Of a DNA stretch of 64,000 nucleotides, positions 1-64,000 are shown one piece after another. The stretch's first letter is position 1. The number at the start of each line of letters is the position of its first letter. A model generated the notes under the pieces. It made no database searches and was not told the DNA's origin. It saw only the letters and a program-made list of their open reading frames with translations. Location: assembly GCF_946892675.1 (NCBI RefSeq), contig NZ_CAMPOV010000001.1:1338033-1402032 (forward strand). Reading direction: 5' to 3'. This DNA is from Arthrobacter sp. Marseille-P9274 (GTDB lineage: Bacteria > Actinomycetota > Actinomycetes > Actinomycetales > Micrococcaceae). Position numbers and translations under genes: made by a program.

Positions 1-1
1 G

Positions 2-1087
2 CCGGGTGCCTGGGGCCCGGACATTCCGGTGGCCACCTACGGGTCGTTGGCCAACACGATGAACGTCGGAGGCGGACGGCTTGTCCCGACCCACCAGATC
101 ACGGCGGTGACGGTCCGGCCGACACACCGCCGCCGCGGCCTGCTGCGGACCATGATCACCAGTGACCTCGAGCAGGCGGCTGCCAGGGGCCTCGCGGTCG
201 CGGCGCTGACGGCGTCGGAGGCAACAATCTACGGTCGCTTCGGCTTCGGGGCCGCCGCGTTCACCCGGCGCGTCGAGGTCGACGTCCGCGAACGCTTCGC
301 ACTGCGGGCGGCGCCCTACGGCAACATGGAGCTGGTCGATCCCGCGTCGATGCTCGAGCTGGCCCCGCAAATCTTCGCTGGCTTCCACGGGCGGACCACC
401 GGTTCGCTGGACCGCCAGTTTTCGTATGCCCGCGTCGCGTCGGGCCGCTGGCAGTCGGAGAAGCCCGAACCGAATCCGGACCTTCGGGTGGCGGTGCACT
501 TTCGTCCGGACGGCGAGCCCGGCGGCTACGTGGCCTACAAGTTCGCCGGCTGGCATTCCGAGCCGTACACCATGAAGGTCGTCGACCTGGTGGCAGCTTC
601 GGAGGCAAGCTACCGCGAGCTCTGGCGGTACCTCGGTTCCATCGACCTGGTCCAGCGGATTGTGTGGTCCGCGGCTCCGGCCCACGATCCGCTGCCTTGG
701 GCGTTGTCCGACCCGCGCGTCTACAGCGTCACCGCGGAGGAGGACGCCCTCTGGCTGCGCATACTCGACCCGGTGGGGGCGCTGGAAGCCCGCCGCTTCG
801 AGCAGGACGGTTCGCTGGCCTTCGCCGTCCGGGATCCGCTCGGCCTGGCCGAGGGACGGTTCCGGCTGGACGCCGCCGGCGGGCAGGCGCGGGTGGAGCG
901 GCTGGGCTCCTCGGCTGCGGTGGACGTCACCCTGGACGTCGACGTCCTGGGCTCGCTCTATCTCGGGGGAGTGCGGGGACGGACCCTCGCCGGCGCGGGA
1001 CGGCTGGAAGGCGACGACGCCGCCGTCGGACGTGTGGACAGGCTGTTCGCGCTGGGCTCGGCGCCCTACTGCATCACGCACTTCTAG
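2..1087 (+). CDS. Eis-like GNAT N-acetyltransferase (5' partial)
   Basis: Probable acetyl-CoA dependent acetyltransferase of the Eis (enhanced intracellular survival) family, whose members acetylate lysines or aminoglycosides. The frame is open to the left edge (coding ...GAWGPDIPVATYGS), so the true start lies upstream; the GTG at 29 is internal. A GNAT core is visible with the acetyl-CoA loop VRPTHRRRGLLRTMI, followed by IYGRFGFG, which matches the conserved IYGRFGYG of Eis. A sterol-carrier-like C-terminal region follows. The protein ends in a terminal Phe (ITHF); in mycobacterial Eis the C-terminal Phe carboxylate is catalytic. Substrate unknown. Confidence 0.85.
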   Translation, partial: PGAWGPDIPVATYGSLANTMNVGGGRLVPTHQITAVTVRPTHRRRGLLRTMITSDLEQAAARGLAVAALTASEATIYGRFGFGAAAFTRRVEVDVRERFALRAAPYGNMELVDPASMLELAPQIFAGFHGRTTGSLDRQFSYARVASGRWQSEKPEPNPDLRVAVHFRPDGEPGGYVAYKFAGWHSEPYTMKVVDLVAASEASYRELWRYLGSIDLVQRIVWSAAPAHDPLPWALSDPRVYSVTAEEDALWLRILDPVGALEARRFEQDGSLAFAVRDPLGLAEGRFRLDAAGGQARVERLGSSAAVDVTLDVDVLGSLYLGGVRGRTLAGAGRLEGDDAAVGRVDRLFALGSAPYCITHF

Positions 1088-1180
1088 CCGCAGATCCAGC
1101 AAGGACGCGGCGGGCGGGAAACGGGCCCGGAGGGGCGGACGGCGGGGGTTGGAAAGAGGCTCGGACGCGCCGCGCCCGCT

Positions 1181-1210
1181 TTGACCCGACTTGGCCGTTG
1201 CGGCTAGACT
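1181..1210 (+). promoter_or_regulatory. Probable sigA-type promoter of rpsA
   Basis: TTGACC (1181-1186), an 18-base spacer and TAGACT (1205-1210) form a good housekeeping promoter. A transcript would start near 1217, giving rpsA a leader of about 160 bases. Not experimentally shown. Confidence 0.6.
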
Positions 1211-1216
1211 GGTTGG

Positions 1217-1377
1217 GCGCGTAATGCGTACGCAGAAGCTTCATCCTGCGTCATACCACAATGTCCGCTTCCGGACAGTCAGCAATGTTGGAAGACTGCA
1301 GCCATTTTGTGCTGGGTCCAGAGCAGAGTCAAGCTGTGCGGAACCAAGAAAACTATCCACATCGGAGCCCCTACTAC
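1217..1377 (+). promoter_or_regulatory. rpsA 5' leader
   Basis: About 160 untranslated bases precede the S1 start. The leader holds a perfect 6-bp stem with a CTTC loop (TGTCCG/CGGACA, 1262-1277). A short in-frame extension from 1261 exists but does not look like S1. Long leaders are usual for autoregulated ribosomal protein genes; autoregulation here is inference. From 1088 to 1180 I see nothing. Confidence 0.4.
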
Positions 1378-2856
1378 ATGACCATCACCTCCACCGAGAA
1401 GCCCGGTACCCCTCAGGTCGCAGTCAACGACATTGGTACCGCTGAAGACTTTCTCGCTGCTGTCGACGCGACCATTAAGTACTTCAACGACGGCGATCTC
1501 GTCGAAGGTACTGTCGTCAAGGTTGACCGCGACGAAGTCCTGCTCGACATCGGTTACAAGACCGAAGGTGTCATCCCCTCCCGCGAGCTTTCCATCAAGC
1601 ACGACGTTGATCCCGGCGACGTCGTCTCCGTGGGCGACGAGGTCGAAGCCCTTGTCCTGACCAAGGAGGACAAGGAAGGCCGCCTCATCCTGTCCAAGAA
1701 GCGCGCACAGTACGAGCGCGCCTGGGGCGACATCGAGAAGGTCAAGGAAGAGGACGGCGTCGTCACCGGTACCGTCATCGAGGTCGTCAAGGGTGGTCTT
1801 ATCCTCGACATCGGCCTGCGCGGCTTCCTGCCCGCCTCCCTGGTCGAGATGCGCCGCGTGCGCGACCTGGCTCCGTACATCGGCCAGCAGATCGAAGCCA
1901 AGATCATCGAGCTGGACAAGAACCGCAACAACGTTGTGCTGTCCCGCCGCGCCTGGCTCGAGCAGACCCAGTCCGAGGTCCGCTCGACCTTCCTCAACAA
2001 GCTGGAGAAGGGACAGGTCCGTCCGGGCGTTGTCTCCTCGATCGTCAACTTCGGTGCCTTCGTGGACCTGGGCGGCGTCGACGGCCTGGTGCACGTCTCC
2101 GAGCTGTCCTGGAAGCACATCGACCACCCGTCCGAGGTTGTCGAGGTTGGCCAGGAAGTCACCGTCGAGGTCCTCGAGGTGGACCTGGACCGCGAGCGTG
2201 TCTCCCTGTCGCTGAAGGCCACCCAGGAAGATCCGTGGCAGACCTTCGCCCGCACGCACGCGCTGGGCCAGGTTGTCCCGGGCAAGGTCACCAAGCTGGT
2301 TCCGTTCGGTGCGTTCGTTCGCGTCGAAGACGGCATCGAAGGCCTGGTCCACATCTCCGAGCTGGCTGTCCGCCACGTCGAGCTGGCCGAGCAGGTCGTC
2401 TCCGTGGGCGACGAGCTGTTCGTCAAGGTCATCGACATCGACCTGGAGCGCCGCCGCATCTCGCTGTCCCTCAAGCAGGCCAACGAGGGCGTCGATCCGG
2501 AAGGCACCGAGTTCGACCCGGCGCTGTACGGCATGGCTGCCGAGTACGACGAAGAGGGCAACTACAAGTACCCCGAGGGCTTCGACCCCGAGTCCAACGA
2601 ATGGCTCGAGGGCTACGAGAACCAGCGCGCCGCTTGGGAGCAGCAGTACGCTGACGCCCAGGCCCGTTGGGAAGCCCACAAGAAGCAGGTTGCCCGCCAC
2701 CTGCAGGAAGATGCCCAGGCATCCTCCGAGGGCGGCGAAGCGGCTCCGACCAGCTACTCCTCCTCGGACGCTGCGTCGACCGAGCCCAGCAGCGGCGGCA
2801 CCCTGGCTTCGGACGAGGCTCTCGCCGCTCTGCGCGAGAAGCTGACCGGCAACTAA
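1378..2856 (+). CDS. rpsA: 30S ribosomal protein S1
   Basis: Ribosomal protein S1 (492 aa) binds mRNA and helps initiation on the small subunit. Four S1 (OB-fold) domains are visible at about residues 34-103, 118-185, 205-275 and 290-360, each with the typical G.V..I...G.FV.L..G..G..H.S pattern (for example NFGAFVDLGGVDGLVHVSEL). An acidic, low-complexity tail follows. I chose ATG 1378 because actinobacterial S1 begins MTITSTEKPG and GGAG lies 10 bases upstream; the reading frame extends further 5' without similarity. Codon use is highly biased, as expected for strong expression. Confidence 0.97.
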   Translation: MTITSTEKPGTPQVAVNDIGTAEDFLAAVDATIKYFNDGDLVEGTVVKVDRDEVLLDIGYKTEGVIPSRELSIKHDVDPGDVVSVGDEVEALVLTKEDKEGRLILSKKRAQYERAWGDIEKVKEEDGVVTGTVIEVVKGGLILDIGLRGFLPASLVEMRRVRDLAPYIGQQIEAKIIELDKNRNNVVLSRRAWLEQTQSEVRSTFLNKLEKGQVRPGVVSSIVNFGAFVDLGGVDGLVHVSELSWKHIDHPSEVVEVGQEVTVEVLEVDLDRERVSLSLKATQEDPWQTFARTHALGQVVPGKVTKLVPFGAFVRVEDGIEGLVHISELAVRHVELAEQVVSVGDELFVKVIDIDLERRRISLSLKQANEGVDPEGTEFDPALYGMAAEYDEEGNYKYPEGFDPESNEWLEGYENQRAAWEQQYADAQARWEAHKKQVARHLQEDAQASSEGGEAAPTSYSSSDAASTEPSSGGTLASDEALAALREKLTGN

Positions 2857-2887
2857 TCCCAGGCGCCCCTAGGCGCTGAGGATGCAT

Positions 2888-2918
2888 GCGGGACCCCTGC
2901 CTCGGGCGGGGGTCCCGC
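2888..2918 (+). terminator. Terminator-like hairpin after rpsA
   Basis: A perfect 10-bp GC-rich stem (GCGGGACCCC / GGGGTCCCGC) with an 11-base loop lies 32 bases after the rpsA stop, followed by a weak T-containing stretch. It also separates rpsA from the convergent methyltransferase gene. Confidence 0.6.
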
Positions 2919-2950
2919 TTGGTTAAGGGCGGCTTGTTAGGTCCGCGGGC

Positions 2951-4087
2951 TCAGCCCTCGCGGACGCTGACGGTGACGGTGAACTTCGAGTTCCGTGCGA
3001 CCTGCCGCGTCGGTCCGACAAGGCGCTGCAGCGCGGGCCGGTAGCCGAGGTGGCTGTTCCACACCGTCCACAGCTCGCCGCCGGGGGCCAGGACGCGGCC
3101 GGCGTCGGCAAACAATTTCAGGGCGATTCCGGCGTGCACGGCGTTGCCGATGTGGAACGGCGGATTGAGCACGATCAGTTCGGCGGAGGCATCGGCGAGG
3201 CCGGACAGCCCGTCGTCCCGGCGGACGGTGATGCGCCCGGCGACGCCGTTGGCCTCGGCCGTCGCCTTGGTCGACGCGACCGCGGAGGCCGACTGGTCCG
3301 TCGCGATGACCTGCAGCTGCGGCCGCCGCAAAGCGAGGAAGGCCGCGATCGTTCCGTTGCCGCAGCCCAGGTCCACCGCCGTGCGGCAGTCGCGCGCGCC
3401 GTCGAGCAGGGGGAGCAGGAAGCGGGTACCGACATCCAGTTTGGCTCCGCCGAAGGTCCCGCCGAACGCGACGAGCCGCAAGGGGGCCGGCAGCCCGACG
3501 TCGTGGCTTTCCTCCAGCGGGAACCGGCTGGACGCCGCCGGCACCGGACGGGTCGCCGTCAGGACGCGGGCCTTCTGCCTGGCCAGGCCGGCCGTCACCT
3601 GTCCGAAGGCGGTGCCCAGCACCTCGTTCATCGCCTTCGTCATGTGCTTGACCCGGCCCGCGGCGAGGACGACCACGTCGGGCGCGGCCGAGCGCGCAAT
3701 CCACCCGGCGATTTCCTCGAGCGCATCCAGCGAACGGGGCAGCTGCAGCAGGACCAAGCGGACGCCGTCGAACATCTCCGGCCCCAGCGGGTGCTGGCGG
3801 TAGCCGCCAAGCCCCAGCGCCTCGGCATTGTTTGCCAGGGCGAGTTCGCCCGACAACGGGTCCTGGTGCACCCGGACTCCCGTCAGCCCGCGGGCGGCCA
3901 GGGACAGGGTCAGCGCACCGTAGTGGTCATTGACGACGGCGAGGGCCGCGCCGTCCGGCCCATCCAGCCCTGCCAGCAGCGGCTCCGCCGTCGCCAGGAG
4001 GAGCCGGTCCGCCGCGTCGTAGGCGAAGAGATTCTCCGCCTCGACGTCGGGCCAGCGCCGCAGTGCGGCCAGATCGAGGTCAGCCAC
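2951..4087 (-). CDS. RsmC/RlmG-like rRNA guanine N2-methyltransferase
   Basis: Class I SAM-dependent methyltransferase (378 aa) with the two-lobed layout of RsmC/RlmG enzymes, which make m2G in 16S or 23S rRNA: a degenerate N-terminal methyltransferase lobe (about 1-190), then the catalytic lobe. The SAM motif VDLGCGNG is at about 238-245. The catalytic NPPF motif at 308-311 is typical of N-methylation of a base exocyclic amine. The start overlaps the stop of the upstream IMPACT gene by 8 bases, so the pair is probably cotranscribed. Which nucleotide is modified cannot be read from sequence. Confidence 0.85.
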   Translation of the reverse strand: MADLDLAALRRWPDVEAENLFAYDAADRLLLATAEPLLAGLDGPDGAALAVVNDHYGALTLSLAARGLTGVRVHQDPLSGELALANNAEALGLGGYRQHPLGPEMFDGVRLVLLQLPRSLDALEEIAGWIARSAAPDVVVLAAGRVKHMTKAMNEVLGTAFGQVTAGLARQKARVLTATRPVPAASSRFPLEESHDVGLPAPLRLVAFGGTFGGAKLDVGTRFLLPLLDGARDCRTAVDLGCGNGTIAAFLALRRPQLQVIATDQSASAVASTKATAEANGVAGRITVRRDDGLSGLADASAELIVLNPPFHIGNAVHAGIALKLFADAGRVLAPGGELWTVWNSHLGYRPALQRLVGPTRQVARNSKFTVTVSVREG

Positions 4088-4757
4088 GGTCGACCCACCG
4101 GCTACCGTTGGGTACCGGCTCGGGGCCGCCGCCGGTCAACGCCGCCAGCCGTTCGCGGAATCCGGCGAGGGTTTCCGGCGAGTCCGGCAGGGCGACCTGT
4201 ATGAGCACGCCGTCGGGATGATAGTCCGTGCCCAGCACCTGGACCCCGGCGCCGCGAAGATCGTTCTCGAGCCGTCCCGCGGCGGCGTGCCCGGCCGGAA
4301 CCGAGAAGAGCTGCAGGTGCTCGCGCCGGATAAGCCGCGTCCCCGAGAGCGCCTGGGAGACGGAATCCGAGTAGGCCCGCACCAGCCCGCCGGCCCCCAG
4401 CAGGATGCCGCCGAAGTAGCGGACGACGACGGCCGCAATGTCGCTGAGGTCCGTCACCCCGGGCGCGGTCTCGCGTTTGATCAGTGCCTCCAGCATGGGA
4501 ATTCCGGCCGTCCCGGAGGGTTCGCCGTCGTCATTGGATCGCTGCACCCCGCGATCCGCGCCCAGGACAAAAGCGCTGCAGTGGTGCCGCGCGTCGTGGA
4601 ATTCCTTGCGCAGGCCGGCGACCAGTTCGCGGGCGTCGTCTTCCGTCTCAACGCGCCGCAGGACGGTGATGAACCGGGAACGCTTGATCTCCACCTCATG
4701 CCGGTGTTCGCCGTCGATGGTGGTGTAGCTGAGGGACGACGGAGAGGCTGGTTGCAC
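4080..4757 (-). CDS. IMPACT/YigZ family protein
   Basis: 225-residue member of the YigZ/IMPACT family (UPF0029 fold plus a C-terminal ferredoxin-like domain). Signature segments are NDDGEPSGTAGIPML in the first half and VVVRYFGGILLGAGGLVRAY soon after. Eukaryotic IMPACT acts in translational control; the bacterial role is undefined. It is first of a two-gene unit with the RsmC/RlmG-like methyltransferase, which fits a translation-related role (inference). Confidence 0.88.
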   Translation of the reverse strand: MQPASPSSLSYTTIDGEHRHEVEIKRSRFITVLRRVETEDDARELVAGLRKEFHDARHHCSAFVLGADRGVQRSNDDGEPSGTAGIPMLEALIKRETAPGVTDLSDIAAVVVRYFGGILLGAGGLVRAYSDSVSQALSGTRLIRREHLQLFSVPAGHAAAGRLENDLRGAGVQVLGTDYHPDGVLIQVALPDSPETLAGFRERLAALTGGGPEPVPNGSRWVDRG

Positions 4758-4972
4758 CAGACCAGCCTAGTACGGCGAGCCGGCCGCGACACGCGGTCAA
4801 GCCGTTGCCGGCCTCTGCCGCCGGTGGAAAGATTGCTGTGGGGAGACGGAGCAAACGCCGTGCCGCGCCACGCGCAGCGAACATTTCATCGGCATTGCGG
4901 ACCGTCCTGGTATACGGCGGGGGCGGCCGGATGCTCCTGTGTTTGGCGAGGCCGGACTCAGGAGGAACCATT

Positions 4973-6394
4973 ATGTCTACGACCCCAGCCGACGCTACTG
5001 TTACCGGCCTGGTAAACCCGTACGAGGAGCTCGAGGCCCAACTGCGCGGCTACACGATCAAGCCCGCGGACCTTGCGTATGACGAAGCCCGGGCGGTCTA
5101 CAACGCCATGATTGATCGGCGCCCCGCGGTCATCGTCCGCTGCGCCGACGCGGCGGACGTCGTCGCCTGCGTGCGCTTTGCGCGCCAGCACTCCATGGAA
5201 GTCGCCGTCCGCGGCGGTGGGCACAACGCCGGCGGGCTCGGCGTGTGGGACGACGCCCTGGTTATCGACCTGTCGCTGATGCGCAGCACCACGGTCGACC
5301 CGGCCAACCACGAGGTCAGGGTGGACGGCGGCTGCCTGTGGAGGGACGTCGACCATGCGACCGTGCCGTTCGGCATGGCCACGCCATCGGGCTTCGTGTC
5401 GTCCACGGGCGTCGGCGGGCTCACCCTCGGCGGCGGAGTCGGGTACCTCACCCGGCTTGCGGGTTTGACCGTCGACAACCTCCTCAGCGCCGACGTGGTG
5501 CTGGCGGATGGCTCGCTGGTGACCGCCGATGCCGAGCACCATCCCGAACTGTTCTGGGCGCTGCGGGGCGGCGGCGGAAACTTCGGGGTGGTGACCTCGT
5601 TCCGCTTCCGCTGCCACGACGTCGGTGAGAACGGAGTCATCATCGGAGGACCGGTCTTCTACGACTTGGCCGACGTCGGCGAGGTCATGCGTTGGTACCG
5701 CGACTTCCTGCCGGAGCAGCCGGGCGACCTCAACGGCTGGATCGGCGTGACCCGGATCCCGCCCGTTCCGGTTTTCCCTGAGGAACTGCATGACCGCAGG
5801 GCCTGCGTGATCGTCTGGTGCTACACGGGCCCGCATGCCGACGCGGAGCGGGTCCTGGCTCCAATCCGGGAGTTTGGGAATCCCCTGCTCGTCGGCCTGC
5901 AGAATATGCCGTTCTCCGCGCTCCAGTCGATGTTCGATCCACTGCTTCCTTCGGGTCTGCAGTGGTACTGGAAGGCGGACTTCATCACCGAGCTCTCGGA
6001 CGAAGCCATCGAGGTCCACCGGAAGTACGGGGAGGCCATCCCGACCGAGTTGTCCACCATGCACATGTATCCGATCAGCGGCGCGGCGCAACAGGTGGCT
6101 CCGGGCGACACCGCCTTCGCCTACCGCGGCGGCGGATGGGCCGGAGTCATCGCGGGCATCGACCCTGACCCCGCCAAGGCCCAATTGATCTCCGACTGGG
6201 CGAAAGCCTACTGGGAGGAGCTGCATCCGACCTCGGCGGGCGGCGCTTACATCAACTTCATCATGGACGAGGGTCCCGACCGGGTGCGGGCCTCCTACTT
6301 GGAAAACTTCGACAGGCTGGCCCAGGTAAAGGCCCAGTACGATCCGGACAACGTCTTCCACATCAACCAGAACATCCCGCCCGCCGCAGAGTGA
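4973..6394 (+). CDS. FAD-binding BBE-type oxidoreductase
   Basis: Flavoprotein oxidase or dehydrogenase (473 aa) of the berberine bridge/6-hydroxynicotine oxidase type. The PCMH-type FAD domain spans about 40-215 and contains RGGGHNAGG; the His of this motif is the usual site of covalent FAD attachment. GGLTLGGGVGYL and GALRGGGGNFGVVT-like segments follow. The C-terminal BBE motif is YDPDNVFHINQNI. I chose ATG 4973 because GGAGGAA (4961-4967) is well placed; the frame extends 56 codons upstream without family similarity. The gene stands alone and substrate is unknown. Confidence 0.88.
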   Translation: MSTTPADATVTGLVNPYEELEAQLRGYTIKPADLAYDEARAVYNAMIDRRPAVIVRCADAADVVACVRFARQHSMEVAVRGGGHNAGGLGVWDDALVIDLSLMRSTTVDPANHEVRVDGGCLWRDVDHATVPFGMATPSGFVSSTGVGGLTLGGGVGYLTRLAGLTVDNLLSADVVLADGSLVTADAEHHPELFWALRGGGGNFGVVTSFRFRCHDVGENGVIIGGPVFYDLADVGEVMRWYRDFLPEQPGDLNGWIGVTRIPPVPVFPEELHDRRACVIVWCYTGPHADAERVLAPIREFGNPLLVGLQNMPFSALQSMFDPLLPSGLQWYWKADFITELSDEAIEVHRKYGEAIPTELSTMHMYPISGAAQQVAPGDTAFAYRGGGWAGVIAGIDPDPAKAQLISDWAKAYWEELHPTSAGGAYINFIMDEGPDRVRASYLENFDRLAQVKAQYDPDNVFHINQNIPPAAE

Positions 6395-6432
6395 TGCGCA
6401 GGGGCCCTTCGGCATGCCGCTAAGCTGGCGGC

Positions 6433-7647
6433 ATGCTGAAGGTTGGACTGACGGGCGGGATCGCGGCCGGGAAATCGCTGGTGGCGCGGCGGCTGAGTGA
6501 GCGCGGCGCGGTCCTGGTGGATGCTGACGTCCTGGCCCGCGAAGTGGTGGAGCCGGGGACCGAGGGCTTGGCCGCGGTCGCCGCGGCTTTCGGCCGCGAG
6601 GTGATTAACGACGACGGCGGGCTGGACCGTGCGGCGCTGGGCGCCATTGTCTTCGGGGATCCGGCCAAGCGGGAGCAGCTCAATGCGATTGTGCATCCGC
6701 TAGTGCGGGCACGCTCGGCGCAGCTCGTGGCGGAGGCCGGCCCGGGGTCCATCGTCGTGCAGGACATTCCGCTCCTGGTGGAGACCGGGCAGGGGGCCGC
6801 CTTCCACCTCGTGCTCGTCGTGGACGCGCCGGAGGAGATCCGGGTCCGCCGCATGGTGGACCTGCGCGGCATGGCACCCGAGGACGCGCGGTCGCGGATA
6901 GCGGCCCAGGCGACCGCGGAGCAGCGGCGGGCGGCCGCGGACGTCGTGCTGGAGAACGTGTCGAGCGCGGAAGACCTGCTGGCCGCCGTGGACCGGCTGT
7001 GGGACGAGCGGCTCGTGCCCTTTGCGGAGAACCTGCGGACGGAACGGGCGGCACCCCGCAGCGAGGGTCCGCGGCTGGTGGACCCGGACCCGCAGTGGAG
7101 CGACCAGGCCCGCCGGCTGGGGGCGAGGATCGTGGCCGCGGACGGCCGCGTCCTGGGTGTGGCCCACGTCGGCTCGACCTCCGTCCCGGGCCTGCCGGCC
7201 AAGGACGTTATTGACCTGCAGGTCTCCGTTGCGAGCCTGGCCGACGCGGATGCGATCGCCGCAAACCTCGCCGCGGCGGGGTTCCCGCGCTGGCCGGGGC
7301 AGTGGCGGGACTCCCCGAAGCCCTCCTGCCCGGACCCGGCCGCCTGGGAGAAGCGGATGCACTGCAACGCTGACCCGGGCCGGGCGGCCAACGTCCATGT
7401 CCGGGTGCAGGGGTCGCCCGGGTGGTGCTACGCCCTGGGCTTCCGCGACTGGCTGCGCGCCGAGGCTCCGGTGGCGGCCGAGTACCTGGCGGAAAAGCGG
7501 CGGCTGGCGGAACTGCATGCTGGGGACCGGTCGTCCGGCCGCTATGCCAAGGATAAGGACGAGTGGTTCACGGACACGGCGGAGCCGCGGCTCCGGGATT
7601 GGATCCGCGGCTCCGGTTGGCGGCCCGAGGAGGCCGCCGCCTTCTAG
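6433..7647 (+). CDS. coaE: Dephospho-CoA kinase fused to GrpB/UPF0157 domain
   Basis: Catalyses the last step of CoA synthesis, phosphorylating the ribose 3'-OH of dephospho-CoA with ATP. The kinase domain is residues 1 to about 200, with P-loop GLTGGIAAGKS at 6-16, DADVLAREVV and HPLVR. A GrpB/UPF0157 domain (about 230-395, with HVGSTSVPGLPAKDVIDLQV) is fused behind it. Total length 404 aa matches the mycobacterial CoaE fusion, where the C-terminal domain has been linked to folding of the kinase. Confidence 0.95.
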   Translation: MLKVGLTGGIAAGKSLVARRLSERGAVLVDADVLAREVVEPGTEGLAAVAAAFGREVINDDGGLDRAALGAIVFGDPAKREQLNAIVHPLVRARSAQLVAEAGPGSIVVQDIPLLVETGQGAAFHLVLVVDAPEEIRVRRMVDLRGMAPEDARSRIAAQATAEQRRAAADVVLENVSSAEDLLAAVDRLWDERLVPFAENLRTERAAPRSEGPRLVDPDPQWSDQARRLGARIVAADGRVLGVAHVGSTSVPGLPAKDVIDLQVSVASLADADAIAANLAAAGFPRWPGQWRDSPKPSCPDPAAWEKRMHCNADPGRAANVHVRVQGSPGWCYALGFRDWLRAEAPVAAEYLAEKRRLAELHAGDRSSGRYAKDKDEWFTDTAEPRLRDWIRGSGWRPEEAAAF

Positions 7648-7681
7648 GCGGGACCTTCCCCAGGTCCGAGGGTGTCCGGCG

Positions 7682-9115
7682 TCAGCGCCCCGCTTCGGCG
7701 CGGTCCCGCTCGATGCTCGGGATCTTCGTACCGCGGATCGAACAGCCGGCGGTCTCCGGGACGAACTTGAGCGCCACCGCGCCGACGACGCAGGCGACCA
7801 TCATGTAGTAGGCGGGAACCAGCGTGTCGCCCGTGGACTGGATCAGCAGCTCGTTGACCAGCGGGGCGGTGCCGCCGAAGATCGCCGTCGCCACGTTGTA
7901 GGTGATCGCGAAACCGGCGTAGCGGACCTGGGTGGGGAACATGGCCGGGAACGTCGCGGAGATCGTGGCCAGCTGCAGCACGTACAGCAGCCCGAGGACC
8001 GCGAAGCCGATCAGCGCGGAACCGAAGTTGATCCGCATCAGCAGGTACATCGGGATGGCGGCCACGAACAGGCCGCCCAGGGACGCCCACCACATCGGCT
8101 TCCGGCCGACCTTGTCCGAGAACCGGCCGGCGAAGGGGATCACGACCATCATGGCCAGCTGTCCCAGCAGCGTCAGGGTCAGCGCGCTGTTGGCCGAGAG
8201 GTTGATTTCGGTCTGCAGGTAGGTCGGCATGTAGCTGAGCAGCGTGTAGTTGGTGACGTTCAGGGCGATCACCAGGCCGGCCATCGTCAGCAGCGGCTTC
8301 CAGTACTTGACGACCAGGTCCTTCAACTCGGTTTTGGCGCTGGACTCCTCCTGGTGGTGCTCTTCCAGGTCCCGGAACACGGGCGTGTCCTCGAGCCTGC
8401 TCCGCAGGTACAGGCCGATCAGGCCCATCGGGCCGGCCACCAGGAACGGCAGCCGCCAGCCCCACTCTGTCATCGCTTCCTGGCCAAGGATGATCTGGAA
8501 GAAGAGCACCAGCGCGGTGCCGAGGACAAAGCCGAACAGCGTGCCGAACTCCAGGAAGCTGCCGAAGAAGCCGCGCTTCTTGTCCGGCGAATACTCGGCC
8601 ATGAACGTGGCGGCTCCGCCGTACTCGCCGCCGGTGGAGAAGCCCTGGACCATGCGCAGGACGATGAGCAGGATGGGCGCCCAGATGCCGATCATGTCGT
8701 AGGTGGGCAGCAGGCCGATGGCGAAGGTCGCGCCGGCCATCAGGATGATGGTCAGCGCCAGGATGGACTTCCGCCCGATGCGGTCGCCCAGCGGGCCCCA
8801 GACGAGTCCGCCCAGCGGGCGGACCAGGAAGGATATGGCGAACGTTGCCAGCGCGAAGGCGACGCCTCCCTCGGTGGGGAAGAAGTTCGCCGTGATGTAG
8901 GTGACGGCCACGGCGTAGATGCCGTAGTCGAACCACTCGGTCGCGTTTCCCATCGCCGAGGCGCCGATCGCCTTGCGGATGGTCCGCCGGCCCTCGAGCG
9001 TGTCAGTAGTGGGGGCGGCGTACTGCGGCTCGGGCTCCCTGCCGCCGCCCCCTGCCGAGCCGTCCGGAATGCGCCCGGCGGGATTGTCCTCCGGTGGGTT
9101 GTGGTCGCTTGGCAT
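7682..9115 (-). CDS. MFS metabolite:H+ symporter (MHS/ProP family)
   Basis: 477-residue, 12-helix secondary transporter of the metabolite:H+ symporter family, which imports dicarboxylates, osmolytes or aromatic acids. An N-terminal Gly/Pro-rich cytoplasmic stretch is followed by the family hallmark GNATEWFDYGIYA in helix 1. The loop 2-3 motif GDRIGRKSI and the later FAGRFSDKVGRKP are visible. It is transcribed alone; two palindromes upstream (9221-9260) may be operator sites. Substrate cannot be assigned. Confidence 0.9.
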   Translation of the reverse strand: MPSDHNPPEDNPAGRIPDGSAGGGGREPEPQYAAPTTDTLEGRRTIRKAIGASAMGNATEWFDYGIYAVAVTYITANFFPTEGGVAFALATFAISFLVRPLGGLVWGPLGDRIGRKSILALTIILMAGATFAIGLLPTYDMIGIWAPILLIVLRMVQGFSTGGEYGGAATFMAEYSPDKKRGFFGSFLEFGTLFGFVLGTALVLFFQIILGQEAMTEWGWRLPFLVAGPMGLIGLYLRSRLEDTPVFRDLEEHHQEESSAKTELKDLVVKYWKPLLTMAGLVIALNVTNYTLLSYMPTYLQTEINLSANSALTLTLLGQLAMMVVIPFAGRFSDKVGRKPMWWASLGGLFVAAIPMYLLMRINFGSALIGFAVLGLLYVLQLATISATFPAMFPTQVRYAGFAITYNVATAIFGGTAPLVNELLIQSTGDTLVPAYYMMVACVVGAVALKFVPETAGCSIRGTKIPSIERDRAEAGR

Positions 9116-9220
9116 TTTCTCTCCATCCAGATGGACGGCCCGCGGGCGGGCCGTCGTCGTCTTCTCGGTTCGATGCGGCGTTTAGGTCACAGTATCCGCT
9201 TGTCAGAGCCATGAACCAAG

Positions 9221-9237
9221 CAAATCGCCGCGATTTG
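9221..9237. promoter_or_regulatory. 17-bp palindrome, possible operator of the MFS gene
   Basis: CAAATCG-CCG-CGATTTG is a perfect inverted repeat about 105 bases upstream of the divergent MFS start. Its symmetry and position fit a dimeric repressor or activator site. No regulator is adjacent. Confidence 0.35.
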
Positions 9238-9246
9238 TGCCGATTG

Positions 9247-9260
9247 CTAAGTTTGCTTAG
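9247..9260. promoter_or_regulatory. Second short palindrome upstream of the MFS gene
   Basis: CTAAG-TTTG-CTTAG is a perfect 5-bp inverted repeat, 10 bases beyond the first palindrome. The rest of the 286-base gap between the MFS gene and uvrB shows no gene. Confidence 0.25.
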
Positions 9261-9401
9261 GCTCCGCGCGGGCGAGGGAAAGTACGACGGCGGCACGGGC
9301 CTTAAGGCGATCCTTCGCCTGGCCTTTCTCCGTCCGGCGGCAGTTCAGCCCCTAGCAATCACGGACCCGCGCTGGCCGCATTCGGGGCTACCGTTAAGTC
9401 C

Positions 9402-11528
9402 ATGAGCCTTGCCCAGGACATCAAACGCGTCGTTGCCCCGTTCGAAGTGATCAGCGAGTACCAGCCGGCCGGCGACCAGCCGACCGCCATCAAGGAGCTC
9501 GCGGAACGGATCCAGGCGGGGGAGAAGGACGTCGTCCTGCTGGGTGCCACCGGTACCGGCAAGAGCGCGACGGCGGCGTGGCTGATCGAAAAGGTGCAGC
9601 GTCCCACGCTGGTGATGGTGCAGAACAAGACGCTGGCGGCCCAGCTGGCGAACGAGTTCCGCGAACTCCTGCCCAACAACGCCGTGGAGTACTTCGTCTC
9701 GTACTACGACTATTACCAGCCGGAGGCTTATGTGCCGCAGACGGACACCTTCATCGAGAAGGACTCGTCCGTCAACGAGGAAGTCGAACGCTTGCGGCAC
9801 TCGGCGACGAATGCGCTGCTGACCCGGCGCGACGTCGTCGTTGTTGCCACGGTCTCCTGCATCTACGGCCTGGGAACCCCGGAAGAGTACGTCGCCGGGA
9901 TGGTGACGCTGCGCCGCGGCGAGGAAGTCAACCGGGACGAGCTGCTCCGCCGGTTCGTGGCGATGCAGTACGTCCGCAACGACATGGACTTCCACCGCGG
10001 GACGTTCCGGGTCCGCGGCGACACGGTGGAGATCATCCCGATGTACGAGGAGCTGGCGCTGCGGATCGAGTTCTTCGGGGACGAGATCGAAGCGATCCAC
10101 ACGCTGCACCCGGTGACCGGCGAGGTGCTGCGCGAAGAGAACGAGATGTACATCTTCCCGGCCTCGCACTACGTGGCCGGGCCGGAGCGGATGGGCCGGG
10201 CCGTCAAGGCCATCGAGGACGAGCTCCAGCAGCGGCTGGAGACCCTGGAATCGCAGAACAAGCTTGTCGAGGCCCAGCGGCTGCGGATGCGCACCACCTA
10301 CGACCTGGAAATGATGCAGCAGATGGGCTTCTGCAACGGCATCGAGAACTACTCGCGGCACATCGACGGGCGCGGGCCGGGCACCGCCCCGCACTGCCTG
10401 CTGGACTATTTCCCGGACGACTTCCTGCTGGTCATCGACGAGTCGCACGTGACGGTGCCGCAGATCGGCGCCATGTACGAGGGGGACATGTCGCGCAAGC
10501 GGACGCTGGTGGAGCACGGTTTCCGGCTGCCGTCAGCGATGGACAACCGGCCGCTGAAGTGGGACGAGTTCCTGGAGCGGATCGGGCAGACCATCTACCT
10601 GTCCGCAACCCCGGGCAAGTATGAGCTGGGCAAGTCGGACGGCTATGTGCAGCAGATCATCCGGCCCACCGGCCTGGTCGATCCGGAGGTGATCGTCAAA
10701 CCGACGAAGGGCCAAATCGACGACCTGCTCGGCGAGATCAATCTTCGCGTGGAGCGGAACGAGCGCGTCCTGGTGACGACGCTGACCAAGCGGATGGCCG
10801 AGGACCTTACCGATTACCTGCTGGAGCACGGGGTCAAGGTGCAGTACCTGCACTCCGACGTCGACACCCTCCGCCGCGTGGAACTGCTGCGGGAACTGCG
10901 GCTGGGAACCTTCGATGTGCTGGTGGGCATCAACCTGCTGCGCGAGGGGCTTGACCTGCCCGAGGTCTCGCTGGTCAGCATCCTCGACGCTGATAAGGAA
11001 GGCTTCCTGCGCAGCAGCACCTCGCTCATCCAGACCATCGGCCGCGCGGCCCGTAACGTGTCGGGCCAGGTGCACATGTACGCAGACCGGATCACTGACT
11101 CGATGGAGCATGCCATCGAAGAGACCAACCGGCGCCGCGCCATCCAGCTCGCGTACAACAAGGAGCACGGCGTCGACCCGACGCCGCTGCGCAAGCGCAT
11201 CGCCGACATCACCGACCAGCTGGCCCGCGAGGACGCAGACACGAACGCGCTGCTGGGCGACTTCGACTACGGCAAGGGAAAGCGTGGCTACTCCGCCGCC
11301 AAGCCGAAAGGCAAGGCAGGCACGGCCGGCGCGGCCAGCGCGAAGGTGCGGCAGGACGGACTGGCGGCAGCGCCGGCGGAGGACCTGGCCGGCATGATCG
11401 AGCAGATGACGGAGCAAATGCACGCCGCGGCCGCCGAACTGCAATTCGAACTCGCGGCGCGGATCCGGGACGAAGTGGGGGAGCTGAAGAAGGAACTGCG
11501 GCAGATGCGCTCTGCCGGCCATGCCTGA
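9402..11528 (+). CDS. uvrB: Excinuclease ABC subunit B
   Basis: Damage-verifying helicase-like subunit of nucleotide excision repair; loads onto DNA with UvrA and recruits UvrC. Length (708 aa) is typical. Walker A is [13 protein letters not shown] (about 47-59). The beta-hairpin region [20 protein letters not shown] and helicase motif QTIGRAARN are present. A C-terminal UVR motif for UvrC contact lies at about 665-700. A -10-like TACCGT (9389-9394) would put the transcript start at or next to the ATG, so the mRNA may be leaderless. I found no clear LexA box. Confidence 0.98.
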
Positions 11529-11545
11529 GGCCGGCGGGTGTGCTG

Positions 11546-11551
11546 TACACT
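11546..11551 (+). promoter_or_regulatory. -10 element upstream of the terC riboswitch
   Basis: TACACT fits the actinobacterial TANNNT -10 and would start transcription near 11558, just before the conserved riboswitch 5' strand. No convincing -35 is seen. Confidence 0.4.
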
Positions 11552-11555
11552 TGTC

Positions 11556-11668
11556 CGAGCGTAGGGGAGTATCCCGAACACTGTGAACGTCAACACGCGG
11601 GGCATCGAGGCCCTGCCGGGCGCAGTGGCCTGACCGGACACCGGGGGCGGAGAGACTTGCGGCGACCA
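11556..11668 (+). ncRNA. Probable yybP-ykoY manganese riboswitch
   Basis: The leader contains GTAGGGGAGTATCCC (from 11561), an ACGTCAACACG element (11587-11597), a G/C-rich helix and GGAGAGACTTGCGG (from 11649). This order matches the conserved core of the yybP-ykoY Mn2+-sensing riboswitch, which often precedes TerC-family genes. It ends about 55 bases before the terC GTG start, leaving room for a ribosome-site or terminator switch. Recognised by eye; a covariance-model score was not computed. Confidence 0.75.
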
Positions 11669-11723
11669 CCCGTACCCCCGCGCGGCGCACCCGTGCGGGA
11701 TCAGCTTCGAAAGGCAAGGTTCC

Positions 11724-12773
11724 GTGACGGACCAATTAACGATGCCGTTCCAGATCGCAACCTTTGTGATCCTGGGCGCCGTCCTGCTGTTTGACCTGCT
11801 CTATGTTGTCAAGCGCCCGCATGAGCCCTCCATGAAGGAAGCGGGTCTGTGGGTCAGCTTCTATGTGGCTCTGGCGCTGATCTTCGCCGGCCTGATGTTC
11901 TGGCAGGCCGGGCCTGACTACGGCCAGGAATTCGTTGCAGGCTGGATCACTGAATATAGCCTCAGCGTCGACAACCTGTTCGTCTTCATCATCATCATGG
12001 CCCGGTTCTCGGTACCGAGGAAGTACCAGCAGGAAGTGCTGATGTTCGGCATTATCATCGCGCTGGTCCTTCGCGGCATCTTCATCCTGCTGGGCGCCAC
12101 CGTAATCGCCCACTTCAGCTGGGTCTTCTACATCTTCGGCGCGTTCCTGCTCTGGACCGCGTGGAAGCAGGCCACCGACTCCGGTGAGGACGAGGAACAG
12201 GAGAGCGGCTTCGTCGCACGCCTGACCAAGAAGCTGCCGGTCAGCGAGAACTTCGACGGCAACAAGCTGCGCACCACGGTGGACGGGAAGCGCATGTTCA
12301 CCCCGATGGTCATGGTCTTCATCACGATCGGCATGACCGACCTGCTCTTCGCGGTGGACTCGATCCCGGCGATCTTCGGCTTGACCCAGAGCGCGTTCAT
12401 CGTCTTCACCGCGAACATCTTCGCCCTGATGGGCCTGCGCCAGCTGTACTTCCTGCTCGGCGGCCTGATGGACCGCCTAGTCTACCTCAAGCACGGCCTG
12501 TCCGTCATCCTCGCCTTCATCGGTGTGAAGCTGATCTTCCACGCCCTGCACGAGAACGAACTGCCGTTCATCAACGGCGGCCAGCACATCGAGTGGATCC
12601 CGGAGATCACCACCCAGCTGTCGCTGGGCGTCATTATCGGCACCCTCGTGATCGCCACCGTGGCCAGCCTGCTCAGCCCGGCAGCCAAGCAGGCCAAGAT
12701 CGACGCCGAACTGGCCGCCGACATCGAGGCCAGCCGCCACCCGGAGGAGAAGGCGCGGCTCGACGAGCGGTAA
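11724..12773 (+). CDS. TerC family integral membrane protein, likely Mn exporter
   Basis: 349-residue membrane protein of the TerC/Alx family. Multiple hydrophobic helices carry the family motifs EYSLSVDNLFVFI (about 72-84) and TDLLFAVDSIPAIFG (about 208-222), whose acidic residues lie inside the membrane. A charged cytoplasmic loop (about 150-190) and tail are present. Members with the yybP-ykoY leader are linked to manganese efflux or metallation of exported proteins, so the upstream riboswitch supports Mn-responsive control. GTG start; AAGGCAAGG lies upstream. Confidence 0.9.
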   Translation: MTDQLTMPFQIATFVILGAVLLFDLLYVVKRPHEPSMKEAGLWVSFYVALALIFAGLMFWQAGPDYGQEFVAGWITEYSLSVDNLFVFIIIMARFSVPRKYQQEVLMFGIIIALVLRGIFILLGATVIAHFSWVFYIFGAFLLWTAWKQATDSGEDEEQESGFVARLTKKLPVSENFDGNKLRTTVDGKRMFTPMVMVFITIGMTDLLFAVDSIPAIFGLTQSAFIVFTANIFALMGLRQLYFLLGGLMDRLVYLKHGLSVILAFIGVKLIFHALHENELPFINGGQHIEWIPEITTQLSLGVIIGTLVIATVASLLSPAAKQAKIDAELAADIEASRHPEEKARLDER

Positions 12774-12822
12774 CGACACGGCCTTCCTTCGACGGGAGCC
12801 CGCGCGAGGCTAAGCTCGCACT

Positions 12823-14151
12823 GTGGATTCCCCGGAAAGCGACGCGGCGCTGAATGCCGGGCAGGACGACCTGCCCCGCATTCAGCGCCGCACGGTTTTA
12901 ACCCTGGCCCTGGCCCAGCTGTTCAGCGGCGTCGGAAACGGGGCGGCGCTGGCCGTGGGCTCGCTGATGGCCGTACAGCTGTCCGGGCGGCAGGAGCTCG
13001 CGGGAACATCGACGATGGCGATCTCGCTCGCGGGCGCGCTGATGGCGCTGGCGCTGGCCTCGGTCGCCGCATCCCGGGGCAGGCGCTTCGCCTTGGCCAC
13101 GGGACTGGTCCTCGCGCTGGCAGGCACCGGGCTGATGGTGCTCGCCCCGGTCGCGGAGTCCTTCCCGCTCGTGCTGGCCGGTTCGGCCCTCATCGGGGCG
13201 GGAACCGCGGCCAACCTCCAGGCTCGCTTTGCCGCGGTCGACCTGGCCCGGCCCGAGCACCGGGGCCGCGACCTGTCCTTCGTGGTCTGGTCGATCACGA
13301 TCGGGGCGGTGGCGGGCCCGAACCTGATCCGGCCCGGCGCGCAGCTCGGCATGGCCCTGGGGCTGCCGGAGATCTCGGGGCCGTTCCTGATTTCCATGGC
13401 CGGCCTGGTCATTGCGATCGTCCTGCTCGTTGCGGGGCTGCGGCCGGATCCGCTCCTGCACGCCCGGCGGCTCCAGGGAGAGGCGGCCGGGGAGAGGACG
13501 ACGTTGCCCGCCCGGCGGCGCGGGTCGCTGCGGGCCGGATTGGCGGCGGTGCGCCAGTCCCCGGCCGCCCTCGTTGGGCTGGTCACCGTGGCCGGCGCCC
13601 ACCTGGTGATGGTCGCGGTCATGTCCATGACGCCGGTTCACCTCCAGCTGATGGACCAGGCCTCCGGCCAAGACCATTCGAGCGCGGACACGCTGGCCAT
13701 CATCGGCTTCACGATCTCGCTGCACATCGCCGGCATGTACGCGCTCTCGCCGGTGTTCGGGATGCTCACCGACCGGATCGGGCGCCCGGCCATGATTGTC
13801 GCCGGCCAGGTGCTGCTGCTTACCGCAGCGGCCCTGGCCGGGCTGGGGCACGGCAACCAGGCCCTCGTCGCGGCTGGGCTCGTCACCCTGGGGCTGGGCT
13901 GGTCGGCGTCCACGATCGCGGGCTCCACCCTGCTCAGCGAGTCCGTGTCCGAGGTGGACCGGGTCCTGGTCCAGGGCGTCTCGGATGCCTGCATGGGAGC
14001 CGCCGGGGCTGCCGGTGCCGCGCTCTCCGGGGTGCTGCTGGCGATCGCCGGATTCGCGGGGCTGAACGCGGCGGCGGCCGTGGTCGCCGCCGCCGTGCTG
14101 GGCATCGCGTTGGCCGGCCGCCGCGAGACCGCGCCGTCGCGGGGACGCTAG
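12823..14151 (+). CDS. MFS transporter, unknown substrate
   Basis: 442-residue major facilitator protein with about 12 hydrophobic helices and the second-half motif GMLTDRIGRPAM (about 308-319). The N-terminal 25 residues are polar. Start is GTG at 12823. It follows terC by 49 bases with no visible terminator and may be read from the same transcript. Drug efflux is possible but nothing specific supports it. Confidence 0.82.
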   Translation: MDSPESDAALNAGQDDLPRIQRRTVLTLALAQLFSGVGNGAALAVGSLMAVQLSGRQELAGTSTMAISLAGALMALALASVAASRGRRFALATGLVLALAGTGLMVLAPVAESFPLVLAGSALIGAGTAANLQARFAAVDLARPEHRGRDLSFVVWSITIGAVAGPNLIRPGAQLGMALGLPEISGPFLISMAGLVIAIVLLVAGLRPDPLLHARRLQGEAAGERTTLPARRRGSLRAGLAAVRQSPAALVGLVTVAGAHLVMVAVMSMTPVHLQLMDQASGQDHSSADTLAIIGFTISLHIAGMYALSPVFGMLTDRIGRPAMIVAGQVLLLTAAALAGLGHGNQALVAAGLVTLGLGWSASTIAGSTLLSESVSEVDRVLVQGVSDACMGAAGAAGAALSGVLLAIAGFAGLNAAAAVVAAAVLGIALAGRRETAPSRGR

Positions 14152-15476
14152 GCCGTCTGCCGGGACGTCCCCGAGCCGTTGCGCACCATGGCGAGGAGCC
14201 TGCGGAAGATGCCCTCGCCGTCGTCGGAAATCCCGTCATGGTGGAAGTCCGCGGTCTCCCAGACCCGCAGGTTGGCGACCCGGGCCGCCGTCTCGAGCGA
14301 CAGGTCCCGGTCCACATAGATGTCGTCGCGGTAGACGGCGGCGGCCGCCGGAACGCGGTTCGCCGCGAGCCGGTCCAGGTCGTAGAGCGCGGGCCAATCC
14401 GGCTTGGCGGCCAGCAACTCGGCGGTGGCGCGGAGCGGCACCAGGGCCGGGTCCTCCTCGAAGTACCAGGGATAGACCATCTCACCGGTCAGCAGCAGGT
14501 CCTCCGCCTCCGGCAGAAACTGCGGGTAGCTCTCCAGCACCCGCCAGGCGGACCAGTCGGTGGCCTCGTGCTGGGCGTAGATGGATTCGTGCAGCAGCGC
14601 GTAGAGCGGATTGGCGGCCCGGCCGACCAGCTGGCCCAGTTGCTCCAGGAAGGCGTCGGACAGCCGCGCACCCTCCGGCGTGGCGACGAAGGCGTCCTCG
14701 AGGAGGTAGTGCAGTGCGTCGAAGCGGGAGTTGCCGCCGAGGAACGAGCCGACCATCTGGAAGCGCCGGACGCTGAGGCGTTCGCCGGTCGGCAGTCGTT
14801 CCGGCACTTCAGCCAGATGCCGGGCAACGCGGTTTACGATGGCGCGGTCCTGCGGATAACGGTCGAAGTACTCCGCGTTGCGCGCCTCGACCCGCTGGAA
14901 CGTGGCCTTGTAGACGCGGTCCGGGTGGCCGGCCAGCGGGGCGAGTCCGCCAGTGATCAGCGCCTCGCGGATTCCCTCGGGCGCGAAGGACAGGTAGCTG
15001 AGCGTGCAGAAGCCGCCGTAGCTCTGGCCGAACACCGTCCACGGTCCGCTGCCCAGCGCCTGCCGGATCAGCTCGGCGTCCGCCACGATGGAGTCGGCCC
15101 GGAAGTGCGTGAGGTACTCCGCCTGCGCGGCGGCGTCGCCGCGGGCCGGCAGGGTCTGGCGGCTTAGCGGGGAGGAGAGCCCGGTGCCGCGCTGGTCCAG
15201 CATCAGGATCCGGAAGTGGCGGGCCGCCTCCTTCATCCAGCCGCTCAGCGAGGTCACGCGGTTGCCGCGGCCCCCGGGACCGCCCTGCAGGAACAGCAGC
15301 CACGGCAGTTCCCGGACGGAGTCGTGCTCCGGCGAGGTGTATTCGCGCGCGAACACCTCGATGCTGCCGCGGGACGGCTCGGCGTGGACGAGCGGCACGG
15401 TGAAGAAGTGCTCCACGGTCCGCACCCCGCGCATCCGGTGCTCCGCCGCGATGCGGTGCCCGGCGCCGTCGTGCAT
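14148..15476 (-). CDS. Alpha/beta hydrolase, prolyl aminopeptidase-like (S33)
   Basis: 442-residue alpha/beta hydrolase of peptidase family S33, cleaving N-terminal Pro or related amides or esters. The oxyanion segment is LQGGPGGRGN and the nucleophile elbow GQSYGGF. A large cap domain follows, as in proline iminopeptidases. Start ATG 15476 overlaps the upstream GNAT stop by one base (TAATG), so translation is coupled; longer in-frame extensions read into that gene. The 3' end meets the convergent MFS gene with a 4-base overlap. Confidence 0.85.
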   Translation of the reverse strand: MHDGAGHRIAAEHRMRGVRTVEHFFTVPLVHAEPSRGSIEVFAREYTSPEHDSVRELPWLLFLQGGPGGRGNRVTSLSGWMKEAARHFRILMLDQRGTGLSSPLSRQTLPARGDAAAQAEYLTHFRADSIVADAELIRQALGSGPWTVFGQSYGGFCTLSYLSFAPEGIREALITGGLAPLAGHPDRVYKATFQRVEARNAEYFDRYPQDRAIVNRVARHLAEVPERLPTGERLSVRRFQMVGSFLGGNSRFDALHYLLEDAFVATPEGARLSDAFLEQLGQLVGRAANPLYALLHESIYAQHEATDWSAWRVLESYPQFLPEAEDLLLTGEMVYPWYFEEDPALVPLRATAELLAAKPDWPALYDLDRLAANRVPAAAAVYRDDIYVDRDLSLETAARVANLRVWETADFHHDGISDDGEGIFRRLLAMVRNGSGTSRQTA

Positions 15477-15973
15477 TAGGCCCGCACCCGGGCCGGGCTG
15501 GCCGCGCCGAAGTCCTGCAGCGCCTGCCCCGTGAGGCGGAAGGTCGACCATTCGTCCTGCGGCCTGGCACCCAGGCTGCGGTAGAACCCGATGGAGGGTT
15601 CGTTCCAGTTCAGCACGGCCCATTCCACCCGGGCGTAGCCGCTGTCGACGGCGTGGCGCGCCAGAGTCTGCAGCAGCGCCTTGCCATAACCCGTCCCGCG
15701 CGCCTCCGGCCGCACATAGAGATCCTCCAGGTAGAGGCCGTGCACACCTTCCCAGGTGGAAAAGTTGCGGAACCAGAGGGCGAAACCCTGGATGCCGCCG
15801 TCGTCCTCGGCCACGTGGGCGAAGACGGCGGGGCTGGCGCCGAACAAGGCGTCGTGGAGCTGCGCTGCGGTGGTCTTGACGGCGTCCGGCTCCTTCTCAT
15901 ACACGGCAAGCTCGTGGATCAGCTCCAGGATGACGGGGACATCTGCTTCTACTGCGGGACGGATCTGGCTCAT
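15476..15973 (-). CDS. GNAT N-acetyltransferase (diamine acetyltransferase-like)
   Basis: 165-residue single-domain GNAT enzyme. YLEDLYVRPEARGTGYGKAL (about 83-102) holds the acetyl-CoA loop R/Q-x-x-G-x-G/A and resembles spermidine/diamine acetyltransferases. Start at 15973 is preferred because AGGA sits 8 bases upstream; two earlier in-frame ATGs (15982, 15991) would run into the helicase stop. It lies between a helicase and an S33 hydrolase in a minus-strand run; substrate unknown. Confidence 0.82.
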   Translation of the reverse strand: MSQIRPAVEADVPVILELIHELAVYEKEPDAVKTTAAQLHDALFGASPAVFAHVAEDDGGIQGFALWFRNFSTWEGVHGLYLEDLYVRPEARGTGYGKALLQTLARHAVDSGYARVEWAVLNWNEPSIGFYRSLGARPQDEWSTFRLTGQALQDFGAASPARVRA

Positions 15974-15987
15974 GATTGGCATCCTAT

Positions 15988-18528
15988 TCACAGCTGGCCG
16001 ACGGCGGTAATCCGCACCACGGCGGACCCAAGTTCGTCCGAGGCGGCGAGGTCGACGACGGCGCTGATGCCCCAGTCATGGTCTCCGGCCGGGTCATCGA
16101 AGGTCTGCCGGACCTTCCACTCGGTCGGTCCCGTTTCGATGGCCAGGTACTGCGGGCCGCGCGCGTCCGGCCCGACGCCCAGGTCGTCGTGGGCGTCGAA
16201 ATACGCGTCCATGGCATCCGCCCAGCGGTCCGCATCCCAGCCGGCGTCCGCGTCCAGCTCGCCGAGGGCCGCTTCGTTTTCGGCCTCGAACAGCTCGACG
16301 CGGCGGAACAGCTCGTTGCGGACCATGACGCGGAAGGCCCGTACGTTGTCGGTGAGTTTGGGCGGGGCCTCCGTGAGGACGGATTCGTGCGCGTGCTCCG
16401 CCGCGAGGTCGGCGGCGGAAATGCCGGCGGCGAGTTCCTCCCACTCGTCCAGCAGGCTGGAGTCCACCTGCCGGACCAGCTCGCCGAGCCAGGCGATGAT
16501 GTCCTCGAGGTCTTCGCGCAGCGCTTCCGTCGGGACGGTCTGCCGGAGGGCCTTGTAGCCGTCGGTGAGGTAGCGCAGCAGGATGCCCTCGGAGCGCGCG
16601 AGGCCGTAGAACTGGACGTACTCGCTGAAGTTCATCGCGCGCTCGTACATGTCCCGGATCACGGACTTGGGCGCCAGCTCGAAGTCGCCCAGCCAGGGCG
16701 CGCCCTTGCGGTAGACGTCGAAGGACTGCTGGAGCAGCTCGCCCAGCGGCTGGGGATAGGTGACCTCGTCCAGCAGTGCCATCCGCTGCTCGTACTCGAT
16801 GCCGTCGGCCTTCATCGCCGCCACGGCCTCTCCCCGGGCCTTCTTCTCCTGTGCGGAGAGGACCTGCCGCGGCTGCTCGAGGATGGCCTCGATGGCGGAC
16901 ACGACGTCCAGGGCGTAGGCGCCGCTTTCGGGGTCCAGCAGCTCCAGGCTCGCCACCGCGAAGGGGGACAGCGGCTGGTTGAGGGCGAAGTTCGGCTGCA
17001 GGTGGACCTTGAGGCGGACCCGGCGGCCGGAGGCATCGGACTCGTCCAGGCGTTCCACCAGGCCGGAGGCGACGAGTTCCCGGTAGATGCCGAGGGCCCG
17101 CTTGATCAGTTTGAGCTGGGTGGCGCGGCTCTCGTGGTTCTCGGTCAGCAGCCGCTTCGCGGCGGCGAACGGGTCCCCGGGCCGCTCGAGCAGGTTCAGC
17201 AGCATGGCATGCGTGACCGTGAAACTCGAGGACAGCGGTTCAGGATCGCTCTCCACCAGCTTGTTGTAGGTGGCCTCGCCCCAGGTGACGAACCCGGTCG
17301 GCGGCTTCTTTTTCACCACCTGGCGCAGCTTCTTCTGGTCGTCGCCGAACTTGGCCACCGCCTTCGCCATCGCCTTGGCGTTCTCCACGACGTGTTCCGG
17401 GGCCTGGACGACGACGGTGCCCGCCGTGTCGTAGCCGGCGCGGCCCGCGCGGCCGGCGATCTGGTGGAATTCCCGCGCGTTGAGCAGCCTGGTGCGGACG
17501 CCGTCGTACTTGCTCAGGGCCGTCATGAGGACCGTGCGGATCGGGACATTGATGCCCACGCCCAGGGTGTCGGTGCCGCAGATGACCTTCAGCAGGCCGG
17601 CCTGCGCCAGCTGCTCCACGAGGCGCCGGTACTTGGGCAGCATGCCCGCGTGGTGCACCCCGATGCCGTGCCGGATCAGCCGGTTGAGCGTCTTGCCGAA
17701 GCCGGGCGCGAAGCGGAAGGCGCCGATCAGCTCCGCGATCCGGTCCTTCTCTTCGCGCGTGCAGACGTTGATGCTCATCAGGTTCTGCGCCCGCTCGATG
17801 GCCTCGAGCTGGCTGAAGTGGACCACGTAGACCGGCACTTGGCGGGTGCTGAGCAGCTCCTCGAGGGACTCCTGCACCGGCGTCTGCACGTAGTAGTAGT
17901 GCAGCGGGATCGGCCGTTCCGCCGAGCTGACCGTGGTGGTGGGCCGGCCGGTGAGCTCCGTCAGCCCGAGTTCGAAGCGCGCCACGTCGCCCAGGGTCGC
18001 TGACATCAGCAGGAACTGGGCCTGCGGCAGCTCGAGCAGCGGCACCTGCCAGGCCCAGCCGCGCTGCGGGTCCGAGTAGAAGTGGAACTCGTCCATGATC
18101 ACGGTGCCCAGGTCTGCCGCGGCGCCTTCGCGCAGGGCGATGTTGGCCAGGATCTCGGCCGTGCAGCAGATGACCGGGGCGTCCGGGTTGACCGAGGAGT
18201 CGCCCGTGACCATGCCGACGTTGTCCGGCCCGAAGACGTCGCACAGCGCGAAGAACTTCTCCGAGACCAGCGCCTTGATCGGGGCCGTGTAGTAGCTGCG
18301 CGCCCCGCCGGCCATGGCATGGAAATGCGCCGCCACGGCCACCATCGACTTGCCCGAGCCCGTAGGCGTGGCCAGGATGACGTTGTTGCCCGTCACCAGC
18401 TCCATGACGGCCTCGTCCTGCGCCGGATAGAGCGACATCCCGCGGCGCTCCGTCCACTCCACGAAGGCGGTATAGATGTCGTCCGGGGTGGAAGTATCGG
18501 CTGCGCTCAGCTGGTCAAGTAGGTTCAT
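15988..18528 (-). CDS. Ski2-like DEAD/DEAH-box helicase with DUF3516
   Basis: 846-residue superfamily 2 RNA/DNA helicase. Motif I ATPTGSGKS (about 53-61), motif II VIMDEFHFY, motif III MSATLGD and motif VI HQIAGRAGRAG lie in the first 400 residues. The C-terminal half matches the actinobacterial DUF3516 region seen behind Ski2/Lhr-like helicase cores. The Ski2-like core suggests RNA turnover or repair, but its role is not established. Start ATG 18528; 3' end abuts the GNAT gene. Confidence 0.9.
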   Translation of the reverse strand: MNLLDQLSAADTSTPDDIYTAFVEWTERRGMSLYPAQDEAVMELVTGNNVILATPTGSGKSMVAVAAHFHAMAGGARSYYTAPIKALVSEKFFALCDVFGPDNVGMVTGDSSVNPDAPVICCTAEILANIALREGAAADLGTVIMDEFHFYSDPQRGWAWQVPLLELPQAQFLLMSATLGDVARFELGLTELTGRPTTTVSSAERPIPLHYYYVQTPVQESLEELLSTRQVPVYVVHFSQLEAIERAQNLMSINVCTREEKDRIAELIGAFRFAPGFGKTLNRLIRHGIGVHHAGMLPKYRRLVEQLAQAGLLKVICGTDTLGVGINVPIRTVLMTALSKYDGVRTRLLNAREFHQIAGRAGRAGYDTAGTVVVQAPEHVVENAKAMAKAVAKFGDDQKKLRQVVKKKPPTGFVTWGEATYNKLVESDPEPLSSSFTVTHAMLLNLLERPGDPFAAAKRLLTENHESRATQLKLIKRALGIYRELVASGLVERLDESDASGRRVRLKVHLQPNFALNQPLSPFAVASLELLDPESGAYALDVVSAIEAILEQPRQVLSAQEKKARGEAVAAMKADGIEYEQRMALLDEVTYPQPLGELLQQSFDVYRKGAPWLGDFELAPKSVIRDMYERAMNFSEYVQFYGLARSEGILLRYLTDGYKALRQTVPTEALREDLEDIIAWLGELVRQVDSSLLDEWEELAAGISAADLAAEHAHESVLTEAPPKLTDNVRAFRVMVRNELFRRVELFEAENEAALGELDADAGWDADRWADAMDAYFDAHDDLGVGPDARGPQYLAIETGPTEWKVRQTFDDPAGDHDWGISAVVDLAASDELGSAVVRITAVGQL

Positions 18529-18611
18529 CGCCTTACCAGCCTATCGGCCTTCGGCCATACTACGCTGGCCTTGCACACCCCAGCAGGCCCCAACAGACCG
18601 AGGAGCTCGTC

Positions 18612-19388
18612 GTGTTCACCTGGGATCCGGCCAAGTATGCGGAGTATACGGATGAGCGGAGCCGCCCGTTCTTCGACCTGACGGCCAGGATCCTCCATCC
18701 GGACCCGCGGCTGGTCGTGGACCTTGGCTGCGGCAGCGGCGAGCTGACCGCCTCGCTGGCCCGGCGCTGGCCCGCCGCCGAGGTGGGCGGCGTGGATACC
18801 TCCGCGGAGATGGTCCGGACCGCCCAGGCCCGCAGCGTCCTGCCCAACCTCGGCTTCCGCGTCGGAGACATCGGCGATTGGGCGCCGCCGGCCGGCCTGG
18901 ATGTGCTGGTGTCCAACGCCTCCTTCCAATGGGTGCCGCAGCACCGGACTCTGCTGCGGCAATGGGCGCAGCGGATGGAACCGGGCGCCTGGATCGGCTT
19001 CCAGGTCCCGGGGAACTTCGGCGCGCCGTCGCATGTGCTCATGCGGGAACTCGCGGCGTCCGAACGCTGGAAGAAGCGGCTGGACGGCGTGCTGCGCCAC
19101 GAGGATGCGGTGGGGGAGCCGGCGGACTATCTGGGGCTTCTGCAGGATGCCGGGTACGACGGCGATGCCTGGGAAACCACGTACCTGCACCTATTGCAGG
19201 GGGAGGACCCGGTGCTGGACTGGGTCCGCGGCACGGGCCTGCGCCCTGTCCTCGCGGCTCTGGCACCGCGGGAGGCGGCCGAGTTCGAGGCCGAGTACGC
19301 GGCTGCACTGCGGGCCGCCTATCCGCCGGGAGCCCACGGGACGGTCTATCCCTTCCGGCGGATCTTCTGCGTGGCGCGCAGGCGCTGA
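18612..19388 (+). CDS. tam: Trans-aconitate 2-methyltransferase
   Basis: 258-residue SAM-dependent methyltransferase that esterifies trans-aconitate, a spontaneous by-product inhibiting aconitase. The N-terminal TWDPAKYAEY is characteristic of Tam. SAM motif I is VVDLGCGSGELTASLARRWP (about 37-56), followed by VGGVDTSAEM. A GTG start is preceded by GAGGAGCTC. Length matches the family. The gene is divergent from the helicase. Confidence 0.9.
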   Translation: MFTWDPAKYAEYTDERSRPFFDLTARILHPDPRLVVDLGCGSGELTASLARRWPAAEVGGVDTSAEMVRTAQARSVLPNLGFRVGDIGDWAPPAGLDVLVSNASFQWVPQHRTLLRQWAQRMEPGAWIGFQVPGNFGAPSHVLMRELAASERWKKRLDGVLRHEDAVGEPADYLGLLQDAGYDGDAWETTYLHLLQGEDPVLDWVRGTGLRPVLAALAPREAAEFEAEYAAALRAAYPPGAHGTVYPFRRIFCVARRR

Positions 19389-19420
19389 GCGGACCGCTTC
19401 CCGCGGCTACTGGGGCCGGG

Positions 19421-20059
19421 CTACCAGCCGCGCTCGCGCCACTCGGGCAGGTGCGGGCGCTCCGCGCCGAGCGTGGTGCCCTTGCCGTGCCCCGGATGCA
19501 CCACCGTGTCGTCCGGGAGATACCCGAAAACGCGCCCCTCGACGTCGTTCATCAGCGACGCGAACCGGGCGGGATCCTTCTGCGTGTTCCCGATACCGCC
19601 GGGGAACAGGGAATCGCCGCTGAAGAGGTGCGCGGGGCCGTCCGGGTCGCGGTACAGCAGGGCGACCGAGCCGGGCGTGTGGCCGCGCAGCTTGATGGCC
19701 TCGAGCGTGATGCCGTCGACCTCGACGGGGTCGCCGTGGTTGAGGGCCAGATCGGTGGGCACTTCGATGTCAGGGACGTCCTCGGCGCCGGCGGCGCTGC
19801 GGGCGCCCGTGGCCTCGACGGTTTCCGCGAGGGCGCGGACATGGTCCCAGTGGCTGTGCGTCGTCACGACGAGCCCGACCTTTGCCTCCGCGGCGGTGTC
19901 CGCCGCGCCGTCAGCGAGCAGCCGGCGGATGGCGGGCAGGTCGTCGGCGGCGTCGATGAGCACCTGGGCGCCGGTCCGCTTGGACGTGAGCAGGTAGACG
20001 TTGTTGTCCATCTCGCTGACGGACGCTGAACGGATGGTGATGTCCCTAAGATCCCACAT
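19421..20059 (-). CDS. MBL-fold metallo-hydrolase
   Basis: 212-residue metallo-beta-lactamase-fold hydrolase. The dinuclear-metal motif HSHWDH (about 67-72), LRGHTPGS and FSGDSLFPGG are present, with a final His in VVHPGHGKGT. Spacing resembles glyoxalase II-like and persulfide dioxygenase-like hydrolases, but substrate is not deducible. It is monocistronic and convergent with tam. Confidence 0.88.
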   Translation of the reverse strand: MWDLRDITIRSASVSEMDNNVYLLTSKRTGAQVLIDAADDLPAIRRLLADGAADTAAEAKVGLVVTTHSHWDHVRALAETVEATGARSAAGAEDVPDIEVPTDLALNHGDPVEVDGITLEAIKLRGHTPGSVALLYRDPDGPAHLFSGDSLFPGGIGNTQKDPARFASLMNDVEGRVFGYLPDDTVVHPGHGKGTTLGAERPHLPEWRERGW

Positions 20060-20156
20060 GGGCCCAGTCTAGGCACGTGCGCCGGCCGCCGCCTCCCGGT
20101 GCCTTGGAAGTAGCGGGTGCGTGCGGAATCACAGCGTGCGCCGAGAGTGAAACGCC

Positions 20157-20186
20157 TTGCCCGGCGGCGCGGCCCCGGCGTAGATT
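20157..20186 (+). promoter_or_regulatory. Probable promoter of the GntR gene
   Basis: TTGCCC (20157-20162), an 18-base spacer and TAGATT (20181-20186) lie about 40 bases before the ATG at 20228. Confidence 0.45.
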
Positions 20187-20227
20187 CGATGGGTTCTGTA
20201 TCGGGCGCGCGGAAGGGTGGACAGCGG

Positions 20228-20599
20228 ATGGATGCCGACCAATTCGACTGGCGGCTCGACAAGGAAAGCTCCGTTGCGCTCTACGAACAACTGCGCCTGC
20301 GCATCATCGAGGCGGCGGACGACGGCGAACTCGCGGTGGGCACCAAGCTGCCGCCGGTGCGACGGCTGGCGGACCATCTGGGCATCGTGCCGCACACGGT
20401 GGCGCGCGCCTACCGGGAACTCGAGACCGCCGGCCGGGTCAAGACCGCCGGGCGGGCGGGGACCGTAGTCAGCGCCGCGGGCGACCAGACCGCCCGGCTG
20501 CTGGCCGAGGCCGCGGCCCGCTTCGCCGCCGTCGCCAAGTCCCAGGGCGTGGAAACCAGAACCGCCCTGGCCGCGGTGAAGGCCGCCCTGGACGGCTGA
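20228..20599 (+). CDS. GntR-family regulator, YtrA-like short form
   Basis: 123-residue transcription factor. The winged helix-turn-helix spans about 15-80, with [20 protein letters not shown] as the recognition region, followed by only a short C-terminal segment. This is the YtrA-type layout, whose members usually repress adjacent transporter operons; no transporter is adjacent here. ATG 20228 is chosen from the GntR domain boundary, with GGAAGG 11 bases upstream. Confidence 0.85.
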
Positions 20600-20666
20600 A
20601 CCGGACGGATCAAAGCGGACCGGTCCTGTCCGCAGCTCCGGGCCGCCGGAGCCTCTGGTTACGTTT

Positions 20667-20682
20667 TCGAACGCATTTTCGA
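20667..20682. promoter_or_regulatory. LexA/SOS box of uvrA
   Basis: TCGAAC-GCAT-TTTCGA matches the actinobacterial/Gram-positive LexA operator TCGAAC-N4-GTTCGA with one mismatch. It directly abuts a -10-like TAGAGT (20684-20689), so LexA would block the promoter. DNA damage induction of uvrA is the expected result. Confidence 0.75.
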
Positions 20683-20696
20683 TTAGAGTGGAAGCT

Positions 20697-23594
20697 GTGC
20701 TAAAAGCGACTGAATCAACTGAATCCGGCCTCGCGCGACCCACGGGCGGGGACCTTTCCAGACTGATCGTCAAGGGGGCGCGCGAGCACAACCTGCGCAA
20801 TGTGGACCTTGACCTGCCCCGCGACGCGATGATCGTCTTCACCGGCCTTTCGGGCTCCGGGAAGTCCTCGCTGGCGTTCGATACCATCTTCGCCGAAGGC
20901 CAGCGCCGCTATGTCGAGTCGCTCTCCTCATACGCACGCATGTTCCTGGGCCAGGTGGACAAGCCTGACGTGGACTTCATCGAGGGCCTCTCGCCCGCGG
21001 TGTCCATCGACCAGAAATCCACCAGCCGCAACCCCCGCTCCACCGTCGGAACCATCACCGAGATCTACGACTACCTCCGCCTGCTCTGGGCCCGCGTGGG
21101 CCGGCCGTACTGCCCGGTGTGCCACGAGCCGGTCGCCCGGCAGACGCCGCAGCAGATCGTGGACCAGTTGCAGGAGCTCGAGGACGGTACCCGGTTCCAG
21201 GTCCTCGCCCCGGTGGTCCGGGGACGCAAGGGGGAGTTCGTCGACCTGTTCAAGGAGCTCTCCGCCAAGGGCTACTCGCGGGCCAGGGTCGACGGCGACC
21301 TCATCCAGTTGTCGGACCCGCCCAAGCTGGGCAAGCAGTTCAAGCACACCATTGAGGTGGTGGTGGACCGCCTGGTCGTGAAGGAAGGGATCCACCAGCG
21401 CCTGACCGACTCCATCGAAACCGCCCTCGGCCTGGCGGAAGGCCGCGTGCTGGTGGATTTCGTCGACCTGGACGCCGAGGATCCCCAGCGGACCCGGTCG
21501 TTTTCCGAGAAACTGGCCTGCCCCAACGAACACCCCCTGGCCATCGACGAAATCGAACCGCGTTCGTTCTCGTTCAACAACCCGTTCGGCGCCTGCCCGG
21601 TCTGCACCGGCATCGGCAGCCGGCTCGAGGTGGACGAGGAACTGGTGGTGCCGGATCCGGACCTGAGCCTGGCCGAAGGCGCCATCGCGCCGTGGTCGCT
21701 GGGCAAGGCGACCAGCGAGTACTGGAACCGCCTCCTCGAGGGGCTCTCGCACGAGCTCGGCTTCAGCATGGACGACCCGTTCCGCAAGCTGTCCAAGGAT
21801 GTCCGCAAGGCAGTGCTGCACGGCAAGGACTACAAGGTCGTGGTCCAGTACCGGAACCGCTTCGGCCGGGAACGCAAGTACAGCACCGGCTTCGAAGGCG
21901 CCGTGCAGTACATCCACCGCAAGCACCTGGAAACCGAGTCGGACAACGCGCGGGACCGCTACGAGCAGTACATGCGGGACATCCCCTGCCCGGAATGCAA
22001 GGGTGCGCGGCTTAATCCGGCCTCGCTGTCCGTGCTGATCGGCGGCAGGTCGATCGCCGAGGTGTCGGCGCTCCCGCTGCGCGAGTGCCTGTCCTTCCTG
22101 GATTCGCTGGAGCTGACGGACCGGGAGGCGCAGATCGGCCACCAGGTGCTGATCGAGATCCGGGCCCGGCTGCAGTTCCTGCTGGACGTCGGCCTCGAGT
22201 ACCTGAACCTGGAGCGCCCGGCCGCCACCCTGTCCGGCGGCGAGGCGCAGCGCATCCGGCTGGCAACGCAGATCGGCTCGGGCCTGGTCGGCGTGCTCTA
22301 CGTCCTGGACGAGCCGTCCATTGGCCTCCACCAGCGCGACAACCGCCGGCTGATTGAGACCCTGACCCGGCTGCGGGACCTCGGCAATACGCTGATCGTC
22401 GTCGAGCACGACGAGGACACTATCCACGAGGCGGACTGGATCGTCGACGTCGGTCCCGGCGCCGGCGAGCACGGCGGCGAAGTGGTGCACTCGGGTTCGC
22501 TCAAGGAGCTGCTGGACAACGAGCAGTCCATCACGGGCGACTACCTGGCCGGCCGTAGGCGCATCGAGGTTCCGGGCAAGCGCCGCAAAATCGACCGGAA
22601 GCGCCAGCTCAAGGTCGTCGGCGCCCGGGAGAACAACCTGCGCGGCATTGACGCGCAGTTCCCGCTGGGAGTGCTGACGGCGGTCACCGGCGTCAGCGGT
22701 TCCGGAAAATCGACCCTGGTCAACGACATCCTGTACAAGGTGCTGGCGAACAAGCTGAACAACGCCAAGCAGGTAGCCGGGCGCCACACCAGGGTCGAAG
22801 GCCTGGAGCACCTGGACAAGGTCATCCACGTGGACCAGAGCCCGATCGGCCGCACCCCGCGGTCCAACCCGGCGACCTACACCGGCGTCTTCGACCACAT
22901 CCGCAAGCTCTTCGCCGAGACCAACGAATCCAAGGTCCGCGGCTACCAGCCCGGCCGGTTCTCGTTCAACACGAAGGGCGGCCGCTGCGAGGCGTGTGCG
23001 GGCGACGGAACGCTGAAGATCGAAATGAACTTCCTGCCGGACGTCTATGTGCCCTGCGAGGTCTGCCACGGTGCCCGCTACAACCGGGAGACCCTCGAGG
23101 TCCATTACAAGGGCAAGTCCATCGCGGACGTGCTGGACATGCCGATCGAGGAGGCCGCCGGGTTCTTTGCCGCCTTCACCCCGATCGCCCGGCACCTGAA
23201 CACCCTGGTGGACGTCGGCCTCGGCTACGTGCGCCTCGGCCAGCCGGCGACGACGCTCTCCGGCGGCGAGGCGCAGCGCGTGAAGCTTGCCAGCGAACTA
23301 CAGAAGCGCAGCAACGGGCGCAGCATCTACGTGCTGGACGAACCGACGACCGGTCTGCACTTCGAGGACATCCGCAAGCTGCTGGGCGTCCTGCAGTCCC
23401 TGGTGGAGAAGGGCAATACCGTGATCACAATCGAGCACAACCTGGACGTGATCAAGAGCGCCGACTGGGTCCTGGACCTCGGGCCGGACGGCGGCTCCGG
23501 CGGCGGCCAGATCATCGCCACCGGCACGCCCGAGCAGATCGCCGGGGCGGAGGGCAGCCACACGGGCCGGTTCCTGGCCGAGATCCTGCAGTAA
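20697..23594 (+). CDS. uvrA: Excinuclease ABC subunit A
   Basis: DNA-damage-sensing ABC ATPase of nucleotide excision repair (about 965 aa). The first ATPase has [13 protein letters not shown]; an inserted zinc site uses CPVCHEP and a later Cys pair (CPVCTGIG). The second ATPase has [10 protein letters not shown] and a zinc module CEACAGDG...[12 protein letters not shown] signatures occur twice. I prefer GTG 20697 because the -10 TAGAGT ends 7 bases upstream, implying a leaderless message; GTG 20688 in the same frame overlaps the -10 itself. Confidence 0.97.
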
Positions 23595-23627
23595 CGAAGC
23601 CCCTCCGGGGTATGGAAAAATGCCTAG

Positions 23628-24371
23628 GTGACTTCTTTGCCGGACTTGGTTCTGTTTGATCTGGACGGGACCCTCGTGGACCCGGCCGGAGCCATCACCG
23701 GCGGCATCAGCCGGGCGCTGCAGGCCCGGGGGCTGCCCGTTCCGGACCAGCACGTCCTGGACGCCATGGTCGGGCCGCCGCTGGGGGAGTCGCTGCGGTT
23801 CCTGGCCAAGGTGCCCGAGGCCGAGGTCGCCGAAGTCATCAGGCTTTACCGCGCGGACTACCGGGCGGCGGGGATGTCGGCCAGCCACGTGTATCCGGGA
23901 GTCGTGCCGCTGCTCGAAGACCTCAAGGCCCGGGGGACCCTGTTGGCGGTGGTGACGCAGAAGCCCACCCCGATCGCCGTCGAACTCCTCAAGGTGCAGG
24001 GACTGGCCGGGTACTTCGGCAGCATCCACGGCGCCGCGCTCGACGACGTGGAAGGCGCCGGCGGGCAGGACTCCGGGAAGATCCCGATCCTGGCGGAGGC
24101 ACTGCAGCAGTATGCCGGACGCTTCGGCCGCGCGGTGATGATCGGGGACCGGCACTACGATATCGAGGCGGCGGTCCACCACGGAATCGAGGCGGTCGGG
24201 GTGGGCTGGGGATTCGCCGCCAACGGCGAACTCGCCGCCGCCGGGGCAACGACGGTGGCAGCGTCGGTCGCCGAGCTGCGGGCACGTCTGCAGGCGCCGG
24301 GCGGCCAAGACGGCAAGGACAACGGCAGCATGGACACAGCGGAGGAAAACGCCGGACATGGAACTCTTTGA
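23628..24371 (+). CDS. HAD-superfamily phosphatase (Gph/PpaX-like)
   Basis: 247-residue HAD hydrolase. Catalytic DxD is in FDLDGTLVD (about 9-17), with Thr in VVTQKPT and the acidic motif GDRHYDIEAA. It resembles phosphoglycolate phosphatase or pyrophosphatase PpaX, and substrate is not certain. GTG start. The last 14 bases overlap plsC, and the C-terminal tail is low-complexity (GGQDGKDNGS). Confidence 0.85.
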   Translation: MTSLPDLVLFDLDGTLVDPAGAITGGISRALQARGLPVPDQHVLDAMVGPPLGESLRFLAKVPEAEVAEVIRLYRADYRAAGMSASHVYPGVVPLLEDLKARGTLLAVVTQKPTPIAVELLKVQGLAGYFGSIHGAALDDVEGAGGQDSGKIPILAEALQQYAGRFGRAVMIGDRHYDIEAAVHHGIEAVGVGWGFAANGELAAAGATTVAASVAELRARLQAPGGQDGKDNGSMDTAEENAGHGTL

Positions 24372-25026
24372 AGGCACGCGCTTTGTCTTCCGGACAGGCA
24401 TCCGCGCCTCCTGCCGGCCGACCGTCGAAGGCCTCGAACACTTTCCGCGCAGCGGGCCCGTCATCGTCGCGCCGAACCACCTGTCCTTCCTGGACAGCGT
24501 CATCGTGCAGGCGCTGATGCCGCGCAAGGTGGCGTTCTTCGCGAAGTCCGAGTACTTCACCTCCCGCGGTCCGAAGGGGGCGGTCATGCGGTGGTTCTTC
24601 AACAGCGTGGGCTCCATCCCGGTGGAGCGGGGCGAACAGGCCGCGGGTGTGGCCGCGCTGCAGACGGCGCTCGAAATCCTCGAACGGGGGGAGGCCTTCG
24701 GGATCTACCCGGAGGGCACGCGTTCCCGCGACGGATTGTTGTACCGTGGAAGGACGGGAGTGGGCTGGCTCGCACTGACCACCGGTGCGCCTGTCGTGCC
24801 TGTCGGACTGATCGGCACGGAGCGGCTCCAGCCGGCAGACAGGAACATGATCAAGCCCCAGCATTTCACCTTGAAGGTCGGAGCACCGCTGTACTTCGAC
24901 AAGACCGGGCCGGACCATTCGCTGCCAGCCCGCCGGGCGGCCACTGACAAAATCATGGATGCGATCGCGGACCTGACCGGACAGCAGCGGGCGGGCACCT
25001 ACAACCAGTCGAGGCAGGCCGACTAG
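24358..25026 (+). CDS. plsC: 1-acyl-sn-glycerol-3-phosphate acyltransferase
   Basis: 222-residue membrane-associated acyltransferase forming phosphatidic acid in phospholipid synthesis. Motif I NHLSFLDS (HX4D, about 40-47) and motif III EGTRSRDG (about 118-125) are intact. It lies between HAD and uvrC with a 14-base overlap upstream and a TAG-ATG junction to uvrC, so it is in the same transcript. Arthrobacter genomes have several paralogues. Confidence 0.88.
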   Translation: MELFEGTRFVFRTGIRASCRPTVEGLEHFPRSGPVIVAPNHLSFLDSVIVQALMPRKVAFFAKSEYFTSRGPKGAVMRWFFNSVGSIPVERGEQAAGVAALQTALEILERGEAFGIYPEGTRSRDGLLYRGRTGVGWLALTTGAPVVPVGLIGTERLQPADRNMIKPQHFTLKVGAPLYFDKTGPDHSLPARRAATDKIMDAIADLTGQQRAGTYNQSRQAD

Positions 25027-27078
25027 ATGGCGCTGCCCTCCTCCTACCGGCCGCGGCCGGGGGAAATCCCTACCAATCCCGGGGTCTACCGGTTCCGGGA
25101 TGAGCACAAGCGCGTCATCTACGTGGGCAAGGCCAAGAACCTGCGCTCCCGGCTCAATAGCTATTTCGCCAACCCCGATTCGCTGATGCCGCGCACCAGG
25201 GCGATGGTCCACACGGCGGCCTCCGTCGAGTGGACGGTGGTCGGCAGCGAGCTCGAGGCCATCCAGCTGGAGTACACCTGGATCAAGGAGTATGCGCCGC
25301 GCTTCAACATCATGTTCCGGGACGACAAGTCCTACCCCTACCTGGCCGTCACGATGTCCGAGAAGTTCCCGCGGGTCCAAGTGATGCGCGGCGACAAGCG
25401 CAAGGGCACGAAGTACTTCGGCCCGTTCTATCCGGCGAAGGCCATCCGCGAAACGGTGGACACGCTGCTCCGCGTCTTTCCGGTCCGGACCTGCAGCGTC
25501 GGCGTCTTCAACCGCGCCCAGCGGACGGGGCGGCCGTGCCTGCTCGGCTACATCGACAAGTGCTCGGCACCGTGCGTCGGCCGGATTTCGCCGGAGGACC
25601 ACAAGGCGCTGGCGGGCGAGTTCTGCGCGTTCATGGGCGGGGAGGCCGACCGCTTCATCAGGGCACTGGACAAGAAGATGGCGGCGGCCGTCGCGGAGCT
25701 GGATTATGAGGCAGCCGCCCGGTACCGGGACGACATCGCCGCCCTGAAGCGGGTCTTCGAGCGCAACGCCGTGGTGCTGAGCGAGGACACCGACGCGGAC
25801 ATCTTCGCGCTGGTCGAAGACGAGCTCGAGGCGGCGGTCCAGGTCTTCCACGTCCGCGGCGGCCGCATCCGCGGCCAGCGCGGCTGGGTCGTGGAGAAGG
25901 TCGAGGATGCCACACGCGCGGACCTGGCCGAGCACCTCCTCCAGCAGGTCTATGGCGACGGCGAGGACCCGGACCGCATTCCGCCGCAGGTCCTGGTCCC
26001 GGTGGAACCCGAAAACCGGGAGGAACTGGAGCAGTGGCTGCGCGGCCTCCGCGGGCGCAAGGTTGAACTGCGCGTCCCGAGGCGCGGCGACAAGGCGGCC
26101 CTCCTCGACACCGTGCGGCAGAACGCCGAGCAGGCCCTCGCGCTGCACAAGAGCCGCCGGGCCGGCGACATCACCACCCGCTCCGCCGCCCTGCAGGAGC
26201 TGCAGGAGGCGCTCGACCTCCCCGTCGCGCTGCTGCGGATCGAGTGCTACGACATCTCGCACGTCCAGGGCACCAACGTGGTCGCGTCCATGGTGGTGGT
26301 CGAGGACGGCCTGCCCAAGAAGGCGGACTACCGCCGCTTCTCCATTACCGGCGAGGCGGCACGCGACGACACGTCCGCCATGTACGACGTGATCAGCCGC
26401 CGCTTCCGGCACTACCTCGCCGACAAGACCGCGCAGCCGGCTGGCGGGCCCGAGCCCGATACGGCAGAGCCTGCGGCGCCTGCCGAGACGGCGCAATCGG
26501 CCGGCGCCGAAAATCCGGACACCGCAGGGCCCGCCGAGCCGCTCGCCGACACGACCACGGAGGCGCCCCGGACCAAGTTCGCCTACCCGCCCAACCTGGT
26601 CGTGGTCGACGGCGGCCCGCCCCAGGTCGCCGCGGCGTCCCGCGCCCTGGCCGACCTGGGCATCACCGATGTCTTCGTCGTCGGCCTCGCCAAGCGGCTC
26701 GAGGAGGTGTGGCTGCCCGACGACGACTTCCCGGTGATCCTGCCCCGCGCCTCCCACGGCCTCTACCTGCTCCAGCGCATCCGCGACGAAGCCCACCGTT
26801 TCGCCATCAGCTACCACCGCCAGAAGCGCGGCAAGTCGATGACCGAATCCATCCTGGACGGTGTGCCCGGCCTCGGCCCGGCCAAGCGCAAGGCACTGCT
26901 GAAGCACTTCGGCTCCGCCCGCAAGCTCAAGGCGGCCGGGGTGGAAGACCTGCTGCAGGTTCCCGGCGTCGGACCCGCGCTGGCGGCCTCCATCAAGCGC
27001 CATCTGGCCCCGGACGGTGCCGCGGAGCCGCCGGCTCCGGTCCTCAACATGGCGACCGGCGAGATCGTTGATTCTTAG
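25027..27078 (+). CDS. uvrC: Excinuclease ABC subunit C
   Basis: Dual-incision nuclease of nucleotide excision repair (683 aa). The GIY-YIG domain is at about 18-100 ([20 protein letters not shown]), the UVR motif at about 205-240, and the endonuclease V-like domain begins at [12 protein letters not shown] (about 405-416). A double helix-hairpin-helix is at the C-terminus ([24 protein letters not shown]). An Ala/Pro/Glu/Thr-rich insertion of about 55 residues (about 465-520) interrupts the nuclease domain and explains the extra length. The ATG follows the plsC stop directly. Confidence 0.97.
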
Positions 27079-27164
27079 TTAGGCTTAGAAACGTCCGCCG
27101 CGATGACGGGCCGCCTTCTTGGCGGCTTACCGCGCGACGGGAAACAAGGAACAGGACGGGCTTA

Positions 27165-28064
27165 ATGTCGGAGGAAGAGGATCTCACGCCGGTGAAACCG
27201 GAAGAATCCGAACTGCTGGTGGTCACGGGCATGTCCGGGGCCGGCCGCACCACGGCGGCGCATGCGCTGGAAGACCACGGCTGGTACGTGGTGGACAACC
27301 TGCCGCCGCAGATGCTCGGTACGCTCGCCGAGCTGGTCTCGCGGATGCCGGACTCGCTGACCCGGCTCGCCGTCGTCGTCGACGTGCGGAGCAAGAACCT
27401 GCACCGCGACATCAAAGAGGCCCTCAACGGCCTGCGGGCCAGCGCGATCAACTTCCGGGTCCTCTTCCTCGACGCCGCGGACAACGTCCTGGTGCGGCGC
27501 TTCGAACAGGGCCGGCGGCCCCACCCGCTGCAGGGCGACGGCCGGATCTCGGACGGCATCACGGCGGAGCGGGAACTACTGGCCGGGTTGAAGGATGCCG
27601 CGGACCTGGTCGTCGACACGACGGACATGAACGTCCACACGCTCGCCACCAACATTACCGAGCTGTTCTCGGACTCCGGCCCGATCGTGCTGCGCCTTAA
27701 CGTGATGAGCTTCGGGTTCAAGTACGGCCTGCCGGTGGACGCCAATTTCGTGGCGGACGCGCGCTTCATTCCCAACCCGCACTGGGTCCCGGCGTTGCGG
27801 CCGCACACCGGCCTGGAGAAGCAGGTCAGCGACTACGTGCTGGTCGAGTCCGGCGCGGAGGAGTTCATCAAGCGGTTCGTCTACGCCCTGGAACCGGTGC
27901 TCGAAGGCTACCGGCAGGAGAACAAGCACTACGCCACCATCGCCGTCGGCTGCACCGGCGGCAAGCACCGCTCGGTGGCCGTGGCCGAAGAGCTCGCCAA
28001 GCGGCTCGCACAGCTTCCACGCGTCAAGGTTGCGGTCCAGCACCGGGACCTGGGGCGCGAATAG
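27165..28064 (+). CDS. rapZ: RNase adapter / nucleotide-binding protein RapZ
   Basis: 299-residue P-loop protein of the RapZ (YvcJ) family. In enterobacteria RapZ controls glucosamine-6-phosphate synthesis through small RNAs; the actinobacterial role is less clear. Walker A reads GMSGAGRTT, with Arg in place of the usual Lys, as I recall for actinobacterial homologues. Also seen are WYVVDNLPP, RPHPLQ and the C-terminal GCTGGKHRSV. It opens the rapZ-yvcK-whiA unit; the next gene overlaps by 1 base. Confidence 0.95.
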   Translation: MSEEEDLTPVKPEESELLVVTGMSGAGRTTAAHALEDHGWYVVDNLPPQMLGTLAELVSRMPDSLTRLAVVVDVRSKNLHRDIKEALNGLRASAINFRVLFLDAADNVLVRRFEQGRRPHPLQGDGRISDGITAERELLAGLKDAADLVVDTTDMNVHTLATNITELFSDSGPIVLRLNVMSFGFKYGLPVDANFVADARFIPNPHWVPALRPHTGLEKQVSDYVLVESGAEEFIKRFVYALEPVLEGYRQENKHYATIAVGCTGGKHRSVAVAEELAKRLAQLPRVKVAVQHRDLGRE

Positions 28065-29104
28065 TGGCATTGCTGACAGGGCCGCTGCCGCGCATCCCGG
28101 TGGCCCAGCCGGACCGATCCGGTGGTTCGCGGGGCCCGAATCCGCCGTCGGTCGTTGCCCTGGGCGGCGGCCACGGCCTCTCAGCCTCGCTCGCCGCGCT
28201 GCGCCTGCTCACCACGGAGCTCACCGCCATTGTGACGGTGGCGGACGACGGCGGATCCTCCGGCCGCCTGCGCCGCGAGTTGGGCGTCCTCCCGCCGGGG
28301 GACCTGCGGATGGCACTGGCCTCGCTGTGCGACGACACGGAGTGGGGCCAGACCTGGCGCGACGTGATGCAGCACCGCTTCAAGTCGCTCGACGATGTGG
28401 AAGGCAGCCTGGACAACCATGCCCTCGGCAACCTGCTCATCGTCACTCTCTGGGAGCTCCTCGGCGACCCGGTGGCCGGGCTGCAGTGGGCAGGAGCGCT
28501 GCTCGGCGCCCGCGGCCAGGTCCTGCCGATGGCGACGGTGCCGCTGACCATCGAGGGCGACGTGCTGACCGAAGACCCGGAGGGCCGGCTGCGCAGCGTC
28601 ACGATCTCCGGCCAGTCCAAGCTGGCGGCGGCCGGACGGAATGCCCGGGTCAACGACGTGCGGCTGATTCCCGGGGACGCGCCGGCCTGTGCGGAGGCCT
28701 TGAACGCCATCGAGCTGGCGGACTGGATCATCCTGGGCCCCGGGTCTTGGTACACCTCCGTACTGCCGCATCTGATGCTGCCGCAGCTGCGCGATGCCCT
28801 CTGCGCGTCGCCGGCGCGCCGGATCCTGACCATGAACCTGGCCACCGACACCAAGGAGACTTCCGGCATGACTGCCGCGGACCATCTGGCCGCGCTGCAC
28901 CGCTATGCCCCCGGGATGAAGTTCGATGCGGTCCTTGCCGATCCGTTCGCGGTCGGCCACCGCGCGGAGTTCGAATCCGCCGCTGGCCGTCTCGGCGCCT
29001 CCGTGGTGTTCGGTAGAGTGGGAACTCCCGGCAGGCGCGCGGTCCATGATCCGCTGAGGCTTGCGACGGCCTATCACGACATTTTTGCCGGGGAGCATGA
29101 ATGA
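28064..29104 (+). CDS. yvcK: Gluconeogenesis factor YvcK/CuvA-like
   Basis: 346-residue member of the YvcK (UPF0052) family, which binds UDP-GlcNAc-type sugars and is needed for growth on gluconeogenic carbon and for cell shape. The Gly-rich loop ALGGGHGLSASLAALR is near residues 32-47, followed by TVADDGGSSGRLR. Also visible are NHALGNL and the ILGPGSWYTSVLP motif. Start GTG 28064 shares its G with the rapZ stop; whiA follows after 15 bases. Confidence 0.94.
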   Translation: MALLTGPLPRIPVAQPDRSGGSRGPNPPSVVALGGGHGLSASLAALRLLTTELTAIVTVADDGGSSGRLRRELGVLPPGDLRMALASLCDDTEWGQTWRDVMQHRFKSLDDVEGSLDNHALGNLLIVTLWELLGDPVAGLQWAGALLGARGQVLPMATVPLTIEGDVLTEDPEGRLRSVTISGQSKLAAAGRNARVNDVRLIPGDAPACAEALNAIELADWIILGPGSWYTSVLPHLMLPQLRDALCASPARRILTMNLATDTKETSGMTAADHLAALHRYAPGMKFDAVLADPFAVGHRAEFESAAGRLGASVVFGRVGTPGRRAVHDPLRLATAYHDIFAGEHE

Positions 29105-29119
29105 GTAAGGACAAGATGC

Positions 29120-30100
29120 ATGGCGCTGACTGCAGCGGTCAAAGATGAACTTTCCCGCCTGGACATCAAGAAGTCCCAAGTACGCAAGGCAGAGGTCTCG
29201 GCGACCCTTCGCTTCGCCGGAGGCCTGCACATAATTTCCGGGCGGATCGTGATCGAGGCCGAGGTGGACCTGGCCGCGACAGCACGTCGCCTGCGTACGG
29301 CGATCGCCGAGGTCTACGGGCACAGCAGCGACATCATCGTGGTCTCCGGCGGGGGTCTGCGCCGCGGCAACCGCTACGTGGTTCGGGTGGTCAAGGACGG
29401 CGAGTCCCTCGCGCGCCAGACCGGCCTGCTCGATGCCCGCGGCCGGCCCGTCCGCGGCCTTCCGTCGGTCGTAGTTAATGGTTCCACCGCCGACGCCGAA
29501 GCCGTCTGGCGCGGTGCCTTCCTCGCGCACGGTTCGCTGACCGAGCCGGGCCGGTCCTCCGCGCTGGAAGTCACCTGCCCGGGCCCGGAGGCCGCGCTGG
29601 CACTGGTCGGGGCGGCCCGTCGGTTGGGGATCTCGGCCAAGGCGCGGGAAGTGCGCGGCGTAGACCGCGTGGTGATCCGCGACGGCGATACGATCGCCGC
29701 CCTGCTGACCCGGATGGGCGCCCACGACGCGCTGATGGTGTGGGAGGAACGCCGGATGCGCAAGGAGGTGCGGGCTACCGCCAACCGCCTGGCCAACTTC
29801 GACGACGCGAACCTGCGCCGCTCCGCCCAGGCTGCCGTGGCCGCGGGGGCGCGCGTCGAGCGCGCGCTGGAGATCCTCGGCGAGGACGTGCCGGAGCACC
29901 TCCGCTACGCCGGCGGCCTGCGGGTGGCACACAAGCAGGCGAGCCTGGATGAACTCGGCCGCCTGGCGGATCCGCCGATGACCAAGGACGCCATCGCCGG
30001 CCGCATCCGGCGCCTGCTGGCCATGGCGGACAAGCGCGCCGTCGAACTGGGCATTCCCGGCACGGAGGCGAATGTGACCGCGGAGATGTTGGACGAGTAG
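29120..30100 (+). CDS. whiA: Sporulation-type regulator WhiA
   Basis: 326-residue DNA-binding protein, with a degenerate LAGLIDADG homing-endonuclease N-terminal region (about 1-220) and a C-terminal helix-turn-helix (about 230-315, [20 protein letters not shown]). In Streptomyces it activates cell-division genes with WhiB; in non-sporulating actinobacteria it is linked to division and growth. AAGGA lies 8 bases before the ATG. Third gene of the rapZ-yvcK-whiA unit. Confidence 0.96.
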
Positions 30101-30116
30101 GGGCTATGCATAGGAT
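30089..30116 (+). promoter_or_regulatory. Probable sodA promoter inside the whiA 3' end
   Basis: TTGGAC (30089-30094), a 16-base spacer and TAGGAT (30111-30116). The predicted start near 30123 coincides with the first leader hairpin. Confidence 0.5.
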
Positions 30117-30122
30117 GGGGAT

Positions 30123-30224
30123 GTCCGGGCCGTTGCCCGGACTGTGCCCCGTGGGCCAAGGATAAGTTTCCGGCCGGTGCTCCCGGCCGGATGATCAATC
30201 CGATCAGGGCCGCCTGACGGCGGC
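30123..30224 (+). promoter_or_regulatory. Three hairpins in the whiA-sodA gap / sodA leader
   Basis: Perfect stems are GTCCGGGC/GCCCGGAC (30123-30142), CCGGCCGG/CCGGCCGG (30170-30190) and GCCGCC/GGCGGC (30209-30224). The first may end whiA transcription; if the promoter at 30089 is right, all three lie in the sodA 5' leader and may stabilise or regulate it. Confidence 0.4.
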
Positions 30225-30247
30225 CGCCAAAGTTACGGAGGATATTC

Positions 30248-30877
30248 GTGAGCAAGTACGAACTGCCTGAACTGCCATACGATTACGCCGCGCTGGAGCC
30301 GCACATCTCCGCCCGCATCATGGAGCTGCACCACAGCAAGCACCATGCCGCGTACGTGGCCGGCGCCAACACCGCGCTCGAGAAGATGGCGGAGGCCCGG
30401 GACAAGGGGGATGCCGCCTCGGCCGCGAAACTGTCCAAGGACCTGCAGTTCAACCTGGGCGGCCACATCAACCACTCCATCTTCTGGAACAACCTCTCTC
30501 CGGAAGGCGGTGACAAGCCCGAGGGCGAGCTGGCTGCGGCACTCGATGAGTTCTTCGGCTCGTTCGACAACTTCCGCGGCCACTTCACCGGTGCCGCCAC
30601 CACCATCCAGGGCTCCGGCTGGGCCATCCTGGCCTACGAGCCGATCGGCGGAAACCTGGTCATCGAGCAGATGTACGACCAGCAGAACGGCGTCCCGGTC
30701 GCAACCACCCCGCTGCTGCAGCTGGATATGTGGGAGCACGCGTTCTACCTCGACTACCAGAACGTCAAGGCCGACTACGTCAAGGCCTTCTGGAACATCG
30801 TGAACTGGGCCGACGTTGCCAAGCGCTTCGACGCCGCGCGTTCCGGCGCCGCCGCACTGGTCATTCCCGGCAAGTAG
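30248..30877 (+). CDS. sodA: Superoxide dismutase (Mn/Fe family)
   Basis: 209-residue Mn/Fe-SOD converting superoxide to H2O2 and O2. Metal-ligand regions are visible: [10 protein letters not shown] (first His), [14 protein letters not shown] (second) and [16 protein letters not shown] (Asp and His). The Gln in the middle (TTIQGSGWA has Gly-Ser-Gly-Trp downstream) does not alone decide Mn or Fe use. GTG start with GGAGGA (30237-30242) upstream. No signal peptide, so cytoplasmic. Confidence 0.97.
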
Positions 30878-30889
30878 CAGGCTGCGGTA

Positions 30890-30936
30890 ATCCGGAAGGG
30901 ATGCCGCGTGCCGGGCACGCGGCATCCCTTCCGGAT
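30890..30936 (+). terminator. Long perfect hairpin after sodA
   Basis: Two 22-base perfectly complementary arms with a CGG loop begin 13 bases after the sodA stop. No U-tract follows, so it may act as a stem-dependent terminator or as a 3' stabiliser. The remaining 127 bases to gap hold no recognisable gene. Confidence 0.7.
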
Positions 30937-31018
30937 CCCGGACAACACAGCCACAATGAGGTGGAAGAGCAGCAGCACCGTACAACGCCGGACCCGGCCA
31001 CAGTCCGGCGATGATTGA

Positions 31019-32074
<1,056 letters not shown>

Positions 32075-32097
32075 CCGACGCACTGCTAAGGGTAGGT

Positions 32098-33336
32098 ATG
32101 ACTGCACGCGCTCTTGATGAACTGCTGGCCGAAGGCGTCCGCGGACGCACCGTTCTGGTCCGTTCGGACCTGAACGTCCCGTTGGAAGGGGAGGAATCCT
32201 CGCTGACGGTCGCCGATGACGGACGGATCCGGGCCTCGCTGCCGGTCCTGGAGAAGCTGGCCTCCGCCGGCGCTCGGGTCATCGTGATGGCGCACCTGGG
32301 CCGGCCCAAGGGCGAACCGCAGGAGAAGTACTCGCTGCGCCCCGCCGTCGAACGTTTGAAGGAACTGGCACCGTTCACCGTCCGGTTCGCAGAGGACACC
32401 GTGGGCGAGAGCGCGCGCCTGCGTGCCGCGGAACTACAGGACGGCGAAGCGCTGGTCCTGCAAAACCTGCGTTTCGACGCGCGGGAGACCAGCAAGGTCG
32501 ACGCCGAGCGGCAGGAGTTCGCCTCGGAACTGGCCGCGCTGACGGGCGGCCAGGGCGCCTACGTGGATGATGCCTTCGGCGCGGTGCATCGCAAGCATGC
32601 CAGTGTCTTCGACATCGCTAGCCTGCTGCCGTCGTACCAGGGCGACCTGGTCCGCACCGAGGTCGAGGTGCTGGACCGGCTGACCGAGGCGCCGCAGCGG
32701 CCCTACGTCGTGGTGCTCGGCGGGTCCAAGGTGTCGGACAAGCTTGCGGTGATCGAGAACCTGCTGCGCCGCGCGGATGCCATCCTCGTCGGCGGTGGCA
32801 TGGTCTTCACCTTCCTCGCTGCGCAGGGCCACAAGGTGGCCTCCAGCCTGCTCGAGGAGGATCAGCTGGACACCGTCCGCGGCTATCTGGCCAAGGCCAA
32901 GGAGAACGGCTGCGACTTCGTGCTGCCCACGGACATCGTCGTGGCCGAGAAGTTCTCCGCCGAAGCCGCCCATGAGACCGTGCCGGCCCAGGACATCGAG
33001 TCCTCCAGCTTCGGCCAGTCCGGCATCGGGCTGGACATCGGCCCGGAATCGGCCGAGGCCTTTGCCCAGCGGATCCATTCCGCGAACACCGTCTTCTGGA
33101 ACGGCCCAATGGGCGTGTTCGAGTTCCCGGCCTTCGCCAACGGCACCCGCACCGTGGCCAAGGCCCTGACCGGAACCGACGGCTTCACCGTGGTGGGCGG
33201 CGGGGACTCGGCCGCCGCGGTCCGCAGCCTCGGTTTCGACGACGATGCCTTCGGGCACATCTCGACCGGCGGCGGGGCGAGCCTCGAGTACCTCGAAGGC
33301 AAGTCCCTGCCCGGCCTCACTGCGCTGGGACGCTAA
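32098..33336 (+). CDS. pgk: Phosphoglycerate kinase
   Basis: 412-residue kinase making ATP from 1,3-bisphosphoglycerate. RSDLNVPL, the substrate segment AHLGRPKG and the nucleotide-site [11 protein letters not shown] are present. The bilobed length is normal. ATG 32098 is chosen from the family N-terminus with AAGGGTAGG upstream; the open frame extends into gap but without similarity. Confidence 0.97.
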
Positions 33337-33372
33337 GCGCAAACACGCAGCACCGCACGGAAGTGAAGCAAA

Positions 33373-33404
33373 GTCCGCCCCGCCCGGCATCGGGCGGGGC
33401 GGAC
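33373..33404 (+). terminator. Hairpin between pgk and tpiA
   Basis: Perfect 14-bp arms (GTCCGCCCCGCCCG and complement) with a GCAT loop lie 36 bases after the pgk stop and 20 before tpiA. No U-tract. It may be a partial terminator or processing site setting pgk:tpiA ratios. Confidence 0.55.
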
Positions 33405-33424
33405 GTTAGACGACTGGAGAGTCA

Positions 33425-34240
33425 GTGACTACCTCGACCAACGGCAAGTTCGATCGCACGCCGCTGATTGCCGGCAACTGGAAGATGAATATGGACCATG
33501 TCCAGTCCATCACGTTGCTCCAGAAGCTCGCCTGGACGCTGAGCGACGCCCGGCACGACTTCAAGCGGGTCGAGGTGGCGGTCTTCCCGCCCTTCACCGA
33601 CCTGCGGAGCGTCCAGACCCTGGTCCGCGGCGACGACCTCGAGGTGGCCTACGGCGGCCAGGATCTCTCCGAGTTCGATTCGGGTGCCTACACCGGCGAC
33701 ATCTCCGGGCAGTTCCTTGCCCGCCTCGGCTGCAGCTACGTGCTGGTGGGCCACTCCGAACGCCGGACCGTCCACGGGGAGTCCGACGAGACCCTCAACG
33801 CCAAGGTCAGGGCCGCCTTCCGGCATTCCCTGGTCCCGGTCCTCTGCGTCGGGGAGGGGCTGGCCGTGCGGCAGGCCGGGAACCACGTGGCACACACTCT
33901 CGAGCAGTTGCGTGCCGACCTCGCGGGACTGCCGGCCGAGGACGCGGCCCGGCTCGTGGTCGCCTACGAGCCGGTCTGGGCGATCGGCACCGGCGAGGTC
34001 GCCGGCCCCTCGGACGCCCAGGAAATGTGCGCCGCCATCCGCGCCGAAATCGCAAGCCTGTACGACGACGCGGTGGCCGCGGGCGTACGGCTGCTTTACG
34101 GGGGATCGGTCAAGGCCGCGAACGCGGCGGCCATCCTCAAGGAGCGCGAAGTCGACGGCGTACTGGTCGGCGGCGCCAGCCTCGACGTTGCCGAATTTGC
34201 TAACATTGTCAGGTTCGAGCACCATCTGGTGACGGACTAA
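33425..34240 (+). CDS. tpiA: Triosephosphate isomerase
   Basis: 271-residue TIM barrel interconverting dihydroxyacetone phosphate and glyceraldehyde 3-phosphate. Catalytic Lys in GNWKMN, His in GHSERR and Glu in [11 protein letters not shown] are intact, as is the phosphate loop [14 protein letters not shown] start with GGAGAG just upstream. secG follows after 15 bases. Confidence 0.97.
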
Positions 34241-34255
34241 TCGGGAAAGGCCACT

Positions 34256-34507
34256 GTGGACGCTCTGAAGATCACGCTGCAAATCGTGCTGGGAATCACC
34301 AGTCTCCTCCTGACGCTGCTGATTCTGCTGCACAAGGGTCGCGGCGGCGGTATGTCGGACATGTTCGGCGGCGGAATGACGACGTCACTGGGTTCTTCCG
34401 GTGTGGCCGAGCGGAACCTGAACAGGTTCACCGTGGTGCTCGGCCTGGTGTGGGGCACGGTCATCGTCGCCCTCGGGCTGATTATGCGCTTCAGCGCCGA
34501 AGCATAA
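34256..34507 (+). CDS. secG: Preprotein translocase subunit SecG
   Basis: 83-residue SecYEG accessory subunit with two transmembrane helices (about 5-27 and 55-77) separated by a Gly/Met-rich loop (GRGGGMSDMFGGG) typical of SecG. GTG start with GGGAAAGG upstream. The tpiA-secG linkage is standard in actinobacteria. Confidence 0.92.
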   Translation: MDALKITLQIVLGITSLLLTLLILLHKGRGGGMSDMFGGGMTTSLGSSGVAERNLNRFTVVLGLVWGTVIVALGLIMRFSAEA

Positions 34508-34595
34508 GGAATTCTTAGTCCCGTTCACTCCGGGCCGGTCGTAGACTTGTGCCACAGATCGCAGTACGACACCCTGCTACCCGGAGATGAACATC

Positions 34596-34967
34596 ATGGA
34601 ATCTTCCTACGGGCTCAGAGCCGTGCGCGCCGGTTCGGCTACAGGCGCCGGCCTGGCAGGTTGGCAGGCCGACACCGGTCGTATCGTCGAAATGGTCCGC
34701 AAGGTTCCGGTGACGTACTGGTGTCCGCAGGGTCATGAGACGACGCCGGTCTTCGCGGAGCTGGCCGAGATGGAGATCCCCAAGACGTGGGACTGCCCGC
34801 GCTGCGGACGAACCGCCTGCCGCGAACGCGGCGGCGCCAACGCGGAGCGGCCGGGGGATGAGCCGTTCAAGAGCCACTTGGAATACGCGAAGGAGCGGCG
34901 CACCCCGGAGGAAGCCGAGCGCGTCCTGCAGGACGCCCTTGACCGGCTGCGGCGGCGGCGGTCCTAG
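34596..34967 (+). CDS. rbpA: RNA polymerase-binding protein RbpA
   Basis: 123-residue actinobacterial RbpA, which binds RNA polymerase and sigma-A and stabilises open complexes. The zinc-ribbon core has CPQGH (about 42-46) and CPRC (about 67-70). A basic linker and the sigma-interacting C-terminal helix (SHLEYAKERRTPEEAERVL) follow. I prefer ATG 34596, 9 bases after GGAG; ATG 34587 abuts the Shine-Dalgarno too closely. The N-terminal tail differs from the usual R-x-x-R-G start and may mark a paralogue. Confidence 0.85.
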   Translation: MESSYGLRAVRAGSATGAGLAGWQADTGRIVEMVRKVPVTYWCPQGHETTPVFAELAEMEIPKTWDCPRCGRTACRERGGANAERPGDEPFKSHLEYAKERRTPEEAERVLQDALDRLRRRRS

Positions 34968-34984
34968 TGCGAGAACCCGGTGCA

Positions 34985-35096
34985 CCTTCAGCCATTTTGC
35001 CGGTGTAGACGTCCACTGCCCTGAGCAGCGTAGGGGTCCGTTGCGTTCGTAGTCGCAGGTCATCGTTTTATCCGGTCCTTCGGAATCCTGATTCAT
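34985..35096 (-). pseudogene. IS630-family transposase fragment
   Basis: On the minus strand the stretch encodes CDYERNG, then after a one-base shift TPTLLRAVDVYTGKMAEG. Together this matches the catalytic-domain segment of IS630-type transposases (D-Y-x-R-N/H-G-T..L..A.DV.TG). Both ends and the frame are lost, so it is a dead remnant. Assigned by eye from a short stretch. Confidence 0.5.
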
Positions 35097-35129
35097 CCGG
35101 CCCTACGCGGTGAGGCACCCTTTAATACC

Positions 35130-35645
35130 TCTTCGTGGACGTGCTGCCGGTCAAGCTGTTGAACTCCCGGGCGGCCATGAAAATCCCCGCCCGCAAGACC
35201 GATGTCTCCAATTAATGCCGTCCGGCCGGCGCAGCTGGGGCCCACGGTGTGTAGCGCGCCAGCTGTGTTCCTCCGAAGCCCATCCGGGAACTCCTTGTTA
35301 CCCGTGCCCGCACGATCGCGGTCCAGGACCGGACCCTCGGGATCCACCGGTTGGAGAAGTTCCTCGAATTCACCGGCATCTGGCTCTCCTCCGCGGTATC
35401 CGACCTCGTCGGGACATCGTTGTCGGCCACGCTCACCCCCGTCATCGACGGCAAACACGATCGCGCGCTGCTCGCTTAGCTGGCCAAAGGCACGTGGGCC
35501 GAAAAGTCACGGCACGGGCCCGAAGCCCTGGCCGGCCCGTTCATCGAACACCACCAGCCTGCCCGGGTGCACCTGGAACGGATCGATTCCATCACTTCCT
35601 GAACCGACTGGCTCAACCCGCAGGCGGGGAGCGGTTTCCGGCCTA
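35130..35645 (+). pseudogene. IS110-family transposase remnant
   Basis: Fragments of an IS110 (DEDD) transposase are read across frames and stops: MKIPARKTDV (near 35175), CVPPKPIRELLVTRARTIAV (near 35262-35322), then GIHRLEKFLEF, LSSAVSDLVGTS and, after an in-frame TAG at about 35477, LAKGTW...HLERIDSIT before a TGA near 35600. These match the NVPGRKTDV / PP.PIR.LR.LTR.R / IQRLEK.LED..IKLSSV segments of the family. It lacks the N-terminus and is not functional. Confidence 0.75.
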
Positions 35646-35824
35646 GCGTGCCGATAACGGCCCAATAACGGCGCGATAACGGGGCCGGGGGTGCACTGTA
35701 AAGGCATTACAAACTTGCAGCTTCATTGGGGTTCTTGGGGAGAAGAAGCGATGCTCACTGATCTGACCCGCCATTCCCTGGCGACCCTTGTGACCAAGCT
35801 CATGGCAGGAGAACGAGGGAGATC
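35646..35824 (+). promoter_or_regulatory. Upstream region of the NRPS-like operon
   Basis: This 179-base stretch must carry the promoter of the operon starting at 35825. It contains three ATAACGG copies within about 40 bases (from 35651) and a ribosome-site GGGGAG (35737-35742). I cannot place a convincing -35/-10 pair or an operator. Confidence 0.3.
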
Positions 35825-35912
35825 ATGCCGATTATTAACGATCCGCACCTGTTCAACGAGCAGAGCCTATTCGTCGACTTGGAAGGGGTGCTGGGCCGAC
35901 GGCTCTACCTGA
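35751..35912 (+). CDS. Possible small ORF overlapping the sbnA start
   Basis: ATG 35751 has a good Shine-Dalgarno (GGGGAG, 8 bases upstream) and encodes 53 residues beginning MLTDLTRHSLATLVTKL. It overlaps the first 88 bases of sbnA in another frame. It could be a leader peptide coupling translation to sbnA, or chance. No similarity recognised. Confidence 0.25.
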   Translation: MLTDLTRHSLATLVTKLMAGERGRSCRLLTIRTCSTSRAYSSTWKGCWADGST

Positions 35913-36889
35913 AGATCGAGGGATTCAACTTCGCCGGCTCGATTAAGCTCAAGCCCGCCAGGGAGATGGTCGAGCAGGCCGAGCGGACAGGCCTCGTCGG
36001 TCCCGGATCTGTGCTGGTCGAGTCCTCCTCGGGGAACCTCGGCGTCGCGCTCAGCATGATCGCTGCCAGCAAGGGGTATCACTTCGTATGCGTGATCGAT
36101 CCGCGCTGCAACCCCGCGACCGCGCAGCTCATGGAGGCGCTCGGGGCACAGGTGGACCTGGTCACCGAGCCGGATCCCGTCGACGGTTTCCTGGGGGCAC
36201 GACTCAACCACGTCCGTGAACTGTGCGCGTCGGACGACCGGTACGTCTGGCTCAACCAGTACTCGAACCCCGGCAACTGGGGAGCGCACTACCGCTGGAC
36301 CGCTCCCGAGATCGCCGCCCAGTTCCCGGACCTTGACGTGTTGTTCGTCGGAGCCGGAACAACGGGCACACTGATGGGTTGCGCACGGTACTTCCGGGAG
36401 CACCGCCCTGACGTCCGGATCGTCGCGGTCGACGCGGTAGGGTCGGTCTCGTTCGGCCGCCCGCCGGCCACCCGCCTGATCCCCGGGCTCGGGATGAGTG
36501 TGCGGCCGCCCCAACTCGACGAGTCCCTGATCGACGATGTGGTGTTCGTCGAGGAGGTGGACACGGTGCGCGCTTGCCACCGCCTCGCCGCGGGCGGGTA
36601 CCTGCTCGGGGGCTCCACCGGAACCGTGGTCCACGGCGCCATGACATGGCTTGAGGCCCACCAGGCCCGGGATATCACCGCGGTGACCATCTCTCCCGAT
36701 ATGGGCCGCCCGTACCTGGACACCATCTACCAGCCCGACTGGGTGCTGGACCACTTCGGGGCCGACGCTGCCGCCGACGCCGCCTCGACTGCAGACCCAG
36801 GTCTACAGTCTGACCCGATGTCGAGGCCACAACTCCCGGCAGCCGCCCCGCGGACTGATTCCGTGGCACTAAGGAGCATTTCGCAGTGA
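35825..36889 (+). CDS. sbnA: SbnA-like 2,3-diaminopropionate synthase subunit
   Basis: PLP enzyme (354 aa) of the cysteine-synthase fold. By homology to SbnA it condenses O-phospho-L-serine with L-glutamate to N-(1-amino-1-carboxy-2-ethyl)-glutamate, the precursor cleaved by SbnB to L-2,3-diaminopropionate. PLP Lys is K41 in AGSIKLKPA; the substrate loop SSSGNLG is at 67-73 and the PLP-phosphate loop is GAGTTGTLMG. The C-terminal 40 residues are Ala/Pro-rich and non-conserved. GAGGGAG lies just upstream. It overlaps the next gene by 4 bases (GTGA), so it opens the operon. Confidence 0.88.
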   Translation: MPIINDPHLFNEQSLFVDLEGVLGRRLYLKIEGFNFAGSIKLKPAREMVEQAERTGLVGPGSVLVESSSGNLGVALSMIAASKGYHFVCVIDPRCNPATAQLMEALGAQVDLVTEPDPVDGFLGARLNHVRELCASDDRYVWLNQYSNPGNWGAHYRWTAPEIAAQFPDLDVLFVGAGTTGTLMGCARYFREHRPDVRIVAVDAVGSVSFGRPPATRLIPGLGMSVRPPQLDESLIDDVVFVEEVDTVRACHRLAAGGYLLGGSTGTVVHGAMTWLEAHQARDITAVTISPDMGRPYLDTIYQPDWVLDHFGADAAADAASTADPGLQSDPMSRPQLPAAAPRTDSVALRSISQ

Positions 36890-39800
36890 ACGAGTTCGTC
36901 GAAACGCTGCCAACGTCACCAGGTACCACGATTCCGACAACTCCGACGACTTCCCAGAGGGTCGATTCTCCAGCCACTCCCGCCACCGGCGTAAACAGTG
37001 CGGACACGTCGTTGGAGCGTCGGCTGGCGGATCTTCTCGCATCGGTAGTGAAGAAGGACGACGTCGCCGTGGACGCCAACTTCTTCTACGAATTGGGTGC
37101 GGATTCGCTGGTGATGGCGCAGTTCTGCGCCCGGGTGCGCAAACAGCCGGACCTGCCTGCCGTGTCGATCAAGGACATCTACCAGCACCCGACGATCTCG
37201 GCGCTGGCCGCGGCCCTGGCACCGGCGGAAGAGGCGTCGGCGACGGCACAAGTGCAGGACCGGTTGGCTGAGGTGCTGGCAGGCGTGCTGGATGGCAAGC
37301 AGGTGGCGGTGGACAGCCACTTCTTCCAGGACCTGGGCGCGGATTCGCTGGTGATGGCCAAGTTTTGCGCCAGGGTGCGCAAGCAGCCGGATCTGCCGAA
37401 GGTCTCCATCAAGGACGTCTACCAGCACCCGACGATCGCGGCCCTGGCCGCGGCCCTGGCACCGGCGGAAGAGGCGCCGGCGACGGCACAGGTGAGGGAT
37501 CGCCTGGCCGAGGTGCTGGGCGGGGTGCTCGGCATCGATGACGTCCCGATGGACAGCGACTTCTTCCAGGAGCTTGGCGCGGACTCGCTGGTGATGGCCA
37601 AGTTTTGCGCCAGGGTGCGCAAGCAGCCGGATCTGCCCCAGGTGTCCATGAAGGAGATTTACCGCAACCCGAATATCTCCGCGCTGGCGGCGGCCCTGCA
37701 GGTTCCCCCGCAGCAGGACAAGGAGGCGGAGCCCTCGCCGGCGGTGGCGTCCGTGCCGGAGACGCCGCCGCCCATGGACGCGCGGACGTGGGAGTATGTC
37801 CTCTGCGGCGCCCTGCAGGTGCTTGTCTATTTCGGCTACTGCCTGCTCGCCGGGTTCATCGCGGTCGTGGGGTACCAGTGGTTGTTCCCGGCCGCCGGGC
37901 CGGGCAACCATCACTGGTTGAGCCACGGGACGGATTTCTGGGTGCTCTACCTGCGCTCGATCGGCTACGCCGCGGCAACGTTCGTGCTGCTGTGCATCCT
38001 GCCGGTGGCCGCCAAGTGGATTTTCATCGGGCGCTTCCGGCCCAAGGAGATCCGCATCTGGAGTCTGGCCTACTTCCGGTTCTGGCTGGTCAAGGCGCTG
38101 ATGCGCACCTCGCCCCTGTCGCTGATGACCGGTTCGCCGCTGACGACCTTCTACCTGAGGGCGATGGGCGCGAAGGTCGGCCGAAACGTGATGATCATGA
38201 CCAATCGGCTGCCGATCTGCACCGACCTCCTGACGATCGGGGAGGGAACGGTGATCCGCAAGGACGCCATGCTCAACGGGTACCGTGCCCATGGCGGCGT
38301 CATCCAGTTGGGTGGGGTCACGCTGGGCAAAGAAGTGATCATCGGCGAGGGCAGTGTCCTGGACATCGACACGTCGATGGGCGACCGCGCGCAGCTGGGC
38401 CACCGGTCCGCTCTCTACACCGGCCAAACCGTGCCCGCGGGCGAGCGGTGGCACGGCTCGCCCGGCCGGCCCGGAGGCGCGGACTACGCCACGGTTGAGC
38501 CGACTCCCTACCGGCCGTGGCGGCGCGGATGGTTCGCCGTTTCCCAGGTCCTGACCACGCTCGGGCTGGGCCGCACCATAATCGGACTGGCGATCACGCT
38601 GGTCGTCCTGGCGAACCCGAACGTCGCGGCCCTTCTGGAGTCACACGAGTGGGCGTTCGCCGAGTGGGTCTTCTACGCCGACGCCGTCGCCTACGCCGGC
38701 CTGAGCGTCTTCGGCGGAACGGTCATGGCGCTGGTCCTCATCACGACCCTGCCGCGGCTGCTCCAACTCGCGGTGAAGCCCGACACGGTGTATCCGCTGT
38801 TCGGGCTGCGGGACGCGGCGGCACGGGCGGTGGGCAAGATGACCAACAGCCCCATGCTCGGGGGGATATTTGGCGACAGCTCCTACGTGGTGAACTACGT
38901 GCGGGCCATCGGGTACCGCCAGCCGCAGGTCCAACAGACCGGTTCGAATTTCGGCACGGGGTTCAAGCACGACAACCCGTACCTGACGACCATCGGCACC
39001 GGCACGATGATCGCCGACGGGGTGTCATTCATGAACGCGGACTACTCGGCGACGTCGTTCAAGGTCAGCGGGGTGGCTCTCGGTGCCCACAACTTCCTGG
39101 GCAACGCCGTTCTGTACCCCGCCGAAGCCAGGACCGGGGACAACTGCCTGCTCGCGACCAAGGTGATGGTGCCCGTCGACGGGCCGGTGCGCCACGATGT
39201 CGGCCTGCTCGGGTCGCCGGCGTTCGAGATCCCCCGCTCCGTGCTGCGGGACGCCCTCCCCGAGGAGCACCGGAGCCCTGCCCACCGCCGCCGGGACCTG
39301 GCGGCCAAGAACCGGCACAACCTGCTCACGATGGCATTCCTGATGCTGGTGCGGTGGCTCAACGTGTCGCTGGCCATGCTGATTATGTTCGCCGCCCTCG
39401 AACTGTCCGACATGTTCGGCTTCCTTGCGCTCAGCGCGGGCTTCGTCGTGACGCTCGTGGTGGGCTCGCTGGTCCCCATCGGCATCGAGCGACTCACGAC
39501 GGGCTTCCGGCGGCTCAAGCCCCAACTCTGCTCGATCTACGACCCCTACTTCTGGTGGCACGAGCGGTACTGGAAGATGTCGCTGCAGCACCGGTACGCG
39601 ACAGTCTTCAACGGGACGCCGTTCAAGCCGCTGGTGTGGCGTCTGCTGGGCGTGCGGATGGGATCCCGGGTCTTCGACGACGGCTGCGGGATCATCGAGC
39701 GGACCCTGGTGACGATCGGCTCCCGCTGCACGCTGAACAACGGCACCACGATCCAGTCCCATTCCCAAGAGGACGGCATGTTCAAATCCGACTACAACGT

Positions 39801-40002
39801 CATCGGGGACGACGTCACGCTCGGCGTCGCCGCCTTTGTCCACTACGGCGTGACCATTGAAGACGGTGCCGTTGTCACCGCCGACTCCTTCGTGATGAAG
39901 GGGACGACCCTCACCCGGGGATCCCTGTGGGGTGGCAACCCGGCCGAAGAGGCCCGAGCCGCCGCCACGTCCCCCCTCGCACTGGAAAGGCCCGCATCAT
40001 GA
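36886..40002 (+). CDS. Triple carrier protein fused to Pls/PosA-type terminal membrane domain
   Basis: Proposed condensing/polymerising membrane subunit (1038 aa). Residues 1-41 are a Thr/Pro linker. Three carrier domains follow at about 42-110, 122-190 and 202-270, with phosphopantetheine serines S74, S154 and S234, each in LGADSLVM. Helices lie at about 305-333 and 358-383, beta-helix (hexapeptide-like) module 1 at 423-515, helices at 555-580 and 597-630, module 2 at 667-785, helices at 812-838 and 842-868, module 3 at 910-1025. This helix/module order is that of the C-terminal half of epsilon-poly-lysine synthetase (Pls/PosA family), where the three modules form peptide bonds iteratively. 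There is no adenylation domain. GTG start; AAGGAGC is 8 bases upstream. Confidence 0.85.
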   Translation: MNEFVETLPTSPGTTIPTTPTTSQRVDSPATPATGVNSADTSLERRLADLLASVVKKDDVAVDANFFYELGADSLVMAQFCARVRKQPDLPAVSIKDIYQHPTISALAAALAPAEEASATAQVQDRLAEVLAGVLDGKQVAVDSHFFQDLGADSLVMAKFCARVRKQPDLPKVSIKDVYQHPTIAALAAALAPAEEAPATAQVRDRLAEVLGGVLGIDDVPMDSDFFQELGADSLVMAKFCARVRKQPDLPQVSMKEIYRNPNISALAAALQVPPQQDKEAEPSPAVASVPETPPPMDARTWEYVLCGALQVLVYFGYCLLAGFIAVVGYQWLFPAAGPGNHHWLSHGTDFWVLYLRSIGYAAATFVLLCILPVAAKWIFIGRFRPKEIRIWSLAYFRFWLVKALMRTSPLSLMTGSPLTTFYLRAMGAKVGRNVMIMTNRLPICTDLLTIGEGTVIRKDAMLNGYRAHGGVIQLGGVTLGKEVIIGEGSVLDIDTSMGDRAQLGHRSALYTGQTVPAGERWHGSPGRPGGADYATVEPTPYRPWRRGWFAVSQVLTTLGLGRTIIGLAITLVVLANPNVAALLESHEWAFAEWVFYADAVAYAGLSVFGGTVMALVLITTLPRLLQLAVKPDTVYPLFGLRDAAARAVGKMTNSPMLGGIFGDSSYVVNYVRAIGYRQPQVQQTGSNFGTGFKHDNPYLTTIGTGTMIADGVSFMNADYSATSFKVSGVALGAHNFLGNAVLYPAEARTGDNCLLATKVMVPVDGPVRHDVGLLGSPAFEIPRSVLRDALPEEHRSPAHRRRDLAAKNRHNLLTMAFLMLVRWLNVSLAMLIMFAALELSDMFGFLALSAGFVVTLVVGSLVPIGIERLTTGFRRLKPQLCSIYDPYFWWHERYWKMSLQHRYATVFNGTPFKPLVWRLLGVRMGSRVFDDGCGIIERTLVTIGSRCTLNNGTTIQSHSQEDGMFKSDYNVIGDDVTLGVAAFVHYGVTIEDGAVVTADSFVMKGTTLTRGSLWGGNPAEEARAAATSPLALERPAS
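37009..37728 (+). repeat. Three tandem 240-bp carrier-domain repeats
   Basis: The three carrier domains repeat with an exact 240-bp period (Ser codons at 37105, 37345 and 37585). Around the second and third Ser codons about 55 bases are nearly identical (one synonymous difference, GAT/GAC), indicating recent duplication or gene conversion. Copy 1 is more diverged. Confidence 0.9.
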
Positions 40003-42617
40003 CCACCACCTCTGCGCTGACCTGCCGCACCGTCGCCGACCCCTCGTCGGGCCCGGGCAACGACCGGGCCGCCCCCGTGGGGGCCGCCCCGACGGCGATT
40101 CCCAGGTGGACGCAGGACCGCCGGCCGGGTCAGGGACGGGTCGAAGTTGCGGTTCCGGAGGACCTGCGCCAGGCCGTATGGACACTGTCCCGCACGCTGG
40201 ACGCGGCCCCTGCAGCGATCTGGCTGGCGGCCCACGCAAGGGTACTCCAGGCGCTGTCCGGCGAAACACAGGTCACGACCGGCTGCCGGGACGCATCGGG
40301 GACCTGGCCCTGCGAACTCGATTTGGGACTAGGGTCATGGCGGGCGCTGGTCTCCGCGGCCCGTATCCGGCAGGTACAGGCACACGCCGGTCGAGCCGAG
40401 GAACCACAGGCGGGGCGGACGCCGGTTTCCGCAGCGTACGAGGTGCTGCTCAGCACCGACCACGACGACGATCCCGAACTCCCGGAGGGCCTCGTCCTGG
40501 GCGTGTCCCTCCTCGACGCCGCAGGTGGCGAAGCGTTGCGCCTGCGCTACCGCCGCGACGTCCTCGACGAGGACGCAGCCGTCCGGATCGCCGGCTATCA
40601 CCTGAGCGCACTCCGCCATCTGGTCGCCGACCCCGATGCGGAGCCCGCCGATGCCGACCTCGTCGATCCCGACGAGCGGCGCCTGCAATTGGAACAGCTG
40701 GCCGGACCCGAGCGGCCCCGGCCCCAGCGGCGCTTCCACGAGCTGTTCGAGGAGCGAGTGCGGCAGCATCCCGAGCGTATCGCTGCCGTCCAGGCCTCAC
40801 GGCAGTGGACCTACGCGGAGCTGAACGCCCGTGCCAACCGGATCGCCCGTGCCCTGCTGGCCCACGGAGTACAGAGGGAGGACATTGTGGCGGTTGTCGC
40901 CGAGCGGGACCTCGAGTGGATGGCCGCAGTCATCGGCATCCTCAAGGCCGGAGGCGCGTACCTGCCGATCGAACCGCACTTTCCCTCCGAGCGGATCGCT
41001 AGAACGCTCACTCGGGCCGGATGCAGCACGGTACTGAGCGAGGAAGGCAGCACCACCACGCTCGACGAGGCACTCGAAGGGATGCCTGCAGTGACGAAGC
41101 TTCTGTTCGAGGACGTCGAGGCCGAGGGGCATGTCGCCGACGACCTCGGCATGGACGTGCGGCCAAACCAACTCGCCTACGTCTACTTCACCTCGGGCTC
41201 CACGGGCGAACCGAAGGGTGCGATGTGCGAGCACGAGGGGATGGTGAACCACCTGTACGCCAAGATCGAGGACCTCGGGATCGGCCCGGGTGACGTTGTC
41301 GCCCAGACCGCTCCCCAGTGTTTCGACATCTCGCTATGGCAGCTGGTCTCGGCCTTGCTCGTCGGCGGCCGCACACACATCGTCGGGCAGGACCGGATCC
41401 TCGACCTCGAGCGCTTCGTCGACACGATCGAACGGGGCGAAGTCGCGGTCTTCCAGGTCGTCCCGTCGTACCTGGATGCGGTGGTGGCTTACCTGGACGG
41501 CAAACCCCGCGCCCTGCCCAGCCTTCGGTGCGTCTCGGCGACCGGGGAGGCCCTGAAGCCGGAGCTAATCCGCCGCTGGTTCGCCGTGATGCCCGACGTC
41601 AAGCTAGTCAACGCCTATGGGCTGACGGAGACCTCGGACGACACGAACCACGAAGTGATGAGCTCCGCGCCCGCGGGTGACTACGTGCCGTTGGGGCCGC
41701 CGATCCCGAACGTCCGGATCCACATCCTCGACGAACGGCAGCGGCTCGTGCCACTCGGCGCACCGGGCGAGATCGCCTTCTCCGGGGTGTGCGTGGGCCG
41801 CGGCTACATCAACGACCCGGAGCGCACGGCACAGGCCTACTCCACCGACCCCTTCGTGGACGGCGCGCGGCTCTACCGGGCTGGCGACTATGGCCGCTGG
41901 TCACCGGACGGCAAGCTGGAGTACTTGGGCCGGCGGGACAACCAGGTCAAGATCTCAGGGTTCCGCATCGAGATCGGCGACATCGAGAACGCGCTGCTGC
42001 GGGTTCCCGGCGTCCGCGACGGCGCCGTGGTTGTCGGCGAGGGCGCCGGGCAGTCCAAGTTCCTGGTGGCGTTCTACTCCGGCAACCGGTCGCTCGACGT
42101 CGACGAAATCCGCAGCGAGATGGGCGCGCGGGTACCGGGCTACATGGTTCCGTCGACGTACAGGTGGCAGGAGAGCCTGCCCCTGACCGGCAACGGGAAG
42201 ATCGACCGAAAGGCCTTGACCCGCATGGCGCGGGAGATCGTTCCAGAGACCGGCACCGCCACGGAAGCCCTCTCGGCCACCGAGCAGCGGCTCGCCGAGG
42301 CATGGGCGACGGTGCTCGGCCTACCGGCGGGCCGGATCGGCGGGCAGGACTCGTTCTTTGAACTGGGCGGGACCTCGCTGTCCGCGGTGAAGCTCGCCGT
42401 CCTGCTCAAGCGCTCGGTGTCGATCAAGGACATCATGCAAACGCCAGTCCTGGCGGACCTGGCGACCCTGCTCGAGGCCTCGTCCCTGGCGGACGCTGCC
42501 GTTCCGGCCGCCCCGCGACCGGCGGGAGCCGCCGCGGAGCCCACCGCCATGGCCCCGGTAGGACAACCCCTTGACCACTCAAACCCGCAAATCGTGAAAC
42601 GAGAGGATCTCTCATGA
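39999..42617 (+). CDS. NRPS: half condensation domain, adenylation, carrier
   Basis: Amino-acid-activating subunit (872 aa). Residues about 45-225 match only the C-terminal lobe of a condensation domain; the HHxxxDG lobe is absent. The adenylation domain spans about 240-750, with A3 YFTSGSTGEPKG (396-407), A4 Asp D443 in FDISLWQ, A5 NAYGLTET (538-545), A7 YRAGDYG (D630) and A10 GNGKIDRK (K734). A carrier domain follows with S793 in LGGTSL. My by-eye specificity residues are D-I-W-Q-S-T-A-D; I do not match them to a known substrate, but the terminal acidic residue fits a basic side chain. GGAAAGG precedes ATG 39999, which overlaps the upstream stop (ATGA). Confidence 0.92.
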   Translation: MTTTSALTCRTVADPSSGPGNDRAAPVGAAPTAIPRWTQDRRPGQGRVEVAVPEDLRQAVWTLSRTLDAAPAAIWLAAHARVLQALSGETQVTTGCRDASGTWPCELDLGLGSWRALVSAARIRQVQAHAGRAEEPQAGRTPVSAAYEVLLSTDHDDDPELPEGLVLGVSLLDAAGGEALRLRYRRDVLDEDAAVRIAGYHLSALRHLVADPDAEPADADLVDPDERRLQLEQLAGPERPRPQRRFHELFEERVRQHPERIAAVQASRQWTYAELNARANRIARALLAHGVQREDIVAVVAERDLEWMAAVIGILKAGGAYLPIEPHFPSERIARTLTRAGCSTVLSEEGSTTTLDEALEGMPAVTKLLFEDVEAEGHVADDLGMDVRPNQLAYVYFTSGSTGEPKGAMCEHEGMVNHLYAKIEDLGIGPGDVVAQTAPQCFDISLWQLVSALLVGGRTHIVGQDRILDLERFVDTIERGEVAVFQVVPSYLDAVVAYLDGKPRALPSLRCVSATGEALKPELIRRWFAVMPDVKLVNAYGLTETSDDTNHEVMSSAPAGDYVPLGPPIPNVRIHILDERQRLVPLGAPGEIAFSGVCVGRGYINDPERTAQAYSTDPFVDGARLYRAGDYGRWSPDGKLEYLGRRDNQVKISGFRIEIGDIENALLRVPGVRDGAVVVGEGAGQSKFLVAFYSGNRSLDVDEIRSEMGARVPGYMVPSTYRWQESLPLTGNGKIDRKALTRMAREIVPETGTATEALSATEQRLAEAWATVLGLPAGRIGGQDSFFELGGTSLSAVKLAVLLKRSVSIKDIMQTPVLADLATLLEASSLADAAVPAAPRPAGAAAEPTAMAPVGQPLDHSNPQIVKREDLS

Positions 42618-43615
42618 CTTCGCCTGCACCCAGGACCCAGTTAGACGTGGAACGCCAAGCCGGCCGGCCACCGATGCTCACTGTCGAGAACGGAGACGAT
42701 TCCGCACGGTGGGCAGGACAGCACAGCGAGGCCCTGCGCATGGCGGTCGCCGAGCACGGCGCGGTCTTGGTCCGCGGGCTCGGCCTCCGCGATCCAGCCG
42801 AAGTAGCTGATGTCTACCGCCGGCTGGTCCCAAGCGGCCTCATGCCGGACCGGGAAGCCTTTGCCGCCAGGCAGCCCTATCTCGACGGCGTTTACTCGTC
42901 TCTGACATGGCCTGCGAACCAGCCCATGTGCATGCACCACGAAGTCAGCTACGCGCTCGAGTTCCCCGGTCTGATGCTCTTCGCTTGCCTCCAGGCGCCC
43001 AGCGCCGGCGGTGCGACCGGCGTGGCTGATGCCCGCGCAGTGCTGGACGCCCTGCCTGCGGAAATCGTCCAGCGGTTCGAAAGCGAGGGGTGGCTGCTAG
43101 CACGCAGCTACAACGAGGACATCGGGGCTACCTACGAGGAGGCGTTCGGGGTCGCCGACCGCGCCGCCGTCGAGGAATACTGCCGCGCCCACGCGATCGA
43201 GTTCGAGTGGCAGCCCGACGGAGAGCTCCGTACGCGGCAACGGCGCCCCGCCGTGGTGAGGCACCCAGTGACGGGCGAGCGCTGCTGGTTCAATCAGGTC
43301 GCGTTCTTGAACGAGTGGACGATCGCCCCCGAGGTGCGGGAGTACCTCGTGGACGTCTACGGTCCCGACGGACTGCCGTTCAACACGCGCTTCGGCAACG
43401 GCGAGCCGATCGGCGAGGACATCGTCGCCCTCTTGAACGAGGTCTACGAGGAACACACCCTCCGGACCCCTTGGGAAACCGGGGACCTCATGCTGGTCGA
43501 CAATATCCGCATGGCCCACAGCCGGGAGGCCTACGAGGGGCCTCGGGAGGTACTGGTCGGCATGGCCGAGCCGCGCAATGTATTTGATCTCGTTACCCAG
43601 GACGGTGCCCGATGA
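42614..43615 (+). CDS. SyrP-like Fe(II)/2-oxoglutarate dioxygenase
   Basis: TauD/TfdA-fold oxygenase (333 aa). The facial triad is H108-x-E110 (in MHHEVSYALEFP) with distal H302 (MAHSRE); R311 in GPREVLVG should bind 2-oxoglutarate. The MHHE-SYALE-P segment resembles SyrP-type enzymes, which hydroxylate amino acids held on carrier proteins. In this operon, beta-hydroxylation of the carrier-bound monomer is the natural inference. It overlaps both neighbours by 4 bases (ATGA). Confidence 0.88.
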   Translation: MTSPAPRTQLDVERQAGRPPMLTVENGDDSARWAGQHSEALRMAVAEHGAVLVRGLGLRDPAEVADVYRRLVPSGLMPDREAFAARQPYLDGVYSSLTWPANQPMCMHHEVSYALEFPGLMLFACLQAPSAGGATGVADARAVLDALPAEIVQRFESEGWLLARSYNEDIGATYEEAFGVADRAAVEEYCRAHAIEFEWQPDGELRTRQRRPAVVRHPVTGERCWFNQVAFLNEWTIAPEVREYLVDVYGPDGLPFNTRFGNGEPIGEDIVALLNEVYEEHTLRTPWETGDLMLVDNIRMAHSREAYEGPREVLVGMAEPRNVFDLVTQDGAR

Positions 43616-44685
43616 CTGACTACGCCAATTCCCCAGCCGCTGCCGCGTTGGAGCCGAAGACGGTTCCACCGTTCGCGGTCATTCCCGGATCCCAGGTGCA
43701 GGAGGTGCTCAGCGGCCGGGAGAAGCAGGTCGTCGAGCTGGTCGAGCAGACCTACCGGACGCACGCGGCCGGCGACTCGGTGAACCCCCCGTCCTACTTC
43801 CTGCGCTTCCCGGACCGGCCCTCATCGCGCATCATCGCGCTGCCCGCCTCGGTCGGAGGGGACGTAGGGGTCGACGGCATCAAGTGGGTCTCCAGCTTCC
43901 CGGACAACGTGGCGTCGGGGATACCCCGCGCCTCTGCCGTGCTGATACTCAACGACCGGGCGACTGGGTACCCCTTCGCCTGCATGGAGAGCTCCATCAT
44001 CAGCGCCTCCAGGACGGCGGCGTCGGCCGCCGCTGCCGCGGACTGGCTCAGCCGAGGACGGGGACGGGGACGCCCACGGCGCATCGGCTTCTTCGGCGTG
44101 GGCCTCATCGCCCGGTACATCCACACCTTCCTCGCCGAGACCGGTTGGTCCTTTGACGAGATCGGCGTGCACGACCTCTCGAGCGAGAGCGCGGAGGGGT
44201 TCAAGGGCTACCTCGAGCGCAGCGGCACCGCAGCCCGCGTGACCGTACATGGTAGCCCCGAACAGCTGATTCGGAGCAGCGACCTTGTCGTGTTCGCCAC
44301 CATCGCGGGCCAGCCGCACGTACACGACGTGGCGTGGTTCGAGCACAACCCGTTGGTGCTGCACGTGTCCCTGCGCGACCTCGCCCCGGAGATCCTGATG
44401 GCGTCGACCAACATTCTGGACGACGTCGACCACTGCCTGAAGGCCGGAACATCTGCCCACCTCGTGGAGCAGATGGTCGGTCACCGGGACTTCGTGGACG
44501 GCACCCTGGCCGATGTCATGGCCGGCAGGGTCTCGCTGGCGGACGACCGTCCGGTGGTGTTCTCGCCGTTCGGCCTGGGCGTGCTCGATTTGGCCGTGGG
44601 TAAGTTCGTCTACGACGAACTCGCCAGCCACGGCCAGCTCCGGGTGGTCGACGACTTCTTTTCCGAACTGCGACGGTACGGATGA
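43612..44685 (+). CDS. sbnB: SbnB-like 2,3-diaminopropionate synthase subunit
   Basis: NAD-dependent member (357 aa) of the ornithine cyclodeaminase/mu-crystallin family. By homology to SbnB it oxidatively cleaves N-(1-amino-1-carboxy-2-ethyl)-glutamate to L-2,3-diaminopropionate and 2-oxoglutarate. The substrate segment KWVSSFPDN (about 91-99) and Rossmann motif IGFFGVGLIARYI (about 157-169) are visible. It works with SbnA at the start of the operon; the 2-oxoglutarate released could also feed the neighbouring dioxygenase. ATGA overlap upstream. Confidence 0.9.
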   Translation: MTDYANSPAAAALEPKTVPPFAVIPGSQVQEVLSGREKQVVELVEQTYRTHAAGDSVNPPSYFLRFPDRPSSRIIALPASVGGDVGVDGIKWVSSFPDNVASGIPRASAVLILNDRATGYPFACMESSIISASRTAASAAAAADWLSRGRGRGRPRRIGFFGVGLIARYIHTFLAETGWSFDEIGVHDLSSESAEGFKGYLERSGTAARVTVHGSPEQLIRSSDLVVFATIAGQPHVHDVAWFEHNPLVLHVSLRDLAPEILMASTNILDDVDHCLKAGTSAHLVEQMVGHRDFVDGTLADVMAGRVSLADDRPVVFSPFGLGVLDLAVGKFVYDELASHGQLRVVDDFFSELRRYG

Positions 44686-44734
44686 CCCGCACCCGACCAC
44701 GTTCATCGATTCGCACCCACCGAGGAGTGACATG

Positions 44735-45877
44735 ATGCTCTCGCTACCGCAGATGCTGGGGAATGTATCCAAGGCAAACGTCCAGTCTCCAGACGACTGG
44801 GCAGGGTCGGTCACCGACGTCCTGCGGGACGCCGCGATCTACCACCACGCCGGAAACGGCTTCTACCGCGCCCAGTGTGACGCGTTAGGAGTCGATCCCG
44901 CCGCGATCAATGACATCAACGACCTTCAAGACCTGCCACTGCTGCCGGTCGGCATGTTTAAGCGTCCCGACGCCCAGGTGCTGCTCACCTGCTCTCTGGC
45001 CGACGTCGAGACCGAGACCAGCTCCAGCGGTACCCGAGGTGTCCCGTCCGTCGCCCGCCGCAACAGCGAGACAGTGACCCGGGCGCTGGTTGGACTGATC
45101 GGGACCTACCGCGAGTTCTTCAGCCTGTCCGGGGGCGCGGGACTTTTCTTGAACCCGTCGGACTCCGAAGCCTCGGAGATGGGTCTGCTCAAGGACCTCA
45201 ACATCCTCAACAGCGTCTTCGACCATCACGCATACCTCGTTGCCGACCGGGCGTTCGATGCCAGGGCGGCTCTGGAGCACCTGAGCCGGTGGAGGGGCCA
45301 CATGACCCGGCACATCGTCGGTCCGCCGTTCCTCATCAACCGGCTCTTCCGGTTCCTCGAGCAGGAGAAGATCAATGTGCGCTTGGACCCGTACAGCATG
45401 ATCATCACTCTCGGCGGTTGGAAGAAGCACACGGCCGAGGCCATCCCTGCTGAAGGCTTCCGGGAGCGCTGCCACGACCTGCTCGGCGTGCGCCCGGGGA
45501 ACGTGCGCGACATGTACGGGATGATCGAGTCGAACATGCTCGCGGTCGAATGCCACCTGCATCGCATGCACGTCCCGCCGTGGTGCTACATCTCCATCCG
45601 AGACCCTGGACAGACCGGCAAGGAGCTCGCTCCGGGGGACACCGGCACCATTGCCATAATGGACGCGCTCAGCACCAGCTATCCCGGTTTCCTCCTCACC
45701 GACGACGTGGGCGACGTCGAGACCGGCACCTGCGGGTGCGGGAGGACCGGCCAGGTCATCAACTTCCGCCGTCGGGGGCAGGGCGGCGGGCTTGGCCACT
45801 GCCCCGTCAGCATCGAGCGCTACCTCGCCGCGGGCACCACCGCCATCGATGAGGCGCCGGCTCTCGTGAAGGCCTGA
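44735..45877 (+). CDS. LuxE-family acyl-protein synthetase
   Basis: 380-residue ATP-dependent acyl-protein synthetase related to LuxE and distantly to PaaK/AMP-forming ligases. The nucleotide loop ETSSSGTRGVPS (about 90-101) and the later YGMIESN, typical of an AMP-forming core, are visible, as is a C-terminal Cys cluster (GTCGCGRTG). LuxE enzymes activate a carboxylate and pass it to a protein thiol. Here it may load or transfer an acyl or aminoacyl group to one of the four carriers. AGGAG lies 7 bases before ATG 44735 (ATG 44732 also possible). It begins 49 bases after sbnB and ends the operon. Confidence 0.8.
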   Translation: MLSLPQMLGNVSKANVQSPDDWAGSVTDVLRDAAIYHHAGNGFYRAQCDALGVDPAAINDINDLQDLPLLPVGMFKRPDAQVLLTCSLADVETETSSSGTRGVPSVARRNSETVTRALVGLIGTYREFFSLSGGAGLFLNPSDSEASEMGLLKDLNILNSVFDHHAYLVADRAFDARAALEHLSRWRGHMTRHIVGPPFLINRLFRFLEQEKINVRLDPYSMIITLGGWKKHTAEAIPAEGFRERCHDLLGVRPGNVRDMYGMIESNMLAVECHLHRMHVPPWCYISIRDPGQTGKELAPGDTGTIAIMDALSTSYPGFLLTDDVGDVETGTCGCGRTGQVINFRRRGQGGGLGHCPVSIERYLAAGTTAIDEAPALVKA

Positions 45878-45961
45878 GTTCGCGGCGCCTCAGCCACCGC
45901 CCGACCCGGTTGCCATGGCCCTGGCGAGGCCGGCGGGCAGGATATCGCGGGAACGCCCGTT

Positions 45962-45993
45962 CGACGGCGCCCGACCCATCGGGCGCCGTCGAG
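45962..45993. terminator. Bidirectional terminator at the end of the NRPS-like operon
   Basis: Perfect 14-bp arms TCGACGGCGCCCGA / complement with a CCCA loop, between the convergent LuxE-like gene and pgl. It can serve both strands; no long U-tract on either side. Confidence 0.65.
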
Positions 45994-46001
45994 CGGCCGC
46001 G

Positions 46002-46032
46002 GCGCAGGGGCACTAGGGCGCAGGGGCACTAG
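46002..46032. repeat. Two-copy 16-bp tandem repeat at the pgl stop
   Basis: GCGCAGGGGCACTAG occurs twice in tandem (46002-46016 and 46018-46032). The second copy includes the pgl stop codon (complement of CTA). A small local duplication. Confidence 0.8.
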
Positions 46033-46826
46033 TAGGTATCGCCCGCTGCGCGCAGGGCGTCCGGCAGCCGGGACGCCGCAGCCTGGTCGACCAGCCAGAG
46101 TGTTGCCTGCCGGCCGCGGGCTCCCGTCGCGGGGACCTGCACGTCGTTGGCACCCGACAGCGCCAGCCCTGCGGCGCAGGCCTTGTCCTCGCCGCCCACC
46201 ACGATCCAGACCTCCTCGGCGGAGTTGATCACGGGCAGGGTGAGGCTTACCCGCTGCGGCGGAGGCTTGGGGGAGTCCTCGACGCCAATGGCGGCACGCT
46301 CCAGCTCCCGGATCCCGGCCATGTCGGGAAAGAGCGAAGCGATGTGCCCGTCCGGACCCATTCCCAGCAACAGCACGTCAAAACGCGGCAGCGGAAGGCC
46401 GTCCCCGCCGTCGTTGGCGTCCCGGCCCGAGGCCCGGCGCAGTTCTTCGGCGTAAGCGTCCGCCGCTTCGTGCGGGCTCCCGAAGTCATCCGTGGAACCG
46501 AACGCGTGCACGCGTTCCTCGGCGATGTCCAGCGAGTCGAGGAGGGCCTGCCGGGCCTGCAGCTCGTTACGGTCCGGGCTGTCCTTAGCCACGAAACGTT
46601 CGTCGCCCCACCAGAAGTCCACCCGCCGCCAGTCCACGTCAACGCGCGAAGCATCGGCGGCGACCGCCCGCAAGGTGTTGATGCCCAGCGAGCCGCCGGT
46701 CAGGACGACCGAGGCGTCGCCATGGTGCTTCTGGGCCAGGGCAAGGCGCGCAATCAGCCGCCGCGCCGCTGCCGCGGCCAGGATCTCGGTGTCAGGGTGG
46801 ATGTGCAGGACCGGTTCAGCGTTCAC
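46029..46826 (-). CDS. pgl: 6-phosphogluconolactonase
   Basis: 265-residue DevB-type lactonase hydrolysing 6-phosphogluconolactone in the oxidative pentose phosphate pathway. It has the SIS-like fold segments LTGGSLGINTLRA, WWGDERFV, LLLGMGPDGHIASLFPD and PVINSAEEVWIVV. The start overlaps opcA by 11 bases; it is last in the six-gene operon. Confidence 0.95.
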   Translation of the reverse strand: MNAEPVLHIHPDTEILAAAAARRLIARLALAQKHHGDASVVLTGGSLGINTLRAVAADASRVDVDWRRVDFWWGDERFVAKDSPDRNELQARQALLDSLDIAEERVHAFGSTDDFGSPHEAADAYAEELRRASGRDANDGGDGLPLPRFDVLLLGMGPDGHIASLFPDMAGIRELERAAIGVEDSPKPPPQRVSLTLPVINSAEEVWIVVGGEDKACAAGLALSGANDVQVPATGARGRQATLWLVDQAAASRLPDALRAAGDTY

Positions 46827-47757
46827 TGCGGCGTACGCTCCTTAGGTTGGTGCGGGGCAATCCTTCGGTCAGTACTTCGCCGAAGACTTCGTCCGGGTCG
46901 AGGCGGCGAAGCTCTTCGGCCAGGCACTCCTCGATGGAGCGCCGCGGAAGGGTGATGCGCTGGACCGGCTGGTTCGGCTGGATCAGTTCGGCCACGCTCA
47001 AGCCCGGCCGCAGGATCCGGATGTCGCCGTCGACCCGGGTGATCCGGACGCCGCGGATCCCGATGCCCGCGGCCTCTTCGACGATGGTGACCGGAGCATC
47101 GAGCGCCCGTGTGAGCCAGGCCGCCAGCAGGACGGTGCTGGGGGAGTCGGAGGCGCCCTCGACGGCGACGGAGGTCACGGGGGAGTATTCGACCTGGTCG
47201 AGCACGGCGGCCAGCTGGATGCGCCAGTTGGTCAGCCGCGTCCAGGCCAGGTCAGTGTCTCCCGCCGCGTAGGTCCGGCGCAGCTGTTCGAGCGCAAGCT
47301 TTGGCTTCGGCTCGTGGGCGGAGTCGGTGATCCGCCGGTGCGCGATGCGGCCGATCGAGGTCGCCGAGGCGTTCTCCGGCATGCCGTGCGGCCACCAGGC
47401 CACGATCGGCGCGTCCGGCAGCAGCAGGGCGGACACCAGGGAGTCGCTTTCGCCCGCGAGTTCGCCGTAGCCGTAGAGCACCACGACCTCGGAGGCGCCA
47501 GCGTCCCCGCCGACGCGGATCTGCGCGTCAAGCTTCGTCGGTTCATCCGCGCCCGCGTCCACGAGCACGATGATGCGGCAGGGATGCTCGCGGCTGGCGG
47601 TGTTGGCGGCGTGAATCGCCACTTCCTCGTTGCCGGCCGTGGTGAGGACGACGAGCGTCAGCACCCGGCCCAGGGTGACCACGCCGCCCTGCTCGCGCAT
47701 CGAGACGATCTCCTTCGAGACCTTGGAGGTGGTGGTGTCCAGCAAATCGACTATCAA
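46816..47757 (-). CDS. opcA: Glucose-6-phosphate dehydrogenase assembly protein OpcA
   Basis: 313-residue OpcA, needed for assembly or activity of Zwf in cyanobacteria and actinobacteria. Recognised from the N-terminal MIVDLLDTTTSKVSKEIVSM, the WWPHGMPE segment and its fixed place between zwf and pgl. The ATG overlaps the zwf stop by 4 bases, consistent with coupled production of the partners. Confidence 0.95.
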   Translation of the reverse strand: MIVDLLDTTTSKVSKEIVSMREQGGVVTLGRVLTLVVLTTAGNEEVAIHAANTASREHPCRIIVLVDAGADEPTKLDAQIRVGGDAGASEVVVLYGYGELAGESDSLVSALLLPDAPIVAWWPHGMPENASATSIGRIAHRRITDSAHEPKPKLALEQLRRTYAAGDTDLAWTRLTNWRIQLAAVLDQVEYSPVTSVAVEGASDSPSTVLLAAWLTRALDAPVTIVEEAAGIGIRGVRITRVDGDIRILRPGLSVAELIQPNQPVQRITLPRRSIEECLAEELRRLDPDEVFGEVLTEGLPRTNLRSVRRSER

Positions 47758-49295
47758 GGCCTTCTCCAGGAACGTCCGTCGCGGGCCAGCAGGGCATCTG
47801 CCGACGCCGGGCCCCAGCTGCCCGGGGCGTAGGGTTCGGGCTTGTCGCCGCTGCGCGTCCAGTAATCCTCGAACGGATCGAGGATCTTCCAGGACAGCTC
47901 GACTTCCTCATGGCGGGGGAACAGCGGGGGTTCGCCCAGCAGGACATCGAGGATCAGCCGCTCGTAGGCTTCGGGGCTGGATTCGGTGAAAGCGTGGCCG
48001 TAGCCGAAGTCCATCGACACGTCGCGGACCTCCATCTGCGTGCCCGGCACCTTGGAGCCGAAGCGGATGGTCGCCCCCTCGTCCGGCTGGACGCGGATGA
48101 CCACTGCATTCTGGCCGAAGTCCTCGTCCTTATGGTCCCGGAAGAGCAGGTTTGGAGCGCGTTTAAGCACGACGGCGATTTCGGTCACCCGCCTGCCGAG
48201 GCGCTTGCCGGCCCGCAGGTAGAACGGGACACCGGCCCAGCGCCGCGTGTGGATGTCCAAGCGCAGCGCGGCGAAGGTCTCGGTGGTTGACTCCGGGTTG
48301 AAGCCTTCCTCCTCCAGGTAGCCTTTGACCTTCTCGCCGCCCTGCCAGCCGCCGGTGTACTGACCGCGGGCCGAGTGGGTGGAGAGGTCTTCGGGCAGCC
48401 GGATTGCGGCCAGGACCTTCTCCTTCTCGGCGCGCAGATCCTCCGCGTTGAAGGAGATCGGCTCCTCCATGGCGGTCAGCGCGAGCAGCTGGAGCAAATG
48501 GTTCTGGATGACGTCGCGGGCTGCCCCCACGCCGTCGTAATACCCCGCCCTGCCGCCGATGCCGATGTCCTCGGCCATGGTGATCTGCACATGGTCGACG
48601 TAGTTGGCGTTCCAGAGCGGCTCGAACATCTGGTTGGCGAAGCGCAGTGCCAGGATGTTCTGGACCGTCTCCTTGCCCAGATAGTGGTCGATCCGGAACA
48701 CCGAGTCCGCGGGGAACACCGACTCGACGATGCTGTTGAGCTCGCGGGCGGACTGCAGGTCGTGGCCGAAGGGCTTTTCGATCACCACGCGCCGCCAGGT
48801 GCCTGGCTCGCCCTGGGCCAGGCCGTGCGCGGAGAGCTTCTCGCAGACCTGCTCGAAGTCCTTCGGCGGGATCGACAGGTAGAACGCATGGTTTCCGCGT
48901 GTGCCGCGGGTCTGGTCGAGCTCGCCCACGACCTCCTTCAGCCGCGCGAACGCCTCGTCGTCGCCGAATTCACCCTGGACGAACCGCATGCCGGCGCTCA
49001 GCTGTTCCCAGACATCGGCCTGGAACGGTGTCCGGGCGTACTGTTCGACCGCCGCCCGGACCTGGTCGGCGAAATCCTCGTCGCTCCAGGCGCGGCGGCC
49101 GAATCCGACGAGGGCGAAGCTCGGCGGGAGCAGGCCGCGGTTGGCCAGGTCGTACACAGCGGGCATGAGCTTCTTGCGGGCGAGGTCGCCGGTCACGCCG
49201 AAGAGAACCAGCGACGACGGCCCCGCGATCCGGTTCAGCCGCCGGTCGCGGGGGTCGCGCAGGGGGTTGCGCCGGTTGTTTGCGGAAGGGACCAT
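47754..49295 (-). CDS. zwf: Glucose-6-phosphate 1-dehydrogenase
   Basis: 513-residue NADP-dependent dehydrogenase, entry enzyme of the oxidative pentose phosphate pathway. The Rossmann start FGVTGDLARKKLMPAVYDL and the active-site signature RIDHYLGKETVQN are present. ATG 49295 overlaps the pgi stop by one base (TGATG). Confidence 0.97.
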   Translation of the reverse strand: MVPSANNRRNPLRDPRDRRLNRIAGPSSLVLFGVTGDLARKKLMPAVYDLANRGLLPPSFALVGFGRRAWSDEDFADQVRAAVEQYARTPFQADVWEQLSAGMRFVQGEFGDDEAFARLKEVVGELDQTRGTRGNHAFYLSIPPKDFEQVCEKLSAHGLAQGEPGTWRRVVIEKPFGHDLQSARELNSIVESVFPADSVFRIDHYLGKETVQNILALRFANQMFEPLWNANYVDHVQITMAEDIGIGGRAGYYDGVGAARDVIQNHLLQLLALTAMEEPISFNAEDLRAEKEKVLAAIRLPEDLSTHSARGQYTGGWQGGEKVKGYLEEEGFNPESTTETFAALRLDIHTRRWAGVPFYLRAGKRLGRRVTEIAVVLKRAPNLLFRDHKDEDFGQNAVVIRVQPDEGATIRFGSKVPGTQMEVRDVSMDFGYGHAFTESSPEAYERLILDVLLGEPPLFPRHEEVELSWKILDPFEDYWTRSGDKPEPYAPGSWGPASADALLARDGRSWRRP

Positions 49296-50917
49296 CAGCG
49301 CTTTCCGCCGGAGAGCGCCGAAACCGCCTGCAGCAGCTGTGCCGTGCCTGCCTCCCGGTCCCGAAGGTGCAGGCGGAGCACGGGCCGGCCGTGGTCAGCC
49401 AGGACCTGTGCGTCGCCGGCCGCCTGTGCCGCGATCAGCTCGCCGAAGGTAAACGGCCGTTCGGGGATCGCCAGGTCCTCCGCCGCGGCGGCGGTGATCT
49501 GCAGGTAGGCGCCGACGGCGGGCCCGCCCTTATGGAACTGCCCGGTCGAATGCAGGAAGCGCGGTCCCCAGCCGAAGGTGACCGGCCGCCGGGCGGCGGT
49601 TGCGAGTTCGGGGCGCAGGCTCTCCAGTTCGGCCTGGCCGAACCGGTCCAGGTACGCCTGCACGCTCAGGTAGCCGTTGGCGTCCAGCGTGCCCAGCAGG
49701 GCGCGGATGGCACCCTCCACCGTCTCCGCCCCGCCCAGCCAGTCGCCGTTCGCGCGGATCTCGACCGCGTGGTCGACGGCCAGCGGCGCCGGAGTCTCCG
49801 GTTGCGCGTCGAGCAGCCCGCGGGCGGCGTTCTTGGCCGCCTCGACGTCCGGCTGGTCGAAGGGATTGATGCCGAGCAGCCGCCCGGCCACCGCGGTCGC
49901 CGCTTCCCACAGCAGCAGCTGGCTGCCGAGTGTGCCGGACACGGCCGCCTCGTTTCCGGCAAGGTCCACCTCGGCCTCTGCGGAAACCAGGCGAATGACC
50001 AGCACGTCCGGGGCGTCGAAGGAGGCCTCCGGGGCGGATTCACCGACGACGACGGGCAGGACGCCCGTGCCCAGCTTGCCTGTGGATTCGGCGATCAGCT
50101 GCTCCGCCCAGTCCGCAAACCCGACGATGCCGGACGCCTCGTCCAGCAGGACGATCTTGTCGCGCAGGGGATCCGTTCCGCCGAGGACGGCGCCGAGCGC
50201 CAAGGCGATGTTGTCCGGGTCGTCATCGGCCAGGATCTCGGCCGCTTCCTCAGCGTCGTCCAACAGCGTCTCGATGTCCACCCCGGCCAGGCCGGTGGGA
50301 ACCAGGCCGAAGGCAGTCAGCGCGGAGTACCGGCCGCCGACATTCGGGTCCGCGTTGAAGACCGCCCGATACCCGGCCTCACGGGCGCTGGCGTCCATGG
50401 GGGAGCCCGGGTCCGTTACGACGATGATCCGTGACGCCGCGTCAAGCCCGGCCGCGGTGAAGGCCTGCTCGAAAATCCGCCGCTGCGAGTCGGTCTCGAC
50501 CGTCGAGCCGGACTTCGAGGAGACCACCAGCGCCGTTTCGGCCAGCCGTTCATCCAGCGCAGCGCGCACCTGCTGCGGATCCGTGCTGTCCAGCACGGTC
50601 AGTTCCACGCCGGCGGTATTGCTGATGACCTCCGGGGCGAGCGACGAGCCGCCCATGCCGGCGAGCACGATCCGGGTGACGCCTTCGGCGCGGAGTTCGT
50701 CCCTCAGCTGCAGGATCTGCGCAACGAGCGGCCGTGAGACCGCCGCGGCGTCCACCCAGCCGAGCCGGACCTCGGCTTCCTGCTCAGCCTCAGGGCCCCA
50801 GAGGGTGTGGTCCTTGGCGGCCAGCCGCGAGGCAACTTTGTCTTCGACGAGGACGGGGACGTGCTGTTCAACGGCAGCGCGGGCGGCGCCGGAGGCCTGG
50901 ATCGACAATGCCCCCAC
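49295..50917 (-). CDS. pgi: Glucose-6-phosphate isomerase
   Basis: 540-residue phosphoglucose isomerase. The sugar-phosphate (SIS) segments GMGGSSLAPEVI and VVSSKSGSTVET are clear. The sequence belongs to the divergent actinobacterial form found inside tkt-tal-zwf operons. GTG start at 50917, with AGGAG at the tal 3' end and only 2 bases between the genes. Confidence 0.93.
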   Translation of the reverse strand: MGALSIQASGAARAAVEQHVPVLVEDKVASRLAAKDHTLWGPEAEQEAEVRLGWVDAAAVSRPLVAQILQLRDELRAEGVTRIVLAGMGGSSLAPEVISNTAGVELTVLDSTDPQQVRAALDERLAETALVVSSKSGSTVETDSQRRIFEQAFTAAGLDAASRIIVVTDPGSPMDASAREAGYRAVFNADPNVGGRYSALTAFGLVPTGLAGVDIETLLDDAEEAAEILADDDPDNIALALGAVLGGTDPLRDKIVLLDEASGIVGFADWAEQLIAESTGKLGTGVLPVVVGESAPEASFDAPDVLVIRLVSAEAEVDLAGNEAAVSGTLGSQLLLWEAATAVAGRLLGINPFDQPDVEAAKNAARGLLDAQPETPAPLAVDHAVEIRANGDWLGGAETVEGAIRALLGTLDANGYLSVQAYLDRFGQAELESLRPELATAARRPVTFGWGPRFLHSTGQFHKGGPAVGAYLQITAAAAEDLAIPERPFTFGELIAAQAAGDAQVLADHGRPVLRLHLRDREAGTAQLLQAVSALSGGKR

Positions 50918-50919
50918 GG

Positions 50920-52035
50920 TTACTCCTGCCCCGCCTCGTCCAGCGCGGTGCGGACGGTCTGGAGGAGCTCGGACCAGCTGGCCACGAACTTCTCGAGTCC
51001 TTCTTCTTCGAGGAGGTCCACGACTTCCTTGTACGAAATGCCCTGCGCATCCACGGCGTCCAGGACGCGGTTCGCTTCCTCGTAGGTGCCTGCGACGGTG
51101 TTGCCCTTGACCTCGCCGTGGTCGACGACGGCGTCGAGCGTCTTGTCCGGCATGGTGTTCACGATTCCCTCGGCCACCAGCTCCGTCACGTACATGGTGT
51201 CCGGGTAGGCCGGGTTCTTGACTCCGGTGGAGGCCCAGAGCGGCCGCTGCGGGCGGGCGCCCGCCTCGGCCAGCAGCTGCCAGCGTTCGCTGGAGAAGAG
51301 CTCCTCGTAGATCTGGTACGCCAGCCGCGCGTTGGCGATGCCGGATTTGCCCATCAGGGCCTTGGCCTCGTCGCTGCCGTTGGCTTCGAGCCGCTTGTCG
51401 ATCTCCGTGTCCACACGGGAAACGAAGAAGGAGGCGACCGAGTGGATGTGGGCCAGCTTGTGGCCGTTCTCCTTGGCCTGCTCGAGCCCGAGCATGAATG
51501 CGTTGATCACCTCGCGGTAGCGTTCGAGCGAGAAAATCAGGGTGACGTTGACGCTGATCCCCGCGGCCAGGGTCGTGGTGATGGCTTCCAGCCCCTCCAC
51601 CGTCGCCGGGATCTTGATGAACACGTTGCTCCGGTTGACCTTGGCGTGCAGCTTGCGCGCCTCGTCAATGGTTCCTGCGGTGTCCCTCGCCAGCCGGGGA
51701 TCGACTTCGATGGACACGCGCCCGTCGACTCCGCCGGTATGCTTGGCGAGGCCCGAGAAGATGTCGCAGGCCTCGGAGACGTCGTCGGTGGTGATCGCGA
51801 AAACCGCGGCGTCGACGTCGGCCTCTTCCTCAGCCAGCTCAGTGATCTGCGCGGCGTAGGATTCACCATTCTTGAGCGCGGCGGCGAAGATGGACGGATT
51901 CGTCGTCACGCCGACGACGTTCTTCTCGGCGATCAGGTTCCGGAGCTCGCCGGTGGTGATCAGCTCGCGGGAAAGATCGTCAAGCCAGATCGAGACGCCG
52001 GCGTCGGACAGGGCCTGGGTGTTCTTGTTGGACAT
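50920..52035 (-). CDS. tal: Transaldolase
   Basis: 371-residue transaldolase of the non-oxidative pentose phosphate pathway. [13 protein letters not shown], the Schiff-base Lys in NVFIKIPAT and [11 protein letters not shown] are present. ATG 52035 is chosen: AAGGAG is 7 bases upstream and [13 protein letters not shown] is the family start; the open frame continues into tkt without similarity. It follows tkt by 10 bases. Confidence 0.97.
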
Positions 52036-52045
52036 ACGGGGCTCC

Positions 52046-54151
52046 TTAGGAAGTTGCCTGGGCGATGGAATCACGCGCGGCCGCGGTGACGGCCTCGGAG
52101 GTGATTCCGAACTCACGGAACAGCGTCTTGTAGTCGGCCGAGGCACCGAAATGCTCCAGGCTGACGCAGCGGCCGGCGTCGCCGACGAGGCGGTGCCAGC
52201 TCTGGGCGACTCCGGCCTCGACCGACACACGGGCGCGGACCGCCGCGGGCAGGACGGATTCGCGGTACTGGGCATCCTGCCGGTCGAACCACTCGAGGCA
52301 CGGCACCGAGACGACGCGGGCGGCGATTCCCTCGCCCTGGAGCGTTTCCCGGGCCTCCACCGCGAGCTGCACCTCGGAGCCCGTGGCGAGCAGGATGACG
52401 TCCGGCTGGACCGCCTGGCCGTCCTTCTCGGCCTCGGCCAGGACGTAGGCGCCCCGCGCCACGTTGTCGGCGGAGGCGAATCCGCCGTCGCCGCGGTCGA
52501 ACACCGGCAGGTTCTGGCGCGTCAGGACGATGCCCGCGGGATTCTCGTGGTTCTCCAGCATCACCTTCCAGGCCTGGGCCACCTCGTTGGCATCTGCGGG
52601 GCGGACGACGTCCAGGCCGGGGATCGCGCGCAGGCTCGCCAGCTGCTCGACCGGCTGGTGGGTCGGGCCGTCCTCGCCGAGGCCGATCGAATCGTGCGTC
52701 CAGACATAGATCGACGGAACGCCCATCAGCGCGCCAAGGCGGATGGCCGGCCGCTGGTAGTCGCTGAAGATCAGGAACGTGCCGGAAAAGGCGCGGGTCT
52801 TCGAGCTGAGCACGATGCCGTTGACGATCGCCGCGGCGGCATGTTCGCGGATGCCGAAGTGCAGGACGCGTCCGTAAGGATTGCCGGACCAGGCATCCGT
52901 CTGCCGGGACTCCGGCACGAACGAGGGGGCGCTTTCGATCGTGGTGTTGTTGGATTCGGCCAGGTCCGCCGATCCGCCCCACAGTTCGGGAAGCACCGGT
53001 CCGATGGCGTTGAGGACCTTGCCGGACGCCGCACGGGTCGAGACATCCTTCTCCGAGCCGAACACCGGGAGCGACTCCGCCCAGTCCTGCGGCAGCTCGT
53101 ACTTCTCGATCCGGTCCAGCAGGGCCGCGGCATCCTGGTTGGCCTCGCGCCACTGGGCGTAGGAGCTCTCCCATTCGGCCCGGGCTTCCTTGCCGCGCGC
53201 AGCCACCTGCCGCGCGTGTTCCAGCACGTCCGCGTCGATATGGAAGCGCTGCTCCGGATCGAAGCCGAGGACCTCCTTCACCCCGGCAACTTCCTCGGCG
53301 CCGAGCGCCGAACCGTGGATCTTGCCGGTGTTCTGCTTCTTCGGCGCGGGCCAGCCGATGATGGTCCGCAGGGAAATGATGGAGGGACGCCCCGTTTCGG
53401 CCTTGGCGGCCTTGAGAGCGTTGAAGAGTTCCTCGATGTCCTCTTTGTACTCGCCGGTGCGCGTCCAGTCCACGCGCTGCGTGTGCCAGCCGTAGGCCTC
53501 GTAGCGGTGCAGGACGTCCTCGCTGAAGGAGATGTTCGTGTCATCTTCGATCGAGATGTGGTTCTCGTCGTAGAGCACCACCAGGTTGCCCAGCTCCTGG
53601 TGTCCGGCCAGCGACGAAGCCTCGGAGGTGACACCCTCCTGCAGGTCGCCGTCCGACGCGATGACCCAGACGGTGTGGTCGAACGGACTCTTGCCCGCTT
53701 CGGCCTGCGGGTCGTAGAGACCGCGGGTGCGGCGCTGCGCGTAGGCAAAGCCGACGGCGGAAGCGAGGCCCTGCCCCAGCGGACCGGTGGTGATTTCGAC
53801 GCCGGATGTGTGGCCGTACTCCGGATGCCCTGGCGTCAGCGAATCCCACGTGCGCAGCCGGCGCAGGTCCTCGATTTCCAGCCCGTAGCCGGACAGGAAC
53901 AGCTGGATGTAGAGGGTCAGCGACGTATGGCCGGGGGAGAGGATGAAGCGGTCGCGGCCAACCCACTGGGGATCCGACGGATCGTGGCGCATCAGCTTCT
54001 GGAAGAGGAGATAGGCGGCGGGCGCCAGGCTCATGGCCGTGCCGGGATGTCCGTTCCCGACCTTTTCGACGGCGTCGGCGGCCAGGACACGCACCGTGTC
54101 CACCGCGCGCTGGTCCAGATCGGTCCAGGACAGTTCTTCCGAATGTGGCAC
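52046..54151 (-). CDS. tkt: Transketolase
   Basis: 701-residue thiamine diphosphate enzyme. The N-terminal [17 protein letters not shown] and the ThDP motif [20 protein letters not shown] are present, and the catalytic Glu region [10 protein letters not shown] and [13 protein letters not shown] lie in the pyrimidine domain. GTG start at 54151 with GAGGGA upstream. It leads the tkt-tal-pgi-zwf-opcA-pgl operon, which supplies NADPH and pentoses. Confidence 0.97.
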
Positions 54152-54227
54152 TGGGGAGTCCCTCTCTCATCGTGGGTCTGACAGGCGCTAAATGGCCCCG
54201 AAACTGCCTCTCGGCAGGCACAAGTCC

Positions 54228-54254
54228 ACCTTAGCGCCTTGCGGCCCGCTGCAA
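54228..54254 (-). promoter_or_regulatory. Possible tkt promoter
   Basis: On the minus strand TTGCAG, a 15-base spacer and TAAGGT lie about 75 bases before the tkt GTG. The spacer is short, so this is tentative. Confidence 0.35.
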
Positions 54255-54328
54255 GCAGGATGCCAAGGCATGCGACCGGTAATAGTGGGACACACACTGC
54301 CGGGGAGATTTCTACAGGTCATAGAGGA

Positions 54329-54334
54329 TATGAT
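54329..54334 (+). promoter_or_regulatory. -10 element of ctaB
   Basis: TATGAT is a near-consensus -10 in the tkt/ctaB divergent region; start of transcription is expected near 54341. No clear -35. Confidence 0.4.
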
Positions 54335-54345
54335 GGAGGGGCACC

Positions 54346-55407
54346 TTGGTTCCGGTGTGCCCTCACGGGCCCGGGCCGGTGCTTGGCCCGACGAGGGCCG
54401 CACTGATCCCGTCTATCCCAGCAGAACTGTGTGGTTTTTCCTTGAAGATCCTGAGCGCTCCGGAACAGGTAGCTGACGCACCCGTCAAGACCGGCTTCGG
54501 ACGTAAAGCCAAGGCCTACATAGCGCTCACCAAGCCGCGCGTGATGGAACTCCTGCTGGTCACCACCCTTCCCACGATGATCTTCGCCGCCGGGGGCTTC
54601 CCGAGCCTCGGCCTCATCGCCGCCACCATGATTGGCGGCGCCCTCGCCGCCGGCTCGGCCGGGTCGTTCAACTGCTACATCGACCGGGACATGGACAAGC
54701 TCATGCACCGGACCGAAAACCGGCCGCTGGTCACGGGCGAAGTTACGCCGCGGGAAGCACTGGTCTTTTCCTGGATCCTGGGGATCCTGTCCATCCTGAT
54801 CCTCTGGTTTGGGGCGAACCCGCTCGCCGGCGTGCTGGGCGTGGGCGCGATCTTCTTCTACGTAGTCATCTACACGCTGATCCTCAAGCGCCGCACCGCC
54901 CAGAACATCGTCTGGGGCGGTGCCGCCGGCTGCTTCCCCGTGCTGATCGCCTGGGCGGCCGTCACCGAAACGGTGGCTTGGCCGGCCATCATCCTGTTCA
55001 TGGTGATCTTCCTCTGGACCCCGCCGCATTACTGGCCGCTGTCCATGAAGTACAGCGACGACTACAACGCCGCCAACGTCCCCATGCTCGGGGCCATCGC
55101 CAGCGCGCGCCAGGTCTCGGTCCAGGTGGTCCTCTACGCCTGGGCAACGCTGGCCTGTTCGCTCCTGCTCGCGCCGGTCGGCGGGGCCGGCTGGGTCTAC
55201 ACCATCGCGGCCCTGCTCAGCGGCGGCTATTTCGTATATGAATCCCACCGGCTGTACAACCTCGCCAAGCGCGGCACCGAGACGCCGGCGGAGACCAACA
55301 AGAGCGCCATGCGGGTCTTCCACGGCTCCATCAGCTACCTGACCGTGCTCTTCCTCGCGCTGGCCGTGGACCCCTTCGTGGGCGGCCCCGTCTTCGCCAG
55401 CCTCTAG
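54346..55407 (+). CDS. ctaB: Protoheme IX farnesyltransferase (heme O synthase)
   Basis: Membrane prenyltransferase adding a farnesyl group to heme B for heme O/A and terminal oxidases. UbiA-type Asp motifs are [16 protein letters not shown] and, later, [12 protein letters not shown], with about nine hydrophobic helices. Family similarity begins at [14 protein letters not shown], so the start is uncertain: in-frame candidates are TTG 54346, GTG 54355 and TTG 54442. The partner ctaA lies at 60.4-61.4 kb, separated by an unrelated operon. Confidence 0.93.
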
Positions 55408-55513
55408 GGCAAATCCTCCTGCCCGCGACCGCAGGGAGCTGGCGTCCCCGGAGTAGCATTCTGTAGACGAATCCGTTTTCAGGCCATAATGCGAAGCACC
55501 CTTATGTTTTTTG

Positions 55514-55531
55514 GTATGATGTGCGTCATAC
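55514..55531. promoter_or_regulatory. Operator palindrome overlapping a TATGAT -10
   Basis: GTATGA-N6-TCATAC is a perfect 18-bp dyad, and TATGAT (55515-55520) inside it is a near-consensus -10. A repressor bound here would block the promoter of the downstream catabolic operon. The dyad resembles GntR/FadR-type sites in size, but no regulator gene is adjacent. Confidence 0.5.
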
Positions 55532-55610
55532 TAGCGAATTGTTCCTGATCTTTTTTGCTTGGGGCAATCCGCCCCTTCGGAACCGGCCCGTCTCGAAAAG
55601 GAGGCGTACG

Positions 55611-56579
55611 GTGGCCCACATCCAGCTGTTGGGCACCGGCGGCACTATCGCCTCGCGCAGCCACGGCACCGGGGGAGCCGTGGCTACCGACACGTCGTCG
55701 GCGCTCATCCCGAAACATCACGGCAACGTCACCGTCCATGCGCGCGATGTCCTGACCATCGGCAGCTACAGGCTGGATCTGGCTGACCTGCACCGGATTG
55801 CCGAGGCGGTCGGGCAGGCCCTCGCCGATCCTGGTACCGATGGCGTGGTGGTCACCCACGGCACCGACACCCTTGAGGAGACGGCGTTCCTGCTCGACCT
55901 AGTGCATGCTTCGCCCAAGCCCGTTGTGCTCACCGGCGCCCAACGCACGGCCGACAGCCCCGATGCGGACGGCCCGCGCAACGTCACGGAAGCGGTGCTG
56001 GCAGCGGCCGACATGCGTTTGCGCGGGACCGGGGCGCTGATCAGCTTCGATGGAACGGTCCGCTCAGCCCGCGGCGCACGGAAGGTACATACCACCGCGG
56101 GCAGCGCCTTCGGTGGAGGCACCGAAGTAGCGCACATGGCCGGCGGCGGGCTCGTGGTCACGGCCGCGCCCCGCCGCTATCCCGTTCTGCCGATGCCGCC
56201 TGCCGAGTTCGACACCGTGCGTGTAGAGGTCATCACTGCATACCCCGGTGCCACGCCGGAACTGATGGACCACGCCGTGCAGCTCGGGAGCCGCGCCGTC
56301 GTGCTGGCCGGCACCGGGGTCGGCAATGCGGGACCGGGATTCGCCGAGGCCGTAAAACGGGCTACGGGAAGCGGCTGCATCGTCCTGCTCAGCACCCGTG
56401 CCCCGTGGGGGCCCGTCGTCCCGACCTATGGCAATGGCGGCGGCATCGACCTCACGGCAGCGGGCGCCGTCCCTTCCGGAGACCTCAACCCCTTCCAGGC
56501 GCGCATCCTGGCGGCCGTCCTGCTCTCTGCCGGCACCGCGCCGGAGCGGTTCTCCGAAGCGTTCGAAACCTACCTCTAA
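55611..56579 (+). CDS. Asparaginase-family amidohydrolase
   Basis: 322-residue asparaginase/glutaminase-fold enzyme. The two catalytic Thr regions are intact: LGTGGTIASRS (near the N-terminus) and VVTHGTDTLEETAF (about 80-93), with RNVTEAV behind. No signal peptide, so cytoplasmic. GTG 55611 is chosen: AAGGAGG sits 6 bases upstream; the longer frame has no similarity. In this operon it may act on another omega-amide, for example a half-amide made by the next gene product. Confidence 0.9.
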   Translation: MAHIQLLGTGGTIASRSHGTGGAVATDTSSALIPKHHGNVTVHARDVLTIGSYRLDLADLHRIAEAVGQALADPGTDGVVVTHGTDTLEETAFLLDLVHASPKPVVLTGAQRTADSPDADGPRNVTEAVLAAADMRLRGTGALISFDGTVRSARGARKVHTTAGSAFGGGTEVAHMAGGGLVVTAAPRRYPVLPMPPAEFDTVRVEVITAYPGATPELMDHAVQLGSRAVVLAGTGVGNAGPGFAEAVKRATGSGCIVLLSTRAPWGPVVPTYGNGGGIDLTAAGAVPSGDLNPFQARILAAVLLSAGTAPERFSEAFETYL

Positions 56580-56606
56580 ACACCGACCGTCAGCAGAGGA
56601 GAGATC

Positions 56607-57494
56607 ATGCCCAAGAAAATCTACGTTTCAGTCGGCATCGACGTCGACGCCGTGGGCGGCTGGCTCGGCTCCTATGGTGGGGAGGACTCCCCGGGAGATA
56701 TCTCCCGCGGCCTGTTCGCCGGTGAAGTCGGGGTGCCGCGGCTGCTGCAGCTAGCCCAGCGTCGGGAAATGCCCGTGACTTGGTTCTGGCCGGGCCATTC
56801 CATCGAGACCTTTCCGGAGCAGTTCGACGCCGTTGTGGCCGCCGGGCACGAGATAGGTGTTCATGGTTACAGCCACGAGAATCCCATCGCCATGACCCGC
56901 AAGCAGGAGACTGAGATCCTCGACTACTGCACGAATCTCATCGAACAGCGTTCCGGACGCAAACCAGTGGGCTACGTGGCTCCCTGGTGGGAATTCTCGG
57001 CGGTGACCAACGAGATCCTGCTCGAGCGCGGGTTCCTCTATGACCACTCCCTGATGCACGATGACTTTACGCCGTACTACATACGGGTCGGAGACTCGTG
57101 GACCAAGATCAACTACGAGGCGGCTTCGGCACAGGAGTGGATGAAACCGCTGCTCCGTGGCGAGGAAACGGACCTGATCGAGATCCCGGCCTCGTGGTAT
57201 TTGGATGACCTGCCGCCAATGATGTTCATCAAATCCAGCCCCAACAGCCACGGCTTCGTGTCTCCTCGGGACATCGAGCAGCTCTGGCGCGACCAGTTCG
57301 ACTGGGTGCACCGGGAGATGGACTACGCCGTCTTCCCGATCACCATCCACCCGGATGTTTCCGGCAAGCCGCAGAACCTGCTCATGCTCGAGCGGCTCTT
57401 CGACCACATCCAACAGCATGACGGCGTCGAATTCGCCGTCATGGAAGACCTCGCCCGCGACTTCGCCCAGCGCAGACCGCGCACGGGCACGTGA
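56607..57494 (+). CDS. CE4 deacetylase-fold hydrolase, cyclic imidase/HpPgdA-like
   Basis: 295-residue NodB-type metal hydrolase. The metal Asp lies in [12 protein letters not shown], the two metal His in HGYSHENP (about 86-93), and YVAPWWEFS forms a later motif. It lacks an export signal and has the roughly 293-residue length and N-terminus of the HpPgdA/cyclic imide hydrolase branch rather than of exported chitin or peptidoglycan deacetylases. Imidase activity is therefore more likely than wall modification. GGAGAG lies upstream; it ends in a 4-base overlap with the MFS gene. Confidence 0.78.
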
Positions 57495-58858
57495 GGCCGC
57501 GGTTTAAGGACGCAACCGCCATGCCATCGCTCAAATCCCCTCACGGTCGCTCCGTCGAGCCGTGGAACGTCAAGATCACCCGGAAGACCATCACGCAGGT
57601 CTCGATAGTCTGCTTTATCGCCTGGGTCGCCTCGGTCTATGACTACACCCTCTTCGGCACCCTTCTGCCGGTCATCGCCGAGGAGTTCGGCTGGACACCC
57701 GCGCAATCCACTGCCGTCAACACCTTCGCCACGATCGGCGTTTTCATCGTCTCCCTGCTCGTCGGCACCATCCTCGACCGGATGGGCCGCAAGAGAGCCC
57801 TCATCATCCTCATGCTCGGCGGGGCGGTGGCTTCCGGCCTGACCGGCCTCGCGGCCGGCGCCGTCAGCATTGTCATCATCCGCTCCTTGACCGGGTTCTC
57901 CATGTCCGAGGAGGTCGTCAACGCGGTCTACCTGAACGAGATCTACAAGGAGGCCAAAAGCCGAGGCCTGATGTACTCCCTGGTACAGGGCGGCTGGCCG
58001 GTCGGCGCCCTGATTTCGGCTGGCCTCTCGGCCCTGCTGCTGCCGATCATCGGCTGGCGCTGGACCTTCGTGGTGGCCGCCGTCCTGTCCCTGGTCGTGG
58101 TGGCCTTGGCCTTGCGGCTGCCCGAATCGCCCACCTTTGCCGCCATGCAGGAGGTCAAACGCCGCCGTGCCAGCGGCGACGTCGAAGGCGCCCACCGGCT
58201 CGCGGACGAACACGACCTCGAGGAGGCAGCCCACCATGCCACCGGCGTAAAGGATGTCTTCACCCCCGAGTTGCGCCGGCACACCATCCTGCTGTCCCTG
58301 TCGTGGTTCTTCAACTGGATCTCCATCATGATCTTCTCAGTCCTTGGCACCACGATTCTGGTCGAGGCCAAGGGGGTTTCCTTCGACAACGCCCTGGTCA
58401 TCCTGGTCCTGGCCAACGCGGTCGGTTTCATTGGGTACGTCTTCCACGGCTGGCTCGGTGACAAAATCACGCGGAAGCGCACGGTCGTCCTCGGCTGGCT
58501 GGCGGGCGGCATCGTCAGCCTGATCATGCTGCTGGGTCCGGGCGTCCCGGGAATCATCATCCCGCTGTACGCGCTGACCCTCTTCTTCCTCACCGGCCCC
58601 TACGCGGCCCTGCTGTTCTACATGGGCGAGTCCTTCCCCGCCCATGTGCGTGGCATGGGCACCAACGTGGCCCACGTGATGGCGCCAGTCGGCGGCATCG
58701 CCGGCTCCGGTCTGCTTTCCATCCTGCTCGCCGCCGGAGTGGATACCGTCTGGGCGGCGATCATCACCGGCACCGGCGGACTGTTCATCTCGGCCTTGTG
58801 CATGGCGGGCACCCGCACGATCCACGACGAACATCAAAGGACGACGGTGATCGCATGA
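57491..58858 (+). CDS. MFS transporter of the catabolic operon
   Basis: 455-residue major facilitator, about 12 helices. The loop 2-3 motif is [12 protein letters not shown] and the loop 8-9 equivalent [13 protein letters not shown]. Helix 1 [20 protein letters not shown] resembles sialate/organic acid symporters, so uptake of the operon's substrate is likely. GTG 57491 overlaps the previous stop (GTGA); ATG 57521 is an alternative start. The end overlaps the first SDR by ATGA. Confidence 0.85.
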
Positions 58859-59634
58859 TCCGCGACGACGGACTCGAGGGCAAGGTTGCCGTTATTTCGG
58901 GCGGCGGCAGCGGAATCGGCCGGGCACTGGCCGTCGCCTACGCGCGGGCCGGCGCGCACAGCGTCATCGGCTACCTGCCCTCGGATCCTCACGACGCGAC
59001 CGATACGGTCCGTGCCGTGGAGGAGGCCGGCGGGCGGTGCCTAGCCGTACCCATGGACGTGCGGCGCTTCGAGGACACCGAGCAACTCGCCCAGGCCGCG
59101 CTCGACGAGTTCGACCGGCTGGATATCTCGGTTGCTGCGGCCGGTATCCTGCGCCGCGCGGCCCTGGCGGACATGACCGACCAGGCCTGGGACGACATGA
59201 TGGCCGTCGACCTCTCCGGCGTCCTGCGCGTCTTCCGCTCGTGCAGCACGCGGATGGAGCGCGGCGGGGCGATGGTGGCCACGTCCTCGATCGCCGGGGG
59301 TGTCTACGGTTGGGAAGAGCACAGCCATTACGCCGCGGCGAAGTCCGGCCTGCTCGGCTTGTGCCGGTCACTGGCGGTGGAGCTGGCACCCCGAGGGATC
59401 CGTGTCAACGCCATCATCCCGGGCCTCATCGAGAGCCCGCAGTCTTTGGACCCGGTGAACTCACTGGGCAGGGAAGGCCTCGACGCCGCCGGGAAGATCA
59501 TCCCGTGGGGCCGAGTGGGCAACGTCGATGAAGCCGCGCGCGCGATACGGTTCCTGACCAGCGACGACTCGGCCTACATCACCGGACAGCAGCTGACGGT
59601 TGACGGCGGGCTGACCGTCCGCTGGCCAAGCTGA
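58855..59634 (+). CDS. Short-chain dehydrogenase/reductase 1
   Basis: 259-residue classical SDR. Cofactor loop SGGGSGIGRALA (about 16-27), catalytic Ser in ATSSIAGG and YAAAK (about 162-166) are present. ATG 58855 sits in the MFS stop (ATGA). It probably oxidises or reduces a hydroxy/keto intermediate of the operon's substrate; the exact reaction is unknown. Confidence 0.88.
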   Translation: MIRDDGLEGKVAVISGGGSGIGRALAVAYARAGAHSVIGYLPSDPHDATDTVRAVEEAGGRCLAVPMDVRRFEDTEQLAQAALDEFDRLDISVAAAGILRRAALADMTDQAWDDMMAVDLSGVLRVFRSCSTRMERGGAMVATSSIAGGVYGWEEHSHYAAAKSGLLGLCRSLAVELAPRGIRVNAIIPGLIESPQSLDPVNSLGREGLDAAGKIIPWGRVGNVDEAARAIRFLTSDDSAYITGQQLTVDGGLTVRWPS

Positions 59635-59653
59635 ATTTCGAAGAGGAGTTCCG

Positions 59654-60406
59654 ATGGAACGACAGCTCGAAGGGAAGGTCGCCGCCATTACCGGTGGAGG
59701 CAGCGGAATCGGTGCGGCCATCGCCCTGCTCTTTGCGCAGGAGGGCGCCGACGTGGCGCTGCTGGACCGGAACGAGCAGCACGCCGCGGCCGTCGCGGAC
59801 GAGGCCAGTGCCTATGGCGGCCGCACTGCGGCCCTCGCTGTGGACGTCACCGACGGCGAGGCGATGAGGCGGTTGATGGACGATGTCGCCGCTCGGTTCG
59901 GCGGTATCGATATCCTGGTCAGCGCGGCCGGCATTCTCGACGAGACGCCGCTGCTGGAAATGAGCGAAGCGACGTTCGACAAGACCCTCGCCGTGGACCT
60001 GAAAGGCGTGTTCCTGGCGGCGCGCTGGGCCGCGCCCCACATGGTGGAGCGGGGCGGCGGCCGGATTATCAACATCGCCTCGCAGCTCGGGCTGAAGGGC
60101 GGGGTCGGCTTGACGCACTACGTGGCCGCGAAGGCCGGGGTGATCGGCATGACCAAGGCCATGGCGCTGGAGTTGGCCGTGCACAACATCCTGGTCAACG
60201 CGATAGCCCCGGGGCCCATCGTCACGCCGTTGATCGAAGGACTGTCCGAAGAGTGGAAGACCGCCAAGCAGGCAGAGCTACCCATCGGCCGCTTCGGCCA
60301 GGCGCACGAGGTGGCGCCTACAGCCTTGCTGCTGGCAGCTTCGCCCGGTGGCGACCTCTACACCGGGCAGACGCTCGGCCCCAACAGCGGCGACGTGATG
60401 CCGTAA
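59654..60406 (+). CDS. Short-chain dehydrogenase/reductase 2 (FabG-like)
   Basis: 250-residue classical SDR. TGGGSGIGAAIA (about 13-24), NIASQLG with the catalytic Ser, and YVAAK are present; the C-terminal GQTLGPNSGDVMP replaces the usual GG(x)DGG ending. It follows SDR 1 by 19 bases behind GAAGAGGAG. The two SDRs differ enough to be functional partners rather than a recent duplication. Confidence 0.88.
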   Translation: MERQLEGKVAAITGGGSGIGAAIALLFAQEGADVALLDRNEQHAAAVADEASAYGGRTAALAVDVTDGEAMRRLMDDVAARFGGIDILVSAAGILDETPLLEMSEATFDKTLAVDLKGVFLAARWAAPHMVERGGGRIINIASQLGLKGGVGLTHYVAAKAGVIGMTKAMALELAVHNILVNAIAPGPIVTPLIEGLSEEWKTAKQAELPIGRFGQAHEVAPTALLLAASPGGDLYTGQTLGPNSGDVMP

Positions 60407-60423
60407 GGTTCCTGGGCTTCGAC

Positions 60424-61383
60424 TCAGTTCCGCACGGCGGCCGGCTGCCGGGTGACGCCGACATAGACGACGTGGGTGCAGGCGGCTGCGAGCAGCGACG
60501 CCCCGAGCATGTGCAGGCCCACCAGCAGGATGGGGAGGCCGGTGAAGTGCTGCCAGTACCCGATGATGGCCTGCAGCGCGACCACGGCTACGAAGAGCAG
60601 CAGCGGGCGGCGGAGCGGGACGAAGCGGGTGTCGCGGTAGGCCATCACCAGCAGCACCACCGTGGTGGCGACCAGCAGGTAGACCGGCAGGACATGCACG
60701 CGGGTGATCAGGTCCGGATGGAGGTTGTTGCGCGGCGCCATCGCGTCGCCGGCATGGGGACCGGATCCGGTCACCATCACGCCGAGCACGATCGCCAGCC
60801 CGCTCAGGACGGCGAGGGCCCACAGCAACTGCCGCACGGTCGACGTCGTAAATCTCTGCACCACGGTGGAGGCGCGCGCGTTGTCCAGCCAGGCGCGGTG
60901 GACCAGCACGGTGGCCAAGGTGACCATGGACATCGAGACCACGAAGTGGCACCCGACGACCCACGGGTTCAGGTGCGTCCAGACGGTAATGCCGCCGATC
61001 ACGGCCTGCGCGGGAATACCGGCCAGCAGCGCGACGGACAGCCGGAACAGGTCCTTGCGCTGCTTAGCCATCCGCCAGACCGAGATCAGCATGGCGAAAG
61101 CGATCGCGGCCAGCACGAAGGTCAGCAGGCGGTTGCCGAACTCGATGGCGCCGTTGATGCCCATTTCGGGAGTGGCGACCAGCGATTCGGCAGTGCACCG
61201 GGGCCAGGTCGGGCAGCCGAGGCCGGAGGAGGTCAGCCGGACGGCGCCGCCGGTGACCACGATGAGGATCTCCGAGACGAGCGAGGCGACGGCCAGGGAC
61301 CGGACCGTCTTGTTGGGCTCCAGCGGCAGGCGTTGTGCCGGTCCGTCGGTCTGCCGTCGCTGGGCGTGCGGTGTTCCGGTCAT
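60424..61383 (-). CDS. ctaA: Heme A synthase
   Basis: 319-residue integral membrane oxidase converting heme O to heme A for cytochrome c oxidase. About eight helices; conserved segments include GGAVRLTSSGLGCPTWPRC, EFGNRLLT, a later HLNPWVVGCHF and TGSGPHAGD. ATG 61383 is selected because GGAG is 9 bases upstream; the open frame extends into the ABC permease. It is third in a unit read ABC ATPase-permease-ctaA. Confidence 0.93.
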   Translation of the reverse strand: MTGTPHAQRRQTDGPAQRLPLEPNKTVRSLAVASLVSEILIVVTGGAVRLTSSGLGCPTWPRCTAESLVATPEMGINGAIEFGNRLLTFVLAAIAFAMLISVWRMAKQRKDLFRLSVALLAGIPAQAVIGGITVWTHLNPWVVGCHFVVSMSMVTLATVLVHRAWLDNARASTVVQRFTTSTVRQLLWALAVLSGLAIVLGVMVTGSGPHAGDAMAPRNNLHPDLITRVHVLPVYLLVATTVVLLVMAYRDTRFVPLRRPLLLFVAVVALQAIIGYWQHFTGLPILLVGLHMLGASLLAAACTHVVYVGVTRQPAAVRN

Positions 61384-61387
61384 AATT

Positions 61388-62131
61388 TCAGCTCCATTTG
61401 AACCAGCGGATGGCTGCCAGGCTGGCCACGACGGTCCAAACCAGCAGAACAATTGAGGCGGTGAGGTTGAATTCCGCGTGCATGAGGGCGCTGCGCAGGG
61501 CGTCGCCCAGCGCGGTGGAAGGCAGCAGGTGCGCCGCCGGCTCGTACACATCCGGCCAGCTGGCGATCGGGAACAGGATGCCGCCGGCGGCCGCCAGCAA
61601 GACCCACAGCAGGTTGGTGATGGCCAGAGTCGCCTCGGGCCGCACCGTTCCGGCGATCAGCAGCCCGAGGGAGGTGAAGGCGCCGGCGCCGAGCACCAGC
61701 TGCACCAGCGCGGGCACGATGCCGCCCGGCGCCGGCTGCCAGCCGAGCAGCAGCGCCACGGTGCCGATCACCACGGTCTGGATGGCCAGCACGGTGAGGA
61801 CCGCGATGACCTTGCCGAGGATCAGCCCGCTTTGGCCGAGGGGAGTGGTCGACAGGAAGCGCAGCACGCCGTAGCGGCGGTCGAAGCCGGTGGCGATGCC
61901 CTGGCCCGTGAGCCCGGTGGACACGGCGCACAGGGCCAGCACGCCGGGCGCGGCCATGTCGATCCGGCTTTCCGTGAACTCGTCGAGCAGGGGAGTGATG
62001 GACAGGCCGATCAGCGCCATCAGCGGCAGGATCACCGCGATGAGCAGCTGTTCGCCGTTGCGCAGCATGGCCACCGTCTCGTAGCGGCCCTGCAGCAGGA
62101 CACGGCGCAGCAGCGGGGCGGGTGCGTTCAC
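61388..62131 (-). CDS. ABC-2 type transporter permease
   Basis: 247-residue membrane subunit with about six helices (N-terminal cytoplasmic stretch, first helix near 30-50). It pairs with the ATPase immediately upstream (4-base overlap) and lies 4 bases before ctaA. This ABC pair next to ctaA is a common actinobacterial arrangement; a link to heme or oxidase biogenesis is plausible but unproven. Confidence 0.85.
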   Translation of the reverse strand: MNAPAPLLRRVLLQGRYETVAMLRNGEQLLIAVILPLMALIGLSITPLLDEFTESRIDMAAPGVLALCAVSTGLTGQGIATGFDRRYGVLRFLSTTPLGQSGLILGKVIAVLTVLAIQTVVIGTVALLLGWQPAPGGIVPALVQLVLGAGAFTSLGLLIAGTVRPEATLAITNLLWVLLAAAGGILFPIASWPDVYEPAAHLLPSTALGDALRSALMHAEFNLTASIVLLVWTVVASLAAIRWFKWS

Positions 62132-63084
62132 CGCAGCTCCTTTCCGGAAATGTCGAGGAAGACGTCTTCCAGCGAACGCGGTGCCATGTGGATCGCTGCC
62201 GGCATCACGTCGTGCGCGGCCCAGAACTGCGCCAGCCGCACCAGATGTTCCGGCGCCAGCGCCCCGGTCACGGTGTAGCGTCCGGGCACGGCCTCGTGCA
62301 CGTCGAGCGGCAGTGCGCGCAGCTCGGCCAGGTCCAGCCCGGCCCGGGCGTCGAACGTCAGGAGGCGTTCGACGCCGGCGCTTTCGTCGGTGGCTTTCGT
62401 CAGTTCCGCGACGGTTCCGTGGGCGACTGTCTTGCCGGCGTCGATAATGAAGACGTAGTCCGCCAGACGCTGCGCGTCATCCATGAGGTGGGTAGTGAGG
62501 ATGATGCCCAGGCCCTCGGCGCGGAGCTCCTGGATCAGGTCGAACACCACGGCGCGGGACTGCGGATCGAGGCCGGCGCTGGGTTCGTCCAGGAACAGGA
62601 CTTCCGGATCCCCGACCAGGGCCGCGGCCAGGGCGACCCGCTGTTTCTGCCCGCCGGAGAGGCGGCGGATGGGGGTGTTGGAGAAGTGGTGGATGCCCAG
62701 GCGCTCGACGAGGTCGTCGACGCTCCGCGGCCTGCTGTACATGCCGGCCACGTGCCGCAGGAGGGAAACGGGGCGGATCGCCTGCGGCAGGCCGCCCTCC
62801 TGCAGCATGACGCCGACGCGGCTGCGCAGGACGGCTCCGGCCTCGAAAGGATCCTGGCCAAGGAGCCGGACGCTGCCGCCGTTGGGCCGGGTCAGGCCCT
62901 GGGCGCACTCGAGCGTGGTCGTCTTGCCGGCCCCGTTGGCGCCGAGCAGCGCGGTAACCTGGCCCGGGTAGGCGCGCAGATGCACGCCGTCGATCACGCG
63001 GACCATCTTGCCGTCCAGCGCCGCTACCGGCCCAAGATCTTTAACGAGCCCCTGGATGTCGAGGCAGGGATCGGAATGAGGCAC
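62128..63084 (-). CDS. ABC transporter ATP-binding protein
   Basis: 318-residue ATPase subunit. Walker A is GANGAGKTTTLE (about 49-60), signature LSGGQKQRVALAAAL, Walker B VLFLDEPSAGLDP and switch His in TTHLMDDAQ. The C-terminal extension (about 235-318) is typical of drug/lipid ABC-2 exporters. It leads the unit containing the permease and ctaA. Confidence 0.92.
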   Translation of the reverse strand: MPHSDPCLDIQGLVKDLGPVAALDGKMVRVIDGVHLRAYPGQVTALLGANGAGKTTTLECAQGLTRPNGGSVRLLGQDPFEAGAVLRSRVGVMLQEGGLPQAIRPVSLLRHVAGMYSRPRSVDDLVERLGIHHFSNTPIRRLSGGQKQRVALAAALVGDPEVLFLDEPSAGLDPQSRAVVFDLIQELRAEGLGIILTTHLMDDAQRLADYVFIIDAGKTVAHGTVAELTKATDESAGVERLLTFDARAGLDLAELRALPLDVHEAVPGRYTVTGALAPEHLVRLAQFWAAHDVMPAAIHMAPRSLEDVFLDISGKELR

Positions 63085-63196
63085 CAGAACATTCTACGCG
63101 ACGTAGAGACGCCCGCTGCGGCCGGCCCGGACCACGCTAAGGGGCGCCTTACTGGAGGCCGGGAAGAGAATAAGTCATGATTGTGTTGTGTATTCC

Positions 63197-63967
63197 ATGA
63201 CGAACCCTACCTCTTCGCGCGCCCAGGCGGCCGATACAGAGGAGCGCACGCGGGACAAGGTCCTGCACGCCGTTTTGGAGCACGGCCCCGTCAGCGCGGC
63301 TGAACTGGGCGAGATCCTGGGCTTCACGCCCGCGGCGGTCCGTCGGCACCTGGACGCGCTCTCACGCGGGGGCCTGATCGAGATCAAGCTGGTCACCAAC
63401 TCGGCCTCCGGGGCCGGGCGCCCCGCCCGGCGCTATGTGCTCAGCCGGCAGGGCCAGTCGAAGCTAGGCGACGACTACCTGGTGATCGCCCGCGACGCGC
63501 TCAACGCATTGTCCGAGGCGGCCGGCGAGGAAGCCGTCGCGGTCTTCGCCCGGCGGCGCTACGCTGACATGGAACAACGCTACCGTCCCGTCGTCGAGGC
63601 GGCAGGGCCGGAGATCGAGGCGAGGGCCGAGGCGCTGGCCAGGGCTTTGAGCGAAGACGGCTTCGTCGGGTCGACCACCGTGGTGGGCCAGAAGTCCCCG
63701 CACAGCACGATGCTGGCGGTGCAGCTGTGCCAGGGGCACTGCCCGATCCAGCAGCTCGCGGCGGAATTCCCCGCGTTCTGCGACAGCGAAACCGAAGTTT
63801 TTGCCCGACTGCTCGGAGTGGATGTGCGCCGCCTGTCCACGCTCTCGAGCGGGGGCCACGTCTGTACGACCCACATTCCCGTGGGCCGAACAAGGTCTGC
63901 GGTTCGGGATTCCGAACCGGCGCCAGGCACCAGAAGAGTATCCATCAATCTGCAGGAGAGGCCGTAA
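63197..63967 (+). CDS. sufR: SufR-like Fe-S cluster transcriptional repressor
   Basis: Winged-helix regulator (256 aa) of the DeoR/ArsR-like SufR type. The N-terminal helix-turn-helix (about 25-85) contains LGFTPAAVRRHLDALSRGG. C-terminal Cys in LCQGHCPIQQ, AFCDSE and GHVCTTH fit ligation of an iron-sulfur cluster, through which SufR senses Fe-S status. ATG 63197 is likely, but GTG 63188 is also in frame. The stop overlaps the sufB start (TAATG), so it should control its own suf operon. Confidence 0.88.
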   Translation: MTNPTSSRAQAADTEERTRDKVLHAVLEHGPVSAAELGEILGFTPAAVRRHLDALSRGGLIEIKLVTNSASGAGRPARRYVLSRQGQSKLGDDYLVIARDALNALSEAAGEEAVAVFARRRYADMEQRYRPVVEAAGPEIEARAEALARALSEDGFVGSTTVVGQKSPHSTMLAVQLCQGHCPIQQLAAEFPAFCDSETEVFARLLGVDVRRLSTLSSGGHVCTTHIPVGRTRSAVRDSEPAPGTRRVSINLQERP

Positions 63968-64000
63968 TGACGGACCAAGTGGATCAGGGCGTGAAGGATG
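63967..64000 (+). CDS. sufB: SufB, Fe-S cluster assembly scaffold (3' cut by window)
   Basis: Only 11 codons are inside the window (MTDQVDQGVKD). The MTDQ start, the overlapping TAATG junction with sufR and the standard sufR-sufB-sufD order in actinobacteria identify it. The ribosome site is GGAGAGG at 63955-63961. Confidence 0.65.
   Translation, partial: MTDQVDQGVKD

Follow-up and report, generated by a model that had tools for sequence, protein, structure and literature searches.

The window, a stretch of 64,000 nucleotides of forward-strand DNA from Arthrobacter sp. Marseille-P9274, holds six genes on its plus strand between positions 35825 and 45877, in the order SbnA, carrier-Pls, A-T, TauD, SbnB and LuxE-like (Table 1). 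An earlier note on this DNA had described six co-directional genes in this span, five of them with 4-base overlaps. The genes, their direction and the span stand, but the overlaps number four and join the first five genes only, LuxE lying 46 bp behind SbnB.

Table 1. Features of the locus, in coordinates of the window
Feature	Position	Strand	Details
Three ATAACGG repeats, operator-like	35654..35682	+	Exact 11-bp phase; 171 to 149 bp before SbnA start
SbnA, PLP-dependent Dap biosynthesis enzyme	35825..36889	+	354 aa; TIGR03945, PDB match
A-less carrier-Pls: three carrier domains and Pls/PosA membrane tail	36886..40002	+	GTG start, 1038 aa; TIGR02353
Three tandem carrier domains	37021..37698	+	FxxxLGADSL motifs starting at residues 66, 146, 226
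Pls tail: three repeats of membrane-helix pair and left-handed beta-helix	37801..39945	+	TIGR02353, structure model
A-T protein: predicted Dap-type adenylation domain and one carrier	39999..42617	+	872 aa; code DIWQSTADDK
TauD-type Fe(II)/2-oxoglutarate oxygenase	42614..43615	+	333 aa; HxE...H and Arg present
SbnB, Dap biosynthesis dehydrogenase	43612..44685	+	357 aa; TIGR03944
LuxE-family acyl-activating enzyme, accessory	44732..45877	+	381 aa; Pfam LuxE
12-bp inverted repeat between LuxE and convergent next gene	45962..45991	.	No T-run; read from sequence

Genes and flanking elements

Both enzymes for the supply of diaminopropionic acid (Dap) scored above curated cut-offs, SbnA with 394 bits for TIGR03945 (cut-off 350) and SbnB with 417 bits for TIGR03944 (cut-off 327), and the best PDB match of SbnA, 5d87, is itself listed as SbnA. 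In Staphylococcus aureus SbnA and SbnB form L-Dap from O-phosphoserine and glutamate, 2-oxoglutarate being set free in the reaction. Their homologues in Streptomyces albulus are described, in the available part of the report, as forming Dap from serine and ornithine and not from O-phosphoserine and glutamate (PMC4668381).

The tail of the carrier-Pls protein reached 663 bits for TIGR02353, 240 bits over the cut-off of 423, and was modelled with the Pls fold of three helix pairs and three left-handed beta-helices (pLDDT 81.3, pTM 0.84). The protein has no A domain, and the fused A-carrier-tail arrangement of the Pls and PosA synthetases is lacking. Three PP-binding stretches were counted in it by profile search, the limits of carrier domains 2 and 3 being placed from an 80-residue spacing; the triple carrier is thus real at this locus but is not a fixed trait, since relatives have 1 to 4 carriers.

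Profile search of the A-T protein gave AMP-binding and PP-binding matches. Its approximately 240 N-terminal residues lack the HHxxxD motif that functional condensation domains have, and the same region of its relative in locus L035 gave a weak match, below cut-off, to part of the condensation model. The TauD-type protein carries HxE...H and the 2-oxoglutarate arginine, as does every full-length row aligned; its model (pLDDT 75, best fold match 1y0z) informs on the general fold only. It is 33% identical to DdaC, whose substrate is a carrier-bound Dap derivative, and by this analogy it may act on a thioester-bound amino acid.

The LuxE-like protein matched Pfam LuxE with 128.6 bits (cut-off 24.9) and the NCBIfam equivalog NF052244 with 140 bits, below the cut-off of 550. 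The earlier note had counted it as part of the set; among the loci compared it is confined to those of Micrococcaceae, and the conserved core consists of the five genes from SbnA to SbnB. This core was also found in loci of Geodermatophilaceae, Pseudonocardiaceae and a further family, f26, which was taken for Streptomycetaceae. Gene calls in the relatives' loci come from a short script trained on the window genes, so that their starts are rough.

Two or three exact copies of ATAACGG are present in 7 of the 12 operon leaders examined, three copies in 4 of them, and the phased arrangement did not appear in 100 shuffles. Allowing at most one mismatch, each of the 10 genomes from the genus has a pair at the expected place; the pair of G004 is on a different contig, followed there by SbnA. 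At one mismatch the pair also gave matches off the operon in 6 of the 10 genomes, besides the orphan site of the own genome, and the backward control matched in 3 genomes. The inverted repeat at the other end is possibly the operon end; a terminator scan made no call at it. An RNA element in the leader was set aside, the sole match in 34000-47000 being sub-threshold and located elsewhere.

Co-occurrence and origin of the proposed split

The earlier note had proposed that activation and polymerisation are divided between two proteins working in trans, and had suggested a search for co-occurrence of such a tail protein with SbnA/SbnB and a SyrP-like enzyme. In the family sample (n = 395) A-T was found in 19 genomes, and these 19, with no others, also hold an A-less carrier-Pls of at least 70% identity; they include G258, whose long open frame was checked and is A-less. 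The class sample (n = 394) contained 17 genomes with a Pls match, of which 15 were A-less by frame length, all 15 with A-T, and two had only a fused-length Pls, both without A-T. As the samples overlap by 2 genomes, A-less carrier-Pls occurs together with A-T in all 32 distinct genomes. In these searches each genome was scored by its two best candidates, and only Pls resembling the query were picked up; L065 and L066, whose Pls are fused, escaped them. Carrier-less, tail-only frames were seen in G273 and G136, both without A-T. No A-T match at E 1e-110 was found on plasmid sequences L009 to L014, and TauD and SbnB were not found near the Pls of L046; these findings were counted against the favoured reading. 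Lone carrier-Pls genes lie near metal genes on plasmids L009, L010 and L011, a possible hint at metal resistance that was set aside.

The A-less tails belong to one clade of 55 Pls tails (SH-aLRT 98), comprising 52 A-less and 3 A-degenerate members. A-intact Pls share 68 conserved columns, and 49 of these are retained by 50 or more of the 52 A-less tails. In the Pls of L012, L013 (both plasmid sequences) and L040 and in the extra Pls of L037 the A3 motifs are broken and the A10 lysine is absent, both being intact in the 11 other fused Pls aligned; in L040 the decayed gene adjoins an intact A-T gene. The sequences suggest that these four are decayed-A intermediates on the way to the split form. 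Orphan carrier-Pls copies also exist, one of them bearing the operon's leader, and suggest that one charging enzyme may serve two polymerases.

Without an A domain of its own, the carrier-Pls protein must be charged by something else. Co-occurrence, decayed-A intermediates and orphan copies together argue for loading in trans by A-T, and the proposed division is in this respect supported, as far as sequences can tell. The A-T protein keeps its own carrier, which was counted against a split Pls. Nor is it dedicated to Pls, because A-T, TauD, SbnA and SbnB occur with no Pls in the loci L110, L112 and L113. Such loci, together with those where A-T and TauD lie beside a second predicted Dap route (L067, L115), would fit two products drawn from one Dap pool: plain poly-Dap from carrier-Pls, and a separate oxidised Dap block or small molecule, maybe a cap, from A-T and TauD. 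We consider this unlikely, given the association of A-less carrier-Pls with A-T and the position of the TauD gene after the A-T gene in 20 complete loci.

All 10 genomes of the genus hold both A-T and carrier-Pls, which points to a constant function in the physiology of the cell more than to a metabolite made now and then. Such a distribution would also suit an envelope trait, in which the tail passes Dap to a wall polymer or lipid with no chaining, in the style of DltA-DltC-DltB; in the model the tail is a membrane protein and has folds of the left-handed-helix acyltransferase kind, and the A domain of A-T matches DltA models, below cut-off. The margin of the tail over the Pls/PosA model and its retention of most conserved residues speak against this, and the characterised Pls members, in the parts of the reports available, polymerise amino acids (PMC10522769, PMC4668381). 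Envelope modification is on balance improbable.

Substrate and oxidation

Read at what we take to be the A-domain code positions, the code of the A-T protein is DIWQSTADDK. It recurs in 27 of the 30 rows of split A-T proteins, three rows being cut off or broken, and in 20 of 20 further rows; it is identical in 47 complete sequences altogether, and no pair of the rows compared is 98% or more identical. SbnA or SbnB is present in the fetched stretch for 43 of these 47; 2 have another predicted Dap route, and the 2 with neither are L111 and the contig-truncated L026. The choice of Dap as predicted substrate is strengthened by the scores of SbnA and SbnB and by an invariant code found again next to a second predicted route. 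The code presumably resembles Dab codes; a text search of the literature for the strings DIWELT... and DIWQSTAD returned no paper. In the available part of the PosA work, Asp and Glu are given at code positions 1 and 3, the Glu being conserved in cationic homopolymer synthetases (PMC10522769). A-T has the Asp at position 1 and Trp, not Glu, at position 3, which was counted against a Pls-type Dap chain.

The alternative of a SyrP-like hydroxylase acting on aspartate was set aside as less probable, on account of the Dap genes in the operon and two acidic code residues at 8-9. An aminoacyl shuttle by the TE of Pseudonocardia A-T-TE proteins was also set aside, since all four that were read have Ser as nucleophile (GHSSG). 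The TE of L071 has a Cys nucleophile, with no Pls in its fetched stretch.

A hydroxyl group placed on the beta-carbon of Dap next to its free amine forms a hemiaminal, which is unstable. For this reason the hydroxy-Dap with a clean residue of 102, put forward in the earlier note, is doubtful on general chemical grounds.

The likeness of TauD to DdaC also brings to mind a dapdiamide-like antibiotic, in which LuxE would acylate Dap, A-T load N-acyl-Dap, TauD epoxidise or hydroxylate it (cf. DdaG, DdaD and DdaC), and the tail condense the product with an amine. SbnA-like, SbnB, TauD and A-T genes do adjoin in the Pantoea dapdiamide cluster. LuxE as a DdaG-like acyl ligase was however rejected, the two matching in short pieces only (best E 0.003) and LuxE being missing outside Micrococcaceae loci. 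Furthermore tblastn at E 1e-5 brought up none of DdaE, the ATP-grasp ligase DdaF, the fumarate-Dap ligase DdaG, the amidotransferase DdaH and DdaI, either in the window or in the 20 complete loci, and the DdaD code, DS-DIGVINK, differs from that of A-T. We regard this antibiotic as very unlikely.

Proposed mechanism

We favour, with moderate confidence, a split Pls-type synthase for a Dap-based amide chain. SbnA and SbnB would supply L-Dap, which the A domain of A-T would adenylate and load onto its own carrier and, in trans, onto the carriers of carrier-Pls. TauD may oxidise thioester-bound Dap, as the DdaC precedent suggests, possibly with the 2-oxoglutarate released by SbnB. The membrane tail, modelled like that of PosA, would then couple Dap from the carriers to a free amine, either of another Dap or of a growing oligomer, so that an isopeptide oligomer or co-polymer results. 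LuxE would be an optional Micrococcaceae addition, perhaps for an acyl cap. More tentatively, and rather doubtfully, A-T might be a charging and oxidising station that loads Dap, presents it in bound form to a dedicated oxygenase and feeds plain and oxidised Dap in trans to at least two separate multi-carrier membrane polymerases of one cell. If this were true, a co-polymer with oxidised Dap (an N-acyl hemiaminal, dehydro or cross-linking aldehyde unit) would be a new kind of natural polymer.

A natural split with decaying-A intermediates would mean that the polymer chemistry is separable from the choice of substrate, and exchanging partners among A-T and carrier-Pls proteins would put the origin of new isopeptide polymers directly to the test. 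The system could also shed light on the role of several carriers for a membrane polymerase and on what Fe/2-oxoglutarate oxidation of carrier-bound Dap would yield.

Comparison with known systems

In D-alanylation, DltA, DltC and DltB are a separate A protein, a carrier and a membrane acyltransferase; the layout in separate proteins is alike here, whereas the tail family and the amino acid differ. Sulfazecin shares Dap made in the cluster and loaded onto an NRPS, and a 2-oxoglutarate oxygenase that hydroxylates a Dap-derived residue; in the available parts of the reports it differs by a conventional NRPS with thioesterase, a beta-lactam product and oxidation after release (PMC6097109, PMC11298585). 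The Pantoea dda cluster (L116) likewise has adjoining SbnA-like, SbnB and A-T genes and a carrier-acting TauD-type oxygenase, but it has DdaE to DdaI, another A code and no Pls among the genes listed in the accessible part of the source (PMC12451424).

Described Pls-type synthetases carry their own A domain, according to the portions of the reports available (PMC10522769, PMC4668381), and no description of a division of labour between A-T and carrier-Pls was found for the Pls family in the literature consulted. With the family of PosA and the epsilon-PL synthetase the present tail shares TIGR02353 and a similar model; it differs in that the tail protein is devoid of an A domain and the partner has Trp and not Glu at code position 3 (PMC10522769, available part). 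The closing comparison is with the poly(L-diaminopropionic acid) synthetase of S. albulus PD-1, which, as far as the available part of the report goes, likewise has a Pls-type tail, a carrier and Dap, here predicted, as monomer, with homologues of cysteine synthase and ornithine cyclodeaminase supplying the Dap; its A domain, carrier and tail are fused, however, and its Dap genes lie elsewhere (PMC4668381), whereas here the A domain is on a second protein, there are 1 to 4 carriers, and the oxygenase and Dap genes are in the operon.

Gene organization of the cluster

The six genes that the earlier note had listed are real and complete, each being confirmed by family models, and the identity it had given to SbnA and SbnB held against the NCBI equivalog cut-offs (see table). 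The best solved relatives of the window SbnA are entries listed as SbnA, and that of SbnB is 4m54, an entry described as a putative ornithine cyclodeaminase. The 4-base overlaps claimed for the operon are found at four junctions, linking SbnA, carrier-Pls (carrier domains followed by a Pls/PosA membrane tail), A-T (adenylation and carrier protein), TauD and SbnB, but the LuxE-like gene follows only after 46 bp.

Features of the cluster in the window
Feature	Position	Strand	Evidence or remark
ATAACGG repeats	35654-35682	+	three direct repeats in 11-bp phase, upstream of the operon
SbnA	35825-36889	+	passes NCBI equivalog cut-off
Carrier-Pls	36886-40002	+	TIGR02353, 663 bits (cut-off 423); three carrier stretches precede the tail
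A-T	39999-42617	+	family models
TauD	42614-43615	+	family models
SbnB	43612-44685	+	passes NCBI equivalog cut-off
LuxE-like	44732-45877	+	family models

On one side the cluster is flanked by a putative glycolysis/rbpA run, and on the other by putative pgl-opcA-zwf-pgi genes. It lies at the same site in Arthrobacter mangrovi (locus L023), and the flanks differ in most other loci, so that the cluster seems to have been relocated between genomic sites. Upstream of the operon, positions 34968-35650 form a degenerate stretch with broken frames, one of them presumably transposase-like. The gap preceding SbnA is about 470 bp longer in the window than in L023.

Distribution of the five-gene system

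Genome contigs were scanned with the carrier-Pls protein as query, resulting in 49 loci. All five genes from SbnA to SbnB were present in 20 of these (SbnA of L017 being cut by the contig end), and a further seven held part of the set and ended at a contig edge. The others were nine loci with fused A-carrier-Pls proteins, five orphans (carrier-Pls away from any such set), three partial or broken loci (L030, L046, L048) and five fragmentary or odd ones (L052, L057, L060, L062, L063). In a class-wide search the A-T protein matched in 21 of 394 genomes, at 24 places, 20 of which were fetched (left out were the window's own genome G000, G017 and the weakest match, in G566); 13 of the fetched places had the full five-gene set, one (L105) was cut by the contig end and six were without Pls.

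Carriers per protein numbered two to four in complete Micrococcaceae operons, one to three in Geodermatophilaceae and Pseudonocardiaceae loci, and one both in genomes taken as Streptomycetaceae and in all nine fused Pls whose A domain is intact. Judged from these locus and carrier counts, the conserved core is five genes and the triple carrier, present as described in the window protein but varying from one to four across loci, is a local form. LuxE is outside this core: among the loci examined it was confined to those of Micrococcaceae, and not all of these have it (L021 lacks it).

Several other genes were seen near the clusters. A phosphopantetheinyl transferase gene adjoins SbnB or SbnA in L034, L038, L039, L042, L106 and L108 (by Pfam in L042, by BLAST in the others). 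An M28 peptidase gene, which could serve in product cleavage, recurs near the Micrococcaceae clusters L016, L018, L022, L025, L030, L031 and L036 (Pfam for L031, BLAST grouping for the others), and an HGSNAT/DUF418-type membrane acyltransferase, perhaps for N-acetylation of the product, near Pls in L010, L022, L028, L033, L040, L066 and L107 (Pfam for L066 and L107, BLAST grouping for the others). On contig C1 of genome G258 (L128), carrier-Pls, A-T, TauD and SbnB stand in order, but gene calling gave no SbnA in the roughly 3.4 kb before them; a stop codon was flagged in its A-T by the sequence search.

Co-occurrence of A-less carrier-Pls and A-T

If a carrier-Pls protein without adenylation domain (A-less) is charged in trans by A-T, both genes are expected together. 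In the family sample (395 genomes) A-T was found in 19, and A-less carrier-Pls of at least 70% identity in exactly those 19; the open frame was at most 1204 aa in 18, and the 1406-aa frame of G258 contains an A-less gene. Another 18 family genomes had a Pls match, 17 with frames of at least 1371 aa, taken as fused, and G273 with a tail-only frame. In the class sample (394 genomes) Pls matched in 17; 15 were A-less by frame length, all with A-T, and the two of fused length (G415, G781) had none. The co-occurrence of A-less carrier-Pls with A-T was thus observed in 32 distinct genomes (G000 and G017 being common to both samples), counts in which same-clade genomes are not independent, the two best candidates per genome were scored, and Pls that differ from the query, L065 and L066 among them, go unseen.

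Since 6 of the 21 class genomes having A-T lack Pls, the dependence is one-way, of A-less Pls on A-T. Against the pairing stand two tail-only Pls, with neither carrier nor A domain, in G273 (C1, L124) and G136 (C4, L125), both genomes being without A-T. A search of the plasmids only of L009 to L014 found no A-T, which also speaks against it. Orphan L058 has a partial A-T in another part of its genome, where a contig ends. L009 looks like a decayed cluster, in which SbnA and A-T fragments remain. The carrier-Pls genes of L009, L010 and L011 stand alone on plasmids and have metal genes in their vicinity. In L110, L112 and L113 the fetched stretch has A-T, TauD, SbnA and SbnB but no Pls, and in L110 and L112 these genes lie next to NRPS-like ones.

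Pls tails and degenerate A domains

INTERMEDIATES. A tree was built from 68 tails by a quick method. One group (SH-aLRT 98) comprised 52 A-less and three A-degenerate tails and none of the 11 A-intact ones; outside it lay an archaeal tail labelled A-less (L052) and the degenerate upstream copy of L037. The A domain is recognisable but damaged in four Pls (L012, L013, L040 and the additional L037 copy), with the A3 motif altered and the A10 lysine missing, both of which are intact in all 11 other fused Pls. In L040 the damaged domain is fused to Pls and an intact A-T is the next gene. Such a pattern is what one would expect if a fused A domain had been lost once a trans partner was recruited.

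Among 68 columns conserved in at least 10 of the 11 A-intact tails, 49 are retained by no fewer than 50 of the 52 A-less tails. The model of the window tail (residues 285-1038) is confident (pLDDT 81.3, pTM 0.84) and has helix pairs and beta-helices in alternation, three of each, the same arrangement as predicted for the known Pls-type synthetase PosA (PMC10522769), and its best local structure matches are left-handed-helix acetyltransferases. Nothing observed in alignment or model suggests that the window tail would be dead.

In a Nitrosocosmicus archaeon MAG (L052, 8653-12412) a Pls tail has its A domain in a separate upstream frame, with code DFDGIGTVTK, which is either a second split or a frameshift. 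The window's own genome has two further fused Pls, L065 and L066, the latter with code DAESIGTVIK, which we take to be Lys-like.

Orphan copies and upstream repeats

The window's genome has a second carrier-Pls (L064), with a 76.7% identical tail, away from any A-T and beside a PPK2 gene; orphans also occur in other members of the genus. The window operonic tail is 87.3% identical to the A. mangrovi orphan (L015) and 72.9% to its operonic copy (L023), and the L064 tail is 82.1% identical to L023. By tail identity, operonic and orphan copies have swapped places between the two genomes, which suggests that the two polymerases are interchangeable.

Each of the 10 genomes in the genus has an ATAACGG pair, with at most one mismatch, at the matching place. 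In nine, the pair shares a contig with carrier-Pls and precedes it by 1.2 to 1.5 kb; in G004 it lies on another contig, directly before SbnA. The sole other site in the whole own genome lies just before the orphan (G000:C1:324483-324500; L064 9483-9500), whose leader is homologous to that of the operon (score 135, shuffle maximum 28); common descent is the simplest cause. No repeat was found before orphans L015, L024, L029 and L032, so the link between operon and orphan rests on one orphan. As a guess, the repeats are a putative site of a response-regulator-type protein.

Adenylation code and Dap supply

The ten-letter A-domain code was read at what are taken to be the usual positions. Of the 30 split A-T rows, 27 have DIWQSTADDK and three are cut or broken; the 20 A-T proteins from the class search all have it too. 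Across both sets, no two A-T rows were near-copies at 98%. SbnA or SbnB lay in the fetched stretch for 43 of 47 A-T with this code; among the remaining four, L114 and L115 have a probable other route to diaminopropionate (Dap), and L026 (cut) and L111 neither. The code also occurs in an A-T protein with a TE domain on a Streptomyces plasmid (L071), and a Kitasatospora protein has DIWQATCDDK. No SbnB match was found in the L067, L071, L114 and L115 stretches, which carry an SbnA-like enzyme, a Lyase_1-kind lyase and a kinase (Pfam for the L067 and L071 lyases and the L067 kinase), a probable second Dap route via aspartate with fumarate release; an ATP-grasp gene is also present in this predicted route.

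DdaD of the dapdiamide cluster, which loads acylated Dap, has a different code. According to PMC10522769, known cationic homopolymer synthetases conserve Asp at code position 1 and Glu at position 3, whereas the A-T code has Trp at 3 and acidic residues at 8 and 9; its A domain is thus of another lineage. In S. albulus, SbnA/SbnB homologues make Dap from serine and ornithine rather than O-phosphoserine and glutamate (PMC4668381), so that the window enzymes may use either pair of donors.

The TauD-type oxygenase

Every full-length TauD row aligned has the HxE...H iron triad together with the arginine, and the window protein is 33% identical over 276 residues to DdaC, which epoxidises acylated Dap on a carrier (PMC12451424). 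In sulfazecin a 2OG enzyme hydroxylates a Dap-derived residue after release (PMC6097109, PMC11298585). Even in loci that lack Pls (L067, L110 to L113) the TauD gene adjoins A-T, which points to carrier-bound Dap as the putative substrate. A hydroxyl on the beta carbon beside a free amine would lose ammonia, making stable free hydroxy-Dap unlikely. A stable product of the optional beta-hydroxylation in the earlier note is doubtful on these chemical grounds; the oxidised unit may be an N-acylated hemiaminal, a dehydro unit or an aldehyde. SbnB, if working as in S. aureus, would release the 2-oxoglutarate that a TauD-type enzyme needs.

Comparison with known systems

The cluster is a real Pls-family variant, conserved and well supported, in which activation has passed to a second protein and an oxygenase has joined the set. 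The earlier note named no described cluster with exactly these genes, and a literature search over titles and abstract starts, with few subscription papers, found no description of a split Pls system. A comb-like Dap polymer is reported from a Streptomyces (Takehara 2021, as cited in PMC10522769), and a split Pls system is, speculatively, a candidate for its maker.
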